A stretch of DNA of 64,000 bases from Lactobacillus sp. (GTDB lineage: Bacteria > Bacillota > Bacilli > Lactobacillales > Lactobacillaceae): contig JAKVNR010000001.1 in NCBI GenBank assembly GCA_022483245.1, forward strand, positions 1,116,001-1,180,000, given 5' to 3'. Shown here piece after piece: positions 1 through 64,000 of this stretch; position 1 is the first letter of the stretch, and each line of letters begins with the position of its first letter. The notes under the pieces were generated by a model. It did not search any database and was not told the origin of the DNA. It was given only the letters and a program-made list of their open reading frames with translations. A program made the position numbers and the translations under genes.

Positions 1-340
1 CTGCCAGCAGCAGACTCATCCCCATCGTGCCTAAAAAGGCAAGACTGGCCACTTTTACTGGGTTAACTTGTCCATGCGGTCCGCGCCGGCGCTGATGCTG
101 TTTGCCAAACAAAGAAAAGTCGATTTCCATCCCTGACAAAAACAGCAGCATCATCACACCTAAGTTAGACAGAAATGAAATATTGCTGGTCGTATGCAGC
201 AAGTTGAACCCGCTTTTGCCTAAGATAATCCCAACCACAATTTCGGCAACTGCGGTTGGCACCTGTCTCACTTGGAACCGGGCCATCAGAATTGGCACCA
301 GCAAAGCGGCGACAACAACTAGCAGCAAGGATAAGCGCAT
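1..340 (-). CDS. Cation:proton antiporter (CPA2 type), N-terminal part, runs off window
   Basis: Reverse-strand translation MRLSLLLVVVAALLVPILMARFQVRQVPTAVAEIVVGIILGKSGFNLL...LGVMMLLFLSGMEIDF; ATG at 340. Confidence 0.8.
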   Translation of the reverse strand, partial: MRLSLLLVVVAALLVPILMARFQVRQVPTAVAEIVVGIILGKSGFNLLHTTSNISFLSNLGVMMLLFLSGMEIDFSLFGKQHQRRRGPHGQVNPVKVASLAFLGTMGMSLLLA

Positions 341-435
341 CTTGAAACTCCTTTCACACAATCATCTTATTTTACCAAAAAAATAGTCAGTGCCCTGGTC
401 AGGACGCTGACTAAATTTATTTGCGTTAATTAAAA

Positions 436-1908
436 TTATTGACTGATGACTACGTAGCTGCCGTCAATCCATTGGTTGCCGCCTAAGTTGTACCAAATTT
501 TGCCGTTGTTTAACACAACCCGCTTGAAAATCTTCCAAGACGTACCATGTTGCAGACGGCGGCCACTGAACTTAGCATTATTGCCATAGCCATACCACAA
601 GTTGACACCATAGCCTGGAATATAGTTAATTCGGCCAATTGCACGATAATTAGTTTCTCCCGTTGATAAATTATCACCATTGTGGCTGCTGCTACCGGAA
701 TCATCCTTCTTATTTTCAGGAATGCTTGCAAAGCCGGTAACCATGACATAACGTCCATCAACCCATTGATTGCCACCCAAGTTGTACCACCAGTTACCAT
801 TAACTTGGCTCTTAGCAGTTACTTTCCATCTTGAACCATTGTTCAAATATTTACCGGTAGTTTTGCCTTGTGGGGCATTCCACACAGCAATTGGACTAGT
901 AAATGAAACAGTCGCAATTGGATCGCCAGTATCTACCCGCTTACCGCCATTGTTAGTTGGCTTGCTAGTGTTGTTAGTTTGATTGTGCGGAGTAACTGCA
1001 CTAGAAGAAGTTAATGGAACTAAAGAAATGTTACCATCAACGTATTGACCGCGCCAATTATCAGTAAACTGCCAAATAGCTACACCGTCCATTGATGGGA
1101 AGTAGTCAAAGTTTGGCGTATCAATTCTGCCAGAAGTTGCATATGAGGCAACCCAGATAGAGGTAGGGAATGAACTGTTAATTGTGGCCGTGTTCAAATT
1201 GTTCCGCAATAAGTAGGCACCAGAATAAATCAACGGCAGGTAGCCAGCATTTTTAACTTGTCTCATAAAAGCTAAAACAGCAGTAGTATTAGCATCCCGC
1301 GAACCGTTAACGTAGTTTCCGTCACCAGTTTCCCAGTCACAAGCTAAATAAGAACCGGTTGACAAGCCCATTGACTTAGCAGCTGAAATTGCGTAGTTAG
1401 CTTCGCTGACAGCTGCGGACGCATTAGAACCAAAAGTAGCAAAGTGATATGCCATGACCATCATGTCGTTAGCCTTAGCTGAAGCAATTTGAGCTGAGGC
1501 CTTCGGGTTACGGTATGAGGTACCTTCAGAAGTTTTAACAATTGCAAATTGGGCACCATTTTGTGCATAACCGGACATGTTGGTACTTTGGTAGCTGGCT
1601 ACATCAACACCGTAAGAGCGAGCAGCTACTTGGTTTGATTGAGCTAAAACTTGCACATGTTGTTCTTCTGGCTTAACGCTGTAGGATGTGGTTTGTACGC
1701 TAGCAGCATTTGCAGACGTTGTTTGTGCAGATATATCCGTATTAGCAGTTTGTGCTTGATTAATAGTGTCAGTCGTCTGTTCATTTTGATTAGTTTGAAC
1801 AGTAGCTGAAGGTTGCACAGTTGCAGCTTGAGCTGAGTGACCATTCCAAGCCATTAAACCAGCTAAAGCCGCTGTACATACCATCGCAGTTGTTAATTGT
1901 TTCTTCAT
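436..1908 (-). CDS. GH25 lysozyme-like (muramidase) with C-terminal SLAP/SH3-like repeats, secreted
   Basis: Signal peptide; YGVDVASYQ...FAIVKTSEGTSYRNP...YLACDWETGDG; two C-terminal W(Y)NLGGNQWxDGxYV SLAP repeats. Confidence 0.9.
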   Translation of the reverse strand: MKKQLTTAMVCTAALAGLMAWNGHSAQAATVQPSATVQTNQNEQTTDTINQAQTANTDISAQTTSANAASVQTTSYSVKPEEQHVQVLAQSNQVAARSYGVDVASYQSTNMSGYAQNGAQFAIVKTSEGTSYRNPKASAQIASAKANDMMVMAYHFATFGSNASAAVSEANYAISAAKSMGLSTGSYLACDWETGDGNYVNGSRDANTTAVLAFMRQVKNAGYLPLIYSGAYLLRNNLNTATINSSFPTSIWVASYATSGRIDTPNFDYFPSMDGVAIWQFTDNWRGQYVDGNISLVPLTSSSAVTPHNQTNNTSKPTNNGGKRVDTGDPIATVSFTSPIAVWNAPQGKTTGKYLNNGSRWKVTAKSQVNGNWWYNLGGNQWVDGRYVMVTGFASIPENKKDDSGSSSHNGDNLSTGETNYRAIGRINYIPGYGVNLWYGYGNNAKFSGRRLQHGTSWKIFKRVVLNNGKIWYNLGGNQWIDGSYVVISQ

Positions 1909-1939
1909 TAAATTTATTCTCCTATTTTGCTTGCTTATT

Positions 1940-3550
1940 TTACTTTTGAATCAGCAAATACTTTGCTGGGACCCATTGGTTGCCGCCTAAGTTGTACCAA
2001 GCTTCTCCCTTGATCCAGGTCATGCCAAAGAATTTCCAGTGGCTGCCAGAAGGCAGATATTTCTTAGTAGCTTTACTGCCTGGCTCAGACCAAACCAGCA
2101 CGCCATAGCCATCAATGTAATTGATTTTTGCAGTCCCGGTAACTTTAGTCACTTGAGAAGTTGCCTTGGGCTTTACAGCATTTTCTGTCTTAGTAACGCG
2201 CGATGTGCTGACATACTCGCTATCAATCCATTGATTGCCACCTAAGTTGTACCATTTATGGCTATTAACATAAGCATAACCATATGTCTTCCAACTGGAG
2301 CCATGTGGTAAATACTTACCCTTAATGGCACCCTTGCCAGGCTGTGACCAAACAGCAATGCCATAGCCTGGCTTGTAGTTAATATATGCCACACTGCGTT
2401 CTTTGGTCATTTGAACCTTGGAAGTGTCATTTTCTGATTTAGGTTGGGTGATATTATTAATATTTTTTACGGTACCAGGTGCAGCAGTATACTTTGCCAT
2501 AATCCATTGGTTAGTACCAACTTTGTACCATTTTTGCCCATTTACTACAGCGTAAGCTGAGTACAGCCAAGTGGTACCATGACGCAGCATTGCCCCAGTA
2601 GTATGGCCACCAGGCTGATTCCAAACGGCAATATCATACCCAGGCTTGTAATTAATCTGAACTTTGCCCTTTGCCTTTACTTCCTTGTAAGTAGTCGTAG
2701 TAGAGGAAGTGTTTTTATTGCTGCTGGTATTGCCACTACCGCTAATTGGTTTGCTTGTACTGCCTAAAGCAGAGGCATCAATCCAGCCATAGTTAGTTTT
2801 TGCAAACTTAGAGCCATTGTAATTAGTAATGTATTCGGTAACAGTTACTCTTTGGCCTGCTTTCAGCGTGCCAGTTTGTTTAGCAACGCTTGGGTCAGTC
2901 GGCCAGTTGTACACTGCTACTGCCCGTTTAGCAGTCGCTGCTTGGTTGACATAGCTAATCTGCGGATCGTATTGGTTCAAATTGTAAGCAGCAATGATTG
3001 AATTCAATTGCGCTGTATAATTTGGTGCAGTTGCATAAGCCTTCAAACCCGCGGTAGCTTGCCGATAGGAAGCCGCATTTTCCAGCCACACATTAATGTA
3101 GTATTGCGGGTTATTTCTAATAACTGCCCCGTTATCTTCAAACGAAGCTTGGTAATTTGGATATTTTCTAAATTGAGCGTTGGTATTGTAGTAGCCATTG
3201 CTGCCATACTCGCCGGTATTCATGTTGACCGACTGGCCGTTATATGAGCCTTTAATACCAAACAAGTTGTAGTTTGGAGCTTGGGCCAGCTGTGATTGTC
3301 CCCAGCCGGACTCCAAAATCGCCTGCGCTAGCATAACAGACGGATAAACCCCGTATTTGTAGGCAGCTGCTTGGGCTTGTGGTATCGCTGATTGCAAAAA
3401 CGAATTTTGACTAGCAGATAAAGCCGCCTCTGCCACGTGAGTAGCAGCGTAATGCGGGGCTAACGATGATGAAAGACTGTTGGTAACTGGCACAGCTGCA
3501 GAGGACAACAAGGCTGCGGTAGCAAAGCCAGTGATTAATCTTCTCTTCAT
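1940..3550 (-). CDS. Glucosaminidase (GH73) autolysin with C-terminal SLAP repeats
   Basis: GVYPSVMLAQAILESGWGQSQLAQAPNYNLFGIKG motif; three SLAP-like repeats. Confidence 0.9.
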   Translation of the reverse strand: MKRRLITGFATAALLSSAAVPVTNSLSSSLAPHYAATHVAEAALSASQNSFLQSAIPQAQAAAYKYGVYPSVMLAQAILESGWGQSQLAQAPNYNLFGIKGSYNGQSVNMNTGEYGSNGYYNTNAQFRKYPNYQASFEDNGAVIRNNPQYYINVWLENAASYRQATAGLKAYATAPNYTAQLNSIIAAYNLNQYDPQISYVNQAATAKRAVAVYNWPTDPSVAKQTGTLKAGQRVTVTEYITNYNGSKFAKTNYGWIDASALGSTSKPISGSGNTSSNKNTSSTTTTYKEVKAKGKVQINYKPGYDIAVWNQPGGHTTGAMLRHGTTWLYSAYAVVNGQKWYKVGTNQWIMAKYTAAPGTVKNINNITQPKSENDTSKVQMTKERSVAYINYKPGYGIAVWSQPGKGAIKGKYLPHGSSWKTYGYAYVNSHKWYNLGGNQWIDSEYVSTSRVTKTENAVKPKATSQVTKVTGTAKINYIDGYGVLVWSEPGSKATKKYLPSGSHWKFFGMTWIKGEAWYNLGGNQWVPAKYLLIQK

Positions 3551-3722
3551 ATTTCCTCCTCAAATTCACACACCCTTATCGTAACAGGGGCATTTAGCAG
3601 GAACAACCGAACATATATTCTGTTATGAAACGGTAATATTTCGCCGTTTAAAAGGAATTTGCGTAATAAAAAAAGTTATTTATCATTAACTAGGAAGGTA
3701 CTCAAAGAGAGGTAAAAGAAAA

Positions 3723-4439
3723 TTGTGTAGTAATCAAAAATTTCATCATTATATTGCTTTACTAGATTGTACTTATTCTGCCGCATTTGAATTTCTTCAA
3801 AAACAATACGGACGTGTCAAAGACGACTATTTTCATGAGCAATCATATGAACGATTTAAACAGGGAAAAATTAAAAATATTACACGTGGTAATTATTCAA
3901 GAACAAACCAAGGATTGGTTGTCCATCACTATTATGAAAATGAAATTCCTAATCTTTCTAGACCAAGTGTCATAAAACAAAAAAATGTAAGTTTTTCAAA
4001 ACAAAAAAGAATCAATTTAGTTTATTGTGATTTCTTTGAACATTTAATTTTACATGCACTTATTTCAAAAGAACAAAATAATAAAGAACTCGTACATGCA
4101 CTTATTTCAAAAGAACAAAACAATAAAGAACTCGTACATGCACTTATTTCAAAAGAACAAAACAATAAAGAACTCGTACATGCACTTATTTCAAAAGAAC
4201 AAAACGATAAAGAACTCGGATTTTTGGGATACAAAAATGGTATTTTCCCGCGCTTATATAAATGGTATGTAGAAGGTAAGGAGCCGAAGCAAAAGTGGCT
4301 CATGAATTGCTTTAATACAGCTTGGTTAAATAAAAATGATGCAATTAACATATTACGTAAAAGTATTATGTTATTGCCAAAGTGCTATAAGGACGAAAGA
4401 CACTGTCAATTCTTTTGTGTAAATAAATCTTTCCGATAG
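3723..4439 (+). CDS. HNH-like protein with internal tandem-repeat expansion; 3' end altered by IS insertion
   Basis: GLVVHHYYEN...NLVYCDFFEHLILHALISKE resembles small HNH-like proteins; C-terminal WYVEGKEPKQKW; ORF stop lies within the IS. Confidence 0.6.
   Translation: MCSNQKFHHYIALLDCTYSAAFEFLQKQYGRVKDDYFHEQSYERFKQGKIKNITRGNYSRTNQGLVVHHYYENEIPNLSRPSVIKQKNVSFSKQKRINLVYCDFFEHLILHALISKEQNNKELVHALISKEQNNKELVHALISKEQNNKELVHALISKEQNDKELGFLGYKNGIFPRLYKWYVEGKEPKQKWLMNCFNTAWLNKNDAINILRKSIMLLPKCYKDERHCQFFCVNKSFR
4051..4218 (+). repeat. 4 x 42-bp in-frame tandem repeat (HALISKEQNNKELV)
   Basis: TACATGCACTTATTTCAAAAGAACAAAA(C/T)(A/G)ATAAAGAACTCG repeated four times at 4051, 4093, 4135 and 4177. Confidence 0.97.
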
Positions 4440-5770
4440 GTTGATTCTTTAATTATGTTTTAATCGAAGTATGATTCCAACGTGTCTGTCACCTGACCAA
4501 AGCCTTTATGAGTCCGATTGGCATTCCGGTCGTTGTAGCCGATAGCCTGTACACCTAAGAAGTTGTCTAGGGACTCTTCAGTTGGAAATTCTGACTTTGG
4601 CTTTGTCTTGCGTTTGATCATGTTGTTTATCGACTCGATCATGTTCGTTGAGTAGATCGAGGGCCGAATCTGCTTAGGGTACTGGTAAAAGACCAGCAGG
4701 TCTTCCTCAATCTTCTGCAGATTCTTGATCATGCTTGAGTATTTTGAGTCGTATTTGTCATAGAAAGCGTGGAGAACCGTTTCTGCCTCTTTTAAGCTAG
4801 ATTGCTTGATTGCTTATGAACTTGCTTGAAGTCGTCCAGAGCCTCTTTATGATCGCTTACACGGACTTTTCCCTTGATATTTCGCATGACATGAACTAGG
4901 CAACGTTGGAATTTAGATTTTGGGTAATACTGCTTTAGCATGTCTTTAATGCCTACAAACCCATCTGATAGGAATAGCTCAACCTGCTCAAGGCCGCGTT
5001 CCTTGAAGTTGGAAATCATTTCACCCCAAATTTCGATATTCTCCACCGGGGCAATACGATAATCAATGATCTCCTTATGGCCATTAGGCTTAATCCCAAC
5101 AGCCACATAGACTGCCTCACGCTGGTACGTATCTCTACGCAGAGGAATGTAAGTGGCGTCGAGATACACGCAGAAGAACTTGTCGCTCAGCTGACGTTGG
5201 TGATATCTTTCGACCTGGCTGGCAACCTGCTTAGAGATGTTGGAGACAGTGCCAGCTGAGTAATAGCTGCCATACATTTTCTCAATCAAATCAGAGATCT
5301 CCCGGGTCGTTACGCCATGCGAATAGAGCTGAATCACGGTTGCTTCTAGCGTATCAGTGTGTTGGCCGTATGCTGGGAGAGTATGTTGGTGAAACTCACC
5401 TTTTCTGTCCCGAGGAACTTGAACTCTGATCGGTCCGAATTGAGTTTTAACTTGTCTAAAATAGCTACCGTTTCTAGAGTTTCCAGAGTTCCAACCCTCT
5501 CGAGCATAGGGATCATAACCAAGAAAGGCAGTCAATTCGCTTTCTAGGAGTTGATCGAGTCCTTCTTCAAGCTGAGTACGCATGAATTCATCGAATTTCT
5601 CTTTGTTCAATAGCGCATTGAGGCATTCTTTGTTAAATCAGTCATAGGGGATTCCCTTTCGTATTGATAGTATTCAAATCAATTATACGGAAAGGGAGTC
5701 CCTTTTTTATACCCAATTGGAATTTAGTTTAAGGAACTGTTCATCCTTACACATAAAATTATACAGTTCC
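4399..5770 (-). mobile_element. IS256-family insertion sequence with imperfect terminal inverted repeats and 8-bp TSD
   Basis: Ends GACACTGTCAATTCTTTTGTGTAA / (rc) GGAACTGTATAATTTTATGTGTAA, 17/24 match; flanked by GGACGAAA at 4391-4398 and 5771-5778. Confidence 0.9.
4460..5610 (-). pseudogene. IS256-family (mutator type) transposase, frameshifted near 4800
   Basis: N-part 4792-5610 (MNKEKFDEFMRTQLEEGLDQLLESELTAFLGYDPYAREG...) and C-part 4460-4732 (IRPSIYSTNMIESINNMIKRKTKPK) joined by untracked frame ...SLKEAETVLHAFYDKYDSKYSSMIKNLQ. Confidence 0.9.
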
Positions 5771-5879
5771 GGACGAAATGCTGAAAAAATACAAATTATA
5801 GTAGAATTGTATATATTTAACCGAAAATATTCATTTTAAAATTGATATGGTCTACATTTAATCAAATTTCAATATCAAT

Positions 5880-6287
5880 ATGTACGCAAAAATCAAAACA
5901 CTCCTTAAATCAGAAAGTTTCCGGCAATTAGTCGTTTATGTCTTAATCGGTGGTTTAGGCTTAATTGTCGACTTTGGCATCTTTACTTTGCTAGTCCACT
6001 TCAATATGAACGTTGAGCTGGCAAACTTCATTAGTTCATCTTGCGGGTTGATCAACAACTTCTTCTGGAACAGCTATTTCAATTTCAAAGTTCACGACCA
6101 CCTGCTTAGACGCTTTGTTGAATACTACTTGGTCGGGCAAATTACAACTGTCTTTACAACTGCCTGCCTGTTCGTCTTCGTCAACATGCTGCATTTTGAC
6201 AAGATTATCGTCAAAGTTATTTCGACTTTCGTAGCAACGATGATTCAGTTCATCATCAACAAGGTCATCACCTTTAAGAAGAAGTAA
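5880..6287 (+). CDS. GtrA family membrane protein
   Basis: RQLVVYVLIGGLGLIVDFGIFTLLV...FFWNSYFNFK. Confidence 0.85.
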   Translation: MYAKIKTLLKSESFRQLVVYVLIGGLGLIVDFGIFTLLVHFNMNVELANFISSSCGLINNFFWNSYFNFKVHDHLLRRFVEYYLVGQITTVFTTACLFVFVNMLHFDKIIVKVISTFVATMIQFIINKVITFKKK

Positions 6288-6307
6288 GTTATCAAAGAGG
6301 CATTAAT

Positions 6308-7240
6308 ATGAAAACTTTATCAATTATTGTTCCTTGCTATAACGAAGAAGAAACTGTCCCCCTGTTCTACCCTGCTGTCGAAAAAATCATGAACACAATC
6401 GAGGGGCTAGAGCCAGAATATTGGTTTGTCAACGATGGGTCAGCTGATAAAACTTTGCTAAAATTACGTGAGCTGCATGAACAAGACCCAGATCATGTCC
6501 ACTACATTTCGTTTTCACGCAACTTCGGTAAAGAAAGCGCGCTGTATGCAGGTTTGCAAGCAGCAACTGGCGACTATGTCGTTGTTATGGACGCTGACTT
6601 GCAAGACCCACCAGAGTTTTTACCGCAAATGTTCCAGCTGCTTGAAACAGGCGAATACGATTGTATCGGCACGCGGCGGGTTGACCGGACTGGTGAAGCC
6701 AAATTTAAGTCCTTCTTAAGCGACATGTTCTATAAGGTCGTTAATAAAATTTCTAGCACGCAAATCGTGCCAGGTGCCCGCGACTACCGGATGATGACGC
6801 GGCAGATGATCGATGCGGTCTTGTCACTAAAGGAATACAACCGCTTTTCAAAAGGCATCTTTTCTTGGGTCGGTTTTCGGACTAAATATCTTGATTACCA
6901 CAATGTCGAACGGGTCGCTGGTGAAACCGACTGGACTACTTGGAAATTGTTCAAGTATGCCATGGACGGGATTGCTGATTTCTCCGAAGCTCCACTAAAT
7001 ATGGCAGTTTGGTTAGGAACGACTTCTTCGATTGTTGCCTTGATTGGTCTGATTGTCGTCATCATTAGAAAAATCGTCCACCCCACTTCCAGCATTCTAG
7101 GCTGGGCATCCCTGGTCTGCATTATCTTGCTATTGGGGGGGATTCAGCTGCTCTGTTTAGGTGTCGTTGGCAAATACATCGGCCGCATTTATGCCCAAGT
7201 TAAAGAGCGGCCAATTTATATCGTGCAAGAGAAGAAATAA
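6308..7240 (+). CDS. Glycosyltransferase family 2 (GtrB/polyprenyl-phosphate glycosyltransferase type)
   Basis: LSIIVPCYNEEETVPLFY...YVVVMDADLQDPPE plus two C-terminal TM segments. Confidence 0.9.
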   Translation: MKTLSIIVPCYNEEETVPLFYPAVEKIMNTIEGLEPEYWFVNDGSADKTLLKLRELHEQDPDHVHYISFSRNFGKESALYAGLQAATGDYVVVMDADLQDPPEFLPQMFQLLETGEYDCIGTRRVDRTGEAKFKSFLSDMFYKVVNKISSTQIVPGARDYRMMTRQMIDAVLSLKEYNRFSKGIFSWVGFRTKYLDYHNVERVAGETDWTTWKLFKYAMDGIADFSEAPLNMAVWLGTTSSIVALIGLIVVIIRKIVHPTSSILGWASLVCIILLLGGIQLLCLGVVGKYIGRIYAQVKERPIYIVQEKK

Positions 7241-7337
7241 AAACATATTTTCATAAGCATCTTTTCAATTATTCTGCTTAAAATCATTTAAATAGTGTAA
7301 AGTAGTACTGAATACCCTAGAAATTCAAGGAGAAAAA

Positions 7338-8543
7338 ATGAACAAGAAAAATACATTATGGCTGTTAGCGGTGCTGCCATTTTTATTTGGATTTACTAAT
7401 ATTGCACACCGCGGCGCAACAGAAGGAAATCAATCTTATGAACATAGTTATGCTGCTTATGATCGGGCATTATCTGAGCATGCTGACTACTTAGAACTTG
7501 ATTTAGAGCAAACCAAAGATGGTGTGCTCGTTGTCAGCCACGATGAAAACTTAAAGCGTCTTTATGGAGTTAATGCCAACATTTGCAACTTAACTTTTGC
7601 TCAATTACAACGCTATCGTAGCAAAGCAGGTGAGCCTATTCATTCCCTGCAAGAAATCTTTCAACGCTACAGCGGTGATCCTAAGATTAAGTTTATGATT
7701 GAAACTCGCGGAACAGGCGTCAATCAGCGTGGAACAGGGATGGAACATGCTCTAGTAAACTTAGTAAATCAATATGGTTTACAAAACCGAGTTTTATTTG
7801 AATCATTTACACCACAATCACTAACTATTTTGGCACAATTGGCACCAAATATTCCACGGACACTATTAGGTGGAAATTATCAAGATATTGGCAATAATCA
7901 ATATTGGGTTAGTTACGGCTACAACGCTGCTGCAGCCAATTATTTAAAACAAAGTGGGAAAAAATATTTAATCTGGGGAGTTAATGATGCAGCTGCTATG
8001 AAGAACATTGTCAACTCTGGTAATGTTGACGGCTTAATTACCGATTTCCCAGGCCGCTTAGCTCAAATCTTAGGCGTGAACTATTACCCTGCCCGTCAAA
8101 TTAACGGCTACATTGTAATTAAGTATAATGGCAAGGGCGGAGTTAATGTTTGGAATGGTTACGGCACTAACGCTGTCTTCTCTGGCCGCCGCGTAAAGAA
8201 CGGAACTAGATTGCAAGTTACCCAAGTGGCTATTCAGAATGGTAAAACTTGGTACAATTTAGGCAACAATCAATGGATTGACGGTCAGTATGCAGCCACC
8301 TACCCAATCAAACAAGTTGCAACTTCTAGCAGCGCAAGAAAATACGGAATCATTCAAATTAGATACAATCACGGCGGCGTGAACTTATGGAAAGAACCAG
8401 GCGACCGAGGCTTCACTGGACGCAGATTGCGCAATGGCAGCAGATGGCGCTACTACGCTACTACCTACATTAATGGTCGTACCTACTACAACCTTGGTGG
8501 CAACCAATGGGTTGATGGCAGATACGCAGTCAGATTACGGTAG
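7338..8543 (+). CDS. Glycerophosphodiester phosphodiesterase with C-terminal SLAP repeats
   Basis: IAHRGATEGNQSYEHSYAAYDRAL...YLELDLEQTKDGVLVVSHDENL; two SLAP repeats ending YNLGGNQWVDGRYAV. Confidence 0.9.
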   Translation: MNKKNTLWLLAVLPFLFGFTNIAHRGATEGNQSYEHSYAAYDRALSEHADYLELDLEQTKDGVLVVSHDENLKRLYGVNANICNLTFAQLQRYRSKAGEPIHSLQEIFQRYSGDPKIKFMIETRGTGVNQRGTGMEHALVNLVNQYGLQNRVLFESFTPQSLTILAQLAPNIPRTLLGGNYQDIGNNQYWVSYGYNAAAANYLKQSGKKYLIWGVNDAAAMKNIVNSGNVDGLITDFPGRLAQILGVNYYPARQINGYIVIKYNGKGGVNVWNGYGTNAVFSGRRVKNGTRLQVTQVAIQNGKTWYNLGNNQWIDGQYAATYPIKQVATSSSARKYGIIQIRYNHGGVNLWKEPGDRGFTGRRLRNGSRWRYYATTYINGRTYYNLGGNQWVDGRYAVRLR

Positions 8544-8561
8544 ATTTATAATTGAGATAAA

Positions 8562-8603
8562 AAATAAGCATCGAGATTCATGAACGAATTTCGATGCTTA
8601 TTT
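8562..8603 (+). terminator. Hairpin terminator after GDPD-SLAP gene
   Basis: AAATAAGCATCGA ... TCGATGCTTATTT. Confidence 0.65.
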
Positions 8604-8702
8604 ATGTATAACAAGAATAAATTTGTTAATCGAAACTAACTCGCAATAACTTGGCGTGCTTTAATTTCAGCTGGCTTATTTCTGCGCCCCGCCAGCGATC
8701 GC

Positions 8703-8741
8703 GATCTTCGAAATTCTAAACAGAATTTCGAAGATCTTTTT
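8703..8741 (+). terminator. 15-bp perfect-stem terminator just upstream of the plus-strand slp gene
   Basis: GATCTTCGAAATTCT-AAAC-AGAATTTCGAAGATC followed by TTTTT. Confidence 0.75.
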
Positions 8742-8772
8742 GTATGCAGCTATCAGCAAGACGCCTGCCAAG

Positions 8773-9046
8773 ATAATAAGATCTGTGGTAAGCAATGGGA
8801 GAATGCTGTAGGCATGAAGCCTGTACAGCATGCGGTTTCTTTGCTGAACGTGACTGCCCCGAAAGATTTATAAACTTTCGGTGTTCAGTTCAAGAAATTT
8901 GTACAATTATGGGCTATCTCATGACTATGCCTTTGCCCGTGCGAGTTTTATCTAAGGAGGAAAGACCACATGAAGAAAAATGTTAAGATTTTAGGCGCTG
9001 CTGCTGCTGCTTTGTTAGCTGTTGCTCCGGTTGCTGCTTCTGCTAC
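8773..9046 (+). repeat. Arm 1 of 274-bp perfect inverted repeat (slp 5'UTR, RBS and signal peptide)
   Basis: Identical by eye to the reverse complement of 13294-13567. Confidence 0.95.
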
Positions 9047-10619
9047 TGGCTCTGCTTTGGCCGATGTTACCGTTCCCGTTATTGTAAGTGGTGGCGCAAA
9101 GGAAAGTTCAGCTATTACTTTAACTTTGAAAGTCGCAAACCAATATGCTGGTGATGCGTCTAAGATGACTGCAACTTTGTCATCAACTACTGGTACACCA
9201 CAAATTAATAAAAATGATGGTAGAGTAGTTGTCTACAAGTCGGGTGACGCTACTGTAGGCTCTGATGGTTATGTATCATTTAAACCTGGTGTTAAGCCTG
9301 TTGATACTTTGGAAGCTGGGCAAAAGTATGTAGCTGTAGCTGAAGGCGTTTCTATTAAAAACGCTGGCAAAGCCGGGACTGATGTTTATATCAACGGTAC
9401 CAAGAACACATTAGATGAGTATGGTGATGCTACTAAGCTTAACTTGAATATTGGTGCTGAATTCACTGCTTATAATCCTGATCTTCCTGGCACCCCTTAC
9501 TTTGTTTATGGTCCTTCAGCAGCAAATGGTAAGAAGGGTCAACAAGTTAATGGTACTGTAGAAGCACCTAAGAATTTGGATTACAGTACTGTTGCCAATT
9601 TGCTAAGTGCTATCAACAGTGGTCAAATCATCGCTGCCAACCCTGGCAACGTAAAGAACACTGATCTTTTGCAAAACGCTAATATTACTGAATCAGAATT
9701 AGTAGATTTGTTGAGAAGTCAAAACTTGTTAGCTTCAGATGGCACTTCAATCAAAGCTCCATCCGAAGGCTTTAACTTAACTATTAGTAAGTACTTTGGC
9801 AATGGTAAGGCAGCTACTGCAACCATTCACTTCCCTGGTTCAAACGATAACGGTGCACCTATCTTCTACGAAAAGCCAAATTCTACTCAATGGCAAAAGA
9901 GATATGCTAATGGAGTATTAGTTGTAGAACAAGGTACTAAGTGGGATTCAGCAATTGCATCTAATGTATTTGCTGCATACATTAGCAAGAACGACCGTAC
10001 TCGTGTACATGTTTACACTGTAACTAATAATGTTAATACCTCAGTACCTGGTATTTACAGCGTAACTTTAGGTGCTACTAATACTGCTACTAACAAGACT
10101 TCATACAAGACTTTCCAAGTATTAGTTCAAGGTAATGGCGAAAAGACCATTAACTACGTACCTGGCTATGGTGTATTAGTATGGTCAGTAGACGGCAATA
10201 CTGCTTCATCAACCGGTAGAACTGTTTACACTGGTACTGCAGTTAAGACTGGTGAAAGTACTGTTGTTGATGGTGTAAGTTATACTAAGGTAAGTTACAC
10301 TGATCAAAAGACTGGCGCCGGCATTACTGGTTGGGTACAAACTCAATACTTATCAGATGCTTGGAAGATTGGTAAGCAATCCAACACCAACAAGCCATCA
10401 AATTCATCAGAAGAAAAGGCTTCAGGTGTAGCAACTGTAACCTACAAGGGCCGCGGTGGTGTTAACCTGTTGAACGCAGAAGGCAAGTACCAAAACCAAT
10501 ACGTAAAGAAGGGTTCAGCATGGAAGGTATTCGCAAAGAAGACCATCAATGGTGAAACCATGTACCGGTTAGGTACTCAAAGTCAATGGATCCCAGCTAA
10601 GTACGTATCAGTTAAATAA
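8970..10619 (+). CDS. S-layer-like protein with C-terminal SLAP anchor (probably silent copy in this orientation)
   Basis: MKKNVKILGAAAAALLAVAPVAASAT signal peptide, RBS aaggaggaaag, C-terminal SLAP; lacks the promoter seen at the other copy. Confidence 0.9.
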   Translation: MKKNVKILGAAAAALLAVAPVAASATGSALADVTVPVIVSGGAKESSAITLTLKVANQYAGDASKMTATLSSTTGTPQINKNDGRVVVYKSGDATVGSDGYVSFKPGVKPVDTLEAGQKYVAVAEGVSIKNAGKAGTDVYINGTKNTLDEYGDATKLNLNIGAEFTAYNPDLPGTPYFVYGPSAANGKKGQQVNGTVEAPKNLDYSTVANLLSAINSGQIIAANPGNVKNTDLLQNANITESELVDLLRSQNLLASDGTSIKAPSEGFNLTISKYFGNGKAATATIHFPGSNDNGAPIFYEKPNSTQWQKRYANGVLVVEQGTKWDSAIASNVFAAYISKNDRTRVHVYTVTNNVNTSVPGIYSVTLGATNTATNKTSYKTFQVLVQGNGEKTINYVPGYGVLVWSVDGNTASSTGRTVYTGTAVKTGESTVVDGVSYTKVSYTDQKTGAGITGWVQTQYLSDAWKIGKQSNTNKPSNSSEEKASGVATVTYKGRGGVNLLNAEGKYQNQYVKKGSAWKVFAKKTINGETMYRLGTQSQWIPAKYVSVK

Positions 10620-10642
10620 TTGATTCTTAGCAGAATCCAAAG

Positions 10643-10674
10643 AAAGAAGCGATGTCGAAAGACATCGCTTCTTT
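10643..10674 (+). terminator. Terminator of plus-strand slp
   Basis: AAAGAAGCGATGTC-GAAA-GACATCGCTTCTTT. Confidence 0.85.
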
Positions 10675-10749
10675 GTTTGCATAAATTAATTATGTGTGAT
10701 CTTTATTATATGTATACTAATCTAAATTAATTAACTAAGAGGATTATTT

Positions 10750-11241
10750 ATGGAAAACGATTTCAGAAAAGATAATGAATTTTATCCGATGGTTACTTCT
10801 TTAGAGCAAAAACGAAATAAAATGAATCAAAGATTTCAACAAGAGGATTATGGTGAGGCGATCAATTATGCTCGTTCCTTAATTGAATCAACATGTAAGT
10901 ATGTTTATCATGAACTTACAGGAACTGAAGTTGCCCAAGTTAAAGGGCGGAAAATTGAGCCTACAGGTGAGTATTATATTAGTTTAAACGGTTTAATTTC
11001 TGCCACCATTGAAAAATTGAGTTCTCTAATCAATTATAAAAAGTCTATTAAAGAAATTTCTGATGATTTAATCGATATTGTTAGACGAATAGGCGATATC
11101 AGAAACAAAAGTTCTGTATCTCACGGATCAAGAACGAGAAACATTGAACCACAAAAAGAAGAGACACTTTTTGTTATCAGTCTAGCAGAAGATGTTTGCA
11201 TTTTCTTAGTTAAATTATTACATGCTAGAACTAGCGTGTAG
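10750..11241 (+). CDS. Abortive infection family protein (Abi_C-like)
   Basis: YGEAINYARSLIESTCKYVYHEL...IDIVRRIGDIRNKSSVSHGSR matches the Abi_C domain pattern; RBS aagaggatt. Confidence 0.7.
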   Translation: MENDFRKDNEFYPMVTSLEQKRNKMNQRFQQEDYGEAINYARSLIESTCKYVYHELTGTEVAQVKGRKIEPTGEYYISLNGLISATIEKLSSLINYKKSIKEISDDLIDIVRRIGDIRNKSSVSHGSRTRNIEPQKEETLFVISLAEDVCIFLVKLLHARTSV

Positions 11242-11250
11242 GAACCGAAT

Positions 11251-11625
11251 GTGATAGGTGGTGTGTTTAAAAAAGAAGATCAAACTGGTAATGAATATGA
11301 AAAGCTATCAGATCTTGATAATTCTATTCAACATATTCGTGTGAAAAAGCAAATTTATACTTTAGATTTTTATATTGAACAGGATTTGATTTATCAAATA
11401 GATATTTCCTCCTCTGTTCTTTCAATTGCAAATGATAGTGAAGAAATTAATGGCTTAATTAGAGATGCACTGCCGAAAGATGCAAGCGAATTAAAAAAGC
11501 AAAGCAAAAATTGTTATAAATGCTATTCCGACAAACAAGATAGATATTATGATGTAATAATTAATACTAATGAAAGTACGCTGAATATAATTATCTCCGG
11601 AATTGAAGCAATAAACTTTAGATAA
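11251..11625 (+). CDS. Hypothetical protein, 9 bp downstream of Abi_C-like gene (putative operon)
   Basis: Uninterrupted 124-aa ORF; family not recognised. Confidence 0.6.
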   Translation: MIGGVFKKEDQTGNEYEKLSDLDNSIQHIRVKKQIYTLDFYIEQDLIYQIDISSSVLSIANDSEEINGLIRDALPKDASELKKQSKNCYKCYSDKQDRYYDVIINTNESTLNIIISGIEAINFR

Positions 11626-11650
11626 TCAAATGATTTGAAATATCTCAAAC

Positions 11651-11685
11651 AAAAAAGCGATGTCTTTCGACATCGCTTCCTTTTT
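11651..11685 (-). terminator. Terminator of minus-strand slp (same stem as at 10643)
   Basis: AAAAAAGCGATGTC-TTTC-GACATCGCTT; T-tract on the minus strand. Confidence 0.8.
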
Positions 11686-11708
11686 GATCTTCGTTAAGCT
11701 TCGATCAA

Positions 11709-13370
11709 TTATTTAACTGATACGTACTTAGCTGGGATCCATTGACTTTGAGTACCTAATCGGTACATGGTTTCACCATTGATGGTCTTCTTTGCGAATA
11801 CCTTCCATGCTGAACCCTTCTTTACGTATTGGTTTTGGTACTTGCCTTCTGCGTTCAACAGGTTAACGCCACCGCGACCCTTGTAGGTTACGACTGCTAC
11901 ACCTGACATAGCTTCTTCTGATGAAGATGGCTTGCTGGTGTTAGTATTAGTGTTCTTCCATGAACCATCCAAGTACTTGGTTTGGATCCACTTGTTAGTG
12001 TTAGTACCTGAAACAACTACTTTGGTGTATGATACGCCGTCAATAGTCTTGGTGTCGTTTGGATATACTTGAATTTGTGCATTAGCAGCAACGTTGTTTT
12101 CAGTACCTAAGATTGATGGAGTGTTGCCGTAAATAGCCCAAGTACGTACTGAGTAGCCTGGAACGTAGGTAACGGTCTTAGTAGCAGTTGCATCAATATT
12201 GCCTGGAGTTACAACAACGCTGTAAGTCAAGCTGGTTGAACGACCATCTGAGTTAGTAACTTTTAAGGTAACGCTATATACGCCTGGTACATTAACGTTA
12301 ACATTGCTTAAAGCAACGCTTTGGCTAGTTAAAGTCAATTTTTGTGATTCAAGGTTGTTTACTTGACGAGCAGTAAAGCCGCTGTATGGTCTCCAAGAAG
12401 TATCGCCTTGCTTAACTTCTACAACTGGCATAGTGTTAAGTGGCTTGTTGCCTTCTTGAATGTCTTGAGTACCGTAAGAAATTACAGGGTAATTGTTTTG
12501 AGTGTCTTCTGAGCCCTCGAAGAATACTCTAGCAGTAGCAGTGTTACCGTTCTTGCTATTCTTAGCAGTTACAGTGTAGAAGAAGCCACTGTCTGGAATA
12601 GTAAAGGCAGCAGCTTTATCAGTACCTTTAACTTCAATACCAGCCTTCTTCAATTGTGCAATAACTTCATCAGCAGCAGGGGTTACTTTTGAACCCTCGA
12701 CGTCATTTGAATCAGCGTGAGTAGTCAGGCCCAACTTCCCAATAGCATCAATCACTGCTCCAACAGTTGAAGCAGTATCCACTGAGGTAATTACTTGGTT
12801 ATTGTTGTAAGAATTACCATCCCTAGCTACATATGGACCACCAACGATGCTGGTGTCAATGCAGTGCAATACACGAGTTGCTGTGAAGCTGTGAACGTTG
12901 GTAACTTTGCCAGTGTTATCAATGTCAGATAAGATACCATTGTCGTTAGCCTTGTAAGCAGTACCGTTTACGCTGTACCACTTACCAGGTTGTAAGTTGG
13001 TAATTGAGTAAGTAGCAGTTTGTTTGTAAGAAACGCCTGCTTCAAACTTAGTAGCATTGTCGCTTTTAGTAGCATTGTCGCTTTGAGTAGAACCGTCTGC
13101 TTTAACAGTAACGTTTGAAACTGACGCATTACCCAATGATAATTGTGGGATTAATGAGCCAGAAGCAGTATAGTTAGAAACAGCTGTAGTTGGAGTAACA
13201 TTAGCGTCGCTGGTCCAAGTTGAAGTCAACTTAATTGGGCCATCAGTCGTGTCTGATGTGTCGCTGCTGTCGCCTAAGGCAGCGAATGCAGGCGTAGCAG
13301 AAGCAGCAACCGGAGCAACAGCTAACAAAGCAGCAGCAGCAGCGCCTAAAATCTTAACATTTTTCTTCAT
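11709..13370 (-). CDS. S-layer-like protein with C-terminal SLAP anchor (probably expressed copy)
   Basis: Same signal peptide and nearly identical C-terminus as 8970-10619, divergent centre; promoter directly upstream. Confidence 0.92.
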   Translation of the reverse strand: MKKNVKILGAAAAALLAVAPVAASATPAFAALGDSSDTSDTTDGPIKLTSTWTSDANVTPTTAVSNYTASGSLIPQLSLGNASVSNVTVKADGSTQSDNATKSDNATKFEAGVSYKQTATYSITNLQPGKWYSVNGTAYKANDNGILSDIDNTGKVTNVHSFTATRVLHCIDTSIVGGPYVARDGNSYNNNQVITSVDTASTVGAVIDAIGKLGLTTHADSNDVEGSKVTPAADEVIAQLKKAGIEVKGTDKAAAFTIPDSGFFYTVTAKNSKNGNTATARVFFEGSEDTQNNYPVISYGTQDIQEGNKPLNTMPVVEVKQGDTSWRPYSGFTARQVNNLESQKLTLTSQSVALSNVNVNVPGVYSVTLKVTNSDGRSTSLTYSVVVTPGNIDATATKTVTYVPGYSVRTWAIYGNTPSILGTENNVAANAQIQVYPNDTKTIDGVSYTKVVVSGTNTNKWIQTKYLDGSWKNTNTNTSKPSSSEEAMSGVAVVTYKGRGGVNLLNAEGKYQNQYVKKGSAWKVFAKKTINGETMYRLGTQSQWIPAKYVSVK

Positions 13371-13567
13371 GTGGTCTTTCCTCCTTAGATAAAACTCGCA
13401 CGGGCAAAGGCATAGTCATGAGATAGCCCATAATTGTACAAATTTCTTGAACTGAACACCGAAAGTTTATAAATCTTTCGGGGCAGTCACGTTCAGCAAA
13501 GAAACCGCATGCTGTACAGGCTTCATGCCTACAGCATTCTCCCATTGCTTACCACAGATCTTATTAT
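13294..13567 (-). repeat. Arm 2 of 274-bp perfect inverted repeat
   Basis: Reverse complement identical to 8773-9046. Confidence 0.95.
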
Positions 13568-13590
13568 AGCCTGTTCTGCTAGTTTTGCAA
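13563..13590 (-). promoter_or_regulatory. Putative sigma-A promoter of the minus-strand slp gene
   Basis: TTGCAA-16 nt-TATAAT on the minus strand; lies outside the inverted repeat except five bases of the -10 box. Confidence 0.7.
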
Positions 13591-13669
13591 AGCCTAACGG
13601 GCTTTTTAATTTTCTTGTAACACTATATTAGTATCATTGTTAAACTTTAAACTTTTTCCCATCAAAAAA

Positions 13670-13698
13670 GTGTCATCCCTATTCGGCTGGGATGACAC
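13670..13698 (-). terminator. Terminator downstream of small ORF 13783-13998
   Basis: GTGTCATCCC-N9-GGGATGACAC; minus-strand T6 tract follows. Confidence 0.75.
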
Positions 13699-13782
13699 CG
13701 TTGGCGTTGTAGTGCTTTATCAGATTCCAACACTACGAAATTATTATATCATGCTTTCTCGCCCGCAAAAACACACTTATAT

Positions 13783-13998
13783 CTAGTCTATTCGCATTAA
13801 CAGTTCATGCCGCTTAGGACGTTTGCTGATTATTCCGATCATTTTGTTATTTTCCAAGTATTTTATAGTCAGTTTCGTCTTTTTAACCGCAATATTATTC
13901 TCAGAATTCAGCTTTTCAATTGTCCGATTGGTAATTGCTAACTGCTCATTATTAGCAAAGAGCTTTGATTGCGCTAGATAGAAAAGCGTATCGTGCAT
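13783..13998 (-). CDS. Small winged-helix-like protein, possibly truncated
   Basis: NEQLAITNRTIEKLNSENNIAVKKTKLTIKYLENNKMIGII looks like a wHTH; own terminator. Confidence 0.4.
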   Translation of the reverse strand: MHDTLFYLAQSKLFANNEQLAITNRTIEKLNSENNIAVKKTKLTIKYLENNKMIGIISKRPKRHELLMRID

Positions 13999-14066
13999 TC
14001 CATTTATGCAATCAGGTCCTTGATTTTATGCTCTTAATATTTTACTCGATCTTGATGATTTATCAT

Positions 14067-14221
14067 TATCTATCAAATTTTCCATAATTTAGTAGATAAG
14101 TAGGCTACATTCCCCTTCTATCTATCAAATTTTACATTTTTTGATAGATACGTAGTGTATTATGCCCTGCTATCTATTAAATTTAGTGAAATTTGATAGA
14201 TAGATCATCATATTTTCAAGC
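14067..14221. repeat. Three degenerate ~52-bp tandem repeats, each with an imperfect palindrome TATCTATCAAAT...ATTTGATAGATA
   Basis: TATCTAT(C/T)AAATTT starts at 14067, 14119 and 14171. Confidence 0.85.
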
Positions 14222-14268
14222 TTACCTGCAAATTTCACATTTTTTACACGTTAGTCAATCGCACTTTT

Positions 14269-14301
14269 TGATGTCATTTTGACGTCATTTTGCAGTCATC
14301 T
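14269..14301. repeat. Three 11-bp iterons (TGAYGTCATTT-like)
   Basis: TGATGTCATTT / TGACGTCATTT / TGCAGTCATCT at 14269, 14280, 14291. Confidence 0.8.
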
Positions 14302-14395
14302 TTTCGCTTTTCTACATTATTATTGACACTTCTTGCCGTCATTTTGCTACCAATTTTAGGTATTTTCTACCTTATTGTTGATGCTCGTCTCATCT

Positions 14396-14450
14396 TGACG
14401 TCATTTTGACGTCAATTTGACAGCTTTTTGACGTCATCATGACGTCATGT
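14396..14450. repeat. Five 11-bp iterons, four with perfect palindrome TGACGTCA
   Basis: TGACGTCATTT, TGACGTCAATT, TGACAGCTTTT, TGACGTCATCA, TGACGTCATGT at 14396, 14407, 14418, 14429, 14440. Confidence 0.9.
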
Positions 14451-14599
14451 TTCGCTTGCAAAAACACACTAACATCCCCGCGCTAGCCTGCTTTTGCAAG
14501 CAGAGCAGTCCGCCTGCCCTAACTCGCTTATCTTATTTCTTCCTTATTATCAATGCTCTAATCTCCTCTCCTAATTTCTTCACCTGTTCAACTAACCCC

Positions 14600-14842
14600 C
14601 TACTTGTCTTCGCTATTGTCAAACACGCTGTTAACAGTGCGTTCAACGTAAGCAGCAGAGTCAACAGCCGTATATAAATCACCATTTTCATCTGCAAACG
14701 CATTGTTTTGTGCCATCTTTTCCATCGCCGCCTTCACAGTGTAGGCTTCCAGCCCTTCCGCTGCTTCCGGCACATTTAAATTCCGCTTTTTTCCGGCGGC
14801 ATTGATAAAGGTTAAACGCAAAATTTTACTGGTAGTTGTCAT
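14600..14842 (-). CDS. DUF2922 family protein
   Basis: LRLTFINAAGKKRNLNVPEAAEGLEAYTVKAAMEKMAQNNAF. Confidence 0.75.
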   Translation of the reverse strand: MTTTSKILRLTFINAAGKKRNLNVPEAAEGLEAYTVKAAMEKMAQNNAFADENGDLYTAVDSAAYVERTVNSVFDNSEDK

Positions 14843-14888
14843 GAATTATTCTCCTTTTTCTTCCTTTTATTTAACGTCCTTATTTGTA

Positions 14889-15107
14889 CTAGGCTTGTTC
14901 AGGGTCAAGCTGCTGATGTTGAATCAGCACTGCGCCGCCATATTCATCCCCAGTTTGCAAAGACACCAGTGCTTCGCCGAAGGCATGCAGCTTAGCCGGA
15001 TCAGCATCATTTTTTACGTTTCTAAATAAGCGCGTCTTTTCACCTTTGTGGTACTTTTCATTCAGGAAAGTATATTTAACTTCTTGGCTGACTAAATTTA
15101 ATTTCAT
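14889..15107 (-). CDS. DUF1659-like small protein
   Basis: 72-aa ORF with RBS, adjacent to DUF2922 gene as is common in lactobacilli. Confidence 0.6.
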   Translation of the reverse strand: MKLNLVSQEVKYTFLNEKYHKGEKTRLFRNVKNDADPAKLHAFGEALVSLQTGDEYGGAVLIQHQQLDPEQA

Positions 15108-15273
15108 GTTGTTCTCCTTTTAATAATTAGATCTTTGCAGCATCTGTTCGACCGGTCTTGTTTAATGCTGTCACCCTAATAACGTTTGAGAACGGCAAAA
15201 TAGGACAAAAAATTTTCAAATATTTTTGAACAGATCAAATTATTTGTACATAGATAGTTTTGTTCAGGCATGA

Positions 15274-15279
15274 TATAAT
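15274..15279 (+). promoter_or_regulatory. Extended -10 promoter (TGATATAAT) of the TA operon
   Basis: TG-A-TATAAT about 58 bp upstream of the ATG at 15337. Confidence 0.5.
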
Positions 15280-15336
15280 GGGAACATACGTTTGAATTGG
15301 TATAATATCTATTTATTAAATAGCAAAGGAGTGGGA

Positions 15337-15984
15337 ATGATAGATCAATTAGAAATGTCTATAGCTTCCTTGGTTGCTGATATATGCAAACAACATCAGA
15401 ATTTTTCAGAGTATTTCTATCAGTTGGATTTTTTACGAAACTATCAACTAAGAAATCTCAACAAAATCAGTGTTTCAACTGCTTTGCAGGATGATTTTTT
15501 TATTCAAAAATTCTTGCCTGAATACCATAAGGAGCTACTAAAATTTGGTCTTGATGAGTATTTATTTGAGCTTAATTTGCGGCTTCGGCAATTAAATCTT
15601 GGTACAATTAGAAGTAGGGCTAAAGACCCTGAAACTATAATCAAGAAAATGCAACAATACGCGGCCCGGGAACAAAAAATACATGGATTACCGATTTCCA
15701 AGTGTTTGAATGATTTGCAGGGCATGCGTTTAATTGCGCCCAACGTTAATAACAATTGGCCAAATATTGATAAACTATTACAATCATGCCATGATAAAAA
15801 ACAAATAAAACGTTTTTATTATCGTGATCAAGATAATTACAAATCTTTTCAATGTTATATCCAATGTGATAACAAGTATTTACCTTGGGAATTGCAAATT
15901 TGGGATTCAGCAGATGAACTGACCAATAACCTAGCTCACGTTAAACATGAGCAATTAAGAGAATATGATAGGAGGGGAATTTAA
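15337..15984 (+). CDS. RelA/SpoT-domain protein, putative toxSAS toxin
   Basis: GTIRSRAKDPETIIKKM, CLNDLQGMRLI, DNYKSFQCYIQ...WELQIWDSADELTNNLAHVKHEQ are (p)ppGpp-synthetase-like motifs; ATG with RBS aaaggag. Confidence 0.8.
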   Translation: MIDQLEMSIASLVADICKQHQNFSEYFYQLDFLRNYQLRNLNKISVSTALQDDFFIQKFLPEYHKELLKFGLDEYLFELNLRLRQLNLGTIRSRAKDPETIIKKMQQYAAREQKIHGLPISKCLNDLQGMRLIAPNVNNNWPNIDKLLQSCHDKKQIKRFYYRDQDNYKSFQCYIQCDNKYLPWELQIWDSADELTNNLAHVKHEQLREYDRRGI

Positions 15985-16727
15985 TGATTCATTTAGTAGC
16001 ATTTGCCAATATTTCCGGAAAACAATATGCATATGATTACTGTGCTCCAGATAACGAATATGAAAAAATCATCGCTAAAAAACAAGAAATGATGCAAGAT
16101 GCATCTGATGAATCAAAGAATCTCTTCACTTTTCATTTGATTCCATCTGATGATGCTAGCTTTGAATCTATCCAACAGGCTGATCCTTATTTTGCCAACA
16201 CTCAACTTTGCGAAACTTTCGATGATTTTTTAAGTACCATTAATTCAGAGGGAAAACTTACTTCAAAAGATATAGCAAGTTATCTCTTGCGAAAGTATAA
16301 GTTATTACGCCAGAGACGTTTTGCATTTCATAAAATCTTGTATTATATCTATGCTGATTTTTTAGTAGATCATCATTATCCTTTGTTCACTGCAAATTTT
16401 GTAGCTTTTGAGCAAGGCCCGGTTGAGTATGATATTTATCAATTAGAAAAACAAAATCAGCAAGCTTTACTCGGCGATGCTTCATTAGAGTTAAAGCTTC
16501 AGATGTCACCAAACAGAAAACCAATTATTGAATTAATTGACCAAGATGTACGCAAATATCAGGATTACTTTAATAATGTTTGGATAAACAATCATGGTCA
16601 TGATGCTAACTACAATCCGACTCACCTCAATGGAACGCCTTGGGAGAGAGCGATCGAAAAAGGCAGAAATTCTGTAATTTCGGATGCCGATATTGTTCAA
16701 TATCATGATCTAGAAATCCTGAGTTAA
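15984..16727 (+). CDS. Panacea/SocA-like (DUF4065) domain protein, putative antitoxin
   Basis: LTSKDIASYLLRKY...FAFHKILYYIYADFLVDHHYPLFTANFVAFEQGPVEYDIY; start overlaps toxin stop (TAATG). Confidence 0.8.
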   Translation: MIHLVAFANISGKQYAYDYCAPDNEYEKIIAKKQEMMQDASDESKNLFTFHLIPSDDASFESIQQADPYFANTQLCETFDDFLSTINSEGKLTSKDIASYLLRKYKLLRQRRFAFHKILYYIYADFLVDHHYPLFTANFVAFEQGPVEYDIYQLEKQNQQALLGDASLELKLQMSPNRKPIIELIDQDVRKYQDYFNNVWINNHGHDANYNPTHLNGTPWERAIEKGRNSVISDADIVQYHDLEILS

Positions 16728-16740
16728 GCTTAGTTCCACC

Positions 16741-16770
16741 AGCAGCAAGTATAAAAGCTTGCTGCTTTTT
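16741..16770 (+). terminator. Terminator of TA operon
   Basis: AGCAGCAAG...CTTGCTGCT-TTTT. Confidence 0.75.
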
Positions 16771-16828
16771 GCTAAAATAAAGAGGTATAAGGAGCAAAAA
16801 CTCTATTAATCAAAGGAGCTTTTATACC

Positions 16829-17701
16829 ATGAAGAAGAAACTATTCGCCGTTTTAGCGGCCCTGTCCCTGGTCTTTACTTTATCGGCCTGCGGGCAATCC
16901 AAATCATCATCCAGCTCAAGCAGCAATGATGCTCGCTATGCGCGCTTGATGAAGCAAGGCAAGCAAGAAGCCCGCGACTATGACTATGATTCAGCTGAAG
17001 AAACTTTCGAGCGGGCTCAAGATGTCAAAAACACTTCTACTGCTCGTGCTTATGCTGAGCAAGCTGACAACATGGCCGAAGCCAAAGACGACATCAAAGA
17101 ATATGAATTTTCTGATGCTAAAGAAGCCTTAGCTGATGCCAAGAATCAAACCAACGGCTACTCAGTCATGACCGACCGGGCTGAAACTTTGCACAGCAAG
17201 ATTTCTACCGTCGTTCGCCGCTTCAAGCGCGACATTAACCCACTCAAGCGTGATGCCGCTGACGCCATTGATGACGGTGACTACCAATCAGCCATTGCTG
17301 ACTACGAAGAAATTCTCGATTTGCCATATATTAATGGCAAATACTACCGGAAGGTCAAAAAGCAGGTTAAGCGGCTCTTGGCTAATGCCCAAGAAAAAGC
17401 TGCTGCTCAAAAGCAAACAACGCAATCAACAACTACGTCATCTTCAAGCAGTGCTAGTTCGGCTCAAGGCGACCCAAGCCAAGGCAACAAGTCAGCCCCT
17501 GCTGGCTACGTTGTTGGCGGTCAAACCGTCTCAATGAGTGCTCGTGGTCAAATCCGCAGCCGTTTAACTGACTTAGGCTACAACCAAGCTCAATTTACTG
17601 ATGACCAAGTGGTTGGCATTTTCAACACCGCTTACAACAACGGTCACCAAAGCCCAGCTGAAATCACTAAAGATGACGTGGCTCAATACCTAGGCCAATA
17701 A
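16829..17701 (+). CDS. Lipoprotein, TPR-like helical repeats
   Basis: Lipobox LSAC; SSSSSS linker; AEETFERAQDV / AKEALADAKNQ repeats. Confidence 0.75.
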   Translation: MKKKLFAVLAALSLVFTLSACGQSKSSSSSSSNDARYARLMKQGKQEARDYDYDSAEETFERAQDVKNTSTARAYAEQADNMAEAKDDIKEYEFSDAKEALADAKNQTNGYSVMTDRAETLHSKISTVVRRFKRDINPLKRDAADAIDDGDYQSAIADYEEILDLPYINGKYYRKVKKQVKRLLANAQEKAAAQKQTTQSTTTSSSSSASSAQGDPSQGNKSAPAGYVVGGQTVSMSARGQIRSRLTDLGYNQAQFTDDQVVGIFNTAYNNGHQSPAEITKDDVAQYLGQ

Positions 17702-17769
17702 GGTGGCAGTTGCTTTTAACCGCTTAAGCACGTACAATAGCTATTGACTTTTATAATTGAAGATAAGGA

Positions 17770-18201
17770 GTGCGCACAACCTTGACTGAAGACGAAAAGA
17801 TGGAAGCTTCAACCGAAGAAAATGACGACATGCAAGTGATCATGCCTGAACCAAACCGGGTTGAAATGCCTAAGCACGAATTTAAAGACGAACCAGACTA
17901 CTTAAGCAACTTCGCTAACTTCTACATTGCCAAGTTTGGCGAAAGCGATTTGGAAATTATTCAGCTCTTTGATACGAGCAAGAATATGATCGACATCAAC
18001 GAATACTTAACCAACAACATTAACTTCACTCGCAAGGAATTGGTTAAGCACGCCCTTGGTGAACACGATTACAACTTCCAAAACCTGCTCGACGAAATGC
18101 AGAAGCAAACTGGTGTTGATCCTGAAGCCTTGAAAACCTATGAAGACTGGGACCACTGGTACGCTGAGCAACGTGGAAAAATTCAGCGGACGCTGTCTTA
18201 A
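17770..18201 (+). CDS. Hypothetical acidic protein (start uncertain; TTG at 17782 possible)
   Basis: ORF without recognised family. Confidence 0.5.
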   Translation: MRTTLTEDEKMEASTEENDDMQVIMPEPNRVEMPKHEFKDEPDYLSNFANFYIAKFGESDLEIIQLFDTSKNMIDINEYLTNNINFTRKELVKHALGEHDYNFQNLLDEMQKQTGVDPEALKTYEDWDHWYAEQRGKIQRTLS

Positions 18202-18312
18202 TAAAAAGTACTTGCTTTGCCTGGCTTTTTAGTCAAGAATAGGATTAAAAGGGGAATGTCAAATGGCATTCTTTTTTTATTAGCTTTGGCGACAAGCTGG
18301 AGGAATGAATAG

Positions 18313-20355
18313 ATGGATTAAAAGAAATTCAATCGCCTGAGTGCGGCTGGGTTATTGATTACGATCGGGATTGTGTACGGCGATATTGGTACCAGTCCCC
18401 TTTATGTAATGAAATCAATCCTGGCTGGCAACGGCGGGATTGGCAACGTTAACCGCGATTTCGTACTAGGGGCAATTTCCCTAGTGCTGTGGACGGTGAC
18501 TTTATTGACCACCATTCAAACTGTGGTCATCGCGTTAAAAGCAACTAACCACGGTGAAGGTGGCCTCTTTGCCCTTTATGCTTTAATTAGAAAGCGGGCC
18601 AAGTGGCTGGTGATCCCGGCCCTAGTCGGTGGGGCAGCAATTTTGGCTGACGGGACGTTAACCCCAGCCGTAACTGTAACCACCTCAATTGAAGGTTTGA
18701 AGGGCATGAAGTTCGGCAGCGGCAATATTCCGGTGTCGAACCAGACCCAAGTTATCATCATTACGGTGACGATTTTGCTGCTGCTGTTTTTAATCCAGCG
18801 CAGCGGGACTAGCGTAATTGGTAAGGCCTTTGGCCCAATCATGTTCGTCTGGTTCACCTTCTTAGGTGTCATTGGCGTGATTAACATGTCTGGCGACTGG
18901 TCAATTTTAGCAGCGATCAACCCTTACTATGCAATCAAGCTGCTCTTTAGCCCTGACAATAAAGCCGGGATCTTTATTTTGGGATCAGTCTTCCTAGCGA
19001 CAACTGGTGCCGAGGCCCTGTACTCTGATGTCGGCCACGTCGGCAAGAGCAATATTTTAGGATCTTGGCCATACGTCTTTATTTGCCTGGCTTTGAACTA
19101 CTTCGGTCAAGGCGTCTGGATCCTAAACCACCCGCACTACCAAGCAACAAGCGGCGAATTAAACCCATTCTTTACGATGATTCCTGCCAACTGGCGTTTA
19201 TTTGGGATCATTTTAGCAACAATCGCAGCCGTTATTGCTTCGCAGGCTTTAATTACTGGTTCCTTTACTCTGGTATCCGAAGCCATTCAGTTGAAGTTCT
19301 TGCCGCGGATGCGGATCGTCTTCCCATCAAATCAACAAGGGCAGATTTATATCCCATCTGTTAACAAGATGATCTGTGTGGCTACGATCGGTATCGTGCT
19401 CTTCTTCCAGACTTCTGGCAACATGGAAGCAGCTTATGGTTTGTCCATTACGATTTCCATGCTGGCTACGACTTTGATGCTGTTTGAATGGCTGCGCGAA
19501 AAAGGCGTCAACATGCTGTGGAGCGGTTTGTTCTTAATCGTCTTTGGCGTCATCAACGTGATCTTCTTCCTGTCCTGCATGTCCAAGTTCACCCGTGGCG
19601 GCTGGGTATCACTCTTGATCGCTGGCCTGATCGGCGCAGTTATGTACATCTGGTACTTTGGGAACAAGGTCCGCGACAAACGGGAAAACAAGAATTCTTA
19701 TGTCAGCCTGCCAGATTATGTCGACTTGCTGACTGAATTAAGTCACGATTCTGACTACCCAACTTATGCAACTAACTTAGTTTTCATGGCCAAAGTTAAG
19801 TATGACCGCTTCATTAAGCGCGAAATCATGTATTCGATTTTGGATAAACGGCCAAAACGGGCACATGCTTACTGGTTCGTGACAGTTAATATTACTGACG
19901 ATCCATTTACCGCTGAATACGCCATCAACACCTTTGGCACTAAGAACGTCATCAACATTCAGTTGTTCTTGGGCTTCAAGCAGCAGCAACGAGTTAACGT
20001 TTACCTGCGGCAGATCGTCCATGATTTGATTAAAGATGGCACGATTGAATCATAGCCGCAGAAGTACACGACAACACCAGGACGTGATGTCGGCGACTTC
20101 TCCTTCGTTATCGTGCAAGACGTCATCAGCCCTGAAACTGAATTGACTAGCTACGAAAGCTTTATTATTAAAGCGCGGGTTTGGTTGCAAAATATGTCAT
20201 CCAACCCTGCTTCTTGTTTTGGCTTGGACTTCTCTAACACCGTAATTGAACGGGTACCATTGATCTTAGGATCGCATAAGCCGTTCTACATCAACCGCAT
20301 TCCGGCTGATAAATATCGGAAGATCAAAGAGAAGAACGACCAACAACATATGTAA
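18313..20355 (+). pseudogene. kup: KUP potassium transporter with two in-frame stop codons (TAA 18319-18321, TAG 20053-20055)
   Basis: [32 protein letters not shown]...DGTIES*PQKYTTTPGRDVGDFSFV...; single continuous frame apart from the stops. Confidence 0.9.
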
Positions 20356-20358
20356 ATT

Positions 20359-20392
20359 AAAAGGCTTAATCACAAACGTGGTTAAGCCTTTT
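20359..20392 (+). terminator. Terminator after kup
   Basis: AAAGGCTTAA...TTAAGCCTTTTT. Confidence 0.8.
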
Positions 20393-20503
20393 TGCATACG
20401 TAAATTTAATAGTGTTGTCGAATTTTATACTTTTTTATACTTTTTCTCCATCAAAAAAGACCCAGTCAGACGACTGAGCCTTTTCGTTTGCAGCAATTTT
20501 TAG

Positions 20504-20776
20504 CTACTCGCCAGCTTTAGCTTTTGCAGCACTGAAGATCTCTTCTCCATTTCGCTTAAGTACTTCCTCCGCGCGTTCAAGCTGATGAACGCTCAGACCA
20601 GAATTTGACAGCAGCTGGTAGTCAGGCAGAGAGAACTGCGCTTCTGTGAAGCCATGCACAGTTGGATGCTTGAAAGATACAATTACCTTCGAGCCACCTG
20701 GCATCGAACTATCAGGAATCAATTCACTATAAGTAATATTTACATGCCCCGGAAACGCGGCATAGGGATTAGACAC
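20504..20776 (-). CDS. Hypothetical protein, GTG start
   Basis: RBS gaggagg-atatt-GTG; VSNPYAAFPGHVNITYSELIPDSSMPGG. Confidence 0.55.
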   Translation of the reverse strand: MSNPYAAFPGHVNITYSELIPDSSMPGGSKVIVSFKHPTVHGFTEAQFSLPDYQLLSNSGLSVHQLERAEEVLKRNGEEIFSAAKAKAGE

Positions 20777-20914
20777 AATATCCTCCTCAATAATTCTATA
20801 AAAAATTGCTTGTAAAAAAATTAACAATTAACGATTATATTATAACAAATTATAACAAAAAAGGCGTCTCACAAGGAGACGTCTTTTTTAATTGTTAGTC
20901 GTTAAACTAATAAA

Positions 20915-22573
20915 TTAGCTTAATTCCTTAACAATGTTTTGCAAAGTTTGCTTTGCTTCTGGTTGGATAGTTTGGGTTGGGTGTTCCTTGTCGTAAGTGT
21001 TCAACCAGTTCAGACGGTCAGTCATACGAGCAACTAAAGTTTCTTGGTAGTTCTTGTCGTCTAACTTAACTTCGTAACCCTTGATTGGCAAGTATGAAAC
21101 GCCCTTGAAGTTGCCGAATGGCTTCCAGTCACTGTCAGTGATAGTGCCGTTAGCTAATTCTTCAACGATTTGCTTAGTGATTTCCTTAGGAATGTCTTGA
21201 CCCATGAATGCGTCAGTGTTCAGAACGTAGCAGCCTGCACCACGTTTTTCGAACAATTCCTTAAAGTCAGCGTAGTCTTCTGGAAGTGGGAAGGCACGGA
21301 ATGGGTCAGCAAATGGTTCGATAACCAGGGTGTTCATGTCAAAGCCTTCTGGCAAGTTTTCAGCTGAAGTACGCTTAGTAGCCAGAGTCAAGCCCATAGT
21401 AGTAGCCAGAACTGGGTCATCGATCTTCAATACTGGAGGTAATGAACCATCCTTCATGATCCAGAACAGAGCTGAAATAGGGGTCTTTTCGTAGTCAACA
21501 CGGTGTGCTGAAGTGTAACGGGTCTTGATAACACGACCGTTGTTGTTACGCAAGTCTTCGGTTACCAGAACCTTCTTGCCTTCGTTGTTCAGAGTTACAG
21601 CACAGTTCATAACTGTAGTGTAGTACTTGGTCTCGTGGTGACCTGCTGGGTAGTCGTGGGTCTTGTCGAAGTATGATGGTTCCAAAGCAACTGATGAACC
21701 GTCAACACGTGAAATGATAAATGCGTCATCGTGTAAAACAGTGATGTCGTATTTGCCATCGTACATTTCGTGAGTCAAAGTTGACTTACCTGAACCTGAC
21801 AAGCCGTAGAATGCGAAGGTCTTGTCTTCTTTGTCAGTGAAGTGGAATGACTTTTCACCACCGTGGCAAGCTGCGTAGCCGTTACGGTGAGCAAGAGCCC
21901 AAGCTAAAGTCAAAGTACCCTTCTTCAATTCACCGAAGTAACGCAGTGAGAAGACAGCAGCACAGTTATGTGCAGCGTCAAATACAGCGAAGCCTTCTGG
22001 GTGATCGTCGTCCTTAACGTTAGGGTCTAAGTAGAAGTAAATGTCGCTTTCGTTGTAGTGCTTTGACTTAGCGTACATCTTCTTAGCTTCTTCATCGAAG
22101 AATTGGAAGTTCAAGATGTATGACAACATGTTGAAGGCGTAGTTAGTAGGCATCATAATGTGAGCCTTAACAGTAAAGGTTGGGTCCAAACCAACTAATA
22201 CAGTAGCCTTCAAGAATTGTTCGTCATGACCCTTGAAGATGTCTTCACGAAGGTTGCCAGCTAATGCTTCTGCATCTTCGTTAGGATCATCAGTAAAGTG
22301 ACGAGCTGAAGCAGTACGGCCTAAAATCTTACCGTGGTTGTATACTAATTGCTTAGCATCTTCTGGCAGGCCTAATTCCTTAGTGTGCAGAATTGGCAAA
22401 TCAGTCTTAATAACGCCTGATTGCTTTTCAGCTAAGTAGTAAGCTTCAGCAACACTAGTAATTTCGTGAACGTTGTTGCCGTAGAAAGCACTTTCAATCG
22501 TTGCACGAACCCGGCTAAATTGCGGGTTGTTCTTTCTTAATTCATCGTCTGAATAAGTTCCTTGTGTACTCAT
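20915..22573 (-). CDS. pckA: Phosphoenolpyruvate carboxykinase (ATP)
   Basis: AFYGLSGSGKSTLTHEMYD...ITVLHDDAFII. Confidence 0.93.
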   Translation of the reverse strand: MSTQGTYSDDELRKNNPQFSRVRATIESAFYGNNVHEITSVAEAYYLAEKQSGVIKTDLPILHTKELGLPEDAKQLVYNHGKILGRTASARHFTDDPNEDAEALAGNLREDIFKGHDEQFLKATVLVGLDPTFTVKAHIMMPTNYAFNMLSYILNFQFFDEEAKKMYAKSKHYNESDIYFYLDPNVKDDDHPEGFAVFDAAHNCAAVFSLRYFGELKKGTLTLAWALAHRNGYAACHGGEKSFHFTDKEDKTFAFYGLSGSGKSTLTHEMYDGKYDITVLHDDAFIISRVDGSSVALEPSYFDKTHDYPAGHHETKYYTTVMNCAVTLNNEGKKVLVTEDLRNNNGRVIKTRYTSAHRVDYEKTPISALFWIMKDGSLPPVLKIDDPVLATTMGLTLATKRTSAENLPEGFDMNTLVIEPFADPFRAFPLPEDYADFKELFEKRGAGCYVLNTDAFMGQDIPKEITKQIVEELANGTITDSDWKPFGNFKGVSYLPIKGYEVKLDDKNYQETLVARMTDRLNWLNTYDKEHPTQTIQPEAKQTLQNIVKELS

Positions 22574-22715
22574 TAATTTCCCTCCTAGGAAACACGAAAA
22601 AAATAATTCTCGCTTACGTGTAAATCATATCACAAGCGCCAAAAGTTAACAATCTAAAAGCACAAAAAGACCGGACGCTCGCAAGTGAACTTCCGGTCTT
22701 AATTCGATTTCAGTT

Positions 22716-24674
22716 TTACCAGATTTTTACTCGGTCAGTTGGGTCTAAATACATCCCATCGCCTGGTTTAACGTCAAAAGCTTCATAGAAGTCATCTTGA
22801 CATTGCGACTGCACATTTGCCCGCAGTGGGCCAGGTGCGTGGACATCAACAGCCAGCAAAGTCGTCATTAACTCTGGCGACATCTTGTCTGCCCACACTC
22901 GCGCAAAGTTAGTAAACAGTTCCTTTAAATTACAATCTGCTTCACCCTTGCAGGCTTCAACTGCGGCAGTCAACCCGCCTTGGTCGGCAATATTTTCAGA
23001 GACAATTTGTTTGCCATTTAACTTGCCTGTACCATAAGTCAGACCATCAAATAAGGCAATTTCTTCTTTAGTTCGATCTTCGAACTCCATAAAGTCAGCC
23101 TTGGTCCACCAATTCTTCATATTGCCGAATTCGTCAAATTTCGCCCCATTATTGTCAAAAGCATGCGAAATTTCATGAGCAATCACCGTCCCAATACCGC
23201 CGTAGTTAGCACTACGTGACTGGTGAACATCATAGAACGGCTTTTGCAAGATGGCAGCTGGGAAAGTCAAATCATTGCGGGCTGGATCATAGCAAGCATT
23301 GACCAAGTTGCCTGGCATAGCCCATAAAGTCCGGTCGACTTCCCGATGCAGCTGCTCCAAATTGTAGTTAACAGCAACCGCCGCTGCTGCCCGTTCATTT
23401 GAATACAAACTGCCACCTGCACTAGCTGGCACAATCTGGAAGCGGTTATAAATTTCTTCAATTTTGTCTGGATAGCCAATCTTTAAGACTAAAGCCTTCA
23501 GTTTGACAATGGCATGCTCAATCGTATCTTTCGACAGCCAATTGTTGTTAGCTAGCCGCTGTTCATAGACCGTCAGCATCCGCTTGATCATGTCTTCAAC
23601 GTCTTTTTTAGCGGCTTCACCGAAGTATTTTTGACCATAGTACACGCCGACAACTTCAGAGAACATCCCGTTAGCCAAATGATAAGCTTGCTTAGTCTGT
23701 GAAGTTAGTTCCTTTTGACCAGTCAATGCTTGGCTAAATGGAAAAGCAGCTTCCCGGAATTCTTGCGACAAGTAGCTGGCTGCGCCGTTAATGTACTTCA
23801 CCAGCAGCCAAGCCTTGATCTTCGGAAATTCTGGTTCACTCAGCAATTTATTGGCATGCTTCAAGTAGCCTGGGTCCTGCACGATAATTCGGTCAGGCAG
23901 TTCGCCAAAGAGTTCCTGCAAGAAGTAATCAGCTTTGAAGTCCGCAAATTGCTTAACAAAGTCTGACGTCTTCATCGGGTTGTAGCTAGCTGGGTAGTCA
24001 GCCCATTCTTCGTTAGACTTAACTACCGCTGCTACTTCAGCATCGTAAGCCATGCCCACTGTTGTAATTTGCCGAGCAACATCCAGGGTAAAGCCAGCCA
24101 TCGTCAATAGTTTAACGGTTTGCTGCTTTAAAATTTCCTGCAGGTGGTCACCAGTTTTGGTCCCATATTGAGTTTTATCAGGCAGGAAAATATCTGGGCC
24201 TGAAGTTTGCAGGACGTTAATTTTGGTGTTTTTCATATCAGCATCAACACTGAATGAAATTGGCAAAGTAAACCCAGCCTTAAACAAATCAGCAGCCTTC
24301 AAGTTAAAGTCGCTCATGTCGCGCAGGCTGCGGAGCAAATTCAGGTCAGCCCTGATTGGATCTGCACCGTCAGCGTTACGTTTATCAAAGTCGCCAGCTA
24401 ATTTATACAGAGCAACGGCCTTGTCAAAATTAGGTACATCTGGCAACTCTTGTTTGCCGCTGGCAAAATCTGCAAAATCGTCCAGCATGTGCTTTTCAAC
24501 GGCTAAGCTGATCTCATCAAAACTACCCGTGCTTGGCCGGTCAGCAGGAATTTTCGCCTGCTTAATCCAGGCAGAATTCACCGCCAGGTATAAATTATCC
24601 TGCGGACGGATATTATCAGCTGGTTTAGTAATATCGCCAGCCCCGCCGCGAATTGTTTGCATTTTATTCAACAT
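22716..24674 (-). CDS. pepO: M13 family endopeptidase (PepO type)
   Basis: VIAHEISHAFDNNGAKFDEFGN (HExxH) and ENIADQGGL. Confidence 0.93.
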   Translation of the reverse strand: MLNKMQTIRGGAGDITKPADNIRPQDNLYLAVNSAWIKQAKIPADRPSTGSFDEISLAVEKHMLDDFADFASGKQELPDVPNFDKAVALYKLAGDFDKRNADGADPIRADLNLLRSLRDMSDFNLKAADLFKAGFTLPISFSVDADMKNTKINVLQTSGPDIFLPDKTQYGTKTGDHLQEILKQQTVKLLTMAGFTLDVARQITTVGMAYDAEVAAVVKSNEEWADYPASYNPMKTSDFVKQFADFKADYFLQELFGELPDRIIVQDPGYLKHANKLLSEPEFPKIKAWLLVKYINGAASYLSQEFREAAFPFSQALTGQKELTSQTKQAYHLANGMFSEVVGVYYGQKYFGEAAKKDVEDMIKRMLTVYEQRLANNNWLSKDTIEHAIVKLKALVLKIGYPDKIEEIYNRFQIVPASAGGSLYSNERAAAAVAVNYNLEQLHREVDRTLWAMPGNLVNACYDPARNDLTFPAAILQKPFYDVHQSRSANYGGIGTVIAHEISHAFDNNGAKFDEFGNMKNWWTKADFMEFEDRTKEEIALFDGLTYGTGKLNGKQIVSENIADQGGLTAAVEACKGEADCNLKELFTNFARVWADKMSPELMTTLLAVDVHAPGPLRANVQSQCQDDFYEAFDVKPGDGMYLDPTDRVKIW

Positions 24675-24724
24675 TTGTTTCCATCCTTCTATCTAAAAGC
24701 GCTTACATTCATTATATGATTAGC

Positions 24725-25966
24725 TTAGCGCTTATACAACGTCAGCTGATCGCGCAGGTGACGATGAAGCGGCAACAGACAGACAACTAGCAGGCAAATT
24801 GCGATCGCAGCAATGATAAACAGCGGCAAATAGCCGAGCTGGTCAATGACCAAACCGCCAAACATCGGCCCAAAGGCTCGGCCAATTGAACTGGCCACCA
24901 TTGTTTCACCTTGGTATTTACCCTTTGAAGAAATCGGCGACAAGTCGTTCACATAGGCTGGAATCGCAGGAAAGGCCGTCGCTTCGCCTAAAGTCAGAAT
25001 AATCATTGAAAAAGCAAAATGCCCGAAATCTTTAGCAAAAATCAAAGTCACAAAGGACAAAGAAAACATGCACAATCCGAAAATAATTTGGTGAAAGGCG
25101 GTTTTAAAAATACGCTGGAACCGGGTTAAAATTGCCTGAATAATCACGATTTCGCCAGCATTGAGCGTCCACAACAAACTATACAAGTGAAACGGAATAC
25201 CTAATGACACCATGTAAACTGACAGGTTTGATTCCCAGTTCATGTACATCAGCCAAGTTACAGCTAAAGCAGTGAAAAAGCCCAAGGTTAAAGTCCAGTT
25301 TGGTTTTGGCATCGGTACAAATTTCTGCTTTTCGCCATGTGCCTCACGCGCCTTGCGGGCCTTGTGGTAAGCAATAATTGGCCGGTAATGGAAGACAACG
25401 TTGAAACCGACAAAGACAAAGAGCAGGCCAGCAATGACGAATAGCAGCGTTACTGAGTAGTCATACAAGTAACCAACGATTAACGTACCCAGGACCACGC
25501 CCAAGTTTTGTGAAAAGTACAAAATCGTGAACACGTAGCGGCCCGGATGTTTTTTCAAGGAAGTGGCGATCGAGTTGATTAAAGTTCCGTTCCACCCGCC
25601 TAAAAAACCGGTCAAAGTCAGCCAAATCCAGTATTCTGGCCAGCCATGGAACATCGCCAGCAAAAATAGGACAGCCGCATCAGTGAATGTCCCAAAAATC
25701 ATTAGCGGATACGGATTGTAGCGGTCATAGAGCCGGCCAGCTAAAAACGAAGCGACAATGTTGCCGGCACAGTTGCAAAACAGGACGACCCCAATCATCG
25801 ACAAGGAAATATGGAGCTGCTTGTTCAGGTAAACAGAAGTCAGCGGCCAAACGAAACTGGCACCGATCCAAGTCAGCAATTCACCGATAAACAGCCACAC
25901 CAAACTGATTTCTTTTAGTTGCTTTTGTCCTCTTTTCATACACTCCTCCTGCTCTAAAATATACAA
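24725..25966 (-). CDS. MFS transporter
   Basis: About 12 TM segments; FLAGRLYDRYNPYPLM. Confidence 0.85.
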   Translation of the reverse strand: MYILEQEECMKRGQKQLKEISLVWLFIGELLTWIGASFVWPLTSVYLNKQLHISLSMIGVVLFCNCAGNIVASFLAGRLYDRYNPYPLMIFGTFTDAAVLFLLAMFHGWPEYWIWLTLTGFLGGWNGTLINSIATSLKKHPGRYVFTILYFSQNLGVVLGTLIVGYLYDYSVTLLFVIAGLLFVFVGFNVVFHYRPIIAYHKARKAREAHGEKQKFVPMPKPNWTLTLGFFTALAVTWLMYMNWESNLSVYMVSLGIPFHLYSLLWTLNAGEIVIIQAILTRFQRIFKTAFHQIIFGLCMFSLSFVTLIFAKDFGHFAFSMIILTLGEATAFPAIPAYVNDLSPISSKGKYQGETMVASSIGRAFGPMFGGLVIDQLGYLPLFIIAAIAICLLVVCLLPLHRHLRDQLTLYKR

Positions 25967-26067
25967 AACCTAGTCTAGCAATTTTTAATCTTTTTTTCAC
26001 CCTTATGCAAAAAGACTTCCAAACTCTGTGTCAGGAAGTCTTTTCAATCTTAAGTTAGATTATTAGC

Positions 26068-27330
26068 CTAATTCTTCTCGAAAAATTGGCCCTTGTTTAC
26101 TTCAAAGTAAGTCTTATACCGCTTCTTGTAGCCATTGTACATGTGCTTCATCAGCAGCCAGCGCATGACCGATTTGTCCCGGTCGTAGAAGACAGTCGTA
26201 CCCCACCGGCCAGCGTCCAGCAGTTGATCAGCTTCACGCTTAGCAGCATTATCAACCGCATATTGGCCAAAGAGTTTCTTCGGCAAGCCCAGCCACAAAA
26301 CGCGCTTGCTTGGGTCTTCATTGCCGTACACAACTTCTTTGTCAGCTAAAGTCTTGTCAATATAGTCTTCGACATACCACTTAGCCAAGTTGTAACCAGT
26401 CAATGTGACATAGAAGCTAGACCGGCCTTGACGCAGATTGATTTCAAAGAACTTGTATTGGCCATCGCGGACATCGTACTTAATGTCGAAGTTAGCCATC
26501 CCGACATAATTAATTTGTTCCAAAAAGTTCTTAACTTGGTCATACAGTTTTTGATCATAAGCAGGCAAAATAGCCATGTAGTTCCCAATTGATTGCGGGG
26601 TTGGGTCTTCCAGCAGTGGGTGGCCCAAGCACATCATCTTCACATGATGGTTTTGGTCAACATAAGCATTCAGCACCCGCATGTTGGAATCATCGCCAGG
26701 GATAAAGTCCTGCAGGATCAAATCAGCCTTGTAGCCGTTGTTATAGATCTTGCCGACAATATCAGCCAGTTCTTCTTCACTCTTAATCGTAAAGGTCTTT
26801 TTGCGGCCTTCAAATTGTACATTCAGCCAAGAAACTGGATCTTCTGGTTTTAATTCAACTGGGTAATTGAACGGAATGTCCAAGTAGTTTTCAGCCTTAA
26901 AGTCAGCCAAAGTAATAATCTTGGTCTTTGGGTATGGCAGACCGTATTCTTCAGCCACTTGGTAAAAGTTTTCCTTGGAAATCAGCTTTTGCAGCAAGTC
27001 ATATTCAATGTAAGGCACGATAAAGTGCTTGGACAATTCTTCCTTGTGCTTGGAAAGCAGTTCAGCATACCCATCACCGCAAGCAATTAAAATCACTGGC
27101 TTTTTGCTATCTGCAAATTCAGCCTCTTTTTGCCGCATCACTTGCATAAAAACAGGATCAGCGTCAAAGCCGGCGTGAGTTTCCACCGTTACAATCTTTG
27201 AGTAGCGGGTTGCAGCCAGCTGTACACTAGCGATAGCCTGCACATGGATTCCGTATGCTTCGTTAAATGACCGGGCCATCCCATAAACATTAATGTCTGA
27301 GCCCAATAAAATTGGAATAAAATCTGCCAT
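26068..27330 (-). CDS. ATP-grasp carboxylate-amine ligase, candidate peptidoglycan D-aspartate ligase
   Basis: ATP-grasp motifs YPVELKPEDPVSW, LILQDFIPGDDSNMRVL, FFEINLRQGRSSFYVTLTGYNL. Confidence 0.75.
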   Translation of the reverse strand: MADFIPILLGSDINVYGMARSFNEAYGIHVQAIASVQLAATRYSKIVTVETHAGFDADPVFMQVMRQKEAEFADSKKPVILIACGDGYAELLSKHKEELSKHFIVPYIEYDLLQKLISKENFYQVAEEYGLPYPKTKIITLADFKAENYLDIPFNYPVELKPEDPVSWLNVQFEGRKKTFTIKSEEELADIVGKIYNNGYKADLILQDFIPGDDSNMRVLNAYVDQNHHVKMMCLGHPLLEDPTPQSIGNYMAILPAYDQKLYDQVKNFLEQINYVGMANFDIKYDVRDGQYKFFEINLRQGRSSFYVTLTGYNLAKWYVEDYIDKTLADKEVVYGNEDPSKRVLWLGLPKKLFGQYAVDNAAKREADQLLDAGRWGTTVFYDRDKSVMRWLLMKHMYNGYKKRYKTYFEVNKGQFFEKN

Positions 27331-27348
27331 TGCGTCTGCTTCCTTATC

Positions 27349-29298
27349 CTAAACTAACTTGCCTTCAGCCAGCAAAGCTGCTACTTCTGGCTGCACGTGC
27401 TGATATTTGGCAACTGTTTCATCATAATCAACAAAGAAAAGTTTATACCAAACTAGGAAAGTGTAAATAGTCCAAATCTGCCGGCGAGCTGAACCATCAC
27501 CGCGGTAGTTATCATCCAGCAATTTTAAAATCTTGTCTTGTTCAAAAATTTCACTGGCAAAATCAGCCGCGAACAATTGCCGCACTTGCTTGTAAAAGCG
27601 CGGTTCTTGCAGCCACTGTTTGATTGGGGTTGGGAACCCTAATTTCGGCCGCTTTGCCCATTCTTCTGGCAAAACCTGCTCTGATGCCTTCCGCAAAGCG
27701 TACTTGGTATCATGCCGGTTGACTAAATATTTGGTTGGAATTGAATTTGCCAGTTCAGCAATTTTCTTATCTAGGTATGGCACCCGCACTTCTAATGAGT
27801 GTGCCATCGCCATCTTGTCGGCCTTTTGTTCAATGTCGTTCAGCATGAAGTGGTGCAAATCAATGTATTGCATTTGCTTCACATTGTCGGCGCCCTGAAC
27901 TTTCTTAAAGTCGTCTTGGTACAAACCGTTAACCGTCAAATCATTGCGGAAAGCCGGTTGCAAAATGCTGTTAGCATCTTTAGAGGTGAAAATAGTTGGG
28001 TAGTCCAGATCAAAGATAACTGATTGGCCAGTGTAGAATTCACTAGGATCAGCCAAATTAGTATACAGGTGAACTTTTCCCGGGAAATTGCCCATCTTTT
28101 TAATCTTATGAGCTAAGTGGACCCGCGTCTTGTGCGGCAGCTTCTTTAAACCAGCGGTAAAGACCTTGATCGTATCTGAATGCGTGTGCATCCCATAGTT
28201 GACATACCCAGCAAAAAGCTCATCGGCACCTTCACCAGACAGAGCAACTGTGACATGCTTGCGGGCTAGTTTACACAGGTACCACAGCGGAATCACTGAT
28301 GGGTTGGCATCAGGCTCATCCATGTGATACTGCATTTCTGGAAAGTCGCGCATGGCTTCATCGGCGTCAACTTTATCCCCGTAAAAGTTCCAGCCCTTCA
28401 AATCAGCTAAAGCCTTAGCTTTAGAAGCTTCATTATAGGTGGAATCGTCAAAACTGACTGAAAAAACATCGTCTGGGTTGAGCAAACTAGCCAAGTATGA
28501 TGAGTCGATCCCTTCTGACAGGAATGAGCCGACTTTAACATCAGCATTCCGGTACAAATCAACGGTTTCAGCTAAGTCCTCATTAATTCTCTTCAGCGTA
28601 TCTTCAAAGCTCAGACTGTTTTGCACATATTTAGCATCCCAGTATTGATGCAAGTCAAACTGGCCGTCTTTGTATGAGAACCAGTGGCCAGCTGGGAAGC
28701 GATAAACGCCCTTGAAGAATGTTTCTGACAAATCATTATATTGGTTCATCAAATAAGGCTTAACGGCATCAATGTTAAGTTCTGGCTTAAAGTCAGGAAA
28801 AGCCATAAAGCTCTTGAGTTCGCTGCCGATCAGCAAATGACCGTTGCGGTCGCTGTAATACATTGGTTTAATGCCAAAGAAATCGCGCGCCCCATACAAA
28901 GTCTTGTTGTTGTCATCCCAAATTAGGAAGGCAAACATACCGCGCACCCGCTTGAGCAGACCATCCATGCCCCATTCTTCGTAGCCGTGCAAGAGCACTT
29001 CCGTATCAGCCTTGGTTGAAAATTCGTGCCCTGCTGCCTGCAATTCTTTTCTTAACGGTTTAAAGTTATAAATTTCACCGTTAAAAATGATGGCACGAGT
29101 TTTGTCTTCGTTGTAAATTGGCTGGCTGCCACCGCGCAAGTCGATGATTGATAACCGGCGAAAGCCCAGCGCCACTTGATCATTGACGTATGAGCCGCCA
29201 GAATTCGGCCCCCGGTGCTTAATCGTAGCCATCATTTTGCCAATCACGGCTTGTTTGTCATTAATTTCTGGGTCGTAAAATGCGACAATTCCACACAT
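27349..29298 (-). CDS. asnB: Asparagine synthase (glutamine-hydrolysing) family
   Basis: MCGIVAFYDPEIN, SEGIDSSYLASLL, ALSGEGADELFAGY. Confidence 0.92.
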   Translation of the reverse strand: MCGIVAFYDPEINDKQAVIGKMMATIKHRGPNSGGSYVNDQVALGFRRLSIIDLRGGSQPIYNEDKTRAIIFNGEIYNFKPLRKELQAAGHEFSTKADTEVLLHGYEEWGMDGLLKRVRGMFAFLIWDDNNKTLYGARDFFGIKPMYYSDRNGHLLIGSELKSFMAFPDFKPELNIDAVKPYLMNQYNDLSETFFKGVYRFPAGHWFSYKDGQFDLHQYWDAKYVQNSLSFEDTLKRINEDLAETVDLYRNADVKVGSFLSEGIDSSYLASLLNPDDVFSVSFDDSTYNEASKAKALADLKGWNFYGDKVDADEAMRDFPEMQYHMDEPDANPSVIPLWYLCKLARKHVTVALSGEGADELFAGYVNYGMHTHSDTIKVFTAGLKKLPHKTRVHLAHKIKKMGNFPGKVHLYTNLADPSEFYTGQSVIFDLDYPTIFTSKDANSILQPAFRNDLTVNGLYQDDFKKVQGADNVKQMQYIDLHHFMLNDIEQKADKMAMAHSLEVRVPYLDKKIAELANSIPTKYLVNRHDTKYALRKASEQVLPEEWAKRPKLGFPTPIKQWLQEPRFYKQVRQLFAADFASEIFEQDKILKLLDDNYRGDGSARRQIWTIYTFLVWYKLFFVDYDETVAKYQHVQPEVAALLAEGKLV

Positions 29299-29361
29299 GT
29301 ATTATATTCACCTCAAAATAGGTTTTTAAAAGATTACTGCTACATTATAAGCACAGGGCCC

Positions 29362-30756
29362 TTAAATCGCAAAGAGCCGGTAGCGCGATGCGGCGCCATA
29401 GCCAAAGACTTGAATCATATGCCGCTTCAAATCTACATTGACCACGTAACCCGCAAATTCGCTGACATGGTCAATTTTGCGATCCCATTGCTTGTTATAA
29501 GCCGTAGTCAAAGCATGCGCCGGCCCCATTAAAGCTGAGCAGTTGAACAAAATATACTGAATGCCATTAATCCGGTATTGGTCTTCGATATGACGGTGAC
29601 CGCAAAAGTAGGCAATCACCCGCGCATGTTTAACTTTGGTAAAGTCAAATTCGTTATGCAGAGCAAATTCAGCCGGTTGTTTCGCAGCAGACAAGTGGCC
29701 TTTTTCGCGCTGATTAAACGCAACTAGCAACTCGTGCAGTGACCGGCCATTATACTTGATTGCGCCATGTCCTTTCCGGTTAATCGGATTGCCGTGGCTC
29801 ATAAAAATCAGCCGTTTGCCTGACGAATGCTCTAAAATCTCGATAATTTCTTCAAATTGATCTTCGCGCAAGCCCAGCGTTAATTTGGCATCGTAGGTTT
29901 TTTTGCCATTTTCATCGCGCTGGTCAGGAATATCAGAGGTATTGACGAAAACTAACCGCAAATCACCTTGATCAAAGTAACCAGTCCCGTGCTGGCGAGA
30001 AACATAATGAATCGCTGGCTGCTGGTAAAAAGTCGGCCACATGATATGTTCGAATTCATCGGGCGGGAAACTCGCTTGCAGATCATGATGTTCATCAAAC
30101 TTATCATTTTCATCATGGTTGCCTTTGATAATGGCAAATGGCACCTTGTCTGACTTAAAAGCGTCGCGCAGCTTGATTAATTCACGCTCGCCAACTAAAC
30201 CGGCATCTGACCCGTCCATCCAGTCGCCTAAATGAGCTTTAAAATCTAACACGCCGGTATTTTCTAAATAACCGAATTCTTTGACATGAATCAGGCCATT
30301 ATAGCCATAAAAATCAACCGCGTCGGCTTCTTTATAGTGAGTATCAGTCAAAATCCCAATATTGACGGAATTTTCACCGCGGCGCACATGGCGCTTAACC
30401 GTTTCCGCAAAATTGTCTAAATACTCGTGCACAGTATAGCGCTCACCAGTTTTTACATTCTGAAAAGCACGGAACCGGCCCAAGCGCTTATCAAAATTGC
30501 GCGTATAGGTTGGAGCCAAATCATCAGTTGTTTGCGGGCTTAGGGCTTGGTGAAGTACGCCTGCTTTATCTTGGTACACCGTTAAAGTGTAGCGCTTGCC
30601 GCCTGGGGTATGCTCATCGGCGCCAACTTGGTATTCGCCAACCGTTAAATATTTCTGCATAGCGTCAAAAGGACGAGCCGAATTAGCCAATTCAGTCGCC
30701 CTTTTTCTGCCAATCAAATTATCGAATAATCCTCTAGTCTTGCTGAAGAACCTCAT
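29362..30756 (-). CDS. Metallophosphoesterase
   Basis: GILTDTHYKEADAVD...HLGDWMDG...IKGNHDEND...CGHRHIED. Confidence 0.88.
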   Translation of the reverse strand: MRFFSKTRGLFDNLIGRKRATELANSARPFDAMQKYLTVGEYQVGADEHTPGGKRYTLTVYQDKAGVLHQALSPQTTDDLAPTYTRNFDKRLGRFRAFQNVKTGERYTVHEYLDNFAETVKRHVRRGENSVNIGILTDTHYKEADAVDFYGYNGLIHVKEFGYLENTGVLDFKAHLGDWMDGSDAGLVGERELIKLRDAFKSDKVPFAIIKGNHDENDKFDEHHDLQASFPPDEFEHIMWPTFYQQPAIHYVSRQHGTGYFDQGDLRLVFVNTSDIPDQRDENGKKTYDAKLTLGLREDQFEEIIEILEHSSGKRLIFMSHGNPINRKGHGAIKYNGRSLHELLVAFNQREKGHLSAAKQPAEFALHNEFDFTKVKHARVIAYFCGHRHIEDQYRINGIQYILFNCSALMGPAHALTTAYNKQWDRKIDHVSEFAGYVVNVDLKRHMIQVFGYGAASRYRLFAI

Positions 30757-32041
30757 AGATCAAATCCTCTTTTGGTGCAGGTTGACCACTAATCTGATAT
30801 GAATTCAAAACATCTTGTGCAATTTCTTCATCGTAGTCCTGGTTTGAGTAAACTGTAACCAGCGATTCGCCAGCCTTAACTTGGTCGCCTAAGTGCTTGT
30901 GGATAATCAAACCAACACCTGGGTCCACCTTGTCAGACTTCTTCAATCGGCCGCCGCCTAAGTAAACGCTAACCATTCCGATTTCATTAGTATTAATCTC
31001 AGTTACATAACCATCAGCTGGTGCTTTAACGTCGTATTGGTGCTTAGCAAGTGGCAGCAAGCTTGGATCGTCAACAACCTTTTCATTGCCGCCTTGTGCC
31101 TTGATCATTTCGCGCAGCTTAGCTAAAGCAGAACCATCTTTAATATGTGCTTCCAGCATTGCCCGGGCTTCATCTAAGTCCTTAGCAATTTCTGCCAAGA
31201 CCAGCATGTGACTACCCAAGTTCAAGGTCAATTCAGTGGTATCCTTTGGACCTTCGCCCTTCAAGATATCAATTGATTCTTTGATTTCCAAGGAGTTGCC
31301 GACAGTGTTGCCCAGTGGTTGGTTCATGTTGGTCAAAACAGCAACACATTTGGTTCCGTGCTGCTTGCCGATCGCCAATAAGGTCTTAGCTAATTTTTCA
31401 GCATGGGCCTTATCCTTCATGAAGGCACCATTACCGCATTTAACGTCAAAGACTAAAGCATCAGTCCCTGAAGCCAGCTTCTTAGACATAATTGATGAGG
31501 CAATCAGCGGAATTGCTTCAACGGTACCAGTCGTGTCCCGCAGGGCGTAAATTTTCTTATCAGCTGGGGCAACGTTAGTTGAAGCTGAAACAATTGCGGT
31601 ACCAACTTCTTTAACTTGGTCTTTGAATTGTTCTTCGGTCTCATCAACTGAAAAGCCTGGAATTGATTCCAACTTGTCCAAAGTACCACCAGTGTGGCCT
31701 AAACCACGACCAGAAATCATTGGGTTCTTTGCGCCACAACTAGCAACTAACGGAGCCAGCGGAATTGAAATCTTATCGCCAACACCACCAGTTGAGTGCT
31801 TGTCAACCTTGATTCCCTTAATGTCAGACAAATCAAGCTCATCACCGGACTTCAGCATTGCTTGCGCCATGTCAAAAGTTTCCCGGTCGTTCATCCCGTT
31901 CAGCAAAATAGCCATCGTCAAGGCACTCATCTGATAATCAGGAATTGAACCATCAGTGTAGCCATTTACGAAATACTTGATTTCGTCAGTAGTCAATTCG
32001 TGGTGGTCACGCTTCTTAATAATAATATCGATCATTCTCAT
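30734..32041 (-). CDS. pdp: Pyrimidine-nucleoside phosphorylase
   Basis: DKHSTGGVGDKISIPLAPLVASCG. Confidence 0.93.
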   Translation of the reverse strand: MRMIDIIIKKRDHHELTTDEIKYFVNGYTDGSIPDYQMSALTMAILLNGMNDRETFDMAQAMLKSGDELDLSDIKGIKVDKHSTGGVGDKISIPLAPLVASCGAKNPMISGRGLGHTGGTLDKLESIPGFSVDETEEQFKDQVKEVGTAIVSASTNVAPADKKIYALRDTTGTVEAIPLIASSIMSKKLASGTDALVFDVKCGNGAFMKDKAHAEKLAKTLLAIGKQHGTKCVAVLTNMNQPLGNTVGNSLEIKESIDILKGEGPKDTTELTLNLGSHMLVLAEIAKDLDEARAMLEAHIKDGSALAKLREMIKAQGGNEKVVDDPSLLPLAKHQYDVKAPADGYVTEINTNEIGMVSVYLGGGRLKKSDKVDPGVGLIIHKHLGDQVKAGESLVTVYSNQDYDEEIAQDVLNSYQISGQPAPKEDLIYEVLQQD

Positions 32042-32062
32042 AATAGTATCCCTCTCAATGCT

Positions 32063-32557
32063 TTAGGCTTGGATTGGCTGATGAACTAAGCTGTATGCTG
32101 CCAGTCCCAATGACAGGACAGCGTCCTTGGTCAATACTTTGGTCAAATCATCAGGGTCAATGGAGTAAACTGCCCCAATTACTTTCAGGCTGTATAGCAA
32201 AACGTGAAAATCAGTTTCCCGGCTGTACAAGCCATCTTCAAATGGATTTTCATGATTATAGGTCAAATGAATCTTGCCTTGATCGACAAAGCCATCGACG
32301 TGATTCGTCAAAATACGGTCTTGCAAGTCCTTCAATGGATCATGCAAGTTCAGCAAGTTCAACTGATGGTTGGACTCGCCGCTGTAATAAGCATCTTGAC
32401 TTTGGTCAAAATAGGTTGTGATCGAGTGATCCAAAATCCCTAAACCATCCAAAGCTGCATAAACACGTTTTTCATCCAATGTTTGCTGACCGGCAATGAT
32501 TTGTTCTTGCGAAACTGCCAAATCATCAGCCAAGGTCGTAATCGTAAGCTTATCCAT
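32063..32557 (-). CDS. Hypothetical protein (start MDKLTITTLADD)
   Basis: ORF downstream of USP gene; ATG after ggaggc RBS. Confidence 0.65.
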   Translation of the reverse strand: MDKLTITTLADDLAVSQEQIIAGQQTLDEKRVYAALDGLGILDHSITTYFDQSQDAYYSGESNHQLNLLNLHDPLKDLQDRILTNHVDGFVDQGKIHLTYNHENPFEDGLYSRETDFHVLLYSLKVIGAVYSIDPDDLTKVLTKDAVLSLGLAAYSLVHQPIQA

Positions 32558-32647
32558 AATGCCTCCTTTGTGTACTTGCTTATTATAGCAGATTGCCATG
32601 CAAAAAAAGCCTAGCGATGGCTAGGCAAATTAAATATTTCCGCTTAA

Positions 32648-33151
32648 TTAACGGCGGCGTTTTTTCTTTTGTGCTAATGGCTTGTTATGCAAGTCGGTCC
32701 GAACGACCAAAACGTCTGCTAAAGCGTGCTGGTTGACGAATTCTGTGACTGAACCCATTAAAATTCTTTCAACGGCTGATAAGCCAGTCGCACCCATAAT
32801 GATCAGGTTGTTGTGGTGGTCCTTAATAAAGTCATAGGAAATAATCATCTTTGGGCTGCCATAACGAATGTGGTAGTCGACATCATCAAAACCAAACTTA
32901 TCGTGAGCCCACTTTTGCAAACTCTTTAGGTATTCTTCCGCATCTTGCGTCATCTGATAAATTGCATCGCCTGAAATCAGAGCATCTTTATTTTCGCCCA
33001 TAAACTGGCGAGTATCGATGACATTGAGCACGTCTAAATGACCGTGGTTTTCAATGGCTGCTTGGACGCCTTTATCAAAGGCGCGTTCAGCTAAATCAGA
33101 ACCATCAACTGGTACTAAAATTTTGTCATAAGTTTCAGTCAATTTCCCCAT
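32648..33151 (-). CDS. Universal stress protein
   Basis: ILVPVDGSDLAERAFDKG...LIIMGATGLSAVERILMGSVTEFV. Confidence 0.92.
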   Translation of the reverse strand: MGKLTETYDKILVPVDGSDLAERAFDKGVQAAIENHGHLDVLNVIDTRQFMGENKDALISGDAIYQMTQDAEEYLKSLQKWAHDKFGFDDVDYHIRYGSPKMIISYDFIKDHHNNLIIMGATGLSAVERILMGSVTEFVNQHALADVLVVRTDLHNKPLAQKKKRRR

Positions 33152-33288
33152 CTCCTTGTGCGCTAATTAATTAACTTTATTCTAGCATAAACAAAGCTAA
33201 TTTATGGGCAAGAATCCGAATTGCGCACCCAGGCAAATATGATAAACTTAACTGCGTAAGACTAGTTTTAAAAGGATATTGATCATTT

Positions 33289-34092
33289 ATGGAAGAATTA
33301 AAGAAAGACCGCTTATTGGCAGTCGTTCACGGAAACAACTTCCGCGAATTGGGCGGCTACCAAACTAACAGCGGCAAAACCATCAAATACCACAAATTAC
33401 TGCGGACTGGCCACTTTGCCAACTTAGACCAAAAAGATTTGGACTATTTGACAAATTATGGCTTAAAGTACGATGTCGATTTTCGGACTAAAAAAGAAAT
33501 TACCGACACCCCAGATAAAGTCCCAGCTGGTTGCAAGTACGAATGGACGCCAGTTTTCTCAGAAGACTTAACCAACTCTTCAAAGGGCATCGATGATTTG
33601 GAAACCGTTGCGCAAAACGACGCACACTGGGGCTACAACCACATGTTGTTTGCCTACGAAGACATGATCGTGTCTGACTCGGCCAAAAAAGCTTACCGGC
33701 ACTTCTTCGATTTGCTGCTAGCTAATGACCAACCAGGCGAATCATTGGCCTTTCACTGTACTGCCGGCAAGGATCGGACTGGCTACGCTGGTTTATTAAT
33801 TCTGCACGTTTTAGGCGTCCCAGAAGATACGATTATCGCCGACTACCTGCTGACTAACGAAACCATTGCTGATTTTGTCCAAGGCATGCTAGATGACGCT
33901 AAAAAAGCTGGCAATAATGATAATGTGCTGCAAGCAATCACTGATATTCAGACTGTGCACAAGTCTTACTTAACGCACGCCATTGATGTCTTAAACGACA
34001 AGTTTGGCGGCATTGATGCTTACCTGCACAACGAATTGCATTTAACGCCAGCTGAAGAAGAAAAACTGCGTGAAATTTACTTAGAAGACTAG
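33289..34092 (+). CDS. Tyrosine-protein phosphatase
   Basis: NFRELGGYQT, FHCTAGKDRTG signature. Confidence 0.92.
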   Translation: MEELKKDRLLAVVHGNNFRELGGYQTNSGKTIKYHKLLRTGHFANLDQKDLDYLTNYGLKYDVDFRTKKEITDTPDKVPAGCKYEWTPVFSEDLTNSSKGIDDLETVAQNDAHWGYNHMLFAYEDMIVSDSAKKAYRHFFDLLLANDQPGESLAFHCTAGKDRTGYAGLLILHVLGVPEDTIIADYLLTNETIADFVQGMLDDAKKAGNNDNVLQAITDIQTVHKSYLTHAIDVLNDKFGGIDAYLHNELHLTPAEEEKLREIYLED

Positions 34093-34136
34093 TTTGACTA
34101 GCCACATAAAAAAGACTGACTCAGGTCAGTCTTTTT

Positions 34137-34592
34137 TTATAACTGTTTAGCTAAAGCCGTTGTTTCAGCCGCATCAGGATGCTCTAAATAATTGCGCAGC
34201 TGCGGACCGGGCGTTTTGACCAGCCAATCAAGCAGGCGCGATAGGGTTTCGGCCTGCCGGGCTGGTGATGAATCAAGCAAGAGCAGAATCAGCTCTACGC
34301 GAATCTGTTTGGCCGGGGCCAGCATATTGGCAAAAAAGAGCGGCTGAGCGGGACGGATAACTACCAGCACTGGTTCTTTGACGGCTGGGTCAATTAAGTG
34401 CGGCAAAGCTAAATTCGGAATTTTTTTACCAAGCGGCTTAGTTGCTACGCCAGTTGGCAAGTTATCCTCACGCTCCAGCAGGGCGGCAGTTAGGTCACGA
34501 GTGACGATATCTGCTGCCTGCAGCTGTTGAAAAACATTTTTAAACAAAGTTGGCAGTTGTGTCTGAGTGCTATCAATAGCAATTACTCTCAC
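34137..34592 (-). CDS. PTS EIIA-2 (fructose/galactitol type) domain protein, GTG start
   Basis: EREDNLPTGVATKPLGKKIPNLALPH; RBS ggaggg upstream of GTG at 34592. Confidence 0.7.
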   Translation of the reverse strand: MRVIAIDSTQTQLPTLFKNVFQQLQAADIVTRDLTAALLEREDNLPTGVATKPLGKKIPNLALPHLIDPAVKEPVLVVIRPAQPLFFANMLAPAKQIRVELILLLLDSSPARQAETLSRLLDWLVKTPGPQLRNYLEHPDAAETTALAKQL

Positions 34593-34683
34593 AATTTTCC
34601 CTCCATGCTGGCAATTTGCATCCATCATAGCATGTTTCACTGGATTTTCGTTATAATAATAGCAGAAGTTTTTTCGGATAGAG

Positions 34684-37600
34684 ATGAAAGACATGAGTCA
34701 AGCAATCCAAGCAAACAATCAACATCAATTAGGCGATCTGACCCAGGTCAGTCAAACGGAACATTATTTCCAATTAGAGTTCTCAACTGGCGAAACTGGG
34801 CGGCTTTATTTGTTAAGCCCGCAAATCATTCGCTTAGTAATTGATCCTAACGGACAATTTGAACCTGTTGAACCGCAGCTTACTGTCCCTCTGGATCAAT
34901 TTGATGATCGCTTTTTTGAGCAAGCCAAACTGCTGTTAACTGACGAAGCCGCAATCATTAAAAGCGGCCGGCTCAATTTACGAATTCAGCGCAACCCTGC
35001 CCTGTTTAGTATTTTTGACGAGGGGCTTCACCGCAACCGGCTAAGCCAAATTAGTCCGCTGGAATTAACTAGCGAGAGCACCAGCGAATTTTTGCAGCAG
35101 AGCAAGAATGAATTCTACTACGGCGGCGGGATACAAAATGGGCGCTTCAGTCACAAAGGTACAACTATTGATATTAAAAATACCAATTTAACTGGCGATG
35201 GCGCTGTAGCTGCACCAATGTCTTTCTTCTGGTCGAATGCCGGCTATGGCGAATTACGCAACACTTGGCAGCCTGGACGCTATGATTTTGGCGCGAATGA
35301 AAATAAAGCGGTCATTCTGACTCATGAAGATAATATTTTCGATGCCTTTTATTTATTAGGCGACACCCCGCAAGCTATTTTGGCAGCCTACTACCAGGTC
35401 ACCGGCCGGCCAGTGCTCATGCCTGACTTTGCGTTAGGCTTGGGGCAAATGAGCAACCTGACCGATTTTTACTGGCAGCAAACCAATCCGCAAGAACGAG
35501 CAGCCCGCAGATTTAGCGATGGCAACTACTACTTGCCAAGCGAGCAGCCAACTGAGCAAGCTGCCTCTTTGACTAGCGATGACCCATTTTCTGCCAAGCA
35601 GTTAATCAGTGACTACCAGGAAAATCATTTACCACTCGGCTGGCTTGTACCAGACTTTTTAAGCAATAAAGCAGCTGAGCCTGAAGAAACAGCTGATTTA
35701 AATAAATTTGCCCAAGAACGCGATGTTCACTTACTCTTAAGCGGGCAAAATCGGCAAGGCACTAGCGGCCTGGTTTTGCCACAAGCAGATGCTCGGCCTG
35801 GTTCTGCCCGTCTATTTTTAGCCTTAGGACAAAGCCGGCAAGCTCTACTCGACCAGCAGCGGCCATTTTTGCTCAGCGAAAATGGTTGGGCCGGCACGCA
35901 ATCCTTAGCGGCTAACTTTGAACTAGGTGCTGGTGGTGATTGGTCATATATTCGCACCAATATCGCTAGCATGCTGGGGCTGAGCTTATCAGGTCAGCCA
36001 AATACCGGTTTTGCCATCGACGGCGCATATGGCGGCAGCAATGTACAAGTTGCTTTGCGCGACTTAGAATGGAAAGTCTTTACCCCGCTCTGCTTCTTTG
36101 CTGATGGTCAAAGCCAAGTTGCTAAAACTGCCTTAGCTTTTAATAAAAAGACAATGCGTATCATGGGGGCTTACTTGAAACTGCGCCAGCACTTAAGCCA
36201 GCACCTCTATTCGCTGCTTTTGCAGGCCCAGACTGGCCAGCCAATGCTGCGCGCCCTGTTTTTAGACTTCCCGCACGAACGGGTTAATTATACTGACCGC
36301 TTTGCCCACGAATTTATGGTCGGCAGCGACTTATTAGTTGCACCGATTATGTCTGGCCGAGAAAATCAGCAAGGGCAATCGGTGAAAAGCAACGTGTACT
36401 TGCCAGATCACCGGGCTGTTTGGACAGATTTAGCCACTGGTCAGCATTATGCCGGCGGTCACGTTTACAACAACCTCATTTTCGACAGTTGGCACTTGCC
36501 AGTCTTCGTACGCGGCGGCAGCATTTTAACCACAAATCAGCAAGAATTCTTATGCTACCCTGGTAATGGCGAGCGGACTTTCTGCCGTGATGATGGCCAC
36601 ACAACTGCTTATCAAGCTGGAGCACAAACCAAGCAAGTCCTGAGCAGTCACTTAGAAACTGGCAATTTGCAATTAACTTTGAATAAAGTCACTGGCGACT
36701 ATGCTGGTTTTGACCATAACCAAAGCCCGCGGCTAAATATTTTAATGGATCATCGTCCAGGCAAAGTTTCATTGCGGGCTAATAATGAACAGCTTTCTTT
36801 ACCGATTTTCTCCGACCCAGACGCCTTTGCTAATGCCAAAACTGGCTGCTTCTTTAACGAAGACTTCTGCCCTGTGCCTGAATTTCAACACTGGTGCGTC
36901 CCAGCTCAGCCGGCTTTGCAAATCAAACTGCCGCAAAGTGATTTAACCCAAACTAAGTTTGAATTAACGATTGCCAATGTTGAATTTGGTGCACAAATTC
37001 AGCACCACGCGATTACCGATTCGGCTTTGCGTCCACCACAAAAAGTAACGATTGCTGAGGATAAAACGACTGCTCACAGTTTGACCTTAAATTGGACTGC
37101 TCAGCAAGGTGCTAAAATTCAGCTAGAAGTTAATGGTCTGCTCTACACCAACTTGCCTGACGCTTACTTCACTCTGCACGAATTACAGCCAAAGACAACT
37201 TATCAAATGCGGATTCGGACTTGGCGCGGAATGAAGGTGTCTCCATGGTCAGAATACTTCAGCGCCATGACTAAACCTGACCAGCTGGACTACGCAATTG
37301 CTAATATTCAAACAGAGGCCAGCATTCAGGCTGCACCGCAACATCCGTTAGATTATTTAACAGACTTGCTGAAGGCTAGCGACTGGCTGACAGCTGAGCC
37401 GGCTGACCCAGAGCATGAACGCTATGTCGACTTAACTTTTACTTTTGATCAGGCATATCGCTTGAGCAGGATGGTATACGTACCGCGCAGTATTGATCGG
37501 CGCGGCCACCTGCTGCGAGTACAAATCGCCTGGAGCAAAGATGGAGAACACTTTAACGACTACAGCGAGCCGTACAACTGGCCAAACGATGCTAAAAACA

Positions 37601-37716
37601 AAGTAATTGGCCTGCGCGATGTGGTAGCTAAAGTCGTAAAATTGCGAGTTTTAGCTTCGCAAGATAATTTAGCTTCAGCTCGAGAAATTTTCTTCTTTAA
37701 GAGTAAAGAGCAATAA
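34684..37716 (+). CDS. GH31-like glycoside hydrolase with C-terminal Fn3 / F5-8C-like domains
   Basis: ENGWAGTQS...GGDWSYIRTNIASMLGLSLSGQPNTGF; LRALFLDFPHE..VGSDLLVAPI. Confidence 0.8.
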   Translation: MKDMSQAIQANNQHQLGDLTQVSQTEHYFQLEFSTGETGRLYLLSPQIIRLVIDPNGQFEPVEPQLTVPLDQFDDRFFEQAKLLLTDEAAIIKSGRLNLRIQRNPALFSIFDEGLHRNRLSQISPLELTSESTSEFLQQSKNEFYYGGGIQNGRFSHKGTTIDIKNTNLTGDGAVAAPMSFFWSNAGYGELRNTWQPGRYDFGANENKAVILTHEDNIFDAFYLLGDTPQAILAAYYQVTGRPVLMPDFALGLGQMSNLTDFYWQQTNPQERAARRFSDGNYYLPSEQPTEQAASLTSDDPFSAKQLISDYQENHLPLGWLVPDFLSNKAAEPEETADLNKFAQERDVHLLLSGQNRQGTSGLVLPQADARPGSARLFLALGQSRQALLDQQRPFLLSENGWAGTQSLAANFELGAGGDWSYIRTNIASMLGLSLSGQPNTGFAIDGAYGGSNVQVALRDLEWKVFTPLCFFADGQSQVAKTALAFNKKTMRIMGAYLKLRQHLSQHLYSLLLQAQTGQPMLRALFLDFPHERVNYTDRFAHEFMVGSDLLVAPIMSGRENQQGQSVKSNVYLPDHRAVWTDLATGQHYAGGHVYNNLIFDSWHLPVFVRGGSILTTNQQEFLCYPGNGERTFCRDDGHTTAYQAGAQTKQVLSSHLETGNLQLTLNKVTGDYAGFDHNQSPRLNILMDHRPGKVSLRANNEQLSLPIFSDPDAFANAKTGCFFNEDFCPVPEFQHWCVPAQPALQIKLPQSDLTQTKFELTIANVEFGAQIQHHAITDSALRPPQKVTIAEDKTTAHSLTLNWTAQQGAKIQLEVNGLLYTNLPDAYFTLHELQPKTTYQMRIRTWRGMKVSPWSEYFSAMTKPDQLDYAIANIQTEASIQAAPQHPLDYLTDLLKASDWLTAEPADPEHERYVDLTFTFDQAYRLSRMVYVPRSIDRRGHLLRVQIAWSKDGEHFNDYSEPYNWPNDAKNKVIGLRDVVAKVVKLRVLASQDNLASAREIFFFKSKEQ

Positions 37717-37772
37717 TAAAATTTATTCCAAATTAAAAACCATCTTAGTTGTTCCTAAGATGGTTTTTTAGT

Positions 37773-38591
37773 TTACACAAAAACTCTTTGCAGCCATTCA
37801 ATACTCAGTTCGAACCAATGAGCCGCATGCGGATTATCCTGCCACGGTTTATCCGTCTGAACTAACTCTGACTGTGCTAAAGAAAAACCGTGCCCGCCGC
37901 GGTCAAACAAATGCACTTCTGCCGGCACATTATGCTCCCGCAAAGCTTGCGCATATTTTAAGCCATTATCAATCAAGACCACCGGATCATCCCAAGCCTG
38001 GAAGATAAAAGTTGGCGGCGTCTGCGGCGTAACACCCAAGCTGGCATCCCGAATAAAGTCATCACTTGGCAAGGATGCTTCTTGCTGCTCATCAAGTTCA
38101 AAGCCAATTTCTTCAATATCAATCAGTGGATAACCCAAAATCGTTGCCTCAGGCTGGCACTGGTTTGGGTCTAACTGATACTTTTCTTGATATTGCTGAT
38201 TTTGAGCAAAACTATTCATCATCGCTGCCACATGGCCTCCCGCGGAAAAACCGATCACGGCCGTCCGGTGAGGATCAAGATTATACTCAGCGTGGTGCTG
38301 ACGCAAATATGTCAGCAGCTGCAAGCCTGATAAAGCCGCATCTGGGTAAACCATCCCTTCATCTTGCACCAAGTTGTACCACAAGATTGCGCAGTTAAAC
38401 CCGCGGGCTGCATAAGCTAAAGCAACTGGTTCACTTTCTCTAACTGAAAAGTGGTTAAAGCTGCCACCTGGAATGACCAGCATTAATGGCCGGTCTGGCT
38501 GACGCAACATCTCATTTGGCCGCTGCTGGTAAATCGTGGCTTTAAATGGACGGCCATTAGCATTAGTTAAGTTCAGGTCAGTTATTTTCAT
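37773..38591 (-). CDS. Alpha/beta hydrolase (esterase)
   Basis: MLVIPGGSFNHFS, TAVIGFSAGGHVAA. Confidence 0.88.
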   Translation of the reverse strand: MKITDLNLTNANGRPFKATIYQQRPNEMLRQPDRPLMLVIPGGSFNHFSVRESEPVALAYAARGFNCAILWYNLVQDEGMVYPDAALSGLQLLTYLRQHHAEYNLDPHRTAVIGFSAGGHVAAMMNSFAQNQQYQEKYQLDPNQCQPEATILGYPLIDIEEIGFELDEQQEASLPSDDFIRDASLGVTPQTPPTFIFQAWDDPVVLIDNGLKYAQALREHNVPAEVHLFDRGGHGFSLAQSELVQTDKPWQDNPHAAHWFELSIEWLQRVFV

Positions 38592-38597
38592 GAAAGT

Positions 38598-39356
38598 TTA
38601 CTCCTTTTCAGGCTGGCCTAGCTGTTTAGCCAGCAGCCAGCTAGTCAGCGGCACAACCATAACTACCCCAATTAAAGAATAGATAATAATCAAGCCGTTA
38701 ATTACAAATAGCTTATCATTAAAAATTTGGTCGAGTGAATAATTCAGTCGTTGATACCAGATAAACAAGGGTAAAAAACTGCCGAAAAAGCCAAACAAGA
38801 TCGTATTGATCGCAGTCCCTAAAATATCCTTGCCCATGCTGGCACCGCTCGTCAGCAGCTGCTGCATGGATAAATCCGGCTGGTGCTGATGCAGCGATAA
38901 CAAACCAGCCGACATAGCCACGCTGGCTTCAGCAATCGCACCTAAAGTTGAAAAAATCGCTACCAAAATCCCAATTTGCGGGTAAGACAAACCTGGAAGC
39001 AGCGACAGGCCAACAACTTCTTCTCCCGATTGATCACCTAAACCAGCAGCTTGGGCCAGCCATTGGAAAATAATAATCACGGCTGAAATAATTACCGTCA
39101 CTAGCAAAGCACAAGTAAAAGCACTTTTGGCAACTTTTTGATTGTGCGTGCCCAAGTAAATAATTGTTAATAATTTTAGCGGGATAAAAATGATTGCCGT
39201 CAGACAGATATTGACGCCCCATGAAATCAGCAGCGCTACCAAAATAATTAAACAGGTGTTAATCACGACACTCATAAACGACCGCAGGCCGCTGACTCCG
39301 CCAACAGCAAGCATTAGAACTAATAAGAACACTAGCAAAGCTGATAAAGTCGTCAT
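38598..39356 (-). CDS. YibE/F family protein
   Basis: Multi-TM; ISTLGAIAEASVAMSAG; overlaps upstream YibE/F gene. Confidence 0.8.
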   Translation of the reverse strand: MTTLSALLVFLLVLMLAVGGVSGLRSFMSVVINTCLIILVALLISWGVNICLTAIIFIPLKLLTIIYLGTHNQKVAKSAFTCALLVTVIISAVIIIFQWLAQAAGLGDQSGEEVVGLSLLPGLSYPQIGILVAIFSTLGAIAEASVAMSAGLLSLHQHQPDLSMQQLLTSGASMGKDILGTAINTILFGFFGSFLPLFIWYQRLNYSLDQIFNDKLFVINGLIIIYSLIGVVMVVPLTSWLLAKQLGQPEKE

Positions 39357-40447
39357 TTTGCTGCCTCCTTACTTGTCCGATGTAAAAACAACATGCTGCC
39401 AGCCGCGGTTAACGGCACATTAATCACAATCCCGACGGCTGAAATCAAACTTTGGACAATTCCCAGCGAGAGTGCAAATTGGAAAGTGTAATGCAAAGTA
39501 TTGTTATCGCGCAAATACAAGATCGTCATTGGCAATTCGGCCGCCATAAAAATCAGCACTAAGACATTGATCAGCGGTCCCATAATATCTTGCCCTAAAC
39601 TGCAGCCGGCTTTGAAAAATTCCCACTTGCTGAGGTGCGGGTTTTGCTGAGCCAGTTCTTGCAAGCTAGTCACTAAGTCAGTTGCTTCATCCATCACTGC
39701 CCCAAGCAGGCCAAGGATTGTTTGAGCTAAAAATAACGAGCGCGGATTTTGCGTGGCGTATTCGACCGCCTCATATTTAATTCCACTCTCATGCGTTAAT
39801 TTCATAATTAAATAGCATGATAAAAAGGCCAGCAGTGACGACAGCAGCGTGGCGGCTAAAGTTAGCAGCATTTTGGCCGACCAGCCTTGCGCCAAAAATA
39901 GCGAGATGCCCGCAAACAGCAAACAAGCTGTCCCATAAATCAAAAAAGTGCGGGTGCCATTTTCGGCAATATCCCAGCAAACAATGCCGTAGAATAGGAG
40001 CCAGTTTATCCCCATCGATACCAAAAGAATGATCGTATGCCGGCTAGCTACGGCGGCAAGTAAACAAATAAATACTGTCAGCGCAAGTACAAGCACCCAA
40101 TCACGCTTGATTCCCAGCAGCTTGGCCTTGCCCTTGACAAAGCCTACCAGAACGCGCTGATGCGGCCGATAGCGCTGCGTTAAGAGCTGCGAGCTGACAT
40201 ATGTATCCTGCACGCGATACGTTTTGCCGCGGTGCTGACCGCTTAAAATGCGCACATGCAGCGTCTGAAGCCGTCGTTCATCATGATTTTTATACTCATC
40301 AACCGTTTTGCCAAGCGACACTTCGCGTACTTGACGGTCGACAATTTCTCCAACCTGTTCACCAGCAAGATCAGTCCTAAAGTAGGTCAACCCGGTTAAG
40401 AGCAGGCCGCAGACTGCAATAATGATCATCGCTATTTTTTTCATCAC
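39353..40447 (-). CDS. YibE/F family protein
   Basis: LGLLGAVMDEATDLVTSLQEL. Confidence 0.8.
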   Translation of the reverse strand: MMKKIAMIIIAVCGLLLTGLTYFRTDLAGEQVGEIVDRQVREVSLGKTVDEYKNHDERRLQTLHVRILSGQHRGKTYRVQDTYVSSQLLTQRYRPHQRVLVGFVKGKAKLLGIKRDWVLVLALTVFICLLAAVASRHTIILLVSMGINWLLFYGIVCWDIAENGTRTFLIYGTACLLFAGISLFLAQGWSAKMLLTLAATLLSSLLAFLSCYLIMKLTHESGIKYEAVEYATQNPRSLFLAQTILGLLGAVMDEATDLVTSLQELAQQNPHLSKWEFFKAGCSLGQDIMGPLINVLVLIFMAAELPMTILYLRDNNTLHYTFQFALSLGIVQSLISAVGIVINVPLTAAGSMLFLHRTSKEAAK

Positions 40448-40499
40448 GCCCGCCTCCTAAACAAAAAAGCAGCTACAAAGCTGCTTTAATTTTTGCAAT

Positions 40500-41288
40500 T
40501 TACTTAAAGAAGCGTTCCCACCAATGCTGTTTCTGCGGAATTTGCATGTCAGACAAGGTCCGGTGCAAACTCACCGTACCTTTAGCTTCATTTTCGCGAG
40601 CCTTGGCTAAAATTTCTTCATGAACTTCTTTAGCAGGTTTTTGCCGATCAGCGGCAATTTGCTTAGCAATTTCTGCCCGCTCTTCTGCCCGGGTTTTTAC
40701 TGGGCGCTCAGTCTTAGTCACAATTCCTGAAATATCAGGCATTTCTTCAACTTTAGGATTAGTTTTAACTGCCGCTGGCTGGCTAGGCTGCGGAGCAGCT
40801 AATTCTTTTTGCGTTTTGAGTAGCTGCTCATTTTGCTTTTGTACGGCCGCTACTTGTTGCTGCAGATCTTTGATCGCTTGATTTTGGCTAGCAATCGTTT
40901 GTTGCAAAGCCGCCATTAATTTGCCAACTTGAGTTAAGTTTACAAGCTGCTCGTTCTGGTCAGCTGCATGCTTAGTTTTCGGCTTAGCATGTTTAGGTTC
41001 AACTACTTTTTCTTGCGTAGTCGTAGTATTGCCGGCAAAAACTTGCTCAGCTGCCTCATTTAAAGTTAAGTTGCCTTTCGCCGACAAATCTTTAAGTGCA
41101 CGCAGATCGGCCACATTTTGGTCGCTATACAAACGCGTCTTTTGCTTTGTACGCTGGAAATAGTCGTGCTTGGCAGTTACCTTTTCTACGATGAGCGAAT
41201 ATTTTCTTAACGTTGCTACACTGATGCTCAGCTTAGCGGCAGCTTCACGCGGCGTCATCAAAGCCTGAAAATCTCTATCACTAGTCAT
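40500..41288 (-). CDS. MerR-like HTH protein with coiled-coil
   Basis: LMTPREAAAKLSISVATLRKYSLIVE; central Q-rich coiled coil. Confidence 0.65.
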   Translation of the reverse strand: MTSDRDFQALMTPREAAAKLSISVATLRKYSLIVEKVTAKHDYFQRTKQKTRLYSDQNVADLRALKDLSAKGNLTLNEAAEQVFAGNTTTTQEKVVEPKHAKPKTKHAADQNEQLVNLTQVGKLMAALQQTIASQNQAIKDLQQQVAAVQKQNEQLLKTQKELAAPQPSQPAAVKTNPKVEEMPDISGIVTKTERPVKTRAEERAEIAKQIAADRQKPAKEVHEEILAKARENEAKGTVSLHRTLSDMQIPQKQHWWERFFK

Positions 41289-41302
41289 GAACTGTGCCTG
41301 CC

Positions 41303-42385
41303 TTAATCATGCTTGTGCAGCAAAGTCTTCTTGTGCTGGTAGCGTTTCATCCCGTAATCAAGCAATTTAGAAATCAAATCAGAATAAGAAATGCCAGCTT
41401 CTTCAAACAGTTTTGGATACATACTGATATTAGTAAACCCTGGCAGCGCGTTAACTTCAGTCAAAACAACCTTGCCACCTGGTGTCAGCATTGAATCAAT
41501 CCGGGCTAAGCCAGAACATTCAGTTGCTTGGTAAACTTTCAAAGCATTCTTTCTAACCGTTTCGACAATTTCAGCTGGTAGATCAGCTGGAATTTGCAAC
41601 TTCGAAGTTGAGTTATCAGCGTACTTATTTTCATAAGTGTAGAAAGAACCAGTTGCATTGGTAATTTGGCCAACACCGGAAACAATTGGCTGGTCGTTGC
41701 CCAAAACGGCAGTTTCTACTTCAGTACCCGGTACAGTTTCTTCAACTAAAACCTTGTCATCGTACTTAAAGGCTTCGTCTAAGGCCTTCTTGTATTCTTC
41801 AGCGTTAGTAACATGGTTAACGCCAACAGAAGAACCTTGGTTAGATGGCTTAACAAATAAGTCTTCGCCTAACTTTTCGGCAACCTTGTTGTAGTTTAAC
41901 TTATCGTTTTGCTTGTCATCATATTCTGGCCGCTTGACAGCAATCCAGTCAGCAACTGGCACACCAGCTCTTTGAGCTAAAATCTTCGTGAATTCTTTGT
42001 CCATCGTTACAGCAGCAGCTAAAATGTCGTCACCAACGAATGGTTTATCCAAAATTCTGAACAAACCTTGCAAACCGCCATCTTCGCCCAAATTGCCGTG
42101 AACAATTGGGAAGAAAATATCAATTTCTGGTAAGTTAGCCAGTTCTGCTAGATTAGATAAATTGTGCAGTTTGTGCGGATTGTCAACTCGGTAGGAAGGG
42201 TCAGTTAAAACTTTTAAACTGTCCTCTTCGTTGGCAAAATAGCCATCATTAGTGACCCAAATTGGGTGCACATCAAATTTGTCCTTATCAATTGCTTTAT
42301 AAATGTTGTGACCCGAAACAATCGACACTTCATACTCGGATGAATTGCCGCCAAAGATTAATCCTACCTGTAATTTTTTGCTCAT
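41303..42385 (-). CDS. ddl: D-alanine--D-alanine ligase
   Basis: LIFGGNSSEYEVSIVSG...VNALPGFTNISMYPKLFEEAG. Confidence 0.95.
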   Translation of the reverse strand: MSKKLQVGLIFGGNSSEYEVSIVSGHNIYKAIDKDKFDVHPIWVTNDGYFANEEDSLKVLTDPSYRVDNPHKLHNLSNLAELANLPEIDIFFPIVHGNLGEDGGLQGLFRILDKPFVGDDILAAAVTMDKEFTKILAQRAGVPVADWIAVKRPEYDDKQNDKLNYNKVAEKLGEDLFVKPSNQGSSVGVNHVTNAEEYKKALDEAFKYDDKVLVEETVPGTEVETAVLGNDQPIVSGVGQITNATGSFYTYENKYADNSTSKLQIPADLPAEIVETVRKNALKVYQATECSGLARIDSMLTPGGKVVLTEVNALPGFTNISMYPKLFEEAGISYSDLISKLLDYGMKRYQHKKTLLHKHD

Positions 42386-42482
42386 GATTTATTTCCTCGC
42401 TTTTCTCCTAGCAATAATATCATAATATGGCGAGCTGGTTTAGCTTTCTTCACAAAGAAAAAGCACAAGCTAACTTGTGCTT

Positions 42483-43304
42483 TTAGTGATCGCTAGTTAA
42501 TTGCCATGGGATTGCTGAAATAACAAAGAGAACTGCTCCCACAATCACCAATTCCAAGAAGACGCCACTGGCTATTTCTAGCAAATAGCCAATTAGCGAT
42601 AAATTCGACAGGTCAAGAAGCATTGGTAAAGCAGCCAGCACTACAAAGATCAGCATTAGCCAAAAGCCGGCCCACATGCCTGCCGCGGTTGTTAAATGAA
42701 TTTTAACTGGCCGCGAAAAATGACCATGCAATTCTTGTTTGATCGAAATGCCAGCCGCAATGCATAGCAAGATCAAAACTACATTAATGACCATAAACAA
42801 GGTTTCAAGGTTAGCCGCTAAGACTGACCCTGAGAGATTGAAACCAATCTGAATAGCATAAATTGCATTCTCTGATCGTTTCTTTAGGGCTTGTTTGACC
42901 GCTTTAGCTTCCGTTGAAGCATTATCGTCAATCTTAGTTTTTAAAATATGTTCAAGCTGCTGAGCTAAATCAGTGCTATCCGCCTTAAACCAGTGAATAC
43001 CGAGTTCATAGTCAATGATGGCATCGGCAATTGGTTCCGTCTGCTCGCTAGTCAGCATATTTTTATTGCCAGCACTCGCTGCACCAATGATCTTGGCGAA
43101 ACGATCAAATTTATAATTGACGTTCTCCTCAACCACTACGCTGCTGTTGCCACCGGCAATATGGTGCTTCATAAAAATCGGGTTCATGAAAGTCGCCATG
43201 GCAAACACGAGGGTAATCACTGAAAAAATGATAAAAGCCAGTGATCGCTTATAATGCTGCACCTGTTTTTCATCTAAACGATGCAACTCTTGGCGTGACT
43301 CCAT
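42483..43304 (-). CDS. Integral membrane protein
   Basis: Multiple TM helices, large extracellular loop. Confidence 0.6.
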   Translation of the reverse strand: MESRQELHRLDEKQVQHYKRSLAFIIFSVITLVFAMATFMNPIFMKHHIAGGNSSVVVEENVNYKFDRFAKIIGAASAGNKNMLTSEQTEPIADAIIDYELGIHWFKADSTDLAQQLEHILKTKIDDNASTEAKAVKQALKKRSENAIYAIQIGFNLSGSVLAANLETLFMVINVVLILLCIAAGISIKQELHGHFSRPVKIHLTTAAGMWAGFWLMLIFVVLAALPMLLDLSNLSLIGYLLEIASGVFLELVIVGAVLFVISAIPWQLTSDH

Positions 43305-43328
43305 CAGACATCTTCTCTCTTAGGATCC

Positions 43329-44000
43329 TCACTCCTCGATTGGTTCAGTGAAGATCTGATTTACGGCTGTTTGCAATTCATCTAAACTGAATTTCTTGAT
43401 CAGGTCGTGACCTAAGTCCAAATCCTGCTGAACAGTCTCACTATCTGTGTCCAAAAAAGTGGACAAAAAGGTCTTGACCATTATATCAGAAATCTGTTCA
43501 GGTGTAATTCCCAAATCGCCGCGCTGGTGGTACAGGTTGATGCAGCCGCCGACAACGAAGCTTAAGCCAATGCGAGTCTGCTGATCATTGCCCAATTCCT
43601 GCTCTAGCCCTTCTTCGCGAAGCCAGTCATCAAGCATTTTGCCCCATTTGCCTAATGCCGTCAGGTTGTTGAAGAACGAATCCAAGGCCCGGGCAACGCC
43701 AATATCGCGCAACGCTAATTCTAGCAGCACATCGATAAAGACTTTCATCTCGGCAAAAGTATTATCAACAGAAGCCCCCTTTTTAGCGACCTGTTTTAAG
43801 ATAACGGTCATGAATTCCTGCATCAAATCATTAATCAGTTTGCTCTTGTGTGGGTAATATGATTGCAACAATGATTTTGAAATTTCAGACTTGTCTGCAA
43901 TCATTTGCAAAGACACATTATCCAACCCATGTTCTTTAATTAGCAAGAAGGTGTTTCTTAAAATAATTCTCCTTCTGCGCATATTCTTACGTCTTGCCAT
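43329..44000 (-). CDS. TetR/AcrR family regulator
   Basis: N-terminal HTH HGLDNVSLQMIADKSEISKSLLQSYYPHKSKL. Confidence 0.8.
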   Translation of the reverse strand: MARRKNMRRRRIILRNTFLLIKEHGLDNVSLQMIADKSEISKSLLQSYYPHKSKLINDLMQEFMTVILKQVAKKGASVDNTFAEMKVFIDVLLELALRDIGVARALDSFFNNLTALGKWGKMLDDWLREEGLEQELGNDQQTRIGLSFVVGGCINLYHQRGDLGITPEQISDIMVKTFLSTFLDTDSETVQQDLDLGHDLIKKFSLDELQTAVNQIFTEPIEE

Positions 44001-44189
44001 TTTATCCCTTTCCTTCTCTTGGTCCAGTAAAATCAGAAAGCTGAAATACAGTCAAAGAATAGTGTATAAGTTCTTACTTTTATCTCTAATATATGGGCAT
44101 TATAGCAACTTCTGGCTGGATACTCAAAAATCTTATAAAAAAGAAACGACGCCCAGGTCATCCTAGGCGCCAATTTTAATTTCTTGTTA

Positions 44190-45176
44190 TTAATACAGAC
44201 GATTCTGTTCATCGAAAATCTCGTGAATCGATCGGTCATTGTATACGTAATCAATCCCGCGAGCAAGCAATCGGTCAACTGACAATCTAACCAGCCGGTC
44301 TGGGTAATCGTTCTTTTTAATTGTGTCGGTTACCACAATTTGCTGCAATGGCAGCTGGTTTAACCGCTTAACCGCACCATGCGACAACAAAGCATGGGTT
44401 GCAGCGGCATAAACTTTGACAGCACCAGCCTTCATCACTGAGTTAGTTGACGAAGCCAGCCGAGTACCAGTATCGATCAAGTCATCAATGATAATGCAAG
44501 TTTTGCCTTGAACATCACCAATCATATCGTGAACTTCATCATCGTAACGTGCGCCACGTTGGTCGACAATTGCAATTGGAGCATCGAAATATTGAGCCAT
44601 CGTTCGTGCCAATTTGGTACCAGCATGGTCAGGCGAAACAACAACCACATCATCACTGCTCTTATGCGCAATTCCGCTGTCCAAGAAGTATTGGGCCAAA
44701 ATCGGCAATGCATGCAGGTGATCAACAGGAACATTGTAAAAGCCTTGGATCTGTGAAGCGTGCAAGTCAAGGGCAATGATACTATCAATTGCATTCAATT
44801 GAATCAGGTTGGCCACTAACTTAGCAGTGATCGGTTCACGCGATCTGGTCTTCGTATCCGACCGTGAGTAAGCCATATATGGAATAACTGGGATAATCTT
44901 GTGAGCAGATGCTCTAGTTAACGCATCCAACGTGATCATCAGTTCCATAAAGTTTTCATTGACCGGGTCCTGAATCGATTGGATAACGAAGACATCACAG
45001 CCACGAACTGATTCTGAAACCTGCACTTGAATTTCACCATCGCTAAAGTGGTGAACGGCTGTTTCCAGTAGCGGCTGCTGCAAAATTGCCGCCACTTTTT
45101 CAGCTAGTGTCTGGTTGCCGCCAAGCCCAATCAATTTAATGGGATGCAGCATTCTATGCAATTCTTCCTTATTCAT
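44190..45176 (-). CDS. prs: Ribose-phosphate diphosphokinase
   Basis: HHFSDGEIQVQVSESVRG, DLHASQIQGFY, CIIIDDLIDTGTRL. Confidence 0.94.
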   Translation of the reverse strand: MNKEELHRMLHPIKLIGLGGNQTLAEKVAAILQQPLLETAVHHFSDGEIQVQVSESVRGCDVFVIQSIQDPVNENFMELMITLDALTRASAHKIIPVIPYMAYSRSDTKTRSREPITAKLVANLIQLNAIDSIIALDLHASQIQGFYNVPVDHLHALPILAQYFLDSGIAHKSSDDVVVVSPDHAGTKLARTMAQYFDAPIAIVDQRGARYDDEVHDMIGDVQGKTCIIIDDLIDTGTRLASSTNSVMKAGAVKVYAAATHALLSHGAVKRLNQLPLQQIVVTDTIKKNDYPDRLVRLSVDRLLARGIDYVYNDRSIHEIFDEQNRLY

Positions 45177-45278
45177 CTTGAGAAATCTCCAAATCTATTT
45201 TCAGCCAACGTGAATATTATAACTAATTTACAGACAAACTTGAATAGCAAAAAAGCACTGCTCCAGCAGTGCTTATAA

Positions 45279-45914
45279 TTACATCCAGCTAGGTTTGTCG
45301 CCATCAGTATTTGGCTTATTCAAACCAATTGATTCGCGAACGTCTTCTTGCGGGTTCTTTAGCAAGTGGTAAACATAAGCAGCTACTGACTTGCGAGAAA
45401 CTTCCGTCCCCTTGAAAGCTTCATTTTTCTTAGTTTTTTCGTAATCAACTTCGTTTTTGTTAGTTAACCAAGCTGGCCGAACAATCGTGTAATCCAAGTC
45501 TGAATCTTCGATTACCTTGGCAGCTTCAGCATAGTTGGTTAAATAACTGCCCAGATATGACTTATTCCATTCACCAAATTTGCCAGGAACTTCGTCATAA
45601 ATACCTAAGCTGGAAATCCAGATTAAACGTTTCACATGATCATTATGAAGCGCTTCAACAACTGCTTGCGCCTGCAGCTTAATGTTATCGCCAGCTAAGT
45701 TGGCATAAACAATATCTGCTCCTTTAGCAGCCTTTTCTACTTGATCACTGTCAGCGGCATCGCCCTCATAAATAGTTGCTTGATTTGACAATTTGTCCAA
45801 CCGGCTCGCATTGCGCAAAAACAGAGTTGTGTCCATTTCGTCGTCTGCTAGCACAAACTTTTCTACGATCTGGGCAATTTGTCCATGTGCACCTAAAATT
45901 GTAACTTTTACCAT
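45279..45914 (-). CDS. NAD(P)H-binding protein / SDR family
   Basis: VTILGAHGQIAQIV...LIWISSLGIYDEVPG. Confidence 0.88.
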   Translation of the reverse strand: MVKVTILGAHGQIAQIVEKFVLADDEMDTTLFLRNASRLDKLSNQATIYEGDAADSDQVEKAAKGADIVYANLAGDNIKLQAQAVVEALHNDHVKRLIWISSLGIYDEVPGKFGEWNKSYLGSYLTNYAEAAKVIEDSDLDYTIVRPAWLTNKNEVDYEKTKKNEAFKGTEVSRKSVAAYVYHLLKNPQEDVRESIGLNKPNTDGDKPSWM

Positions 45915-46585
45915 TGCACTTCTCCTTTATCCTTAAAAAAGTCCTTCATCAGGTCCAGCGTCTTCAAACTATGGTCCACATAGCTGCTATGCTTTTGCCG
46001 CGGCATAATCACTAGCCGAGCATTTGGCATTAATTGGCTGTACCACCTTACATGTTCTATTTTAACCCAATCTTTCTCACCGACAACACATAAGCATGGG
46101 ACTTGGATTTGCCGCAGGGCTTCAGCCGACAAATAATTCTCCGTTAACTCCACCCGGCTATCACGGTTGCCTTGGACAAACCGGTGAATACCCTCGGTCA
46201 AATAGTGAACTGGTTTAATGCCAGCACCGTTAACAAAAGTACCAGCTACAATTAATTTATGCAGGATATTTGGATATTGATAAGCAAGCGTTAACGCCAC
46301 TAACCCGCCAGCACCAAAAGCAAAGCAATCTGGCTGCTTAATATGCAACTTGCGAATAAACGCTGCCAAATCTGAAACTTCTGTTTGATAGTGTTCAGCT
46401 GGCTCGCCTCCGCTCATGCCGTGCCCGCGCAGGTCAAGTGCGTAAACTGTGTAGTCAGCAGCCAGCGGCACGATCACCCGATCATACATTGAGCTATCGA
46501 AATGGTGACCATGAACTAAAATTAGCGGCTGACCATGGCCTAATTTTTGATAATAAATATCAACGCCATTGACGCGTACTCTCAT
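45908..46585 (-). CDS. Alpha/beta hydrolase
   Basis: LILVHGHHFDSSMYD...YALDLRGHGMSGG. Confidence 0.88.
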   Translation of the reverse strand: MRVRVNGVDIYYQKLGHGQPLILVHGHHFDSSMYDRVIVPLAADYTVYALDLRGHGMSGGEPAEHYQTEVSDLAAFIRKLHIKQPDCFAFGAGGLVALTLAYQYPNILHKLIVAGTFVNGAGIKPVHYLTEGIHRFVQGNRDSRVELTENYLSAEALRQIQVPCLCVVGEKDWVKIEHVRWYSQLMPNARLVIMPRQKHSSYVDHSLKTLDLMKDFFKDKGEVQW

Positions 46586-47381
46586 GCTTCCTCCTTGCTG
46601 CCTTTTGGCTAGATTTTTGCTTGCGCTGGGCTGCTAGACTATTAGCAATTTTGTGCCAAACTTCATAGTTGGCCTTTACATTGTCTGGAATCATCTTGAA
46701 GTTAAATTTGTGCACCATACTGTCTGACCGCTGGAAATAGTGATACAACGGCTCAGAACTGTAGTAAAAATTGCCAGCAGCTGCAATATAATCCACGTTA
46801 AAGATCTGGTCTTCCATAAAAGCCAAGTGGCTGACAAATTGCAAATGCAGCTCTTGCACAACTGACTTGCGGTAGCCTTTGTTCCAGGTATAGCCCTTGA
46901 CTGGTGAATTAAAAATATTGGTCATCTTTTTATAAGTCTGCCAGCGGGTCAAGTTGCCTGCTTGAGTGCGGCCAACTGGGCGTTGATGCTTAGGAGTATC
47001 AATATAATATCCGCAGCAAACCATGTCAGCTTCTGGGTGTTCCTTAAAAGCTTGTCTGAAAAAAGCGGTGTAGCCAGGTTCTACCCAGTCGTCTCCATCG
47101 TGAAAAGTAAAAAATGGCGTTGTAACGCAAGTCATGCCCACGTTGCGCGCCGATGACAAACCACCATTTTCTTTATTGATAATTTTTAGATCAATGAATT
47201 TATCCTGGTAGCTTTCTGCTACTTCTTGCGTCCGATCAGTTGAGCCATCGTTAACGATCAATAGCTTAAAATTGGGATCAGTTTGCTTTAGCAGCGCCTC
47301 TAACGCCCGCGGCAAATATTTTTCCATGTTGTAGCACGGCATAATGACCGTGAGCACTGGTTGTGTTTGCAACCCATTCAT
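46560..47381 (-). CDS. Glycosyltransferase family 2 (start approximate)
   Basis: VLTVIMPCYNMEKYLPRALEALLKQTDPNFKLLIVNDGSTDRTQE; annotated ORF extends upstream to 47552 but overlaps the divergent gene. Confidence 0.85.
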   Translation of the reverse strand: MNGLQTQPVLTVIMPCYNMEKYLPRALEALLKQTDPNFKLLIVNDGSTDRTQEVAESYQDKFIDLKIINKENGGLSSARNVGMTCVTTPFFTFHDGDDWVEPGYTAFFRQAFKEHPEADMVCCGYYIDTPKHQRPVGRTQAGNLTRWQTYKKMTNIFNSPVKGYTWNKGYRKSVVQELHLQFVSHLAFMEDQIFNVDYIAAAGNFYYSSEPLYHYFQRSDSMVHKFNFKMIPDNVKANYEVWHKIANSLAAQRKQKSSQKAARRKHESTRQWR

Positions 47382-47463
47382 CCTCCCTTTGCCCTCCATT
47401 ATACCATGTACGTTTCCAAATCCTTTTTTTCGTTTATAATATGGCGGTAAGGAGTGTATAAAC

Positions 47464-48423
47464 ATGAAAAAATTAATCACGATTTTAGCTGCCTGCTTGC
47501 TAAGCAGCTCCTGCTTCTTTGCAACTGCGGCAACTAGCCAAGCTGACGACACCCCAGTGGTTACCCTTGGCAGCTCTTTAACTAGCAGTCAAAAACAAGG
47601 TACGATTGATACATTAACTAAGAATTTAAACGGTTCAAACTACCAAACTATTACCATTACTGGCAGCGACTTGGTGCGCTACCTAAATCCATCAGGTTCT
47701 AACTTCACGACCAGTTCTGGCGTGTGGTCTAGTGCCGCCATTCAAAAAACTAGTTCAGGTTCTGGGATCAACGTTGAAATCTTGAACTACAATGGCAAAA
47801 ACAACATCACTACGATCACTGCCAACCAATACCGGAACGCTGCTTTAACTGCCGGCATTGCTGATGCCAACATTTATGTAACTTCTGCTGTGCCAATTGA
47901 CGGTTCTGGTGCCTTAGCTGGGGTCTACGCTGCTTACTCTAGAAATGGCCAAGCCCTTAACCAAAGCCAAGTTAATGCCGCTCAAGATGAAATGGGAACT
48001 TTGAGTCAAATTACCCAAGAAAATAAGAACAAAGATGGCTATTCTGACGCCCAATTAAACAATGCTATCGCTGGCGCTAAGTCAGATATGGCAAAAATTG
48101 GCAACAATATCAGTGACAGTCAAATCCGTGATATTGTTAATAACCAAATCAATATCAACCACTTAGGTGACACGATTACCAATAATCAAAAAGAGCAGAT
48201 CATTAATATTTTGATTGAGATCAAAGATTCTGGTGCGCTGAAAAGCGATAACTTTAAGCAGCAGGCTAACAAGTTATCAAGCTTGATTCAAAACAATGCT
48301 AAAGGCATTTTTGACAAATTAAACACGCCAGAAAATCGCAATTGGTTCCAACAAATTATCGACCAAATTTCCAACTGGATTAAGAGTCTCTTTGGCGGGA
48401 CAATTGCTATGATTAATTATTAA
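47464..48423 (+). CDS. DUF1002 family secreted protein
   Basis: Signal peptide; VTLGSSLTSSQKQGTIDTL... Confidence 0.8.
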   Translation: MKKLITILAACLLSSSCFFATAATSQADDTPVVTLGSSLTSSQKQGTIDTLTKNLNGSNYQTITITGSDLVRYLNPSGSNFTTSSGVWSSAAIQKTSSGSGINVEILNYNGKNNITTITANQYRNAALTAGIADANIYVTSAVPIDGSGALAGVYAAYSRNGQALNQSQVNAAQDEMGTLSQITQENKNKDGYSDAQLNNAIAGAKSDMAKIGNNISDSQIRDIVNNQININHLGDTITNNQKEQIINILIEIKDSGALKSDNFKQQANKLSSLIQNNAKGIFDKLNTPENRNWFQQIIDQISNWIKSLFGGTIAMINY

Positions 48424-48478
48424 TCCATCAATAATTTAAAAAATCGGAAAAACAAAAAGACGGCTGCAGCCGTCTTTT

Positions 48479-49177
48479 TTAATGCATTTGATCCATGTAG
48501 CGATTCAAAGCGTGATCAACAAATTCATTGCCATAATTACCTTCATGACCTTTAGTCCAGGTAAATTCTGCCCGGGTAAATTGTTTAAGCAAGCTTGCCA
48601 TTTCTTGCCATTGGTCAGTGTTTTTCAGCGGGCCATTGCTTCGGCGCCAGCCCCGTTTTTCCCAACTTTGCAGCCAGCCCTTATTAATCGCATTTAGAAC
48701 ATACTGGGAATCCAAGGTAAACAAGAGCGGCTCATGATTTAGACCTAACTCAATCAGTTTCTTTAAAGCTTCAATCAAAGCTTTTTGTTCCATTTTGTTG
48801 TTCGTCGCGCCAAATTCACCGCCGGCTTGCCAAATTTCTTGTCCCTGGTATTGAATCAAATAAGCCCAAGCTGCTTTGTCAGTAGCTTGCACGTGGCCGC
48901 CAGCGTAAACCCCATGATTGCGGCTGCCGCCATCAGTAAAAATCTTAGCCGTATACCCACTAGTTGCAGCTGGTTTAGGCTTAGCTAGTCCAGCTGCAGG
49001 GGCACTAGGCTTAATCGGTTTGGTTTCTTCATTCCAGTTCATATAGGCTGCTGCATCGGTAACCTTGTCAAAGGATTTATATTCAGCCCCGGCAAAGCCT
49101 TTAACTTGTTTTTCAGCCGCGTCCCAAGTGCGATAAACCCCAGGAATCCGGCCTCTTTTGACTGCGTAAAGCTTCAT
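48479..49177 (-). CDS. rnhA: Ribonuclease HI with N-terminal viroplasmin-like domain
   Basis: MKLYAVKRGRIPGVYRTWDAAEKQVKGFAGAEYKSF; KIFTDGGSRNHG, TKGHEGNYGNEFVD. Confidence 0.9.
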   Translation of the reverse strand: MKLYAVKRGRIPGVYRTWDAAEKQVKGFAGAEYKSFDKVTDAAAYMNWNEETKPIKPSAPAAGLAKPKPAATSGYTAKIFTDGGSRNHGVYAGGHVQATDKAAWAYLIQYQGQEIWQAGGEFGATNNKMEQKALIEALKKLIELGLNHEPLLFTLDSQYVLNAINKGWLQSWEKRGWRRSNGPLKNTDQWQEMASLLKQFTRAEFTWTKGHEGNYGNEFVDHALNRYMDQMH

Positions 49178-49240
49178 CTGCAGTCCCGCCTTTCTTTAGA
49201 TATAATACAGTTAGTTGCTAATTATTATTCTAACTGATTA

Positions 49241-50158
49241 ATGAACATGTTTTTCAATCAAAAAAAATATCGCGAAGAAGTTGAACCAAAAAAATGGGCT
49301 CAAAAGATGCCTTCGCGGCGGCGGATGGTCACAATCGGCCTCATGGCATCATTTCCGCCAACGCGGCTGATTTTAGAAGCTCATGGCAAGCGCATCCTCA
49401 ATGAAGCTACTATTGAACCCAGCTCAACTGAGCAAGAACCAATTTTATATTTACACGGTTTCCGTGGTGGAGACTATACTACCAACTGCATGGTAGCTAG
49501 TGCCTTATCTGCTAAAGGCAGTCGTAAGTTTTTAAAAGTTGTCGCTGATTTATGGGGCAATGTTAAACTAACCGGCACTTGGACTGGCGATAAGCATCCC
49601 ATTGTCCAAGTGGTTTTTAAGTATCGCATTGTGGGCACAAAGGGGATTTGCTACTATTTGCGCTGGCTATTGCCTTTGCTTAGTTCAGCTTTGAATTTTA
49701 AAAAGTATGACGTCGTTGCCCACTCACTGGCTGCACCCTGTATCGTCAAAACAGCGATGAAAATGGCTAATCACCGCGATTTTCCGCAGCTTGACCGCTG
49801 CGCGATGATTGCTGGGCCGTTTGACGGCGTTATGTATTTAGGCGACATCCCTAATTTAAACCAATTTGATATTAACGGCCGCCCATGGCTAATGAGCCCG
49901 TATTATTTATACTTTTTGTGCCACCGCAAACGCGTTAGCCAAACGGCGTTTCTTAATATTTATGGCAATATCTTAGACGAAACTAACAGCGACAAGTTTA
50001 TCTCTGTCGTTTCTGCGCGGTCAATTCGCTACGCGCTCGCCCCAGTTGTCAGATCTTTTCAAGAAGTTGAAATTTCTGGACCTGGCGCTGAACATAGCGA
50101 TATGCACGATAGTCCTTTTGTTAATCAGTTGATTAATAAATTTCTTGGTTTAAGTTAA
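49241..50158 (+). CDS. Alpha/beta hydrolase, DUF915-like
   Basis: PILYLHGFRGGDYTTNCMV...YDVVAHSLAA. Confidence 0.75.
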   Translation: MNMFFNQKKYREEVEPKKWAQKMPSRRRMVTIGLMASFPPTRLILEAHGKRILNEATIEPSSTEQEPILYLHGFRGGDYTTNCMVASALSAKGSRKFLKVVADLWGNVKLTGTWTGDKHPIVQVVFKYRIVGTKGICYYLRWLLPLLSSALNFKKYDVVAHSLAAPCIVKTAMKMANHRDFPQLDRCAMIAGPFDGVMYLGDIPNLNQFDINGRPWLMSPYYLYFLCHRKRVSQTAFLNIYGNILDETNSDKFISVVSARSIRYALAPVVRSFQEVEISGPGAEHSDMHDSPFVNQLINKFLGLS

Positions 50159-50182
50159 ATTAAATTCTGACAGAAAGTAGGT

Positions 50183-51646
50183 TTGGCTGTGGCCTGGCTT
50201 CATTCACTTTGGAAAATAATTTTATTTGTTAATACCATCTTAGCTCTGTACGTCGTTTTCCACCGGAAACGGTCAGTTGCGACGACTTGGGCCTGGCTCA
50301 TCGTGCTGCTGATTTTCCCGGTCGTTGGTTTTATTTTGTACGGTTTCTTAGGGCGGGGGCTTTCACAGGAGAACCTGTTCGCCATTAACCGGCAGAACCA
50401 CATCGGCTTGCGTAAAGTGCAACGCATGATGCCAAAAGTCAGGCGCAACGTTAACGAGCTAGACACATCCGATCAAGCCCATATTTTAATCGACTATATC
50501 GACAGCCAACGCGATGCGCCTTTGTCAAAAAACAACCAGATTCAATTGTTTACTGATGGTAACGCTAAATTTAAGGCTTTATTTAAAGACATCGATGCTG
50601 CTAAAGAAACGATCAATGTGGAATATTATTCCTTCATGAATGATAAAATCGGCAATGAATTTTTAGACCACTTGATTGCCAAAGCAAAAGAAGGCATCAA
50701 AATTCGGCTGATTTATGACCCTTGGGGGTCGCCTGGTGCTAGCAAAACTTGGTTTAAGCCGCTCACGGATTTAGGCGGCGAGGTCCTGCCTTTTATTACC
50801 TCGCGCAACATGATCCGCAAGTACCGGATGAACTACCACTTGCACCGCAAGGAAGTTATTATCGACGGCCGAATTTCTTATACCGGCGGCTTTAACGTTG
50901 GTGACCAATACCTTGGCCGCAATAAAAAATTCGGCAACTGGCGCGATACGCATGTCCGAATTGTCGGTTCAGCCAGCTTGCTCCTGCAGGAACGGTTCGT
51001 CATGGACTGGAATGCTTCAGTGGTCAAACCTGAGCAAGAAATTGTCTTTGACGAGCGGTTGTTCCCGCGCCTGAGTGAAACTAAACTGCCACAAAACAGT
51101 GTTGCCACTCAAATTGTTTCAGACGGTCCGGATAAAGATGAGCCATACTTGCGTAATGGCATGATGCGGTTAATGCTACTAGCCCGCAAAACGCTCTGGA
51201 TCCAAACTCCCTATTTAGTTCCAGATGATCCAATGATTGCGACCTGGCTGATTGCTGCCCGTAGCGGTGTTGATGTCCGCATTATGATCCCTTGCATGCC
51301 AGACCACCCATTTATTTACCGGGCAACGCAGTGGTATGCTAAGCAGCTAATGTCTGAAGGCATCAAAATTTATATTTACCAAAATGGATTTTTGCATGCC
51401 AAAACCATCATGGTCGACGACAACTATGCCGTAGTCGGGTCAATGAACCAGGACTACCGCTCATATACCTTGAATTTTGAAGCGAACGCAATTTTTTACA
51501 ATAAAGGCGTGACCCGCAAAATGAAAGAAATCTTCTTGGACGATTGCCAGGAATCGATCATGATGACCCCGCAAATGGTCAATGAAATGTCGCGTTACCT
51601 GCGCTTTAAACAAAGTTTCTCGCGTCTTTTATCACCAATTTTATAA
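50183..51646 (+). CDS. cls: Cardiolipin synthase
   Basis: Two HxK(x)4D PLD motifs: LHRKEVIIDGRISYTGGFNVGDQYLGR and LHAKTIMVDDNYAVVGSMN. Confidence 0.94.
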   Translation: MAVAWLHSLWKIILFVNTILALYVVFHRKRSVATTWAWLIVLLIFPVVGFILYGFLGRGLSQENLFAINRQNHIGLRKVQRMMPKVRRNVNELDTSDQAHILIDYIDSQRDAPLSKNNQIQLFTDGNAKFKALFKDIDAAKETINVEYYSFMNDKIGNEFLDHLIAKAKEGIKIRLIYDPWGSPGASKTWFKPLTDLGGEVLPFITSRNMIRKYRMNYHLHRKEVIIDGRISYTGGFNVGDQYLGRNKKFGNWRDTHVRIVGSASLLLQERFVMDWNASVVKPEQEIVFDERLFPRLSETKLPQNSVATQIVSDGPDKDEPYLRNGMMRLMLLARKTLWIQTPYLVPDDPMIATWLIAARSGVDVRIMIPCMPDHPFIYRATQWYAKQLMSEGIKIYIYQNGFLHAKTIMVDDNYAVVGSMNQDYRSYTLNFEANAIFYNKGVTRKMKEIFLDDCQESIMMTPQMVNEMSRYLRFKQSFSRLLSPIL

Positions 51647-51690
51647 GCAAATTAAAAAGCTCTGGGTTCAATTTCCAGAGCTTTTTTGGT

Positions 51691-52164
51691 TTACATCATA
51701 GTTTGTACCTCAATAGATACGCCATGTTCTAAATGTTGTTTCAAAGCGGTGATCACATCTTCCGCCCGCTTTGAAAAGCGCAAGTAGTACGCATGCCGCT
51801 CGGTTTTAAAAATTGCCAGCACGACCGGCTTTTCAACTGGCGCAGTCACTAAGGTCACATGTTCAATCTCACGATAAGGAATTGCCCGCCGAAAATAGCC
51901 GCTAATCACTAATTTGTGCGGAGCTAAACCGCTTTGTCCATCTACTAAACTGGAAACTAAGAACAAAGCCAGCAGTACTGCTAAAAGCGGTGTCTGATCA
52001 GCAAATAAACCGGCATAAAAACCAAAGCCAATGAAAATTGCCGCCCAAATAAAGTTGGCCAAACGAAAGCGGCCAGCAAAGTCAATATTAGCTTGCCAGT
52101 ACCAGCTGTAAGCCAGGTAAGCTAAAATAAGCAGTGATAGTACGGCATAAAAAATTCCAGTCAT
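51691..52164 (-). CDS. Small membrane protein (start MTGIFYAVL)
   Basis: N-terminal TM helices, ORF 51691-52263. Confidence 0.6.
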   Translation of the reverse strand: MTGIFYAVLSLLILAYLAYSWYWQANIDFAGRFRLANFIWAAIFIGFGFYAGLFADQTPLLAVLLALFLVSSLVDGQSGLAPHKLVISGYFRRAIPYREIEHVTLVTAPVEKPVVLAIFKTERHAYYLRFSKRAEDVITALKQHLEHGVSIEVQTMM

Positions 52165-52245
52165 CTGAACCGGTCCCTTCAAAAAAACTAAATTTATTAT
52201 AGCAAGCTGGTTCATTTTTATGAATATAACAACCTGGAGGCAATT

Positions 52246-52971
52246 ATGAACGAACAAATGCAAATGCAGGCTAATGCATTACAAGTTGACTTAAAGCAAG
52301 CAAAGCACGTAGTTTTTTTGACAGGCGCAGGGGTCTCGACCCATTCGGGCATCCCTGATTACCGGTCAAAAAATGGAATTTATCATGGAATTGCTACTCC
52401 ACCTGAAAAAATCTTAAGTACCAGCTACCTGCTTCAGCAGCCTGAGCAATTTTATGATTTCGTTCAGCAAAATATGTACTTTCCAGCTGCTCAACCGAAC
52501 CCAATTCATACCTGGATTGCTAACATTTGCAATCAGCATGGCTGGCTGATTACCCAAAATGTCGATGGGCTTGATAAAAAGGCTGATAACCAGCATGTCA
52601 TCGAATTTCATGGTGATTTATACGATTTGTACTGTACTAAGTGCGGGCAAATGTTTTCTTATGAGGTATATAAGAACAGTTTTCGCCATGCTAAAGATAA
52701 CGGAATTATCCGGCCAGGAATTGTACTTTATGGTGAGCCAATTGATCAAACAAAATTATCGCAATCTGTTCAAAAAGTTGCCGAAGCTGATCTGATCATC
52801 ATCTGCGGAACTAGTTTCGTCGTTTATCCATTCGCCGGGCTGCTTGCTTATGCGTCTCCGCAGGCTAAAATTTGGGCAATTAATAAGACGCCTCTGCCAG
52901 CAACAAATAAAGTCAAACAAGTCGTGACAGACGCGCTTGATTTTATTAAACTGGTTAGTCAGACAGAATAG
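52246..52971 (+). CDS. Sir2-family NAD-dependent deacetylase
   Basis: VFLTGAGVSTHSGIPDYRSKNGIY, LITQNVDGLDKKA, CTKCG. Confidence 0.93.
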   Translation: MNEQMQMQANALQVDLKQAKHVVFLTGAGVSTHSGIPDYRSKNGIYHGIATPPEKILSTSYLLQQPEQFYDFVQQNMYFPAAQPNPIHTWIANICNQHGWLITQNVDGLDKKADNQHVIEFHGDLYDLYCTKCGQMFSYEVYKNSFRHAKDNGIIRPGIVLYGEPIDQTKLSQSVQKVAEADLIIICGTSFVVYPFAGLLAYASPQAKIWAINKTPLPATNKVKQVVTDALDFIKLVSQTE

Positions 52972-53008
52972 TGTATAATTTAGGTAATTACGGGCAAAGG
53001 AGGCAACA

Positions 53009-53527
53009 ATGAATAACATTTTTTATTAAGCTCATGCTGAGATTTTTGGTACTGAAACTACCTTTATTGCCTCCCAAAATGGCCTTGTCTACTTTGGACG
53101 GTCAGACCGTGCCATGATTGCACCAGTCTTCAGCTTTTATCCGCACCACATGATGGTTCACGATCAAGCAAGATTGGAACCATATATTCAAGAATTGCAC
53201 GAATATTTAAATGGTGAACGGAAAGCTTTTGATTTACCTTTAGACTATGATGAATTTGGTACGCCGATTCAACGACTAGTTTTAGACGTCGTTCGCCGTA
53301 TTCCGTATGGGATGACGGTCACTTACACTGAAATCGCTTCTGCCATTCGTCAAGTCAACTCAGTGCGGACAGTTGCTCACGCGGTGATCCTCAACCCGAT
53401 GCCAATTTTTATTCCATGTCACCGAGTTGTATTGAACGAATCCTGCCCTGGCTGCAAGCAATTTGGAGCTGATCTTAAAAAGAAACTGCTAAAATTGGAA
53501 AGAAGCAATATGCATGCAATTTCTTAA
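53009..53527 (+). pseudogene. ogt: Methylated-DNA--[protein]-cysteine S-methyltransferase with in-frame TAA at codon 7 (53027-53029)
   Basis: MNNIFY*AHAEIFGTETTFIASQNGLVYFGRSDRAMIAPV...IPYGMTVTYTEIA...NPMPIFIPCHRVV; RBS aaaggagg before ATG 53009. Confidence 0.85.
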
Positions 53528-54284
53528 ACTTTATCAGCCTTTCTTTGAGCTCAGCAACTGGCAGCATGTGTTAACTTCAGGCAGCGACTGGATGATCATC
53601 CTCACGCTGATCTTGATGGAGTGCTTGCTTTCAGTTGATAATGCCGTAGTCTTAGCAGCACAAACACAAATTTTGCCAACAAAAAGCCAGCAGCGTAAAT
53701 CTCTCGTCTATGGATTATGGGGAGCTTACCTGTTTCGCTTTATCGTAATCGGGATTGGAACTTATTTAATCCACCTATGGGAAATCAAATTAGCGGGCGC
53801 TGCCTACTTGTTCTACCTGGCTGCCCGCTATTTCTATGACCAGCGTCACCCTAAAACTGGCTCGCAACCGGTTAAAAAAGAGCATACTCATCAAAATAAA
53901 GAGCGCCATCACGTTTTATCCTTATTTTGGCGGACGGTTATTTCAATCGAAGCCATGGATATCGTTTTTTCAATTGACTCAGTTTTGGCGTCGCTAGCCG
54001 TTTCTAGCAACCCGGTCGTCGTCTTAATTGGCGGCATGATCGGTATCTTGTGCATGCGGGGAGTGGCCGAAGTAATCATCAAATTAATGGAAATCATCCC
54101 TGAGTTGCAGACGATGGCTTATGTTCTGATTATGATTATTTCATTCAAGCTGCTCTTCTCCCTACCGCCGCTCAACTGGGAAATTCCCAACGGTGTTTTT
54201 GCCGGATTAGTTTTTGGCATTTTAGGTTTAACGATTGCTTTTCACTTCATCAGACGCAAAAAGCATGGCAAAAAAATGCTTTAA
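53514..54284 (+). CDS. TerC family membrane protein
   Basis: LILMECLLSVDNAVVLA...SIEAMDIVFSIDSVLASLAVS. Confidence 0.9.
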   Translation: MQFLKLYQPFFELSNWQHVLTSGSDWMIILTLILMECLLSVDNAVVLAAQTQILPTKSQQRKSLVYGLWGAYLFRFIVIGIGTYLIHLWEIKLAGAAYLFYLAARYFYDQRHPKTGSQPVKKEHTHQNKERHHVLSLFWRTVISIEAMDIVFSIDSVLASLAVSSNPVVVLIGGMIGILCMRGVAEVIIKLMEIIPELQTMAYVLIMIISFKLLFSLPPLNWEIPNGVFAGLVFGILGLTIAFHFIRRKKHGKKML

Positions 54285-54643
54285 TTTGATTTTTGATCAA
54301 CAAATTCTTTGAGTACAACTGCTTGGTTGTGCTCTTTATTTTTCGCTCCATACAAAAATAAAACATCGCCTTGCTGCAACGCAGTTTGAACCCGCGTTAC
54401 AAAGTCAGCGGCAGCCGGATTGACTGCTAACTCTGCTAGATATTTTTGCTTAAAGTCAGCAAATTTGGCATCATCATGGTTGAACCATTTGCGCAGCTCA
54501 GTACTTGGGCCAATTTCTTTCGCCCATAAATCAAGCTGGGCTTTAACTTTACTGATCCCGCGCGGCCAAATTCGATCGACTAAAATGCGATAGCCCGCTG
54601 GTTGCTCATGTTCATAAATTCTGATCACTTTAATCGTACCCAT
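54281..54643 (-). CDS. DUF488 family protein
   Basis: ILVDRIWPRGISKVKAQLDLWAKEIGPSTELRKWF. Confidence 0.92.
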   Translation of the reverse strand: MGTIKVIRIYEHEQPAGYRILVDRIWPRGISKVKAQLDLWAKEIGPSTELRKWFNHDDAKFADFKQKYLAELAVNPAAADFVTRVQTALQQGDVLFLYGAKNKEHNQAVVLKEFVDQKSN

Positions 54644-54678
54644 TATTTTTCCTCCATCACGATAGGACTGTCTTCACT

Positions 54679-55305
54679 ATGGATTATAAAGACTTTTTTC
54701 AAAAACGGACAACTGCTACAATTGCGCGTGATCTGCTTGGACACGCCCTCACTTTTCAAACCCCAGCTGGTAAAGTTGGCGGCTTGATCGTTGAAACAGA
54801 AGCTTATGTTGGCGTGCGTGATCGGGCAGCGCATTCTTATGGCGGTCGGCGCAGCCCGGCTAACGAGGGCCTTTACCGTGCAGGCGGAACTTTGTATATT
54901 TACGCCCAGCGGCAATATTTCTTTTTTGATGTGGCAACGCAAGCCGCTGGCACGCCGGAAGGTGTTTTAGTGCGGGCAATTGAACCAATTTGGGGTCAAG
55001 AGCTGATGCTGGCCAACCGGCATGGTAAAGGCGGCCGGCTGTTAACCAACGGCCCGGCGAAAATGATGCAGGCCTTTGGCATTACCAGCCGGAAATGGGA
55101 TTTGCACCTGTTAGCTGATTCACCATTTGAAATCGACCTGCAGCACAAACGGGCACCCAAGCAAATTCTTGCTTTGCCGCGAATTGGAGTTGTCCAAGCC
55201 GATCCAATTTGGGCTAACAAGCCGCTGCGGTTTGTCGTAGCTGGCAACCCTTATGTGTCTGATATTAAACAGCGGCAAATTGAAAAAGATCACGGTTGGG
55301 CTTGA
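54679..55305 (+). CDS. DNA-3-methyladenine glycosylase (MPG family)
   Basis: VGGLIVETEAYVGVRDRAAHSYGGRRSPANE. Confidence 0.93.
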   Translation: MDYKDFFQKRTTATIARDLLGHALTFQTPAGKVGGLIVETEAYVGVRDRAAHSYGGRRSPANEGLYRAGGTLYIYAQRQYFFFDVATQAAGTPEGVLVRAIEPIWGQELMLANRHGKGGRLLTNGPAKMMQAFGITSRKWDLHLLADSPFEIDLQHKRAPKQILALPRIGVVQADPIWANKPLRFVVAGNPYVSDIKQRQIEKDHGWA

Positions 55306-55649
55306 CATCAGCGGCGCTTCACTTTATCTTTAACCATAGTCAAATTAAACAACCCCAATGCAATAGAGGTTGCAGTTACCACTGCTAGTAGCAGAGCCCG
55401 TGCGGCTAAGACGAGACTAGTGAGGGTGATTGCCGAAATGACAGCTGCGTGCACGAGCAGGTGTTGTTGGGCTGCAGGAGAAAATTTTGCAGACTGTCCT
55501 GAGAAATCAGGGAGCGCTATATGATTTGGTATTTTTTATAAAATAGCAAAGCTAATGAACCCTAATTGTGTGAGGAAACGCAATTAGGGTTTTTAATTTG
55601 TCCTCGTTGTGTTGGCTCGTTTTGAAATAGTTTTTGGAGGTATTTCAAA

Positions 55650-57245
55650 GTGAAGTCAAAATTTAGGTGGATAGCATTACTAATTATGTTGCTGACAGGT
55701 ACAGCTTTACTGACAACCGGTCAGCCGGTACAAGCTGCTAAACAGTCAACACTAAAAATTGGGATGGAAGCTAACTACCCGCCCTACAATTGGACACAAA
55801 CTAACGCAAACAATGGTGCAGTGCCGATTGAGGGCTCACGTCAGTATGCAAATGGCTACGATGTCAAAATTGCTAAGCGAATTGGCCAACAGCTGCACCG
55901 TAAAGTTGTAGTTGTTAAAACTGAATGGGACGGCCTCTTGCCAGCTTTAACTTCTGGTAAGATTGATTTAATTATCGCCGGGATGAGCCCAACAGCGGCT
56001 CGGCGCAAAGCCATCAATTTTTCGCAGCCTTACCGGAAGTCGACTTTTGTCATCATTACCAATAAAAACAGCAAATATGCCCGCGCAAAGAAATTAAGTG
56101 ATTTTAAGGGTGCTAAATTAACTGCCCAGCAAGGTACTCTGCACTACGGTTTAATCAAGCAGCTGCCAGGTGCAAAGCGGGAAAATGCGATGCGTGATTT
56201 TTCTGCCATGCGGCAAAGCTTAACTGCTGGGACAATTAATGGCTATGTCGCAGAAGACACGGAATACGAATCATTCAAAACCGCTAATCGCAACATCACG
56301 GCCATCAATTTGAATAAAATGTCAGGTTTTCATGTCAATCCTGATGAAGCCGAAGTTTCCATTGGTGTTAAAAAAGGCAATGACCAACTATTAACAGCTG
56401 TGAACAAGGTTTTAGCAGGCATTTCTAATCATCAACGTCAACAGATGATGAGTGCGGCGGTCAAGCAGCAGCCGCAAATTAAAACTAAGCATACCAATTG
56501 GTTCATAAATATGATGCACCGCTATGGCGGCATGATTTTAGGCGGGGTTGGCATGACCATCCTGCTAGCTTTAGTCGGTACTTTAGCTGGTTTTATCATC
56601 GGACTATTAGTTTCGATCGTACGGACGATGCCGGATCCTACCAAAACCGGCAATCGCTGGCTGCTTAACTTCTGCAAATGGCTGCTGGCTGTTTATGTTG
56701 AAGTTTTCCGGGGGACGCCAATGATGGTCCAGGCAGCGGTCATTTACTATGGGATTGCGCAGTTCTGGCATGTTAATTTAAACCGGACAATCGCAGCCTT
56801 AGTGATCGTATCAATTAATACTGGCGCTTATTTAGCTGAAGTTATCCGCGGCGGCATTATTGCAACTCCGCAAGGACAATTTGAAGCAGCCAGTGCGCTG
56901 GGCATGACTCACAACCAGCAAATGTGGCACATCATTTTGCCGCAAGCAATTAAAAACTGCCTGCCTTCCATTACCAACGAATTTATCGTGAATATCAAAG
57001 ATACATCTGTCTTAAGTATTATTTCGGTTTCAGAATTATTCTTTGTCGGAACTACGATTGCCAGTCAAAGTTTCCAATTCTTCCAAACTTATTTCGTGAT
57101 TTCGATGATCTACTTAATTATGACCTTTACGATTACCCGAATTTTCAATTTGATTGAAAAGAAACTGGCCGGGAGTCGCAACTACAACTTAATGGCTAAC
57201 CAAGTTCAAGTTGGCACACCGCAAGATGGGGAGGCTAATAACTAA
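55650..57245 (+). CDS. Amino-acid ABC transporter substrate-binding/permease fusion (glutamine type)
   Basis: SBP domain [15 protein letters not shown] plus HisM-type permease [18 protein letters not shown]. Confidence 0.93.
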
Positions 57246-57991
57246 TGACTGATGAAATTTTACGTTTGCAGCATTTGCAAAAATCATACGGCGACCACCA
57301 GGTTTTGCGTGATATCTCTTTTGGCATCAAACAAGGTGAAATCACTACCATTATTGGACCTTCAGGTGGCGGCAAATCCACTACCCTGCGCTGCATCAAT
57401 TTATTAGAGCAGCCAACTGGTGGTGAGATCGAGGTTCACGGCGAGAATATTTTAGCAGCTGGCTATAACCTCAATGCTTACCGGGCTAAAGTAGGCATGG
57501 TATTTCAGCAATTTGATCTGTTTGAAAATAAAAATGTCCTGCAAAACTGCATGATTGGTCAAGAATTAGTTCTTAAACGCTCAAAAGCTGAAGCTAAACA
57601 AATTGCCATGCACAACTTAGAAGAAGTCGGCATGGCGCCATTTATCAATGCTACCCCGCAGCAGTTATCCGGCGGCCAGCAGCAGCGCGTGGCGATTGCC
57701 CGGGCAATTTCAATGAATCCAGAAGTATTGCTCTTTGATGAACCAACGAGTGCGCTCGATCCAGAAATGGTTGGCGAGGTGTTAGCAGTCATGAAGAAAT
57801 TGGCGGAGACCGGTCTAACGATGGTGATTGTGACGCACGAAATTGGTTTTGCAAAAAGTATTTCTGACCGCATCTTGTTTATTGCGGACGGTGTAATTGC
57901 TGAGCAAGGCACACCAGCAGAAATTCTGGATCATCCCCAGAATGAAAAAACACAGAAATTTTTGCATAACTTTAGACAAAATGCCTTTTAG
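57245..57991 (+). CDS. Amino-acid ABC transporter ATP-binding protein
   Basis: [38 protein letters not shown]. Confidence 0.95.
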
Positions 57992-58032
57992 GCAAATAAA
58001 AAAGCGTTCCTTAGGGAACGCTTTTTTACTTT

Positions 58033-59400
58033 CTAAATATAATTTTTCCGCCGTCTAATTAAATGCAAGATAACGCCAATAACCAATCCAACTGCCATTG
58101 GCATCACCCAAGATAGCCCAACATTGGCTAGTGGTAAATACGTTAACCGTATCTGAGCAACGGCTTTCCCAAATGCACTTTGACTGACAACAGCTGGCAT
58201 TGACACAATCAAGTCTAAAATTGCTGGCATCAATGTAAACACCATTGTCACCAGATAAACTACCCGGTCCCGCTTAAATAATGGCGAAAAGACTGACAAG
58301 ATGATTAGACCAATCGCAAGCGGATACATAAACATCAGCACTGGCAAGGACCAGCGAATAATTTTTTCCAGCCCGATATTAGCTGTCAAAAATGAAGCAA
58401 AACAAGAAACCGCTAGCCACTGGTGATAATTCAAAATCGGAAAATGTTTTTGGAAATCTTCCGAAAAAGCAGCGACTAAACCGACCGCCGTTGTTAAACA
58501 GGTCACTGTCATTAAAACGGCTAGAACAGCCTGTCCCCACATACCAGCATATGCCTGCACGACTTGTGAAAAGACCACGCCGCCATCGGCACTAGCCTTG
58601 AACTGCCCTAGCGACATCGCCCCGACAATCGTCAGCAGCAAATAAATCAGGCCGACCAATAACATGGCCAGCGCACCTGATTTAGCAGTAATCACTGCGA
58701 TTCGTTTATTGCCGCGCTGGCCCAAGCTGCGAATGGCAGTCACGATTGCTACCCCGAAGGCTAAACCGGCCAGAGCATCCATCGTGTTGTACCCTTCCAA
58801 AAATCCTTGCGTGAGAGCTCTATGTGCATAAATTTTAGCAGTTGGCGCAAAGTTAGCCGGATTACCCAACGGCCGGCAAAAGGCCACAACGAATACCAGC
58901 AAGAGCAAAATTAAAAAGACCGGATTTAAAATTTTGCCTAGTTTGGACAAAATATCGCTTTGGTTATAAGCCACCCAAAAAGTCAGCACAAAGAAAATTG
59001 CTGAAAAGGCTAGCAAGCCAAACTGCTGCATATTTTTCGGTAAAAATGGCGCAATTCCGACTGTAAATGAAACCGTCGCCGTCCGCGGGGTACCAAATAA
59101 AGGACCGATCGTCGCATGAATTAGTATCAAAAAAATTGTGGCGCATATGCTCCCTAGCGGCAGACAAACTTCATAGAAGCTGCGTGAGCGGGTGATCGCA
59201 ATTGCCAGCACCGATAGCAGCGGTAAAACCACCCCAGTCACGATAAAACCGATGACAGCTTGCGGCCAATTGCGGCCTGCTAATTGACCCAAATGGAGAG
59301 GAAAAATTAAGTTGCCCGCGCCAAAGAACAGGGCAAAAATCATGGAAGCAATGACCAAATAGTCCCTGACTTTCATTTTTGGATTATCTGTTTGCATCAC
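58033..59400 (-). CDS. brnQ: Branched-chain amino acid transport system II carrier protein
   Basis: ALFFGAGNLIFPLHLGQLAG...VGLVAAFSEDFQKHFP. Confidence 0.93.
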   Translation of the reverse strand: MMQTDNPKMKVRDYLVIASMIFALFFGAGNLIFPLHLGQLAGRNWPQAVIGFIVTGVVLPLLSVLAIAITRSRSFYEVCLPLGSICATIFLILIHATIGPLFGTPRTATVSFTVGIAPFLPKNMQQFGLLAFSAIFFVLTFWVAYNQSDILSKLGKILNPVFLILLLLVFVVAFCRPLGNPANFAPTAKIYAHRALTQGFLEGYNTMDALAGLAFGVAIVTAIRSLGQRGNKRIAVITAKSGALAMLLVGLIYLLLTIVGAMSLGQFKASADGGVVFSQVVQAYAGMWGQAVLAVLMTVTCLTTAVGLVAAFSEDFQKHFPILNYHQWLAVSCFASFLTANIGLEKIIRWSLPVLMFMYPLAIGLIILSVFSPLFKRDRVVYLVTMVFTLMPAILDLIVSMPAVVSQSAFGKAVAQIRLTYLPLANVGLSWVMPMAVGLVIGVILHLIRRRKNYI

Positions 59401-59480
59401 AAAAATTCCCCCTCAACTGATAAGTTGTAAAGATTTTAACGAAATTTTTGCCAAAAAACTAGCAAAATATTAAAAACTAA

Positions 59481-60389
59481 TTAAATTATATCAGTCCGGT
59501 GCGAAATCTGATCTAATTTCCAGCCAGTTTCAAAATAGCTTTTACGCAAAGCCCGTACATGATCATAATCGCTTTGCAAACTATCAATTGCATCCTGCAA
59601 TTGTTTATTATGCTGCCGCATCTCTGTCAACTTAGGTGACCGATAAGTTTGCGAGCGTCGAACTTCAGCAGTTAATTGCTTGCGCCGCCGCTTAAATTCC
59701 CCCTTGAGCGTTTCCAAGCTATCTTCATACCGCACCAGCTGATCATTCACTTGTCCCAAACGTCTATTGAGGCGGATAAACAAATAATATGGCATGTTGG
59801 ACTTAATCCGATTGCATTCGCTGCATGCCAAAGTTAAGTTTTCTAAATCATTGTCATGTGATAAAGAAACCGGATGCATGTGATCCACGCTGTGGCCGCG
59901 CCGCCCGCAATACTGACAGCGATAATTATATTTAGTCCGGATTCGTTCACGGTCCACAAAATCAACGTCGTTCAGTTGAAAATTAATTTTTAACCCTAAT
60001 TTCGCTAAATTATCGGCAAAATCAGCACCCATTTCAGGCACTGGCAGCTTGCCATCCTCGCTATCAATCACCGCTTTATTAAAAGCAGTTCGGTCAATCT
60101 GCTGCCGTGCCAATCTGCTGCCGTCATAATCCTGCAGCAGGCCTTCAAAGGCACGAGTGGTTTCACGTGAAACTTTCAAAACACGCTTCCCATCTTCTTT
60201 GCCACCAGCAAATTGATAAAGCAAGGAACCAGCAAAGACCTCGATGGCAGTATTGCCATAATCGTCAACGCTCAGTCCGCGCTCCAGGCAGAGATCACAG
60301 ATCGACGTCAGTTGATCGTTAACTAAACCGGCCTGCTTAAAATGCAGTGCATTCATCCGCAAACCGCACGCTGGGCATTTGAACTTCAT
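59481..60389 (-). CDS. HNH endonuclease with N-terminal zinc-ribbon-like motif
   Basis: MKFKCPACGLRMN; YNYRCQYCGRRGHSVDHMHPVSLSHDNDLENLTLACSECNRIKSN. Confidence 0.85.
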   Translation of the reverse strand: MKFKCPACGLRMNALHFKQAGLVNDQLTSICDLCLERGLSVDDYGNTAIEVFAGSLLYQFAGGKEDGKRVLKVSRETTRAFEGLLQDYDGSRLARQQIDRTAFNKAVIDSEDGKLPVPEMGADFADNLAKLGLKINFQLNDVDFVDRERIRTKYNYRCQYCGRRGHSVDHMHPVSLSHDNDLENLTLACSECNRIKSNMPYYLFIRLNRRLGQVNDQLVRYEDSLETLKGEFKRRRKQLTAEVRRSQTYRSPKLTEMRQHNKQLQDAIDSLQSDYDHVRALRKSYFETGWKLDQISHRTDII

Positions 60390-60414
60390 TTTTCGTCCTC
60401 TTTTTCGTACGTAA

Positions 60415-60444
60415 ATAAAAAGAGCCATGGCAAAGCCATGACTC
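60415..60444 (-). terminator. Terminator of small ORF 60463-60600
   Basis: Minus strand GAGTCATGGC-TTT-GCCATGGCTC-TTTTT. Confidence 0.8.
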
Positions 60445-60462
60445 ACTGGTTAAGGGGTCGAA

Positions 60463-60600
60463 TTACTTTTCGTCCTTAGCAGCCTGGTTTAAAAATTTAA
60501 CGACTGCATTAACGTGCGCAACCCGCTTCTTGCCATTCTTTTTGTTCTTTGGTCTTAAGTGTGGTGTAACACCAGTGTTGTAGTTTTCACCTTTACGCAT
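60463..60600 (-). CDS. Small basic protein (45 aa), absent from the ORF track
   Basis: MRKGENYNTGVTPHLRPKNKKNGKKRVAHVNAVVKFLNQAAKDEK; RBS aaaggaag, own terminator. Confidence 0.7.
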   Translation of the reverse strand: MRKGENYNTGVTPHLRPKNKKNGKKRVAHVNAVVKFLNQAAKDEK

Positions 60601-60763
60601 AAAAATAATACTTCCTTTCAGATTTTCGAAAATCACCTAGTAATTATAGCACTTTTTGCGGCAATTTTAAGCGCTATTTTCTTTCCATGCGTAGGATTTG
60701 TTAATGTTCGATATTTACCGTAAAATAAAAAATGTTAGTTCTGCAGATAGCCAGGAGAAATCA

Positions 60764-61864
60764 ATGACTCTTTTAAAGAAAACTTTCCAAGACAGGATCC
60801 TACAAATCGCCTTAGTTGTCACCTTTATCAGCCTTTTCTTCGCACGCCCCCGCCTAGCTGATATCAATTGGCATACCCTGTTGTCCATTGCAACCATGCT
60901 GACGCTAATCCAAATATTTTCCTACTTGCACGTGCTAGATGTTCTGACTTATAAGTTAACTAGCATCGCCGACAATACTCGCAAACTTAGTGTCTTTTTT
61001 AGTCTGCTAGCGGTTGTTGCCGGCATGTTTTTGACTAATGACATTACGATCCTGACGCTAATCCCGCTTTACTTGCAAATTGCCAAAAAATATAAATTAC
61101 CGCAAATTTTGCCTGTCACTTTAATCGGAATGGGCGCAAATATTGGGGCGAGCTGTACTCCTTGGGGCAATCCGCACAATATTTTTGTTGTCAGCCATTA
61201 CAACATTAGTCCATTAGTTTTTTTGAAGTGGACTTTTCCTTTTTTCATTGCAGCCCTGCTTTTTTTATTTGTCCTAATTCTGTTTATTCCGCAGAAAAAA
61301 ATTCCAGTCACACCACCCCACAATTTAAAAATTGATTGGCAGCCGACTGGTTTTGCGATTGCTGTGTTTATTTTCTTTTTCTTCGGCGTCTTTCGCGTGG
61401 TACCCGTGGCCTTAACCACGATTGCAGCAGTCATTTTGGCTTTGCTGATCGACCCCACCATTATGAAAAAAATCGATTATAGTTTATTGCTAACTTTCGG
61501 CAGTTTTTTCGTGTTCGTCAGCGACATTCAGCAAATTCCAGCCGTAGTAGCTTTAATTGACAAAACTGTCTTCTCTGAGAGCTCAACTTACCTGGCTGCG
61601 ATTATTTCCAGTCAAGTGATGAGCAATGTGCCAGCCACTATCTTAGTCGGCAAATTCGCCACTTATGCCAAAGCCCTCCTACTTGGTTCAAATATCGGCG
61701 GTTTTGGTTCACCGATCGGTTCCATGGCTAACATGCTGGTTTTAAAAACCTTCCACCAACACGGATCGATTTCTTATGGTAAATTTTATCGCCGCTGGCA
61801 AGCCTGGCAATTGATCGGCCTAGTTGCTATGACAGCCATTGGCTGGTTCATATTAAAAGTTTAA
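60764..61864 (+). CDS. SLC13/ArsB-NhaD-type permease
   Basis: GMFLTNDITILTLIPLYL...GANIGASCTPWGNPHNIFV; RBS aggag before ATG 60764. Confidence 0.85.
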   Translation: MTLLKKTFQDRILQIALVVTFISLFFARPRLADINWHTLLSIATMLTLIQIFSYLHVLDVLTYKLTSIADNTRKLSVFFSLLAVVAGMFLTNDITILTLIPLYLQIAKKYKLPQILPVTLIGMGANIGASCTPWGNPHNIFVVSHYNISPLVFLKWTFPFFIAALLFLFVLILFIPQKKIPVTPPHNLKIDWQPTGFAIAVFIFFFFGVFRVVPVALTTIAAVILALLIDPTIMKKIDYSLLLTFGSFFVFVSDIQQIPAVVALIDKTVFSESSTYLAAIISSQVMSNVPATILVGKFATYAKALLLGSNIGGFGSPIGSMANMLVLKTFHQHGSISYGKFYRRWQAWQLIGLVAMTAIGWFILKV

Positions 61865-62800
61865 TCAGTGTAAATTGATATTGGCATCTTTAAACAGTTG
61901 CTGCCGCATAGCAGCGGGCGTGGTGCCATAATATTCACTAAATTTTTTATAGAAAAATGACTTACTGGTATAGCCAATCGTGTGAATGACCTCTTTAAGC
62001 GACATATCAGGTTGAGCAAGTAGCCGCTTAGCCTCAATCATCCGGCGTTCGTTGACATGGTCCACGAAGGACTTGCCAGTTTTATTTTTCACTAAAGTGG
62101 AGAAGTAATTTTCGTTAAAGCCGAAATAGTCAGCTGCCTGCTTCAAAGTTACATCCATATAGTGAGCATCAATGAAGCCATCAAGCGTGCTGCCCTCAAA
62201 AACAACTTGGTTCACATCACCAGCCATGGTGTAACGCTGAGCTTGAATCGAATAAACCAAAGCTGACGCTAATTGTGCATTAGCCAGCGGAGCTGCAAAC
62301 ATATCCTTGTTGAAATAAGAATTGACCGTATCTTCTAACAGCTGGGCTGGCCGCATGGCTAATTTATTTTTAAGCCATAAACAGCCTTCATCATCAATTT
62401 TTTGATTAAGCTGATCTGCAATCTGACTTTCTTCTTGGTCAAGTTCTACTGGCGGCAATAAAGCTTGCAGCTGCATTTCAGGTGAAAATTTCATTTTCAC
62501 CAGCAGCGCTTCTTTACCCATTGCTGCACCAATTTGCTCATCTTTTGGCAAAAACAAGGCATTGCCTGGTTTAATTTTGAGCTTTTTCCCGCGGACACGC
62601 ACAGTCGCCTTACCCGCTAAAATCAACCAAATTTCGTTAGTGCTTAAGTCATATTCATGTACTTCTGGTGTCTGACTTTCCAGATATAAACTAAAAAAAT
62701 GAAACCCCGGTCGCCCTGGTTTCAGGTAGAGTTCATTACCCTCAAAACTGCGACCTGACAGCAAGCTAGTCAGGTACGAGTGCAGTGAAAATACCACCAT
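61865..62800 (-). CDS. AraC family transcriptional regulator
   Basis: C-terminal HTH VTLKQAADYFGFNENYFSTLVKNKTGKSFVDHVNERRMIEAKRLL; N-terminal cupin. Confidence 0.92.
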   Translation of the reverse strand: MVVFSLHSYLTSLLSGRSFEGNELYLKPGRPGFHFFSLYLESQTPEVHEYDLSTNEIWLILAGKATVRVRGKKLKIKPGNALFLPKDEQIGAAMGKEALLVKMKFSPEMQLQALLPPVELDQEESQIADQLNQKIDDEGCLWLKNKLAMRPAQLLEDTVNSYFNKDMFAAPLANAQLASALVYSIQAQRYTMAGDVNQVVFEGSTLDGFIDAHYMDVTLKQAADYFGFNENYFSTLVKNKTGKSFVDHVNERRMIEAKRLLAQPDMSLKEVIHTIGYTSKSFFYKKFSEYYGTTPAAMRQQLFKDANINLH

Positions 62801-62897
62801 TCAAATCACCTCATTCTTCCTCTGTTGCATATATTATACAGCTTGCGGGCAGCCGCTGGCTTTGCTTTTCCGATTAAATCATTTACAATGAGAATGA

Positions 62898-62967
62898 CAT
62901 TTGGGGTGCTGCAAGGCTGAGATTATACCCGTTGAACCTGCTCTGGTTAGCGCCAGCGAAGGGATAA
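62898..62967 (+). promoter_or_regulatory. TPP riboswitch (THI element)
   Basis: GGGGTGCTGCAAGGCTGAGATTATACCCGTTGAACCTGCTCTGGTTAGCGCCAGCGAAGGGATAAG. Confidence 0.95.
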
Positions 62968-62980
62968 GCTTTGAATTGAC

Positions 62981-63015
62981 AAACTAGTCGCCCTTTTTGG
63001 CGACTAGTTTTTTTG
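62981..63015 (+). terminator. Terminator / riboswitch expression platform
   Basis: AAACTAGTCGCC-CTTTTT-GGCGACTAGTTTTTTT. Confidence 0.9.
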
Positions 63016-63044
63016 TACCCTGTTTTTAACAGGAAGGATTTAGC

Positions 63045-63599
63045 ATGCAAAAACTGCACGTAAAAGACATTATTTTTTTAACATTGATCTCAATTATTTT
63101 CGGACTGATTTATCTAGGAACGGATTTCATCTATGATGGGCTCACAATTGCCCTTACGCCGTTTAAATTAGGACCACTGGCTAATGATATTATGCTGGGC
63201 ATTTGGTGCATGGCGGGCCCGCTGGCCGGCTTAATCATCCGCAAACCTGGAGCAGGATTTTTAGCAGAGTTTTTGGGTGCGGCGGTTGAATTAGCAATTG
63301 GCGGACAATGGGGCGTGGCCAATTTATTATCAGGACTGACACAAGGCCTAGGCGTTGAGCTTGGCTTTGCCCTATGCCGCTACCGGCGTTATGATTGGCT
63401 GACCTTAATTAGCACAACTACAATGACTGCCCTAGTTACGTTTGCCTACGACCTGGTCAAAAATGGTTATAGCCACTTTGCACCAGCTTTAATTGCACTC
63501 TATTTCTGCGTACGCTGGCTTTCTTTATTTATCTTCTCAGGTATCTTAGTCAAAGCCATCGCCCAATTGGTTGCTAAAAGCCAACAGGTTCGGCCATGA
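63045..63599 (+). CDS. ykoE: ECF transporter S component, YkoE family (thiamine/HMP)
   Basis: Multi-TM YkoE-like sequence downstream of TPP riboswitch. Confidence 0.9.
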   Translation: MQKLHVKDIIFLTLISIIFGLIYLGTDFIYDGLTIALTPFKLGPLANDIMLGIWCMAGPLAGLIIRKPGAGFLAEFLGAAVELAIGGQWGVANLLSGLTQGLGVELGFALCRYRRYDWLTLISTTTMTALVTFAYDLVKNGYSHFAPALIALYFCVRWLSLFIFSGILVKAIAQLVAKSQQVRP

Positions 63600-64000
63600 C
63601 CACGATTAGCGCGCATAACCTGGTGATGTCCTATCAGCAAGAACAAGTATTAACTGGCTGTGATTTTACCATCCCTGATCATGAACTAAGTTTGCTAGTT
63701 GGCGACACTGGCAGCGGGAAATCAACTTTACTGATGCTGCTAGCCAAATTGCTTAAACCACAAGCCGGGCAAGTTAGTCCAGAACTGGCCGGTTTTATGT
63801 TCCAAGATCCGCGCCAGCAATTTGCAATGGCGACACCGCTGGATCAATTTATTTTTATTATGGAAAACCGGCAGCTAACAGCAGAAGCTGCGTGGCAAAA
63901 AATCAAAGTAGTCAGCCGGCAGTTAAAGATTACGGACTTGTGGCGGCAGCCGCTGACAACTTTATCCGGCGGGCAATTGCAGCGGGTAGCGCTGGCAGCC
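63597..64000 (+). CDS. ykoD: ECF transporter ATP-binding protein, partial at window end
   Basis: MTTISAHNLVMSYQQEQVLTGCDF...GDTGSGKSTLL...LSGGQLQRVALAA. Confidence 0.9.

Follow-up and report, generated by a model that had tools for sequence, protein, structure and literature searches.

A predicted invertible S-layer segment

The window, a 64,000-nucleotide stretch of the genome of a Lactobacillus species, encompasses a segment (positions 8773 to 13567) that can be predicted with good confidence to be an invertible switch of S-layer gene expression (Table 1). The switch would be of the slpA/slpB kind, for which the invertible slp segment of Lactobacillus acidophilus, reportedly described by Boot, Kolen and Pouwels in 1996, is the prototype. 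An earlier note on this DNA, made from the letters alone, had proposed such a switch, and comparison with other Lactobacillus genomes lends it support: the promoter resides on the same flank in all 13 comparable genomes, this rule holds in a positive control genome (G003), and the inner part of the segment has opposite orientations in the sister genomes G018 and G067. The locus would then represent one more species with a known S-layer switch, and antigen switching, as suggested in the same note, would be its purpose.

In the mechanism that we propose, a fixed promoter on the flank with the lipoprotein and Kup-transporter genes (the lipoprotein/Kup flank) would drive the adjoining slp gene, which at present is the minus-strand copy. 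A crossover between the two 274-bp arms would invert approximately 4.8 kb of DNA, so that the sequence for the alternative mature protein would follow the same promoter, leader RNA, ribosome-binding site (RBS) and signal peptide; the displaced slp gene would go silent behind a terminator.

Table 1. Features of the predicted switch, in window coordinates; "active" (ON) and "silent" denote predicted states
Feature	Coordinates	Strand	Remarks
Terminator hairpin upstream of silent copy	8703..8736	+	15-bp stem, T-run
Left arm of perfect inverted repeat, on silent side; carries leader, RBS and signal peptide	8773..9046	+	274 nt, 100%
Structured slp leader RNA, silent copy	8784..8914	+	model R1, 122.8 bits; covariation
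Leader hairpin CCGAAAG-ATTTATAAA-CTTTCGG, silent copy	8859..8881	+	
slp gene, 549 aa, predicted silent	8970..10619	+	
3' inverted repeat, common SLAP C-terminus (silent copy)	10403..10624	+	222 nt, 95%
Terminator hairpin past silent slp gene	10640..10679	.	
Cargo gene within segment: Abi_C-domain protein, 163 aa	10750..11241	+	PF14355, E 8.8e-9
Cargo ORF within segment, 124 aa, no family over cut-off	11251..11625	+	
Terminator hairpin past active slp gene	11646..11685	.	
3' inverted repeat, common SLAP C-terminus (active copy)	11704..11925	-	222 nt, 95%
slp gene, 553 aa, predicted ON	11709..13370	-	
Right arm, perfect inverted repeat (expression side); outer edge within -10 box	13294..13567	-	
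Structured slp leader RNA, active copy	13426..13556	-	model R1, 122.8 bits; covariation
Leader hairpin CCGAAAG-ATTTATAAA-CTTTCGG, active copy	13459..13481	-	
Expression-site promoter (TTTGCA-17-TATAAT or TTGCAA-16-TATAAT)	13563..13591	-	conserved 13/13 on this flank, 0/13 other

Inverted repeats and slp genes

The anatomy of the segment agrees with the earlier description. The inverted repeat of 274 nt is perfect (100% identity), the two slp open reading frames are convergent and have the coordinates originally given, and the encoded proteins combine divergent centers with nearly identical C-termini, the last ~60 residues being identical; the first 26 residues are identical as well. The arms, which are separated by a gap of 4247 nt, each run from the final five bases of the -10 box through the leader and the RBS and on through the signal peptide to approximately codon 26. 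Across the whole genome, a single contig of 1.555 Mb, no arm copy beyond these two was identified, the third match being a self-match of the terminator. Had the arms diverged to the same extent as the 95%-identical C-terminal repeat, the probability of observing zero differences would be about 8e-7, which implies that the arms have been homogenized more recently; a perfect repeat of 274 bp is evidently not a product of chance. Between the two arms of this genome the identity is 100%, and to those of any other sampled genome it does not exceed 76%; the mature centers within the genome, in contrast, are only ~31% alike.

Both proteins contain a signal peptide and a basic mature part (pI 9.3 and 8.5) with few or no cysteines (0 and 1), the features by which Lactobacillus S-layer proteins are recognized. 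The SlpA/SLAP model (PF03217, with a cut-off of 23 bits) yields scores of 23.2 bits, above the cut-off, and 22.9 bits, just below it; a whole-protein Pfam scan gave no SLAP match, and NCBIfam contains no family for either protein. In the plus copy, residues 333-459 give a match to solved structures of SlpX. Both are predicted S-layer or S-layer-like proteins. The best match to an slp center in another genome is 36% identical, and a search of plasmid records returned a single slp match, from L. crispatus.

A structured leader RNA within the arms

The slp leader, approximately 130 nt in length, appears to form a conserved RNA structure. In an alignment of 15 leaders, all from promoter-side copies, 97.4% of the cells are paired and compensatory changes are present in 15 of the 31 pairs; the covariation amounts to 0.496, compared with 0.250 in shuffled alignments and at most 0.109 in slid controls. 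On its own, the leader folds better than its shuffles (z -2.6). An Rfam search over 6-16 kb of the window detected no family in the leader, only sub-threshold matches of unrelated families. In this genome, the covariance model recovers one copy at each arm and no other, and it finds copies in 45 of the 75 Lactobacillus genomes; a single weak match from another genus (45.5 bits) likewise lies upstream of an slp-like gene. Hence the slp leader can be described as a covarying structured RNA without an Rfam match that coincides with the recombination arms, which very probably preserve a functional leader RNA. The role usually suggested for the slp leader is in mRNA stability.

The agent of inversion

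Given that the segment is a switch, general (RecA-type) homologous recombination is the probable means of crossover in this species, because there is no recombinase gene, of the tyrosine type or any other, at the slp locus of the window and no small serine invertase in the genome; with 274 perfectly matching base pairs, recombination of the RecA type would be the simplest agent. A Hin/Din-type small serine invertase was considered and rejected: the whole-genome search with PF00239 finds only frames of 461-573 aa.

The situation is different in four relatives (G018, G067, G039 and G044), in which a gene for a tyrosine recombinase of the Phage_integrase family, a protein of 368 aa with an arm-binding domain, has the left flank on one side and the silent slp gene, toward which it points, on the other. 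The catalytic residues (R, H-x-x-R, H and Y) are retained in three of these proteins, and the frame in G044 is broken near the C-terminus. Comparison of the G018 and G067 genes yields dN of 0.089 and dS of 2.6, a saturated value, so that the ratio indicates purifying selection only. An arm-site-like repeat with 11-bp spacing, related to TGAGGTCA, directly follows the integrase stop codon; 74-80 bases from that codon, at TTTATAGACCTCTGATC, the sequence becomes homologous to the promoter-side arm, and this point lies within the loop of the leader hairpin. Because the homology begins in the loop, the silent leaders of these species are only half leaders, and score 26-33 bits where found, compared with 123-132 bits on the promoter side. 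Such an anatomy would be expected if an integrase had once inserted at the hairpin loop, with the core still matching the other arm. We considered, and rejected, treating this homology boundary as separate evidence from each of the four species; it was inherited with the flank and represents one ancestral junction.

The evidence is about evenly balanced on whether the slp-linked phage-type integrase of these four species, which make up one Lactobacillus lineage, is a dedicated invertase with its attachment core in the leader-hairpin loop, the species of the window representing an integrase-free, long-arm form. Under this scenario, the slp leader would have become the target of an integrase that subsequently lost its element and was retained for flipping the coat genes; the integrase gene would sit beside the silent copy, outside the segment, and the crossover would pass through the apical loop of the leader, such that the 5' strand of the hairpin is left at the promoter and the 3' strand moves with the slp gene. 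If so, inversion junctions are expected in TTTATAGA. The searchable literature yielded no description of an slp locus with an adjacent integrase and, as far as that literature shows, neither the integrase-linked variant nor the covarying leader has been described. The papers that could be searched name no recombinase as the agent of slp inversion, for which these four species now provide a concrete candidate.

By extension, the switch in the species of the window might be driven not by RecA but by a site-specific recombinase whose gene lies elsewhere in the genome and which acts on a short core of the arms, such as the leader hairpin. We consider this possible although rather unlikely. The hairpin at which arm homology starts in the four integrase-bearing relatives is conserved here too, and the genome encodes four tyrosine recombinases, namely XerS, two phage-type integrases and a 196-aa lone catalytic domain, all of which would be candidates. 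However, all four are located away from the locus, the protein of this genome that comes closest to the slp integrase is only 35% identical to it, small serine invertases of the Hin/Din type are lacking, and the arms have the length and perfect identity that would suit general recombination. Repeats of 11 bp, TGACGTCA, are present at 14267-14452; these are palindromic, differ from the TGAGGTCA repeats beside the integrase of the relatives and are missing in relatives. We considered the possibility that they are arm sites of a lost integrase, analogous to TGAGGTCA. RecA-type recombination between the long arms is the reading that we favor for this genome.

Inversion between relatives

The two orientations of the segment can be traced between genomes. 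G018 and G067 have the same flank order (GDPD 80% identical, integrase 87%; the lipoprotein and the next gene, which make up the right flank, 74% and 96%), whereas the inner genes, for an acyltransferase (95.5%) and an AAA protein (84.7%), are reversed. Although the G067 assembly is split into contigs, each junction lies within one contig. Both genomes have an slp gene of the same type (59%) next to the acyltransferase gene, but one of the two has undergone a replacement of its second slp gene; together with the reversed inner segment, this amounts to an inversion accompanied by gene turnover. Comparison of these assemblies shows that both orientations occur between the sister genomes. Homologous slp centers also occupy opposite ends of the segment in G004 and G003 (79% alike) and in G013 and G004 (57%).

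A search of public genomes with the slp protein retrieved one sister contig only, from a metagenome-assembled genome (MAG), which is broken at the C-terminal repeat. In this nearest relative (L009), the slp fragment on the left flank is 44.7% identical to the predicted ON gene and 35.8% identical to the silent one, a suggestive but weak hint at the opposite orientation. From these comparisons, we infer that the segment would invert in the strain under study as well.

Alternatively, there might be no inversion in this strain, the plus copy being a dormant paralog that owes its identical 5' region to gene conversion, and changes of the coat would be rare or would proceed via conversion of the expressed gene. 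Gene conversion also homogenizes arms, the perfect identity is limited to the 5' region whereas the rest of the slp genes differs, and only one orientation has been seen in this strain, all of which is compatible with a silent cassette. Nevertheless, such a cassette appears improbable in view of the difference in orientation between G018 and G067, the location of homologous slp centers at opposite ends in G004 and G003, and the inversion documented in L. acidophilus (PMC7858073, PMC6015585).

The expression site

The arm search over 75 Lactobacillus genomes produced matches in 51, and 13 genomes, including the one analyzed here, have convergent slp genes whose matching arms allowed a full comparison. 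In all 13 convergent pairs, the copy that adjoins the lipoprotein/Kup flank has the promoter, and the other copy has it in none (0/13); all 13 silent-side copies lack a -35 element. The flanks were assigned from the neighboring genes except in G043, where the assignment relied on the promoter itself, so that this genome is not an independent test. Among tandem pairs, which have the same direction and are non-invertible, the promoter is present on both copies in G042 and on one in G074. In G003, the gene on the promoter side matches SlpA, an S-layer protein of solved structure; we take this genome to be L. acidophilus and this gene to encode its SlpA. According to PMC6015585, 99.7% of L. acidophilus cells have the SlpA copy at the expression site. 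Thus, the promoter-side gene of G003 is the known expressed copy, and the rule passes a positive control.

In the window, the promoter is confined to the minus copy, as the earlier note had stated, but it does not directly abut the repeat as supposed there: the edge of the repeat (13567) falls inside the -10 hexamer (13563-13568), with the consequence that the silent copy retains GATAAT at 8772-8777, without a -35 element. A promoter scan alone performs no better than chance (12 sites found, compared with 14 expected in shuffled sequences), and it is the conservation across 13 genomes, rather than the scan match, that makes this promoter credible. The hairpin noticed upstream of the plus copy was confirmed, with its 15-bp stem and T-run, as was the lack of a -35 element, and this terminator is predicted to insulate the silent copy. 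That the minus copy is ON and the plus copy is a silent alternative, as originally suggested, is supported by the promoter rule across relatives, as a prediction from sequence. It is highly improbable that both slp genes are expressed to form a two-protein coat, with the plus copy transcribed from an unrecognized promoter or by read-through: the persisting GATAAT and the intact full leader and RBS of the plus copy would allow this, but none of the 13 silent-side copies has a -35 element, a strong terminator is located just upstream, and the corresponding L. acidophilus copy is established as silent (PMC6015585). The genus-wide rule that the expression site is on the lipoprotein/Kup flank predicts the ON slp gene from sequence.

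Relation to known switches

The cwpV switch of Clostridium difficile, an example of the invertible switches operated by tyrosine recombinases, is a DNA inversion in which a short element is flipped beside one gene. Expression of the surface protein is described as phase-variable, through a genetic switch (PMC2784873). In the present case, by contrast, whole genes would be flipped past a fixed promoter, and the locus has no recombinase gene, unlike its counterparts in the four integrase-bearing relatives. In L. crispatus M247, slpA and slpB are paralogous slp genes that, similarly to those in the window, have opposite directions, with a spacer of 4,624 bp; the species and the proteins are different, and the passages found in that source report no inversion (PMC10763512).

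The closest parallel is the invertible slpA/slpB segment of L. acidophilus (PMC6015585, PMC7858073), in which inversion occurs after inactivation of slpA and a switched subpopulation has been observed in the mouse gut (PMC7858073). Both loci consist of a convergent pair of slp genes that share identical 5' regions and conserved C-termini, with a single promoter and a silent second copy, and comparison with G003 shows the same promoter flank and the same leader. The locus described here differs in that it belongs to another species, encodes dissimilar mature proteins and carries different cargo (the Abi_C gene); the segment is shorter (~4.8 kb compared with ~6 kb), and its arms are perfect and extend into the -10 box.

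Expression site, cargo and assembly of the slp locus

In another genus (locus L106 of genome G113), a weak match to the leader RNA, the structured leader inside the slp arms, was detected 5' of an slp-like gene that adjoins a lipoprotein-like gene, and the slp expression site may therefore be older than the genus Lactobacillus. The cargo of the invertible segment varies by species (loci L043, L044, L045, L049 and L059) and across the slp loci includes genes for an acyltransferase, an AAA protein, GDPD and a glycosyltransferase, with an Abi_C gene in the window. The acyltransferase accompanies one slp type, at either end, in four relatives with a tyrosine integrase beside the silent slp copy (G018, G067, G044 and G039). 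For locus L051, the 7155-bp contig (G068:C59) has both ends inside the slp arms, that is, the assembly is broken at both repeats; slp orientation will be hidden in draft assemblies.

Neighboring genes and repeats

The repeats located ~0.5-0.9 kb beyond the promoter-side arm, outside the segment, are iteron-like or arm-site-like, and a search for them in the relatives did not find them there. Farther along, the RelA/SpoT-domain ORF (31.1 bits, above the cut-off) and the SocA/Panacea-like ORF (24.7 bits, slightly below the cut-off, with a weak NCBIfam SocA match) look like a toxSAS-Panacea toxin-antitoxin pair. The silent flank of the locus carries the Mutator-family transposase ORFs; for the 238-aa ORF, Pfam comparison gave no match. 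Elsewhere in this genome, each of the large serine recombinase pairs combines a frame of ~525 aa with one of ~570 aa; their scores lie close together, and one copy has an internal stop. These pairs suggest a repeated mobile element.

Features near the slp locus (window positions) and serine recombinases elsewhere in the genome (contig positions)
Feature	Position	Remarks
238-aa ORF with ~4 tandem HALISKEQNNKEL copies	3723-4439	
Mutator-family transposase, apparently split across two ORFs	4460-5610	minus strand
Palindromic TATCTATCAAATTTT repeats, then 11-bp-spaced TTTTGACGTCA repeats	14067-14452	
RelA/SpoT-domain ORF, directly followed by SocA/Panacea-like ORF	15292-16727	
Large serine recombinase pairs (n=3)	G000:C1 24715-26851, 69739-71650, 1540791-1542927	outside window
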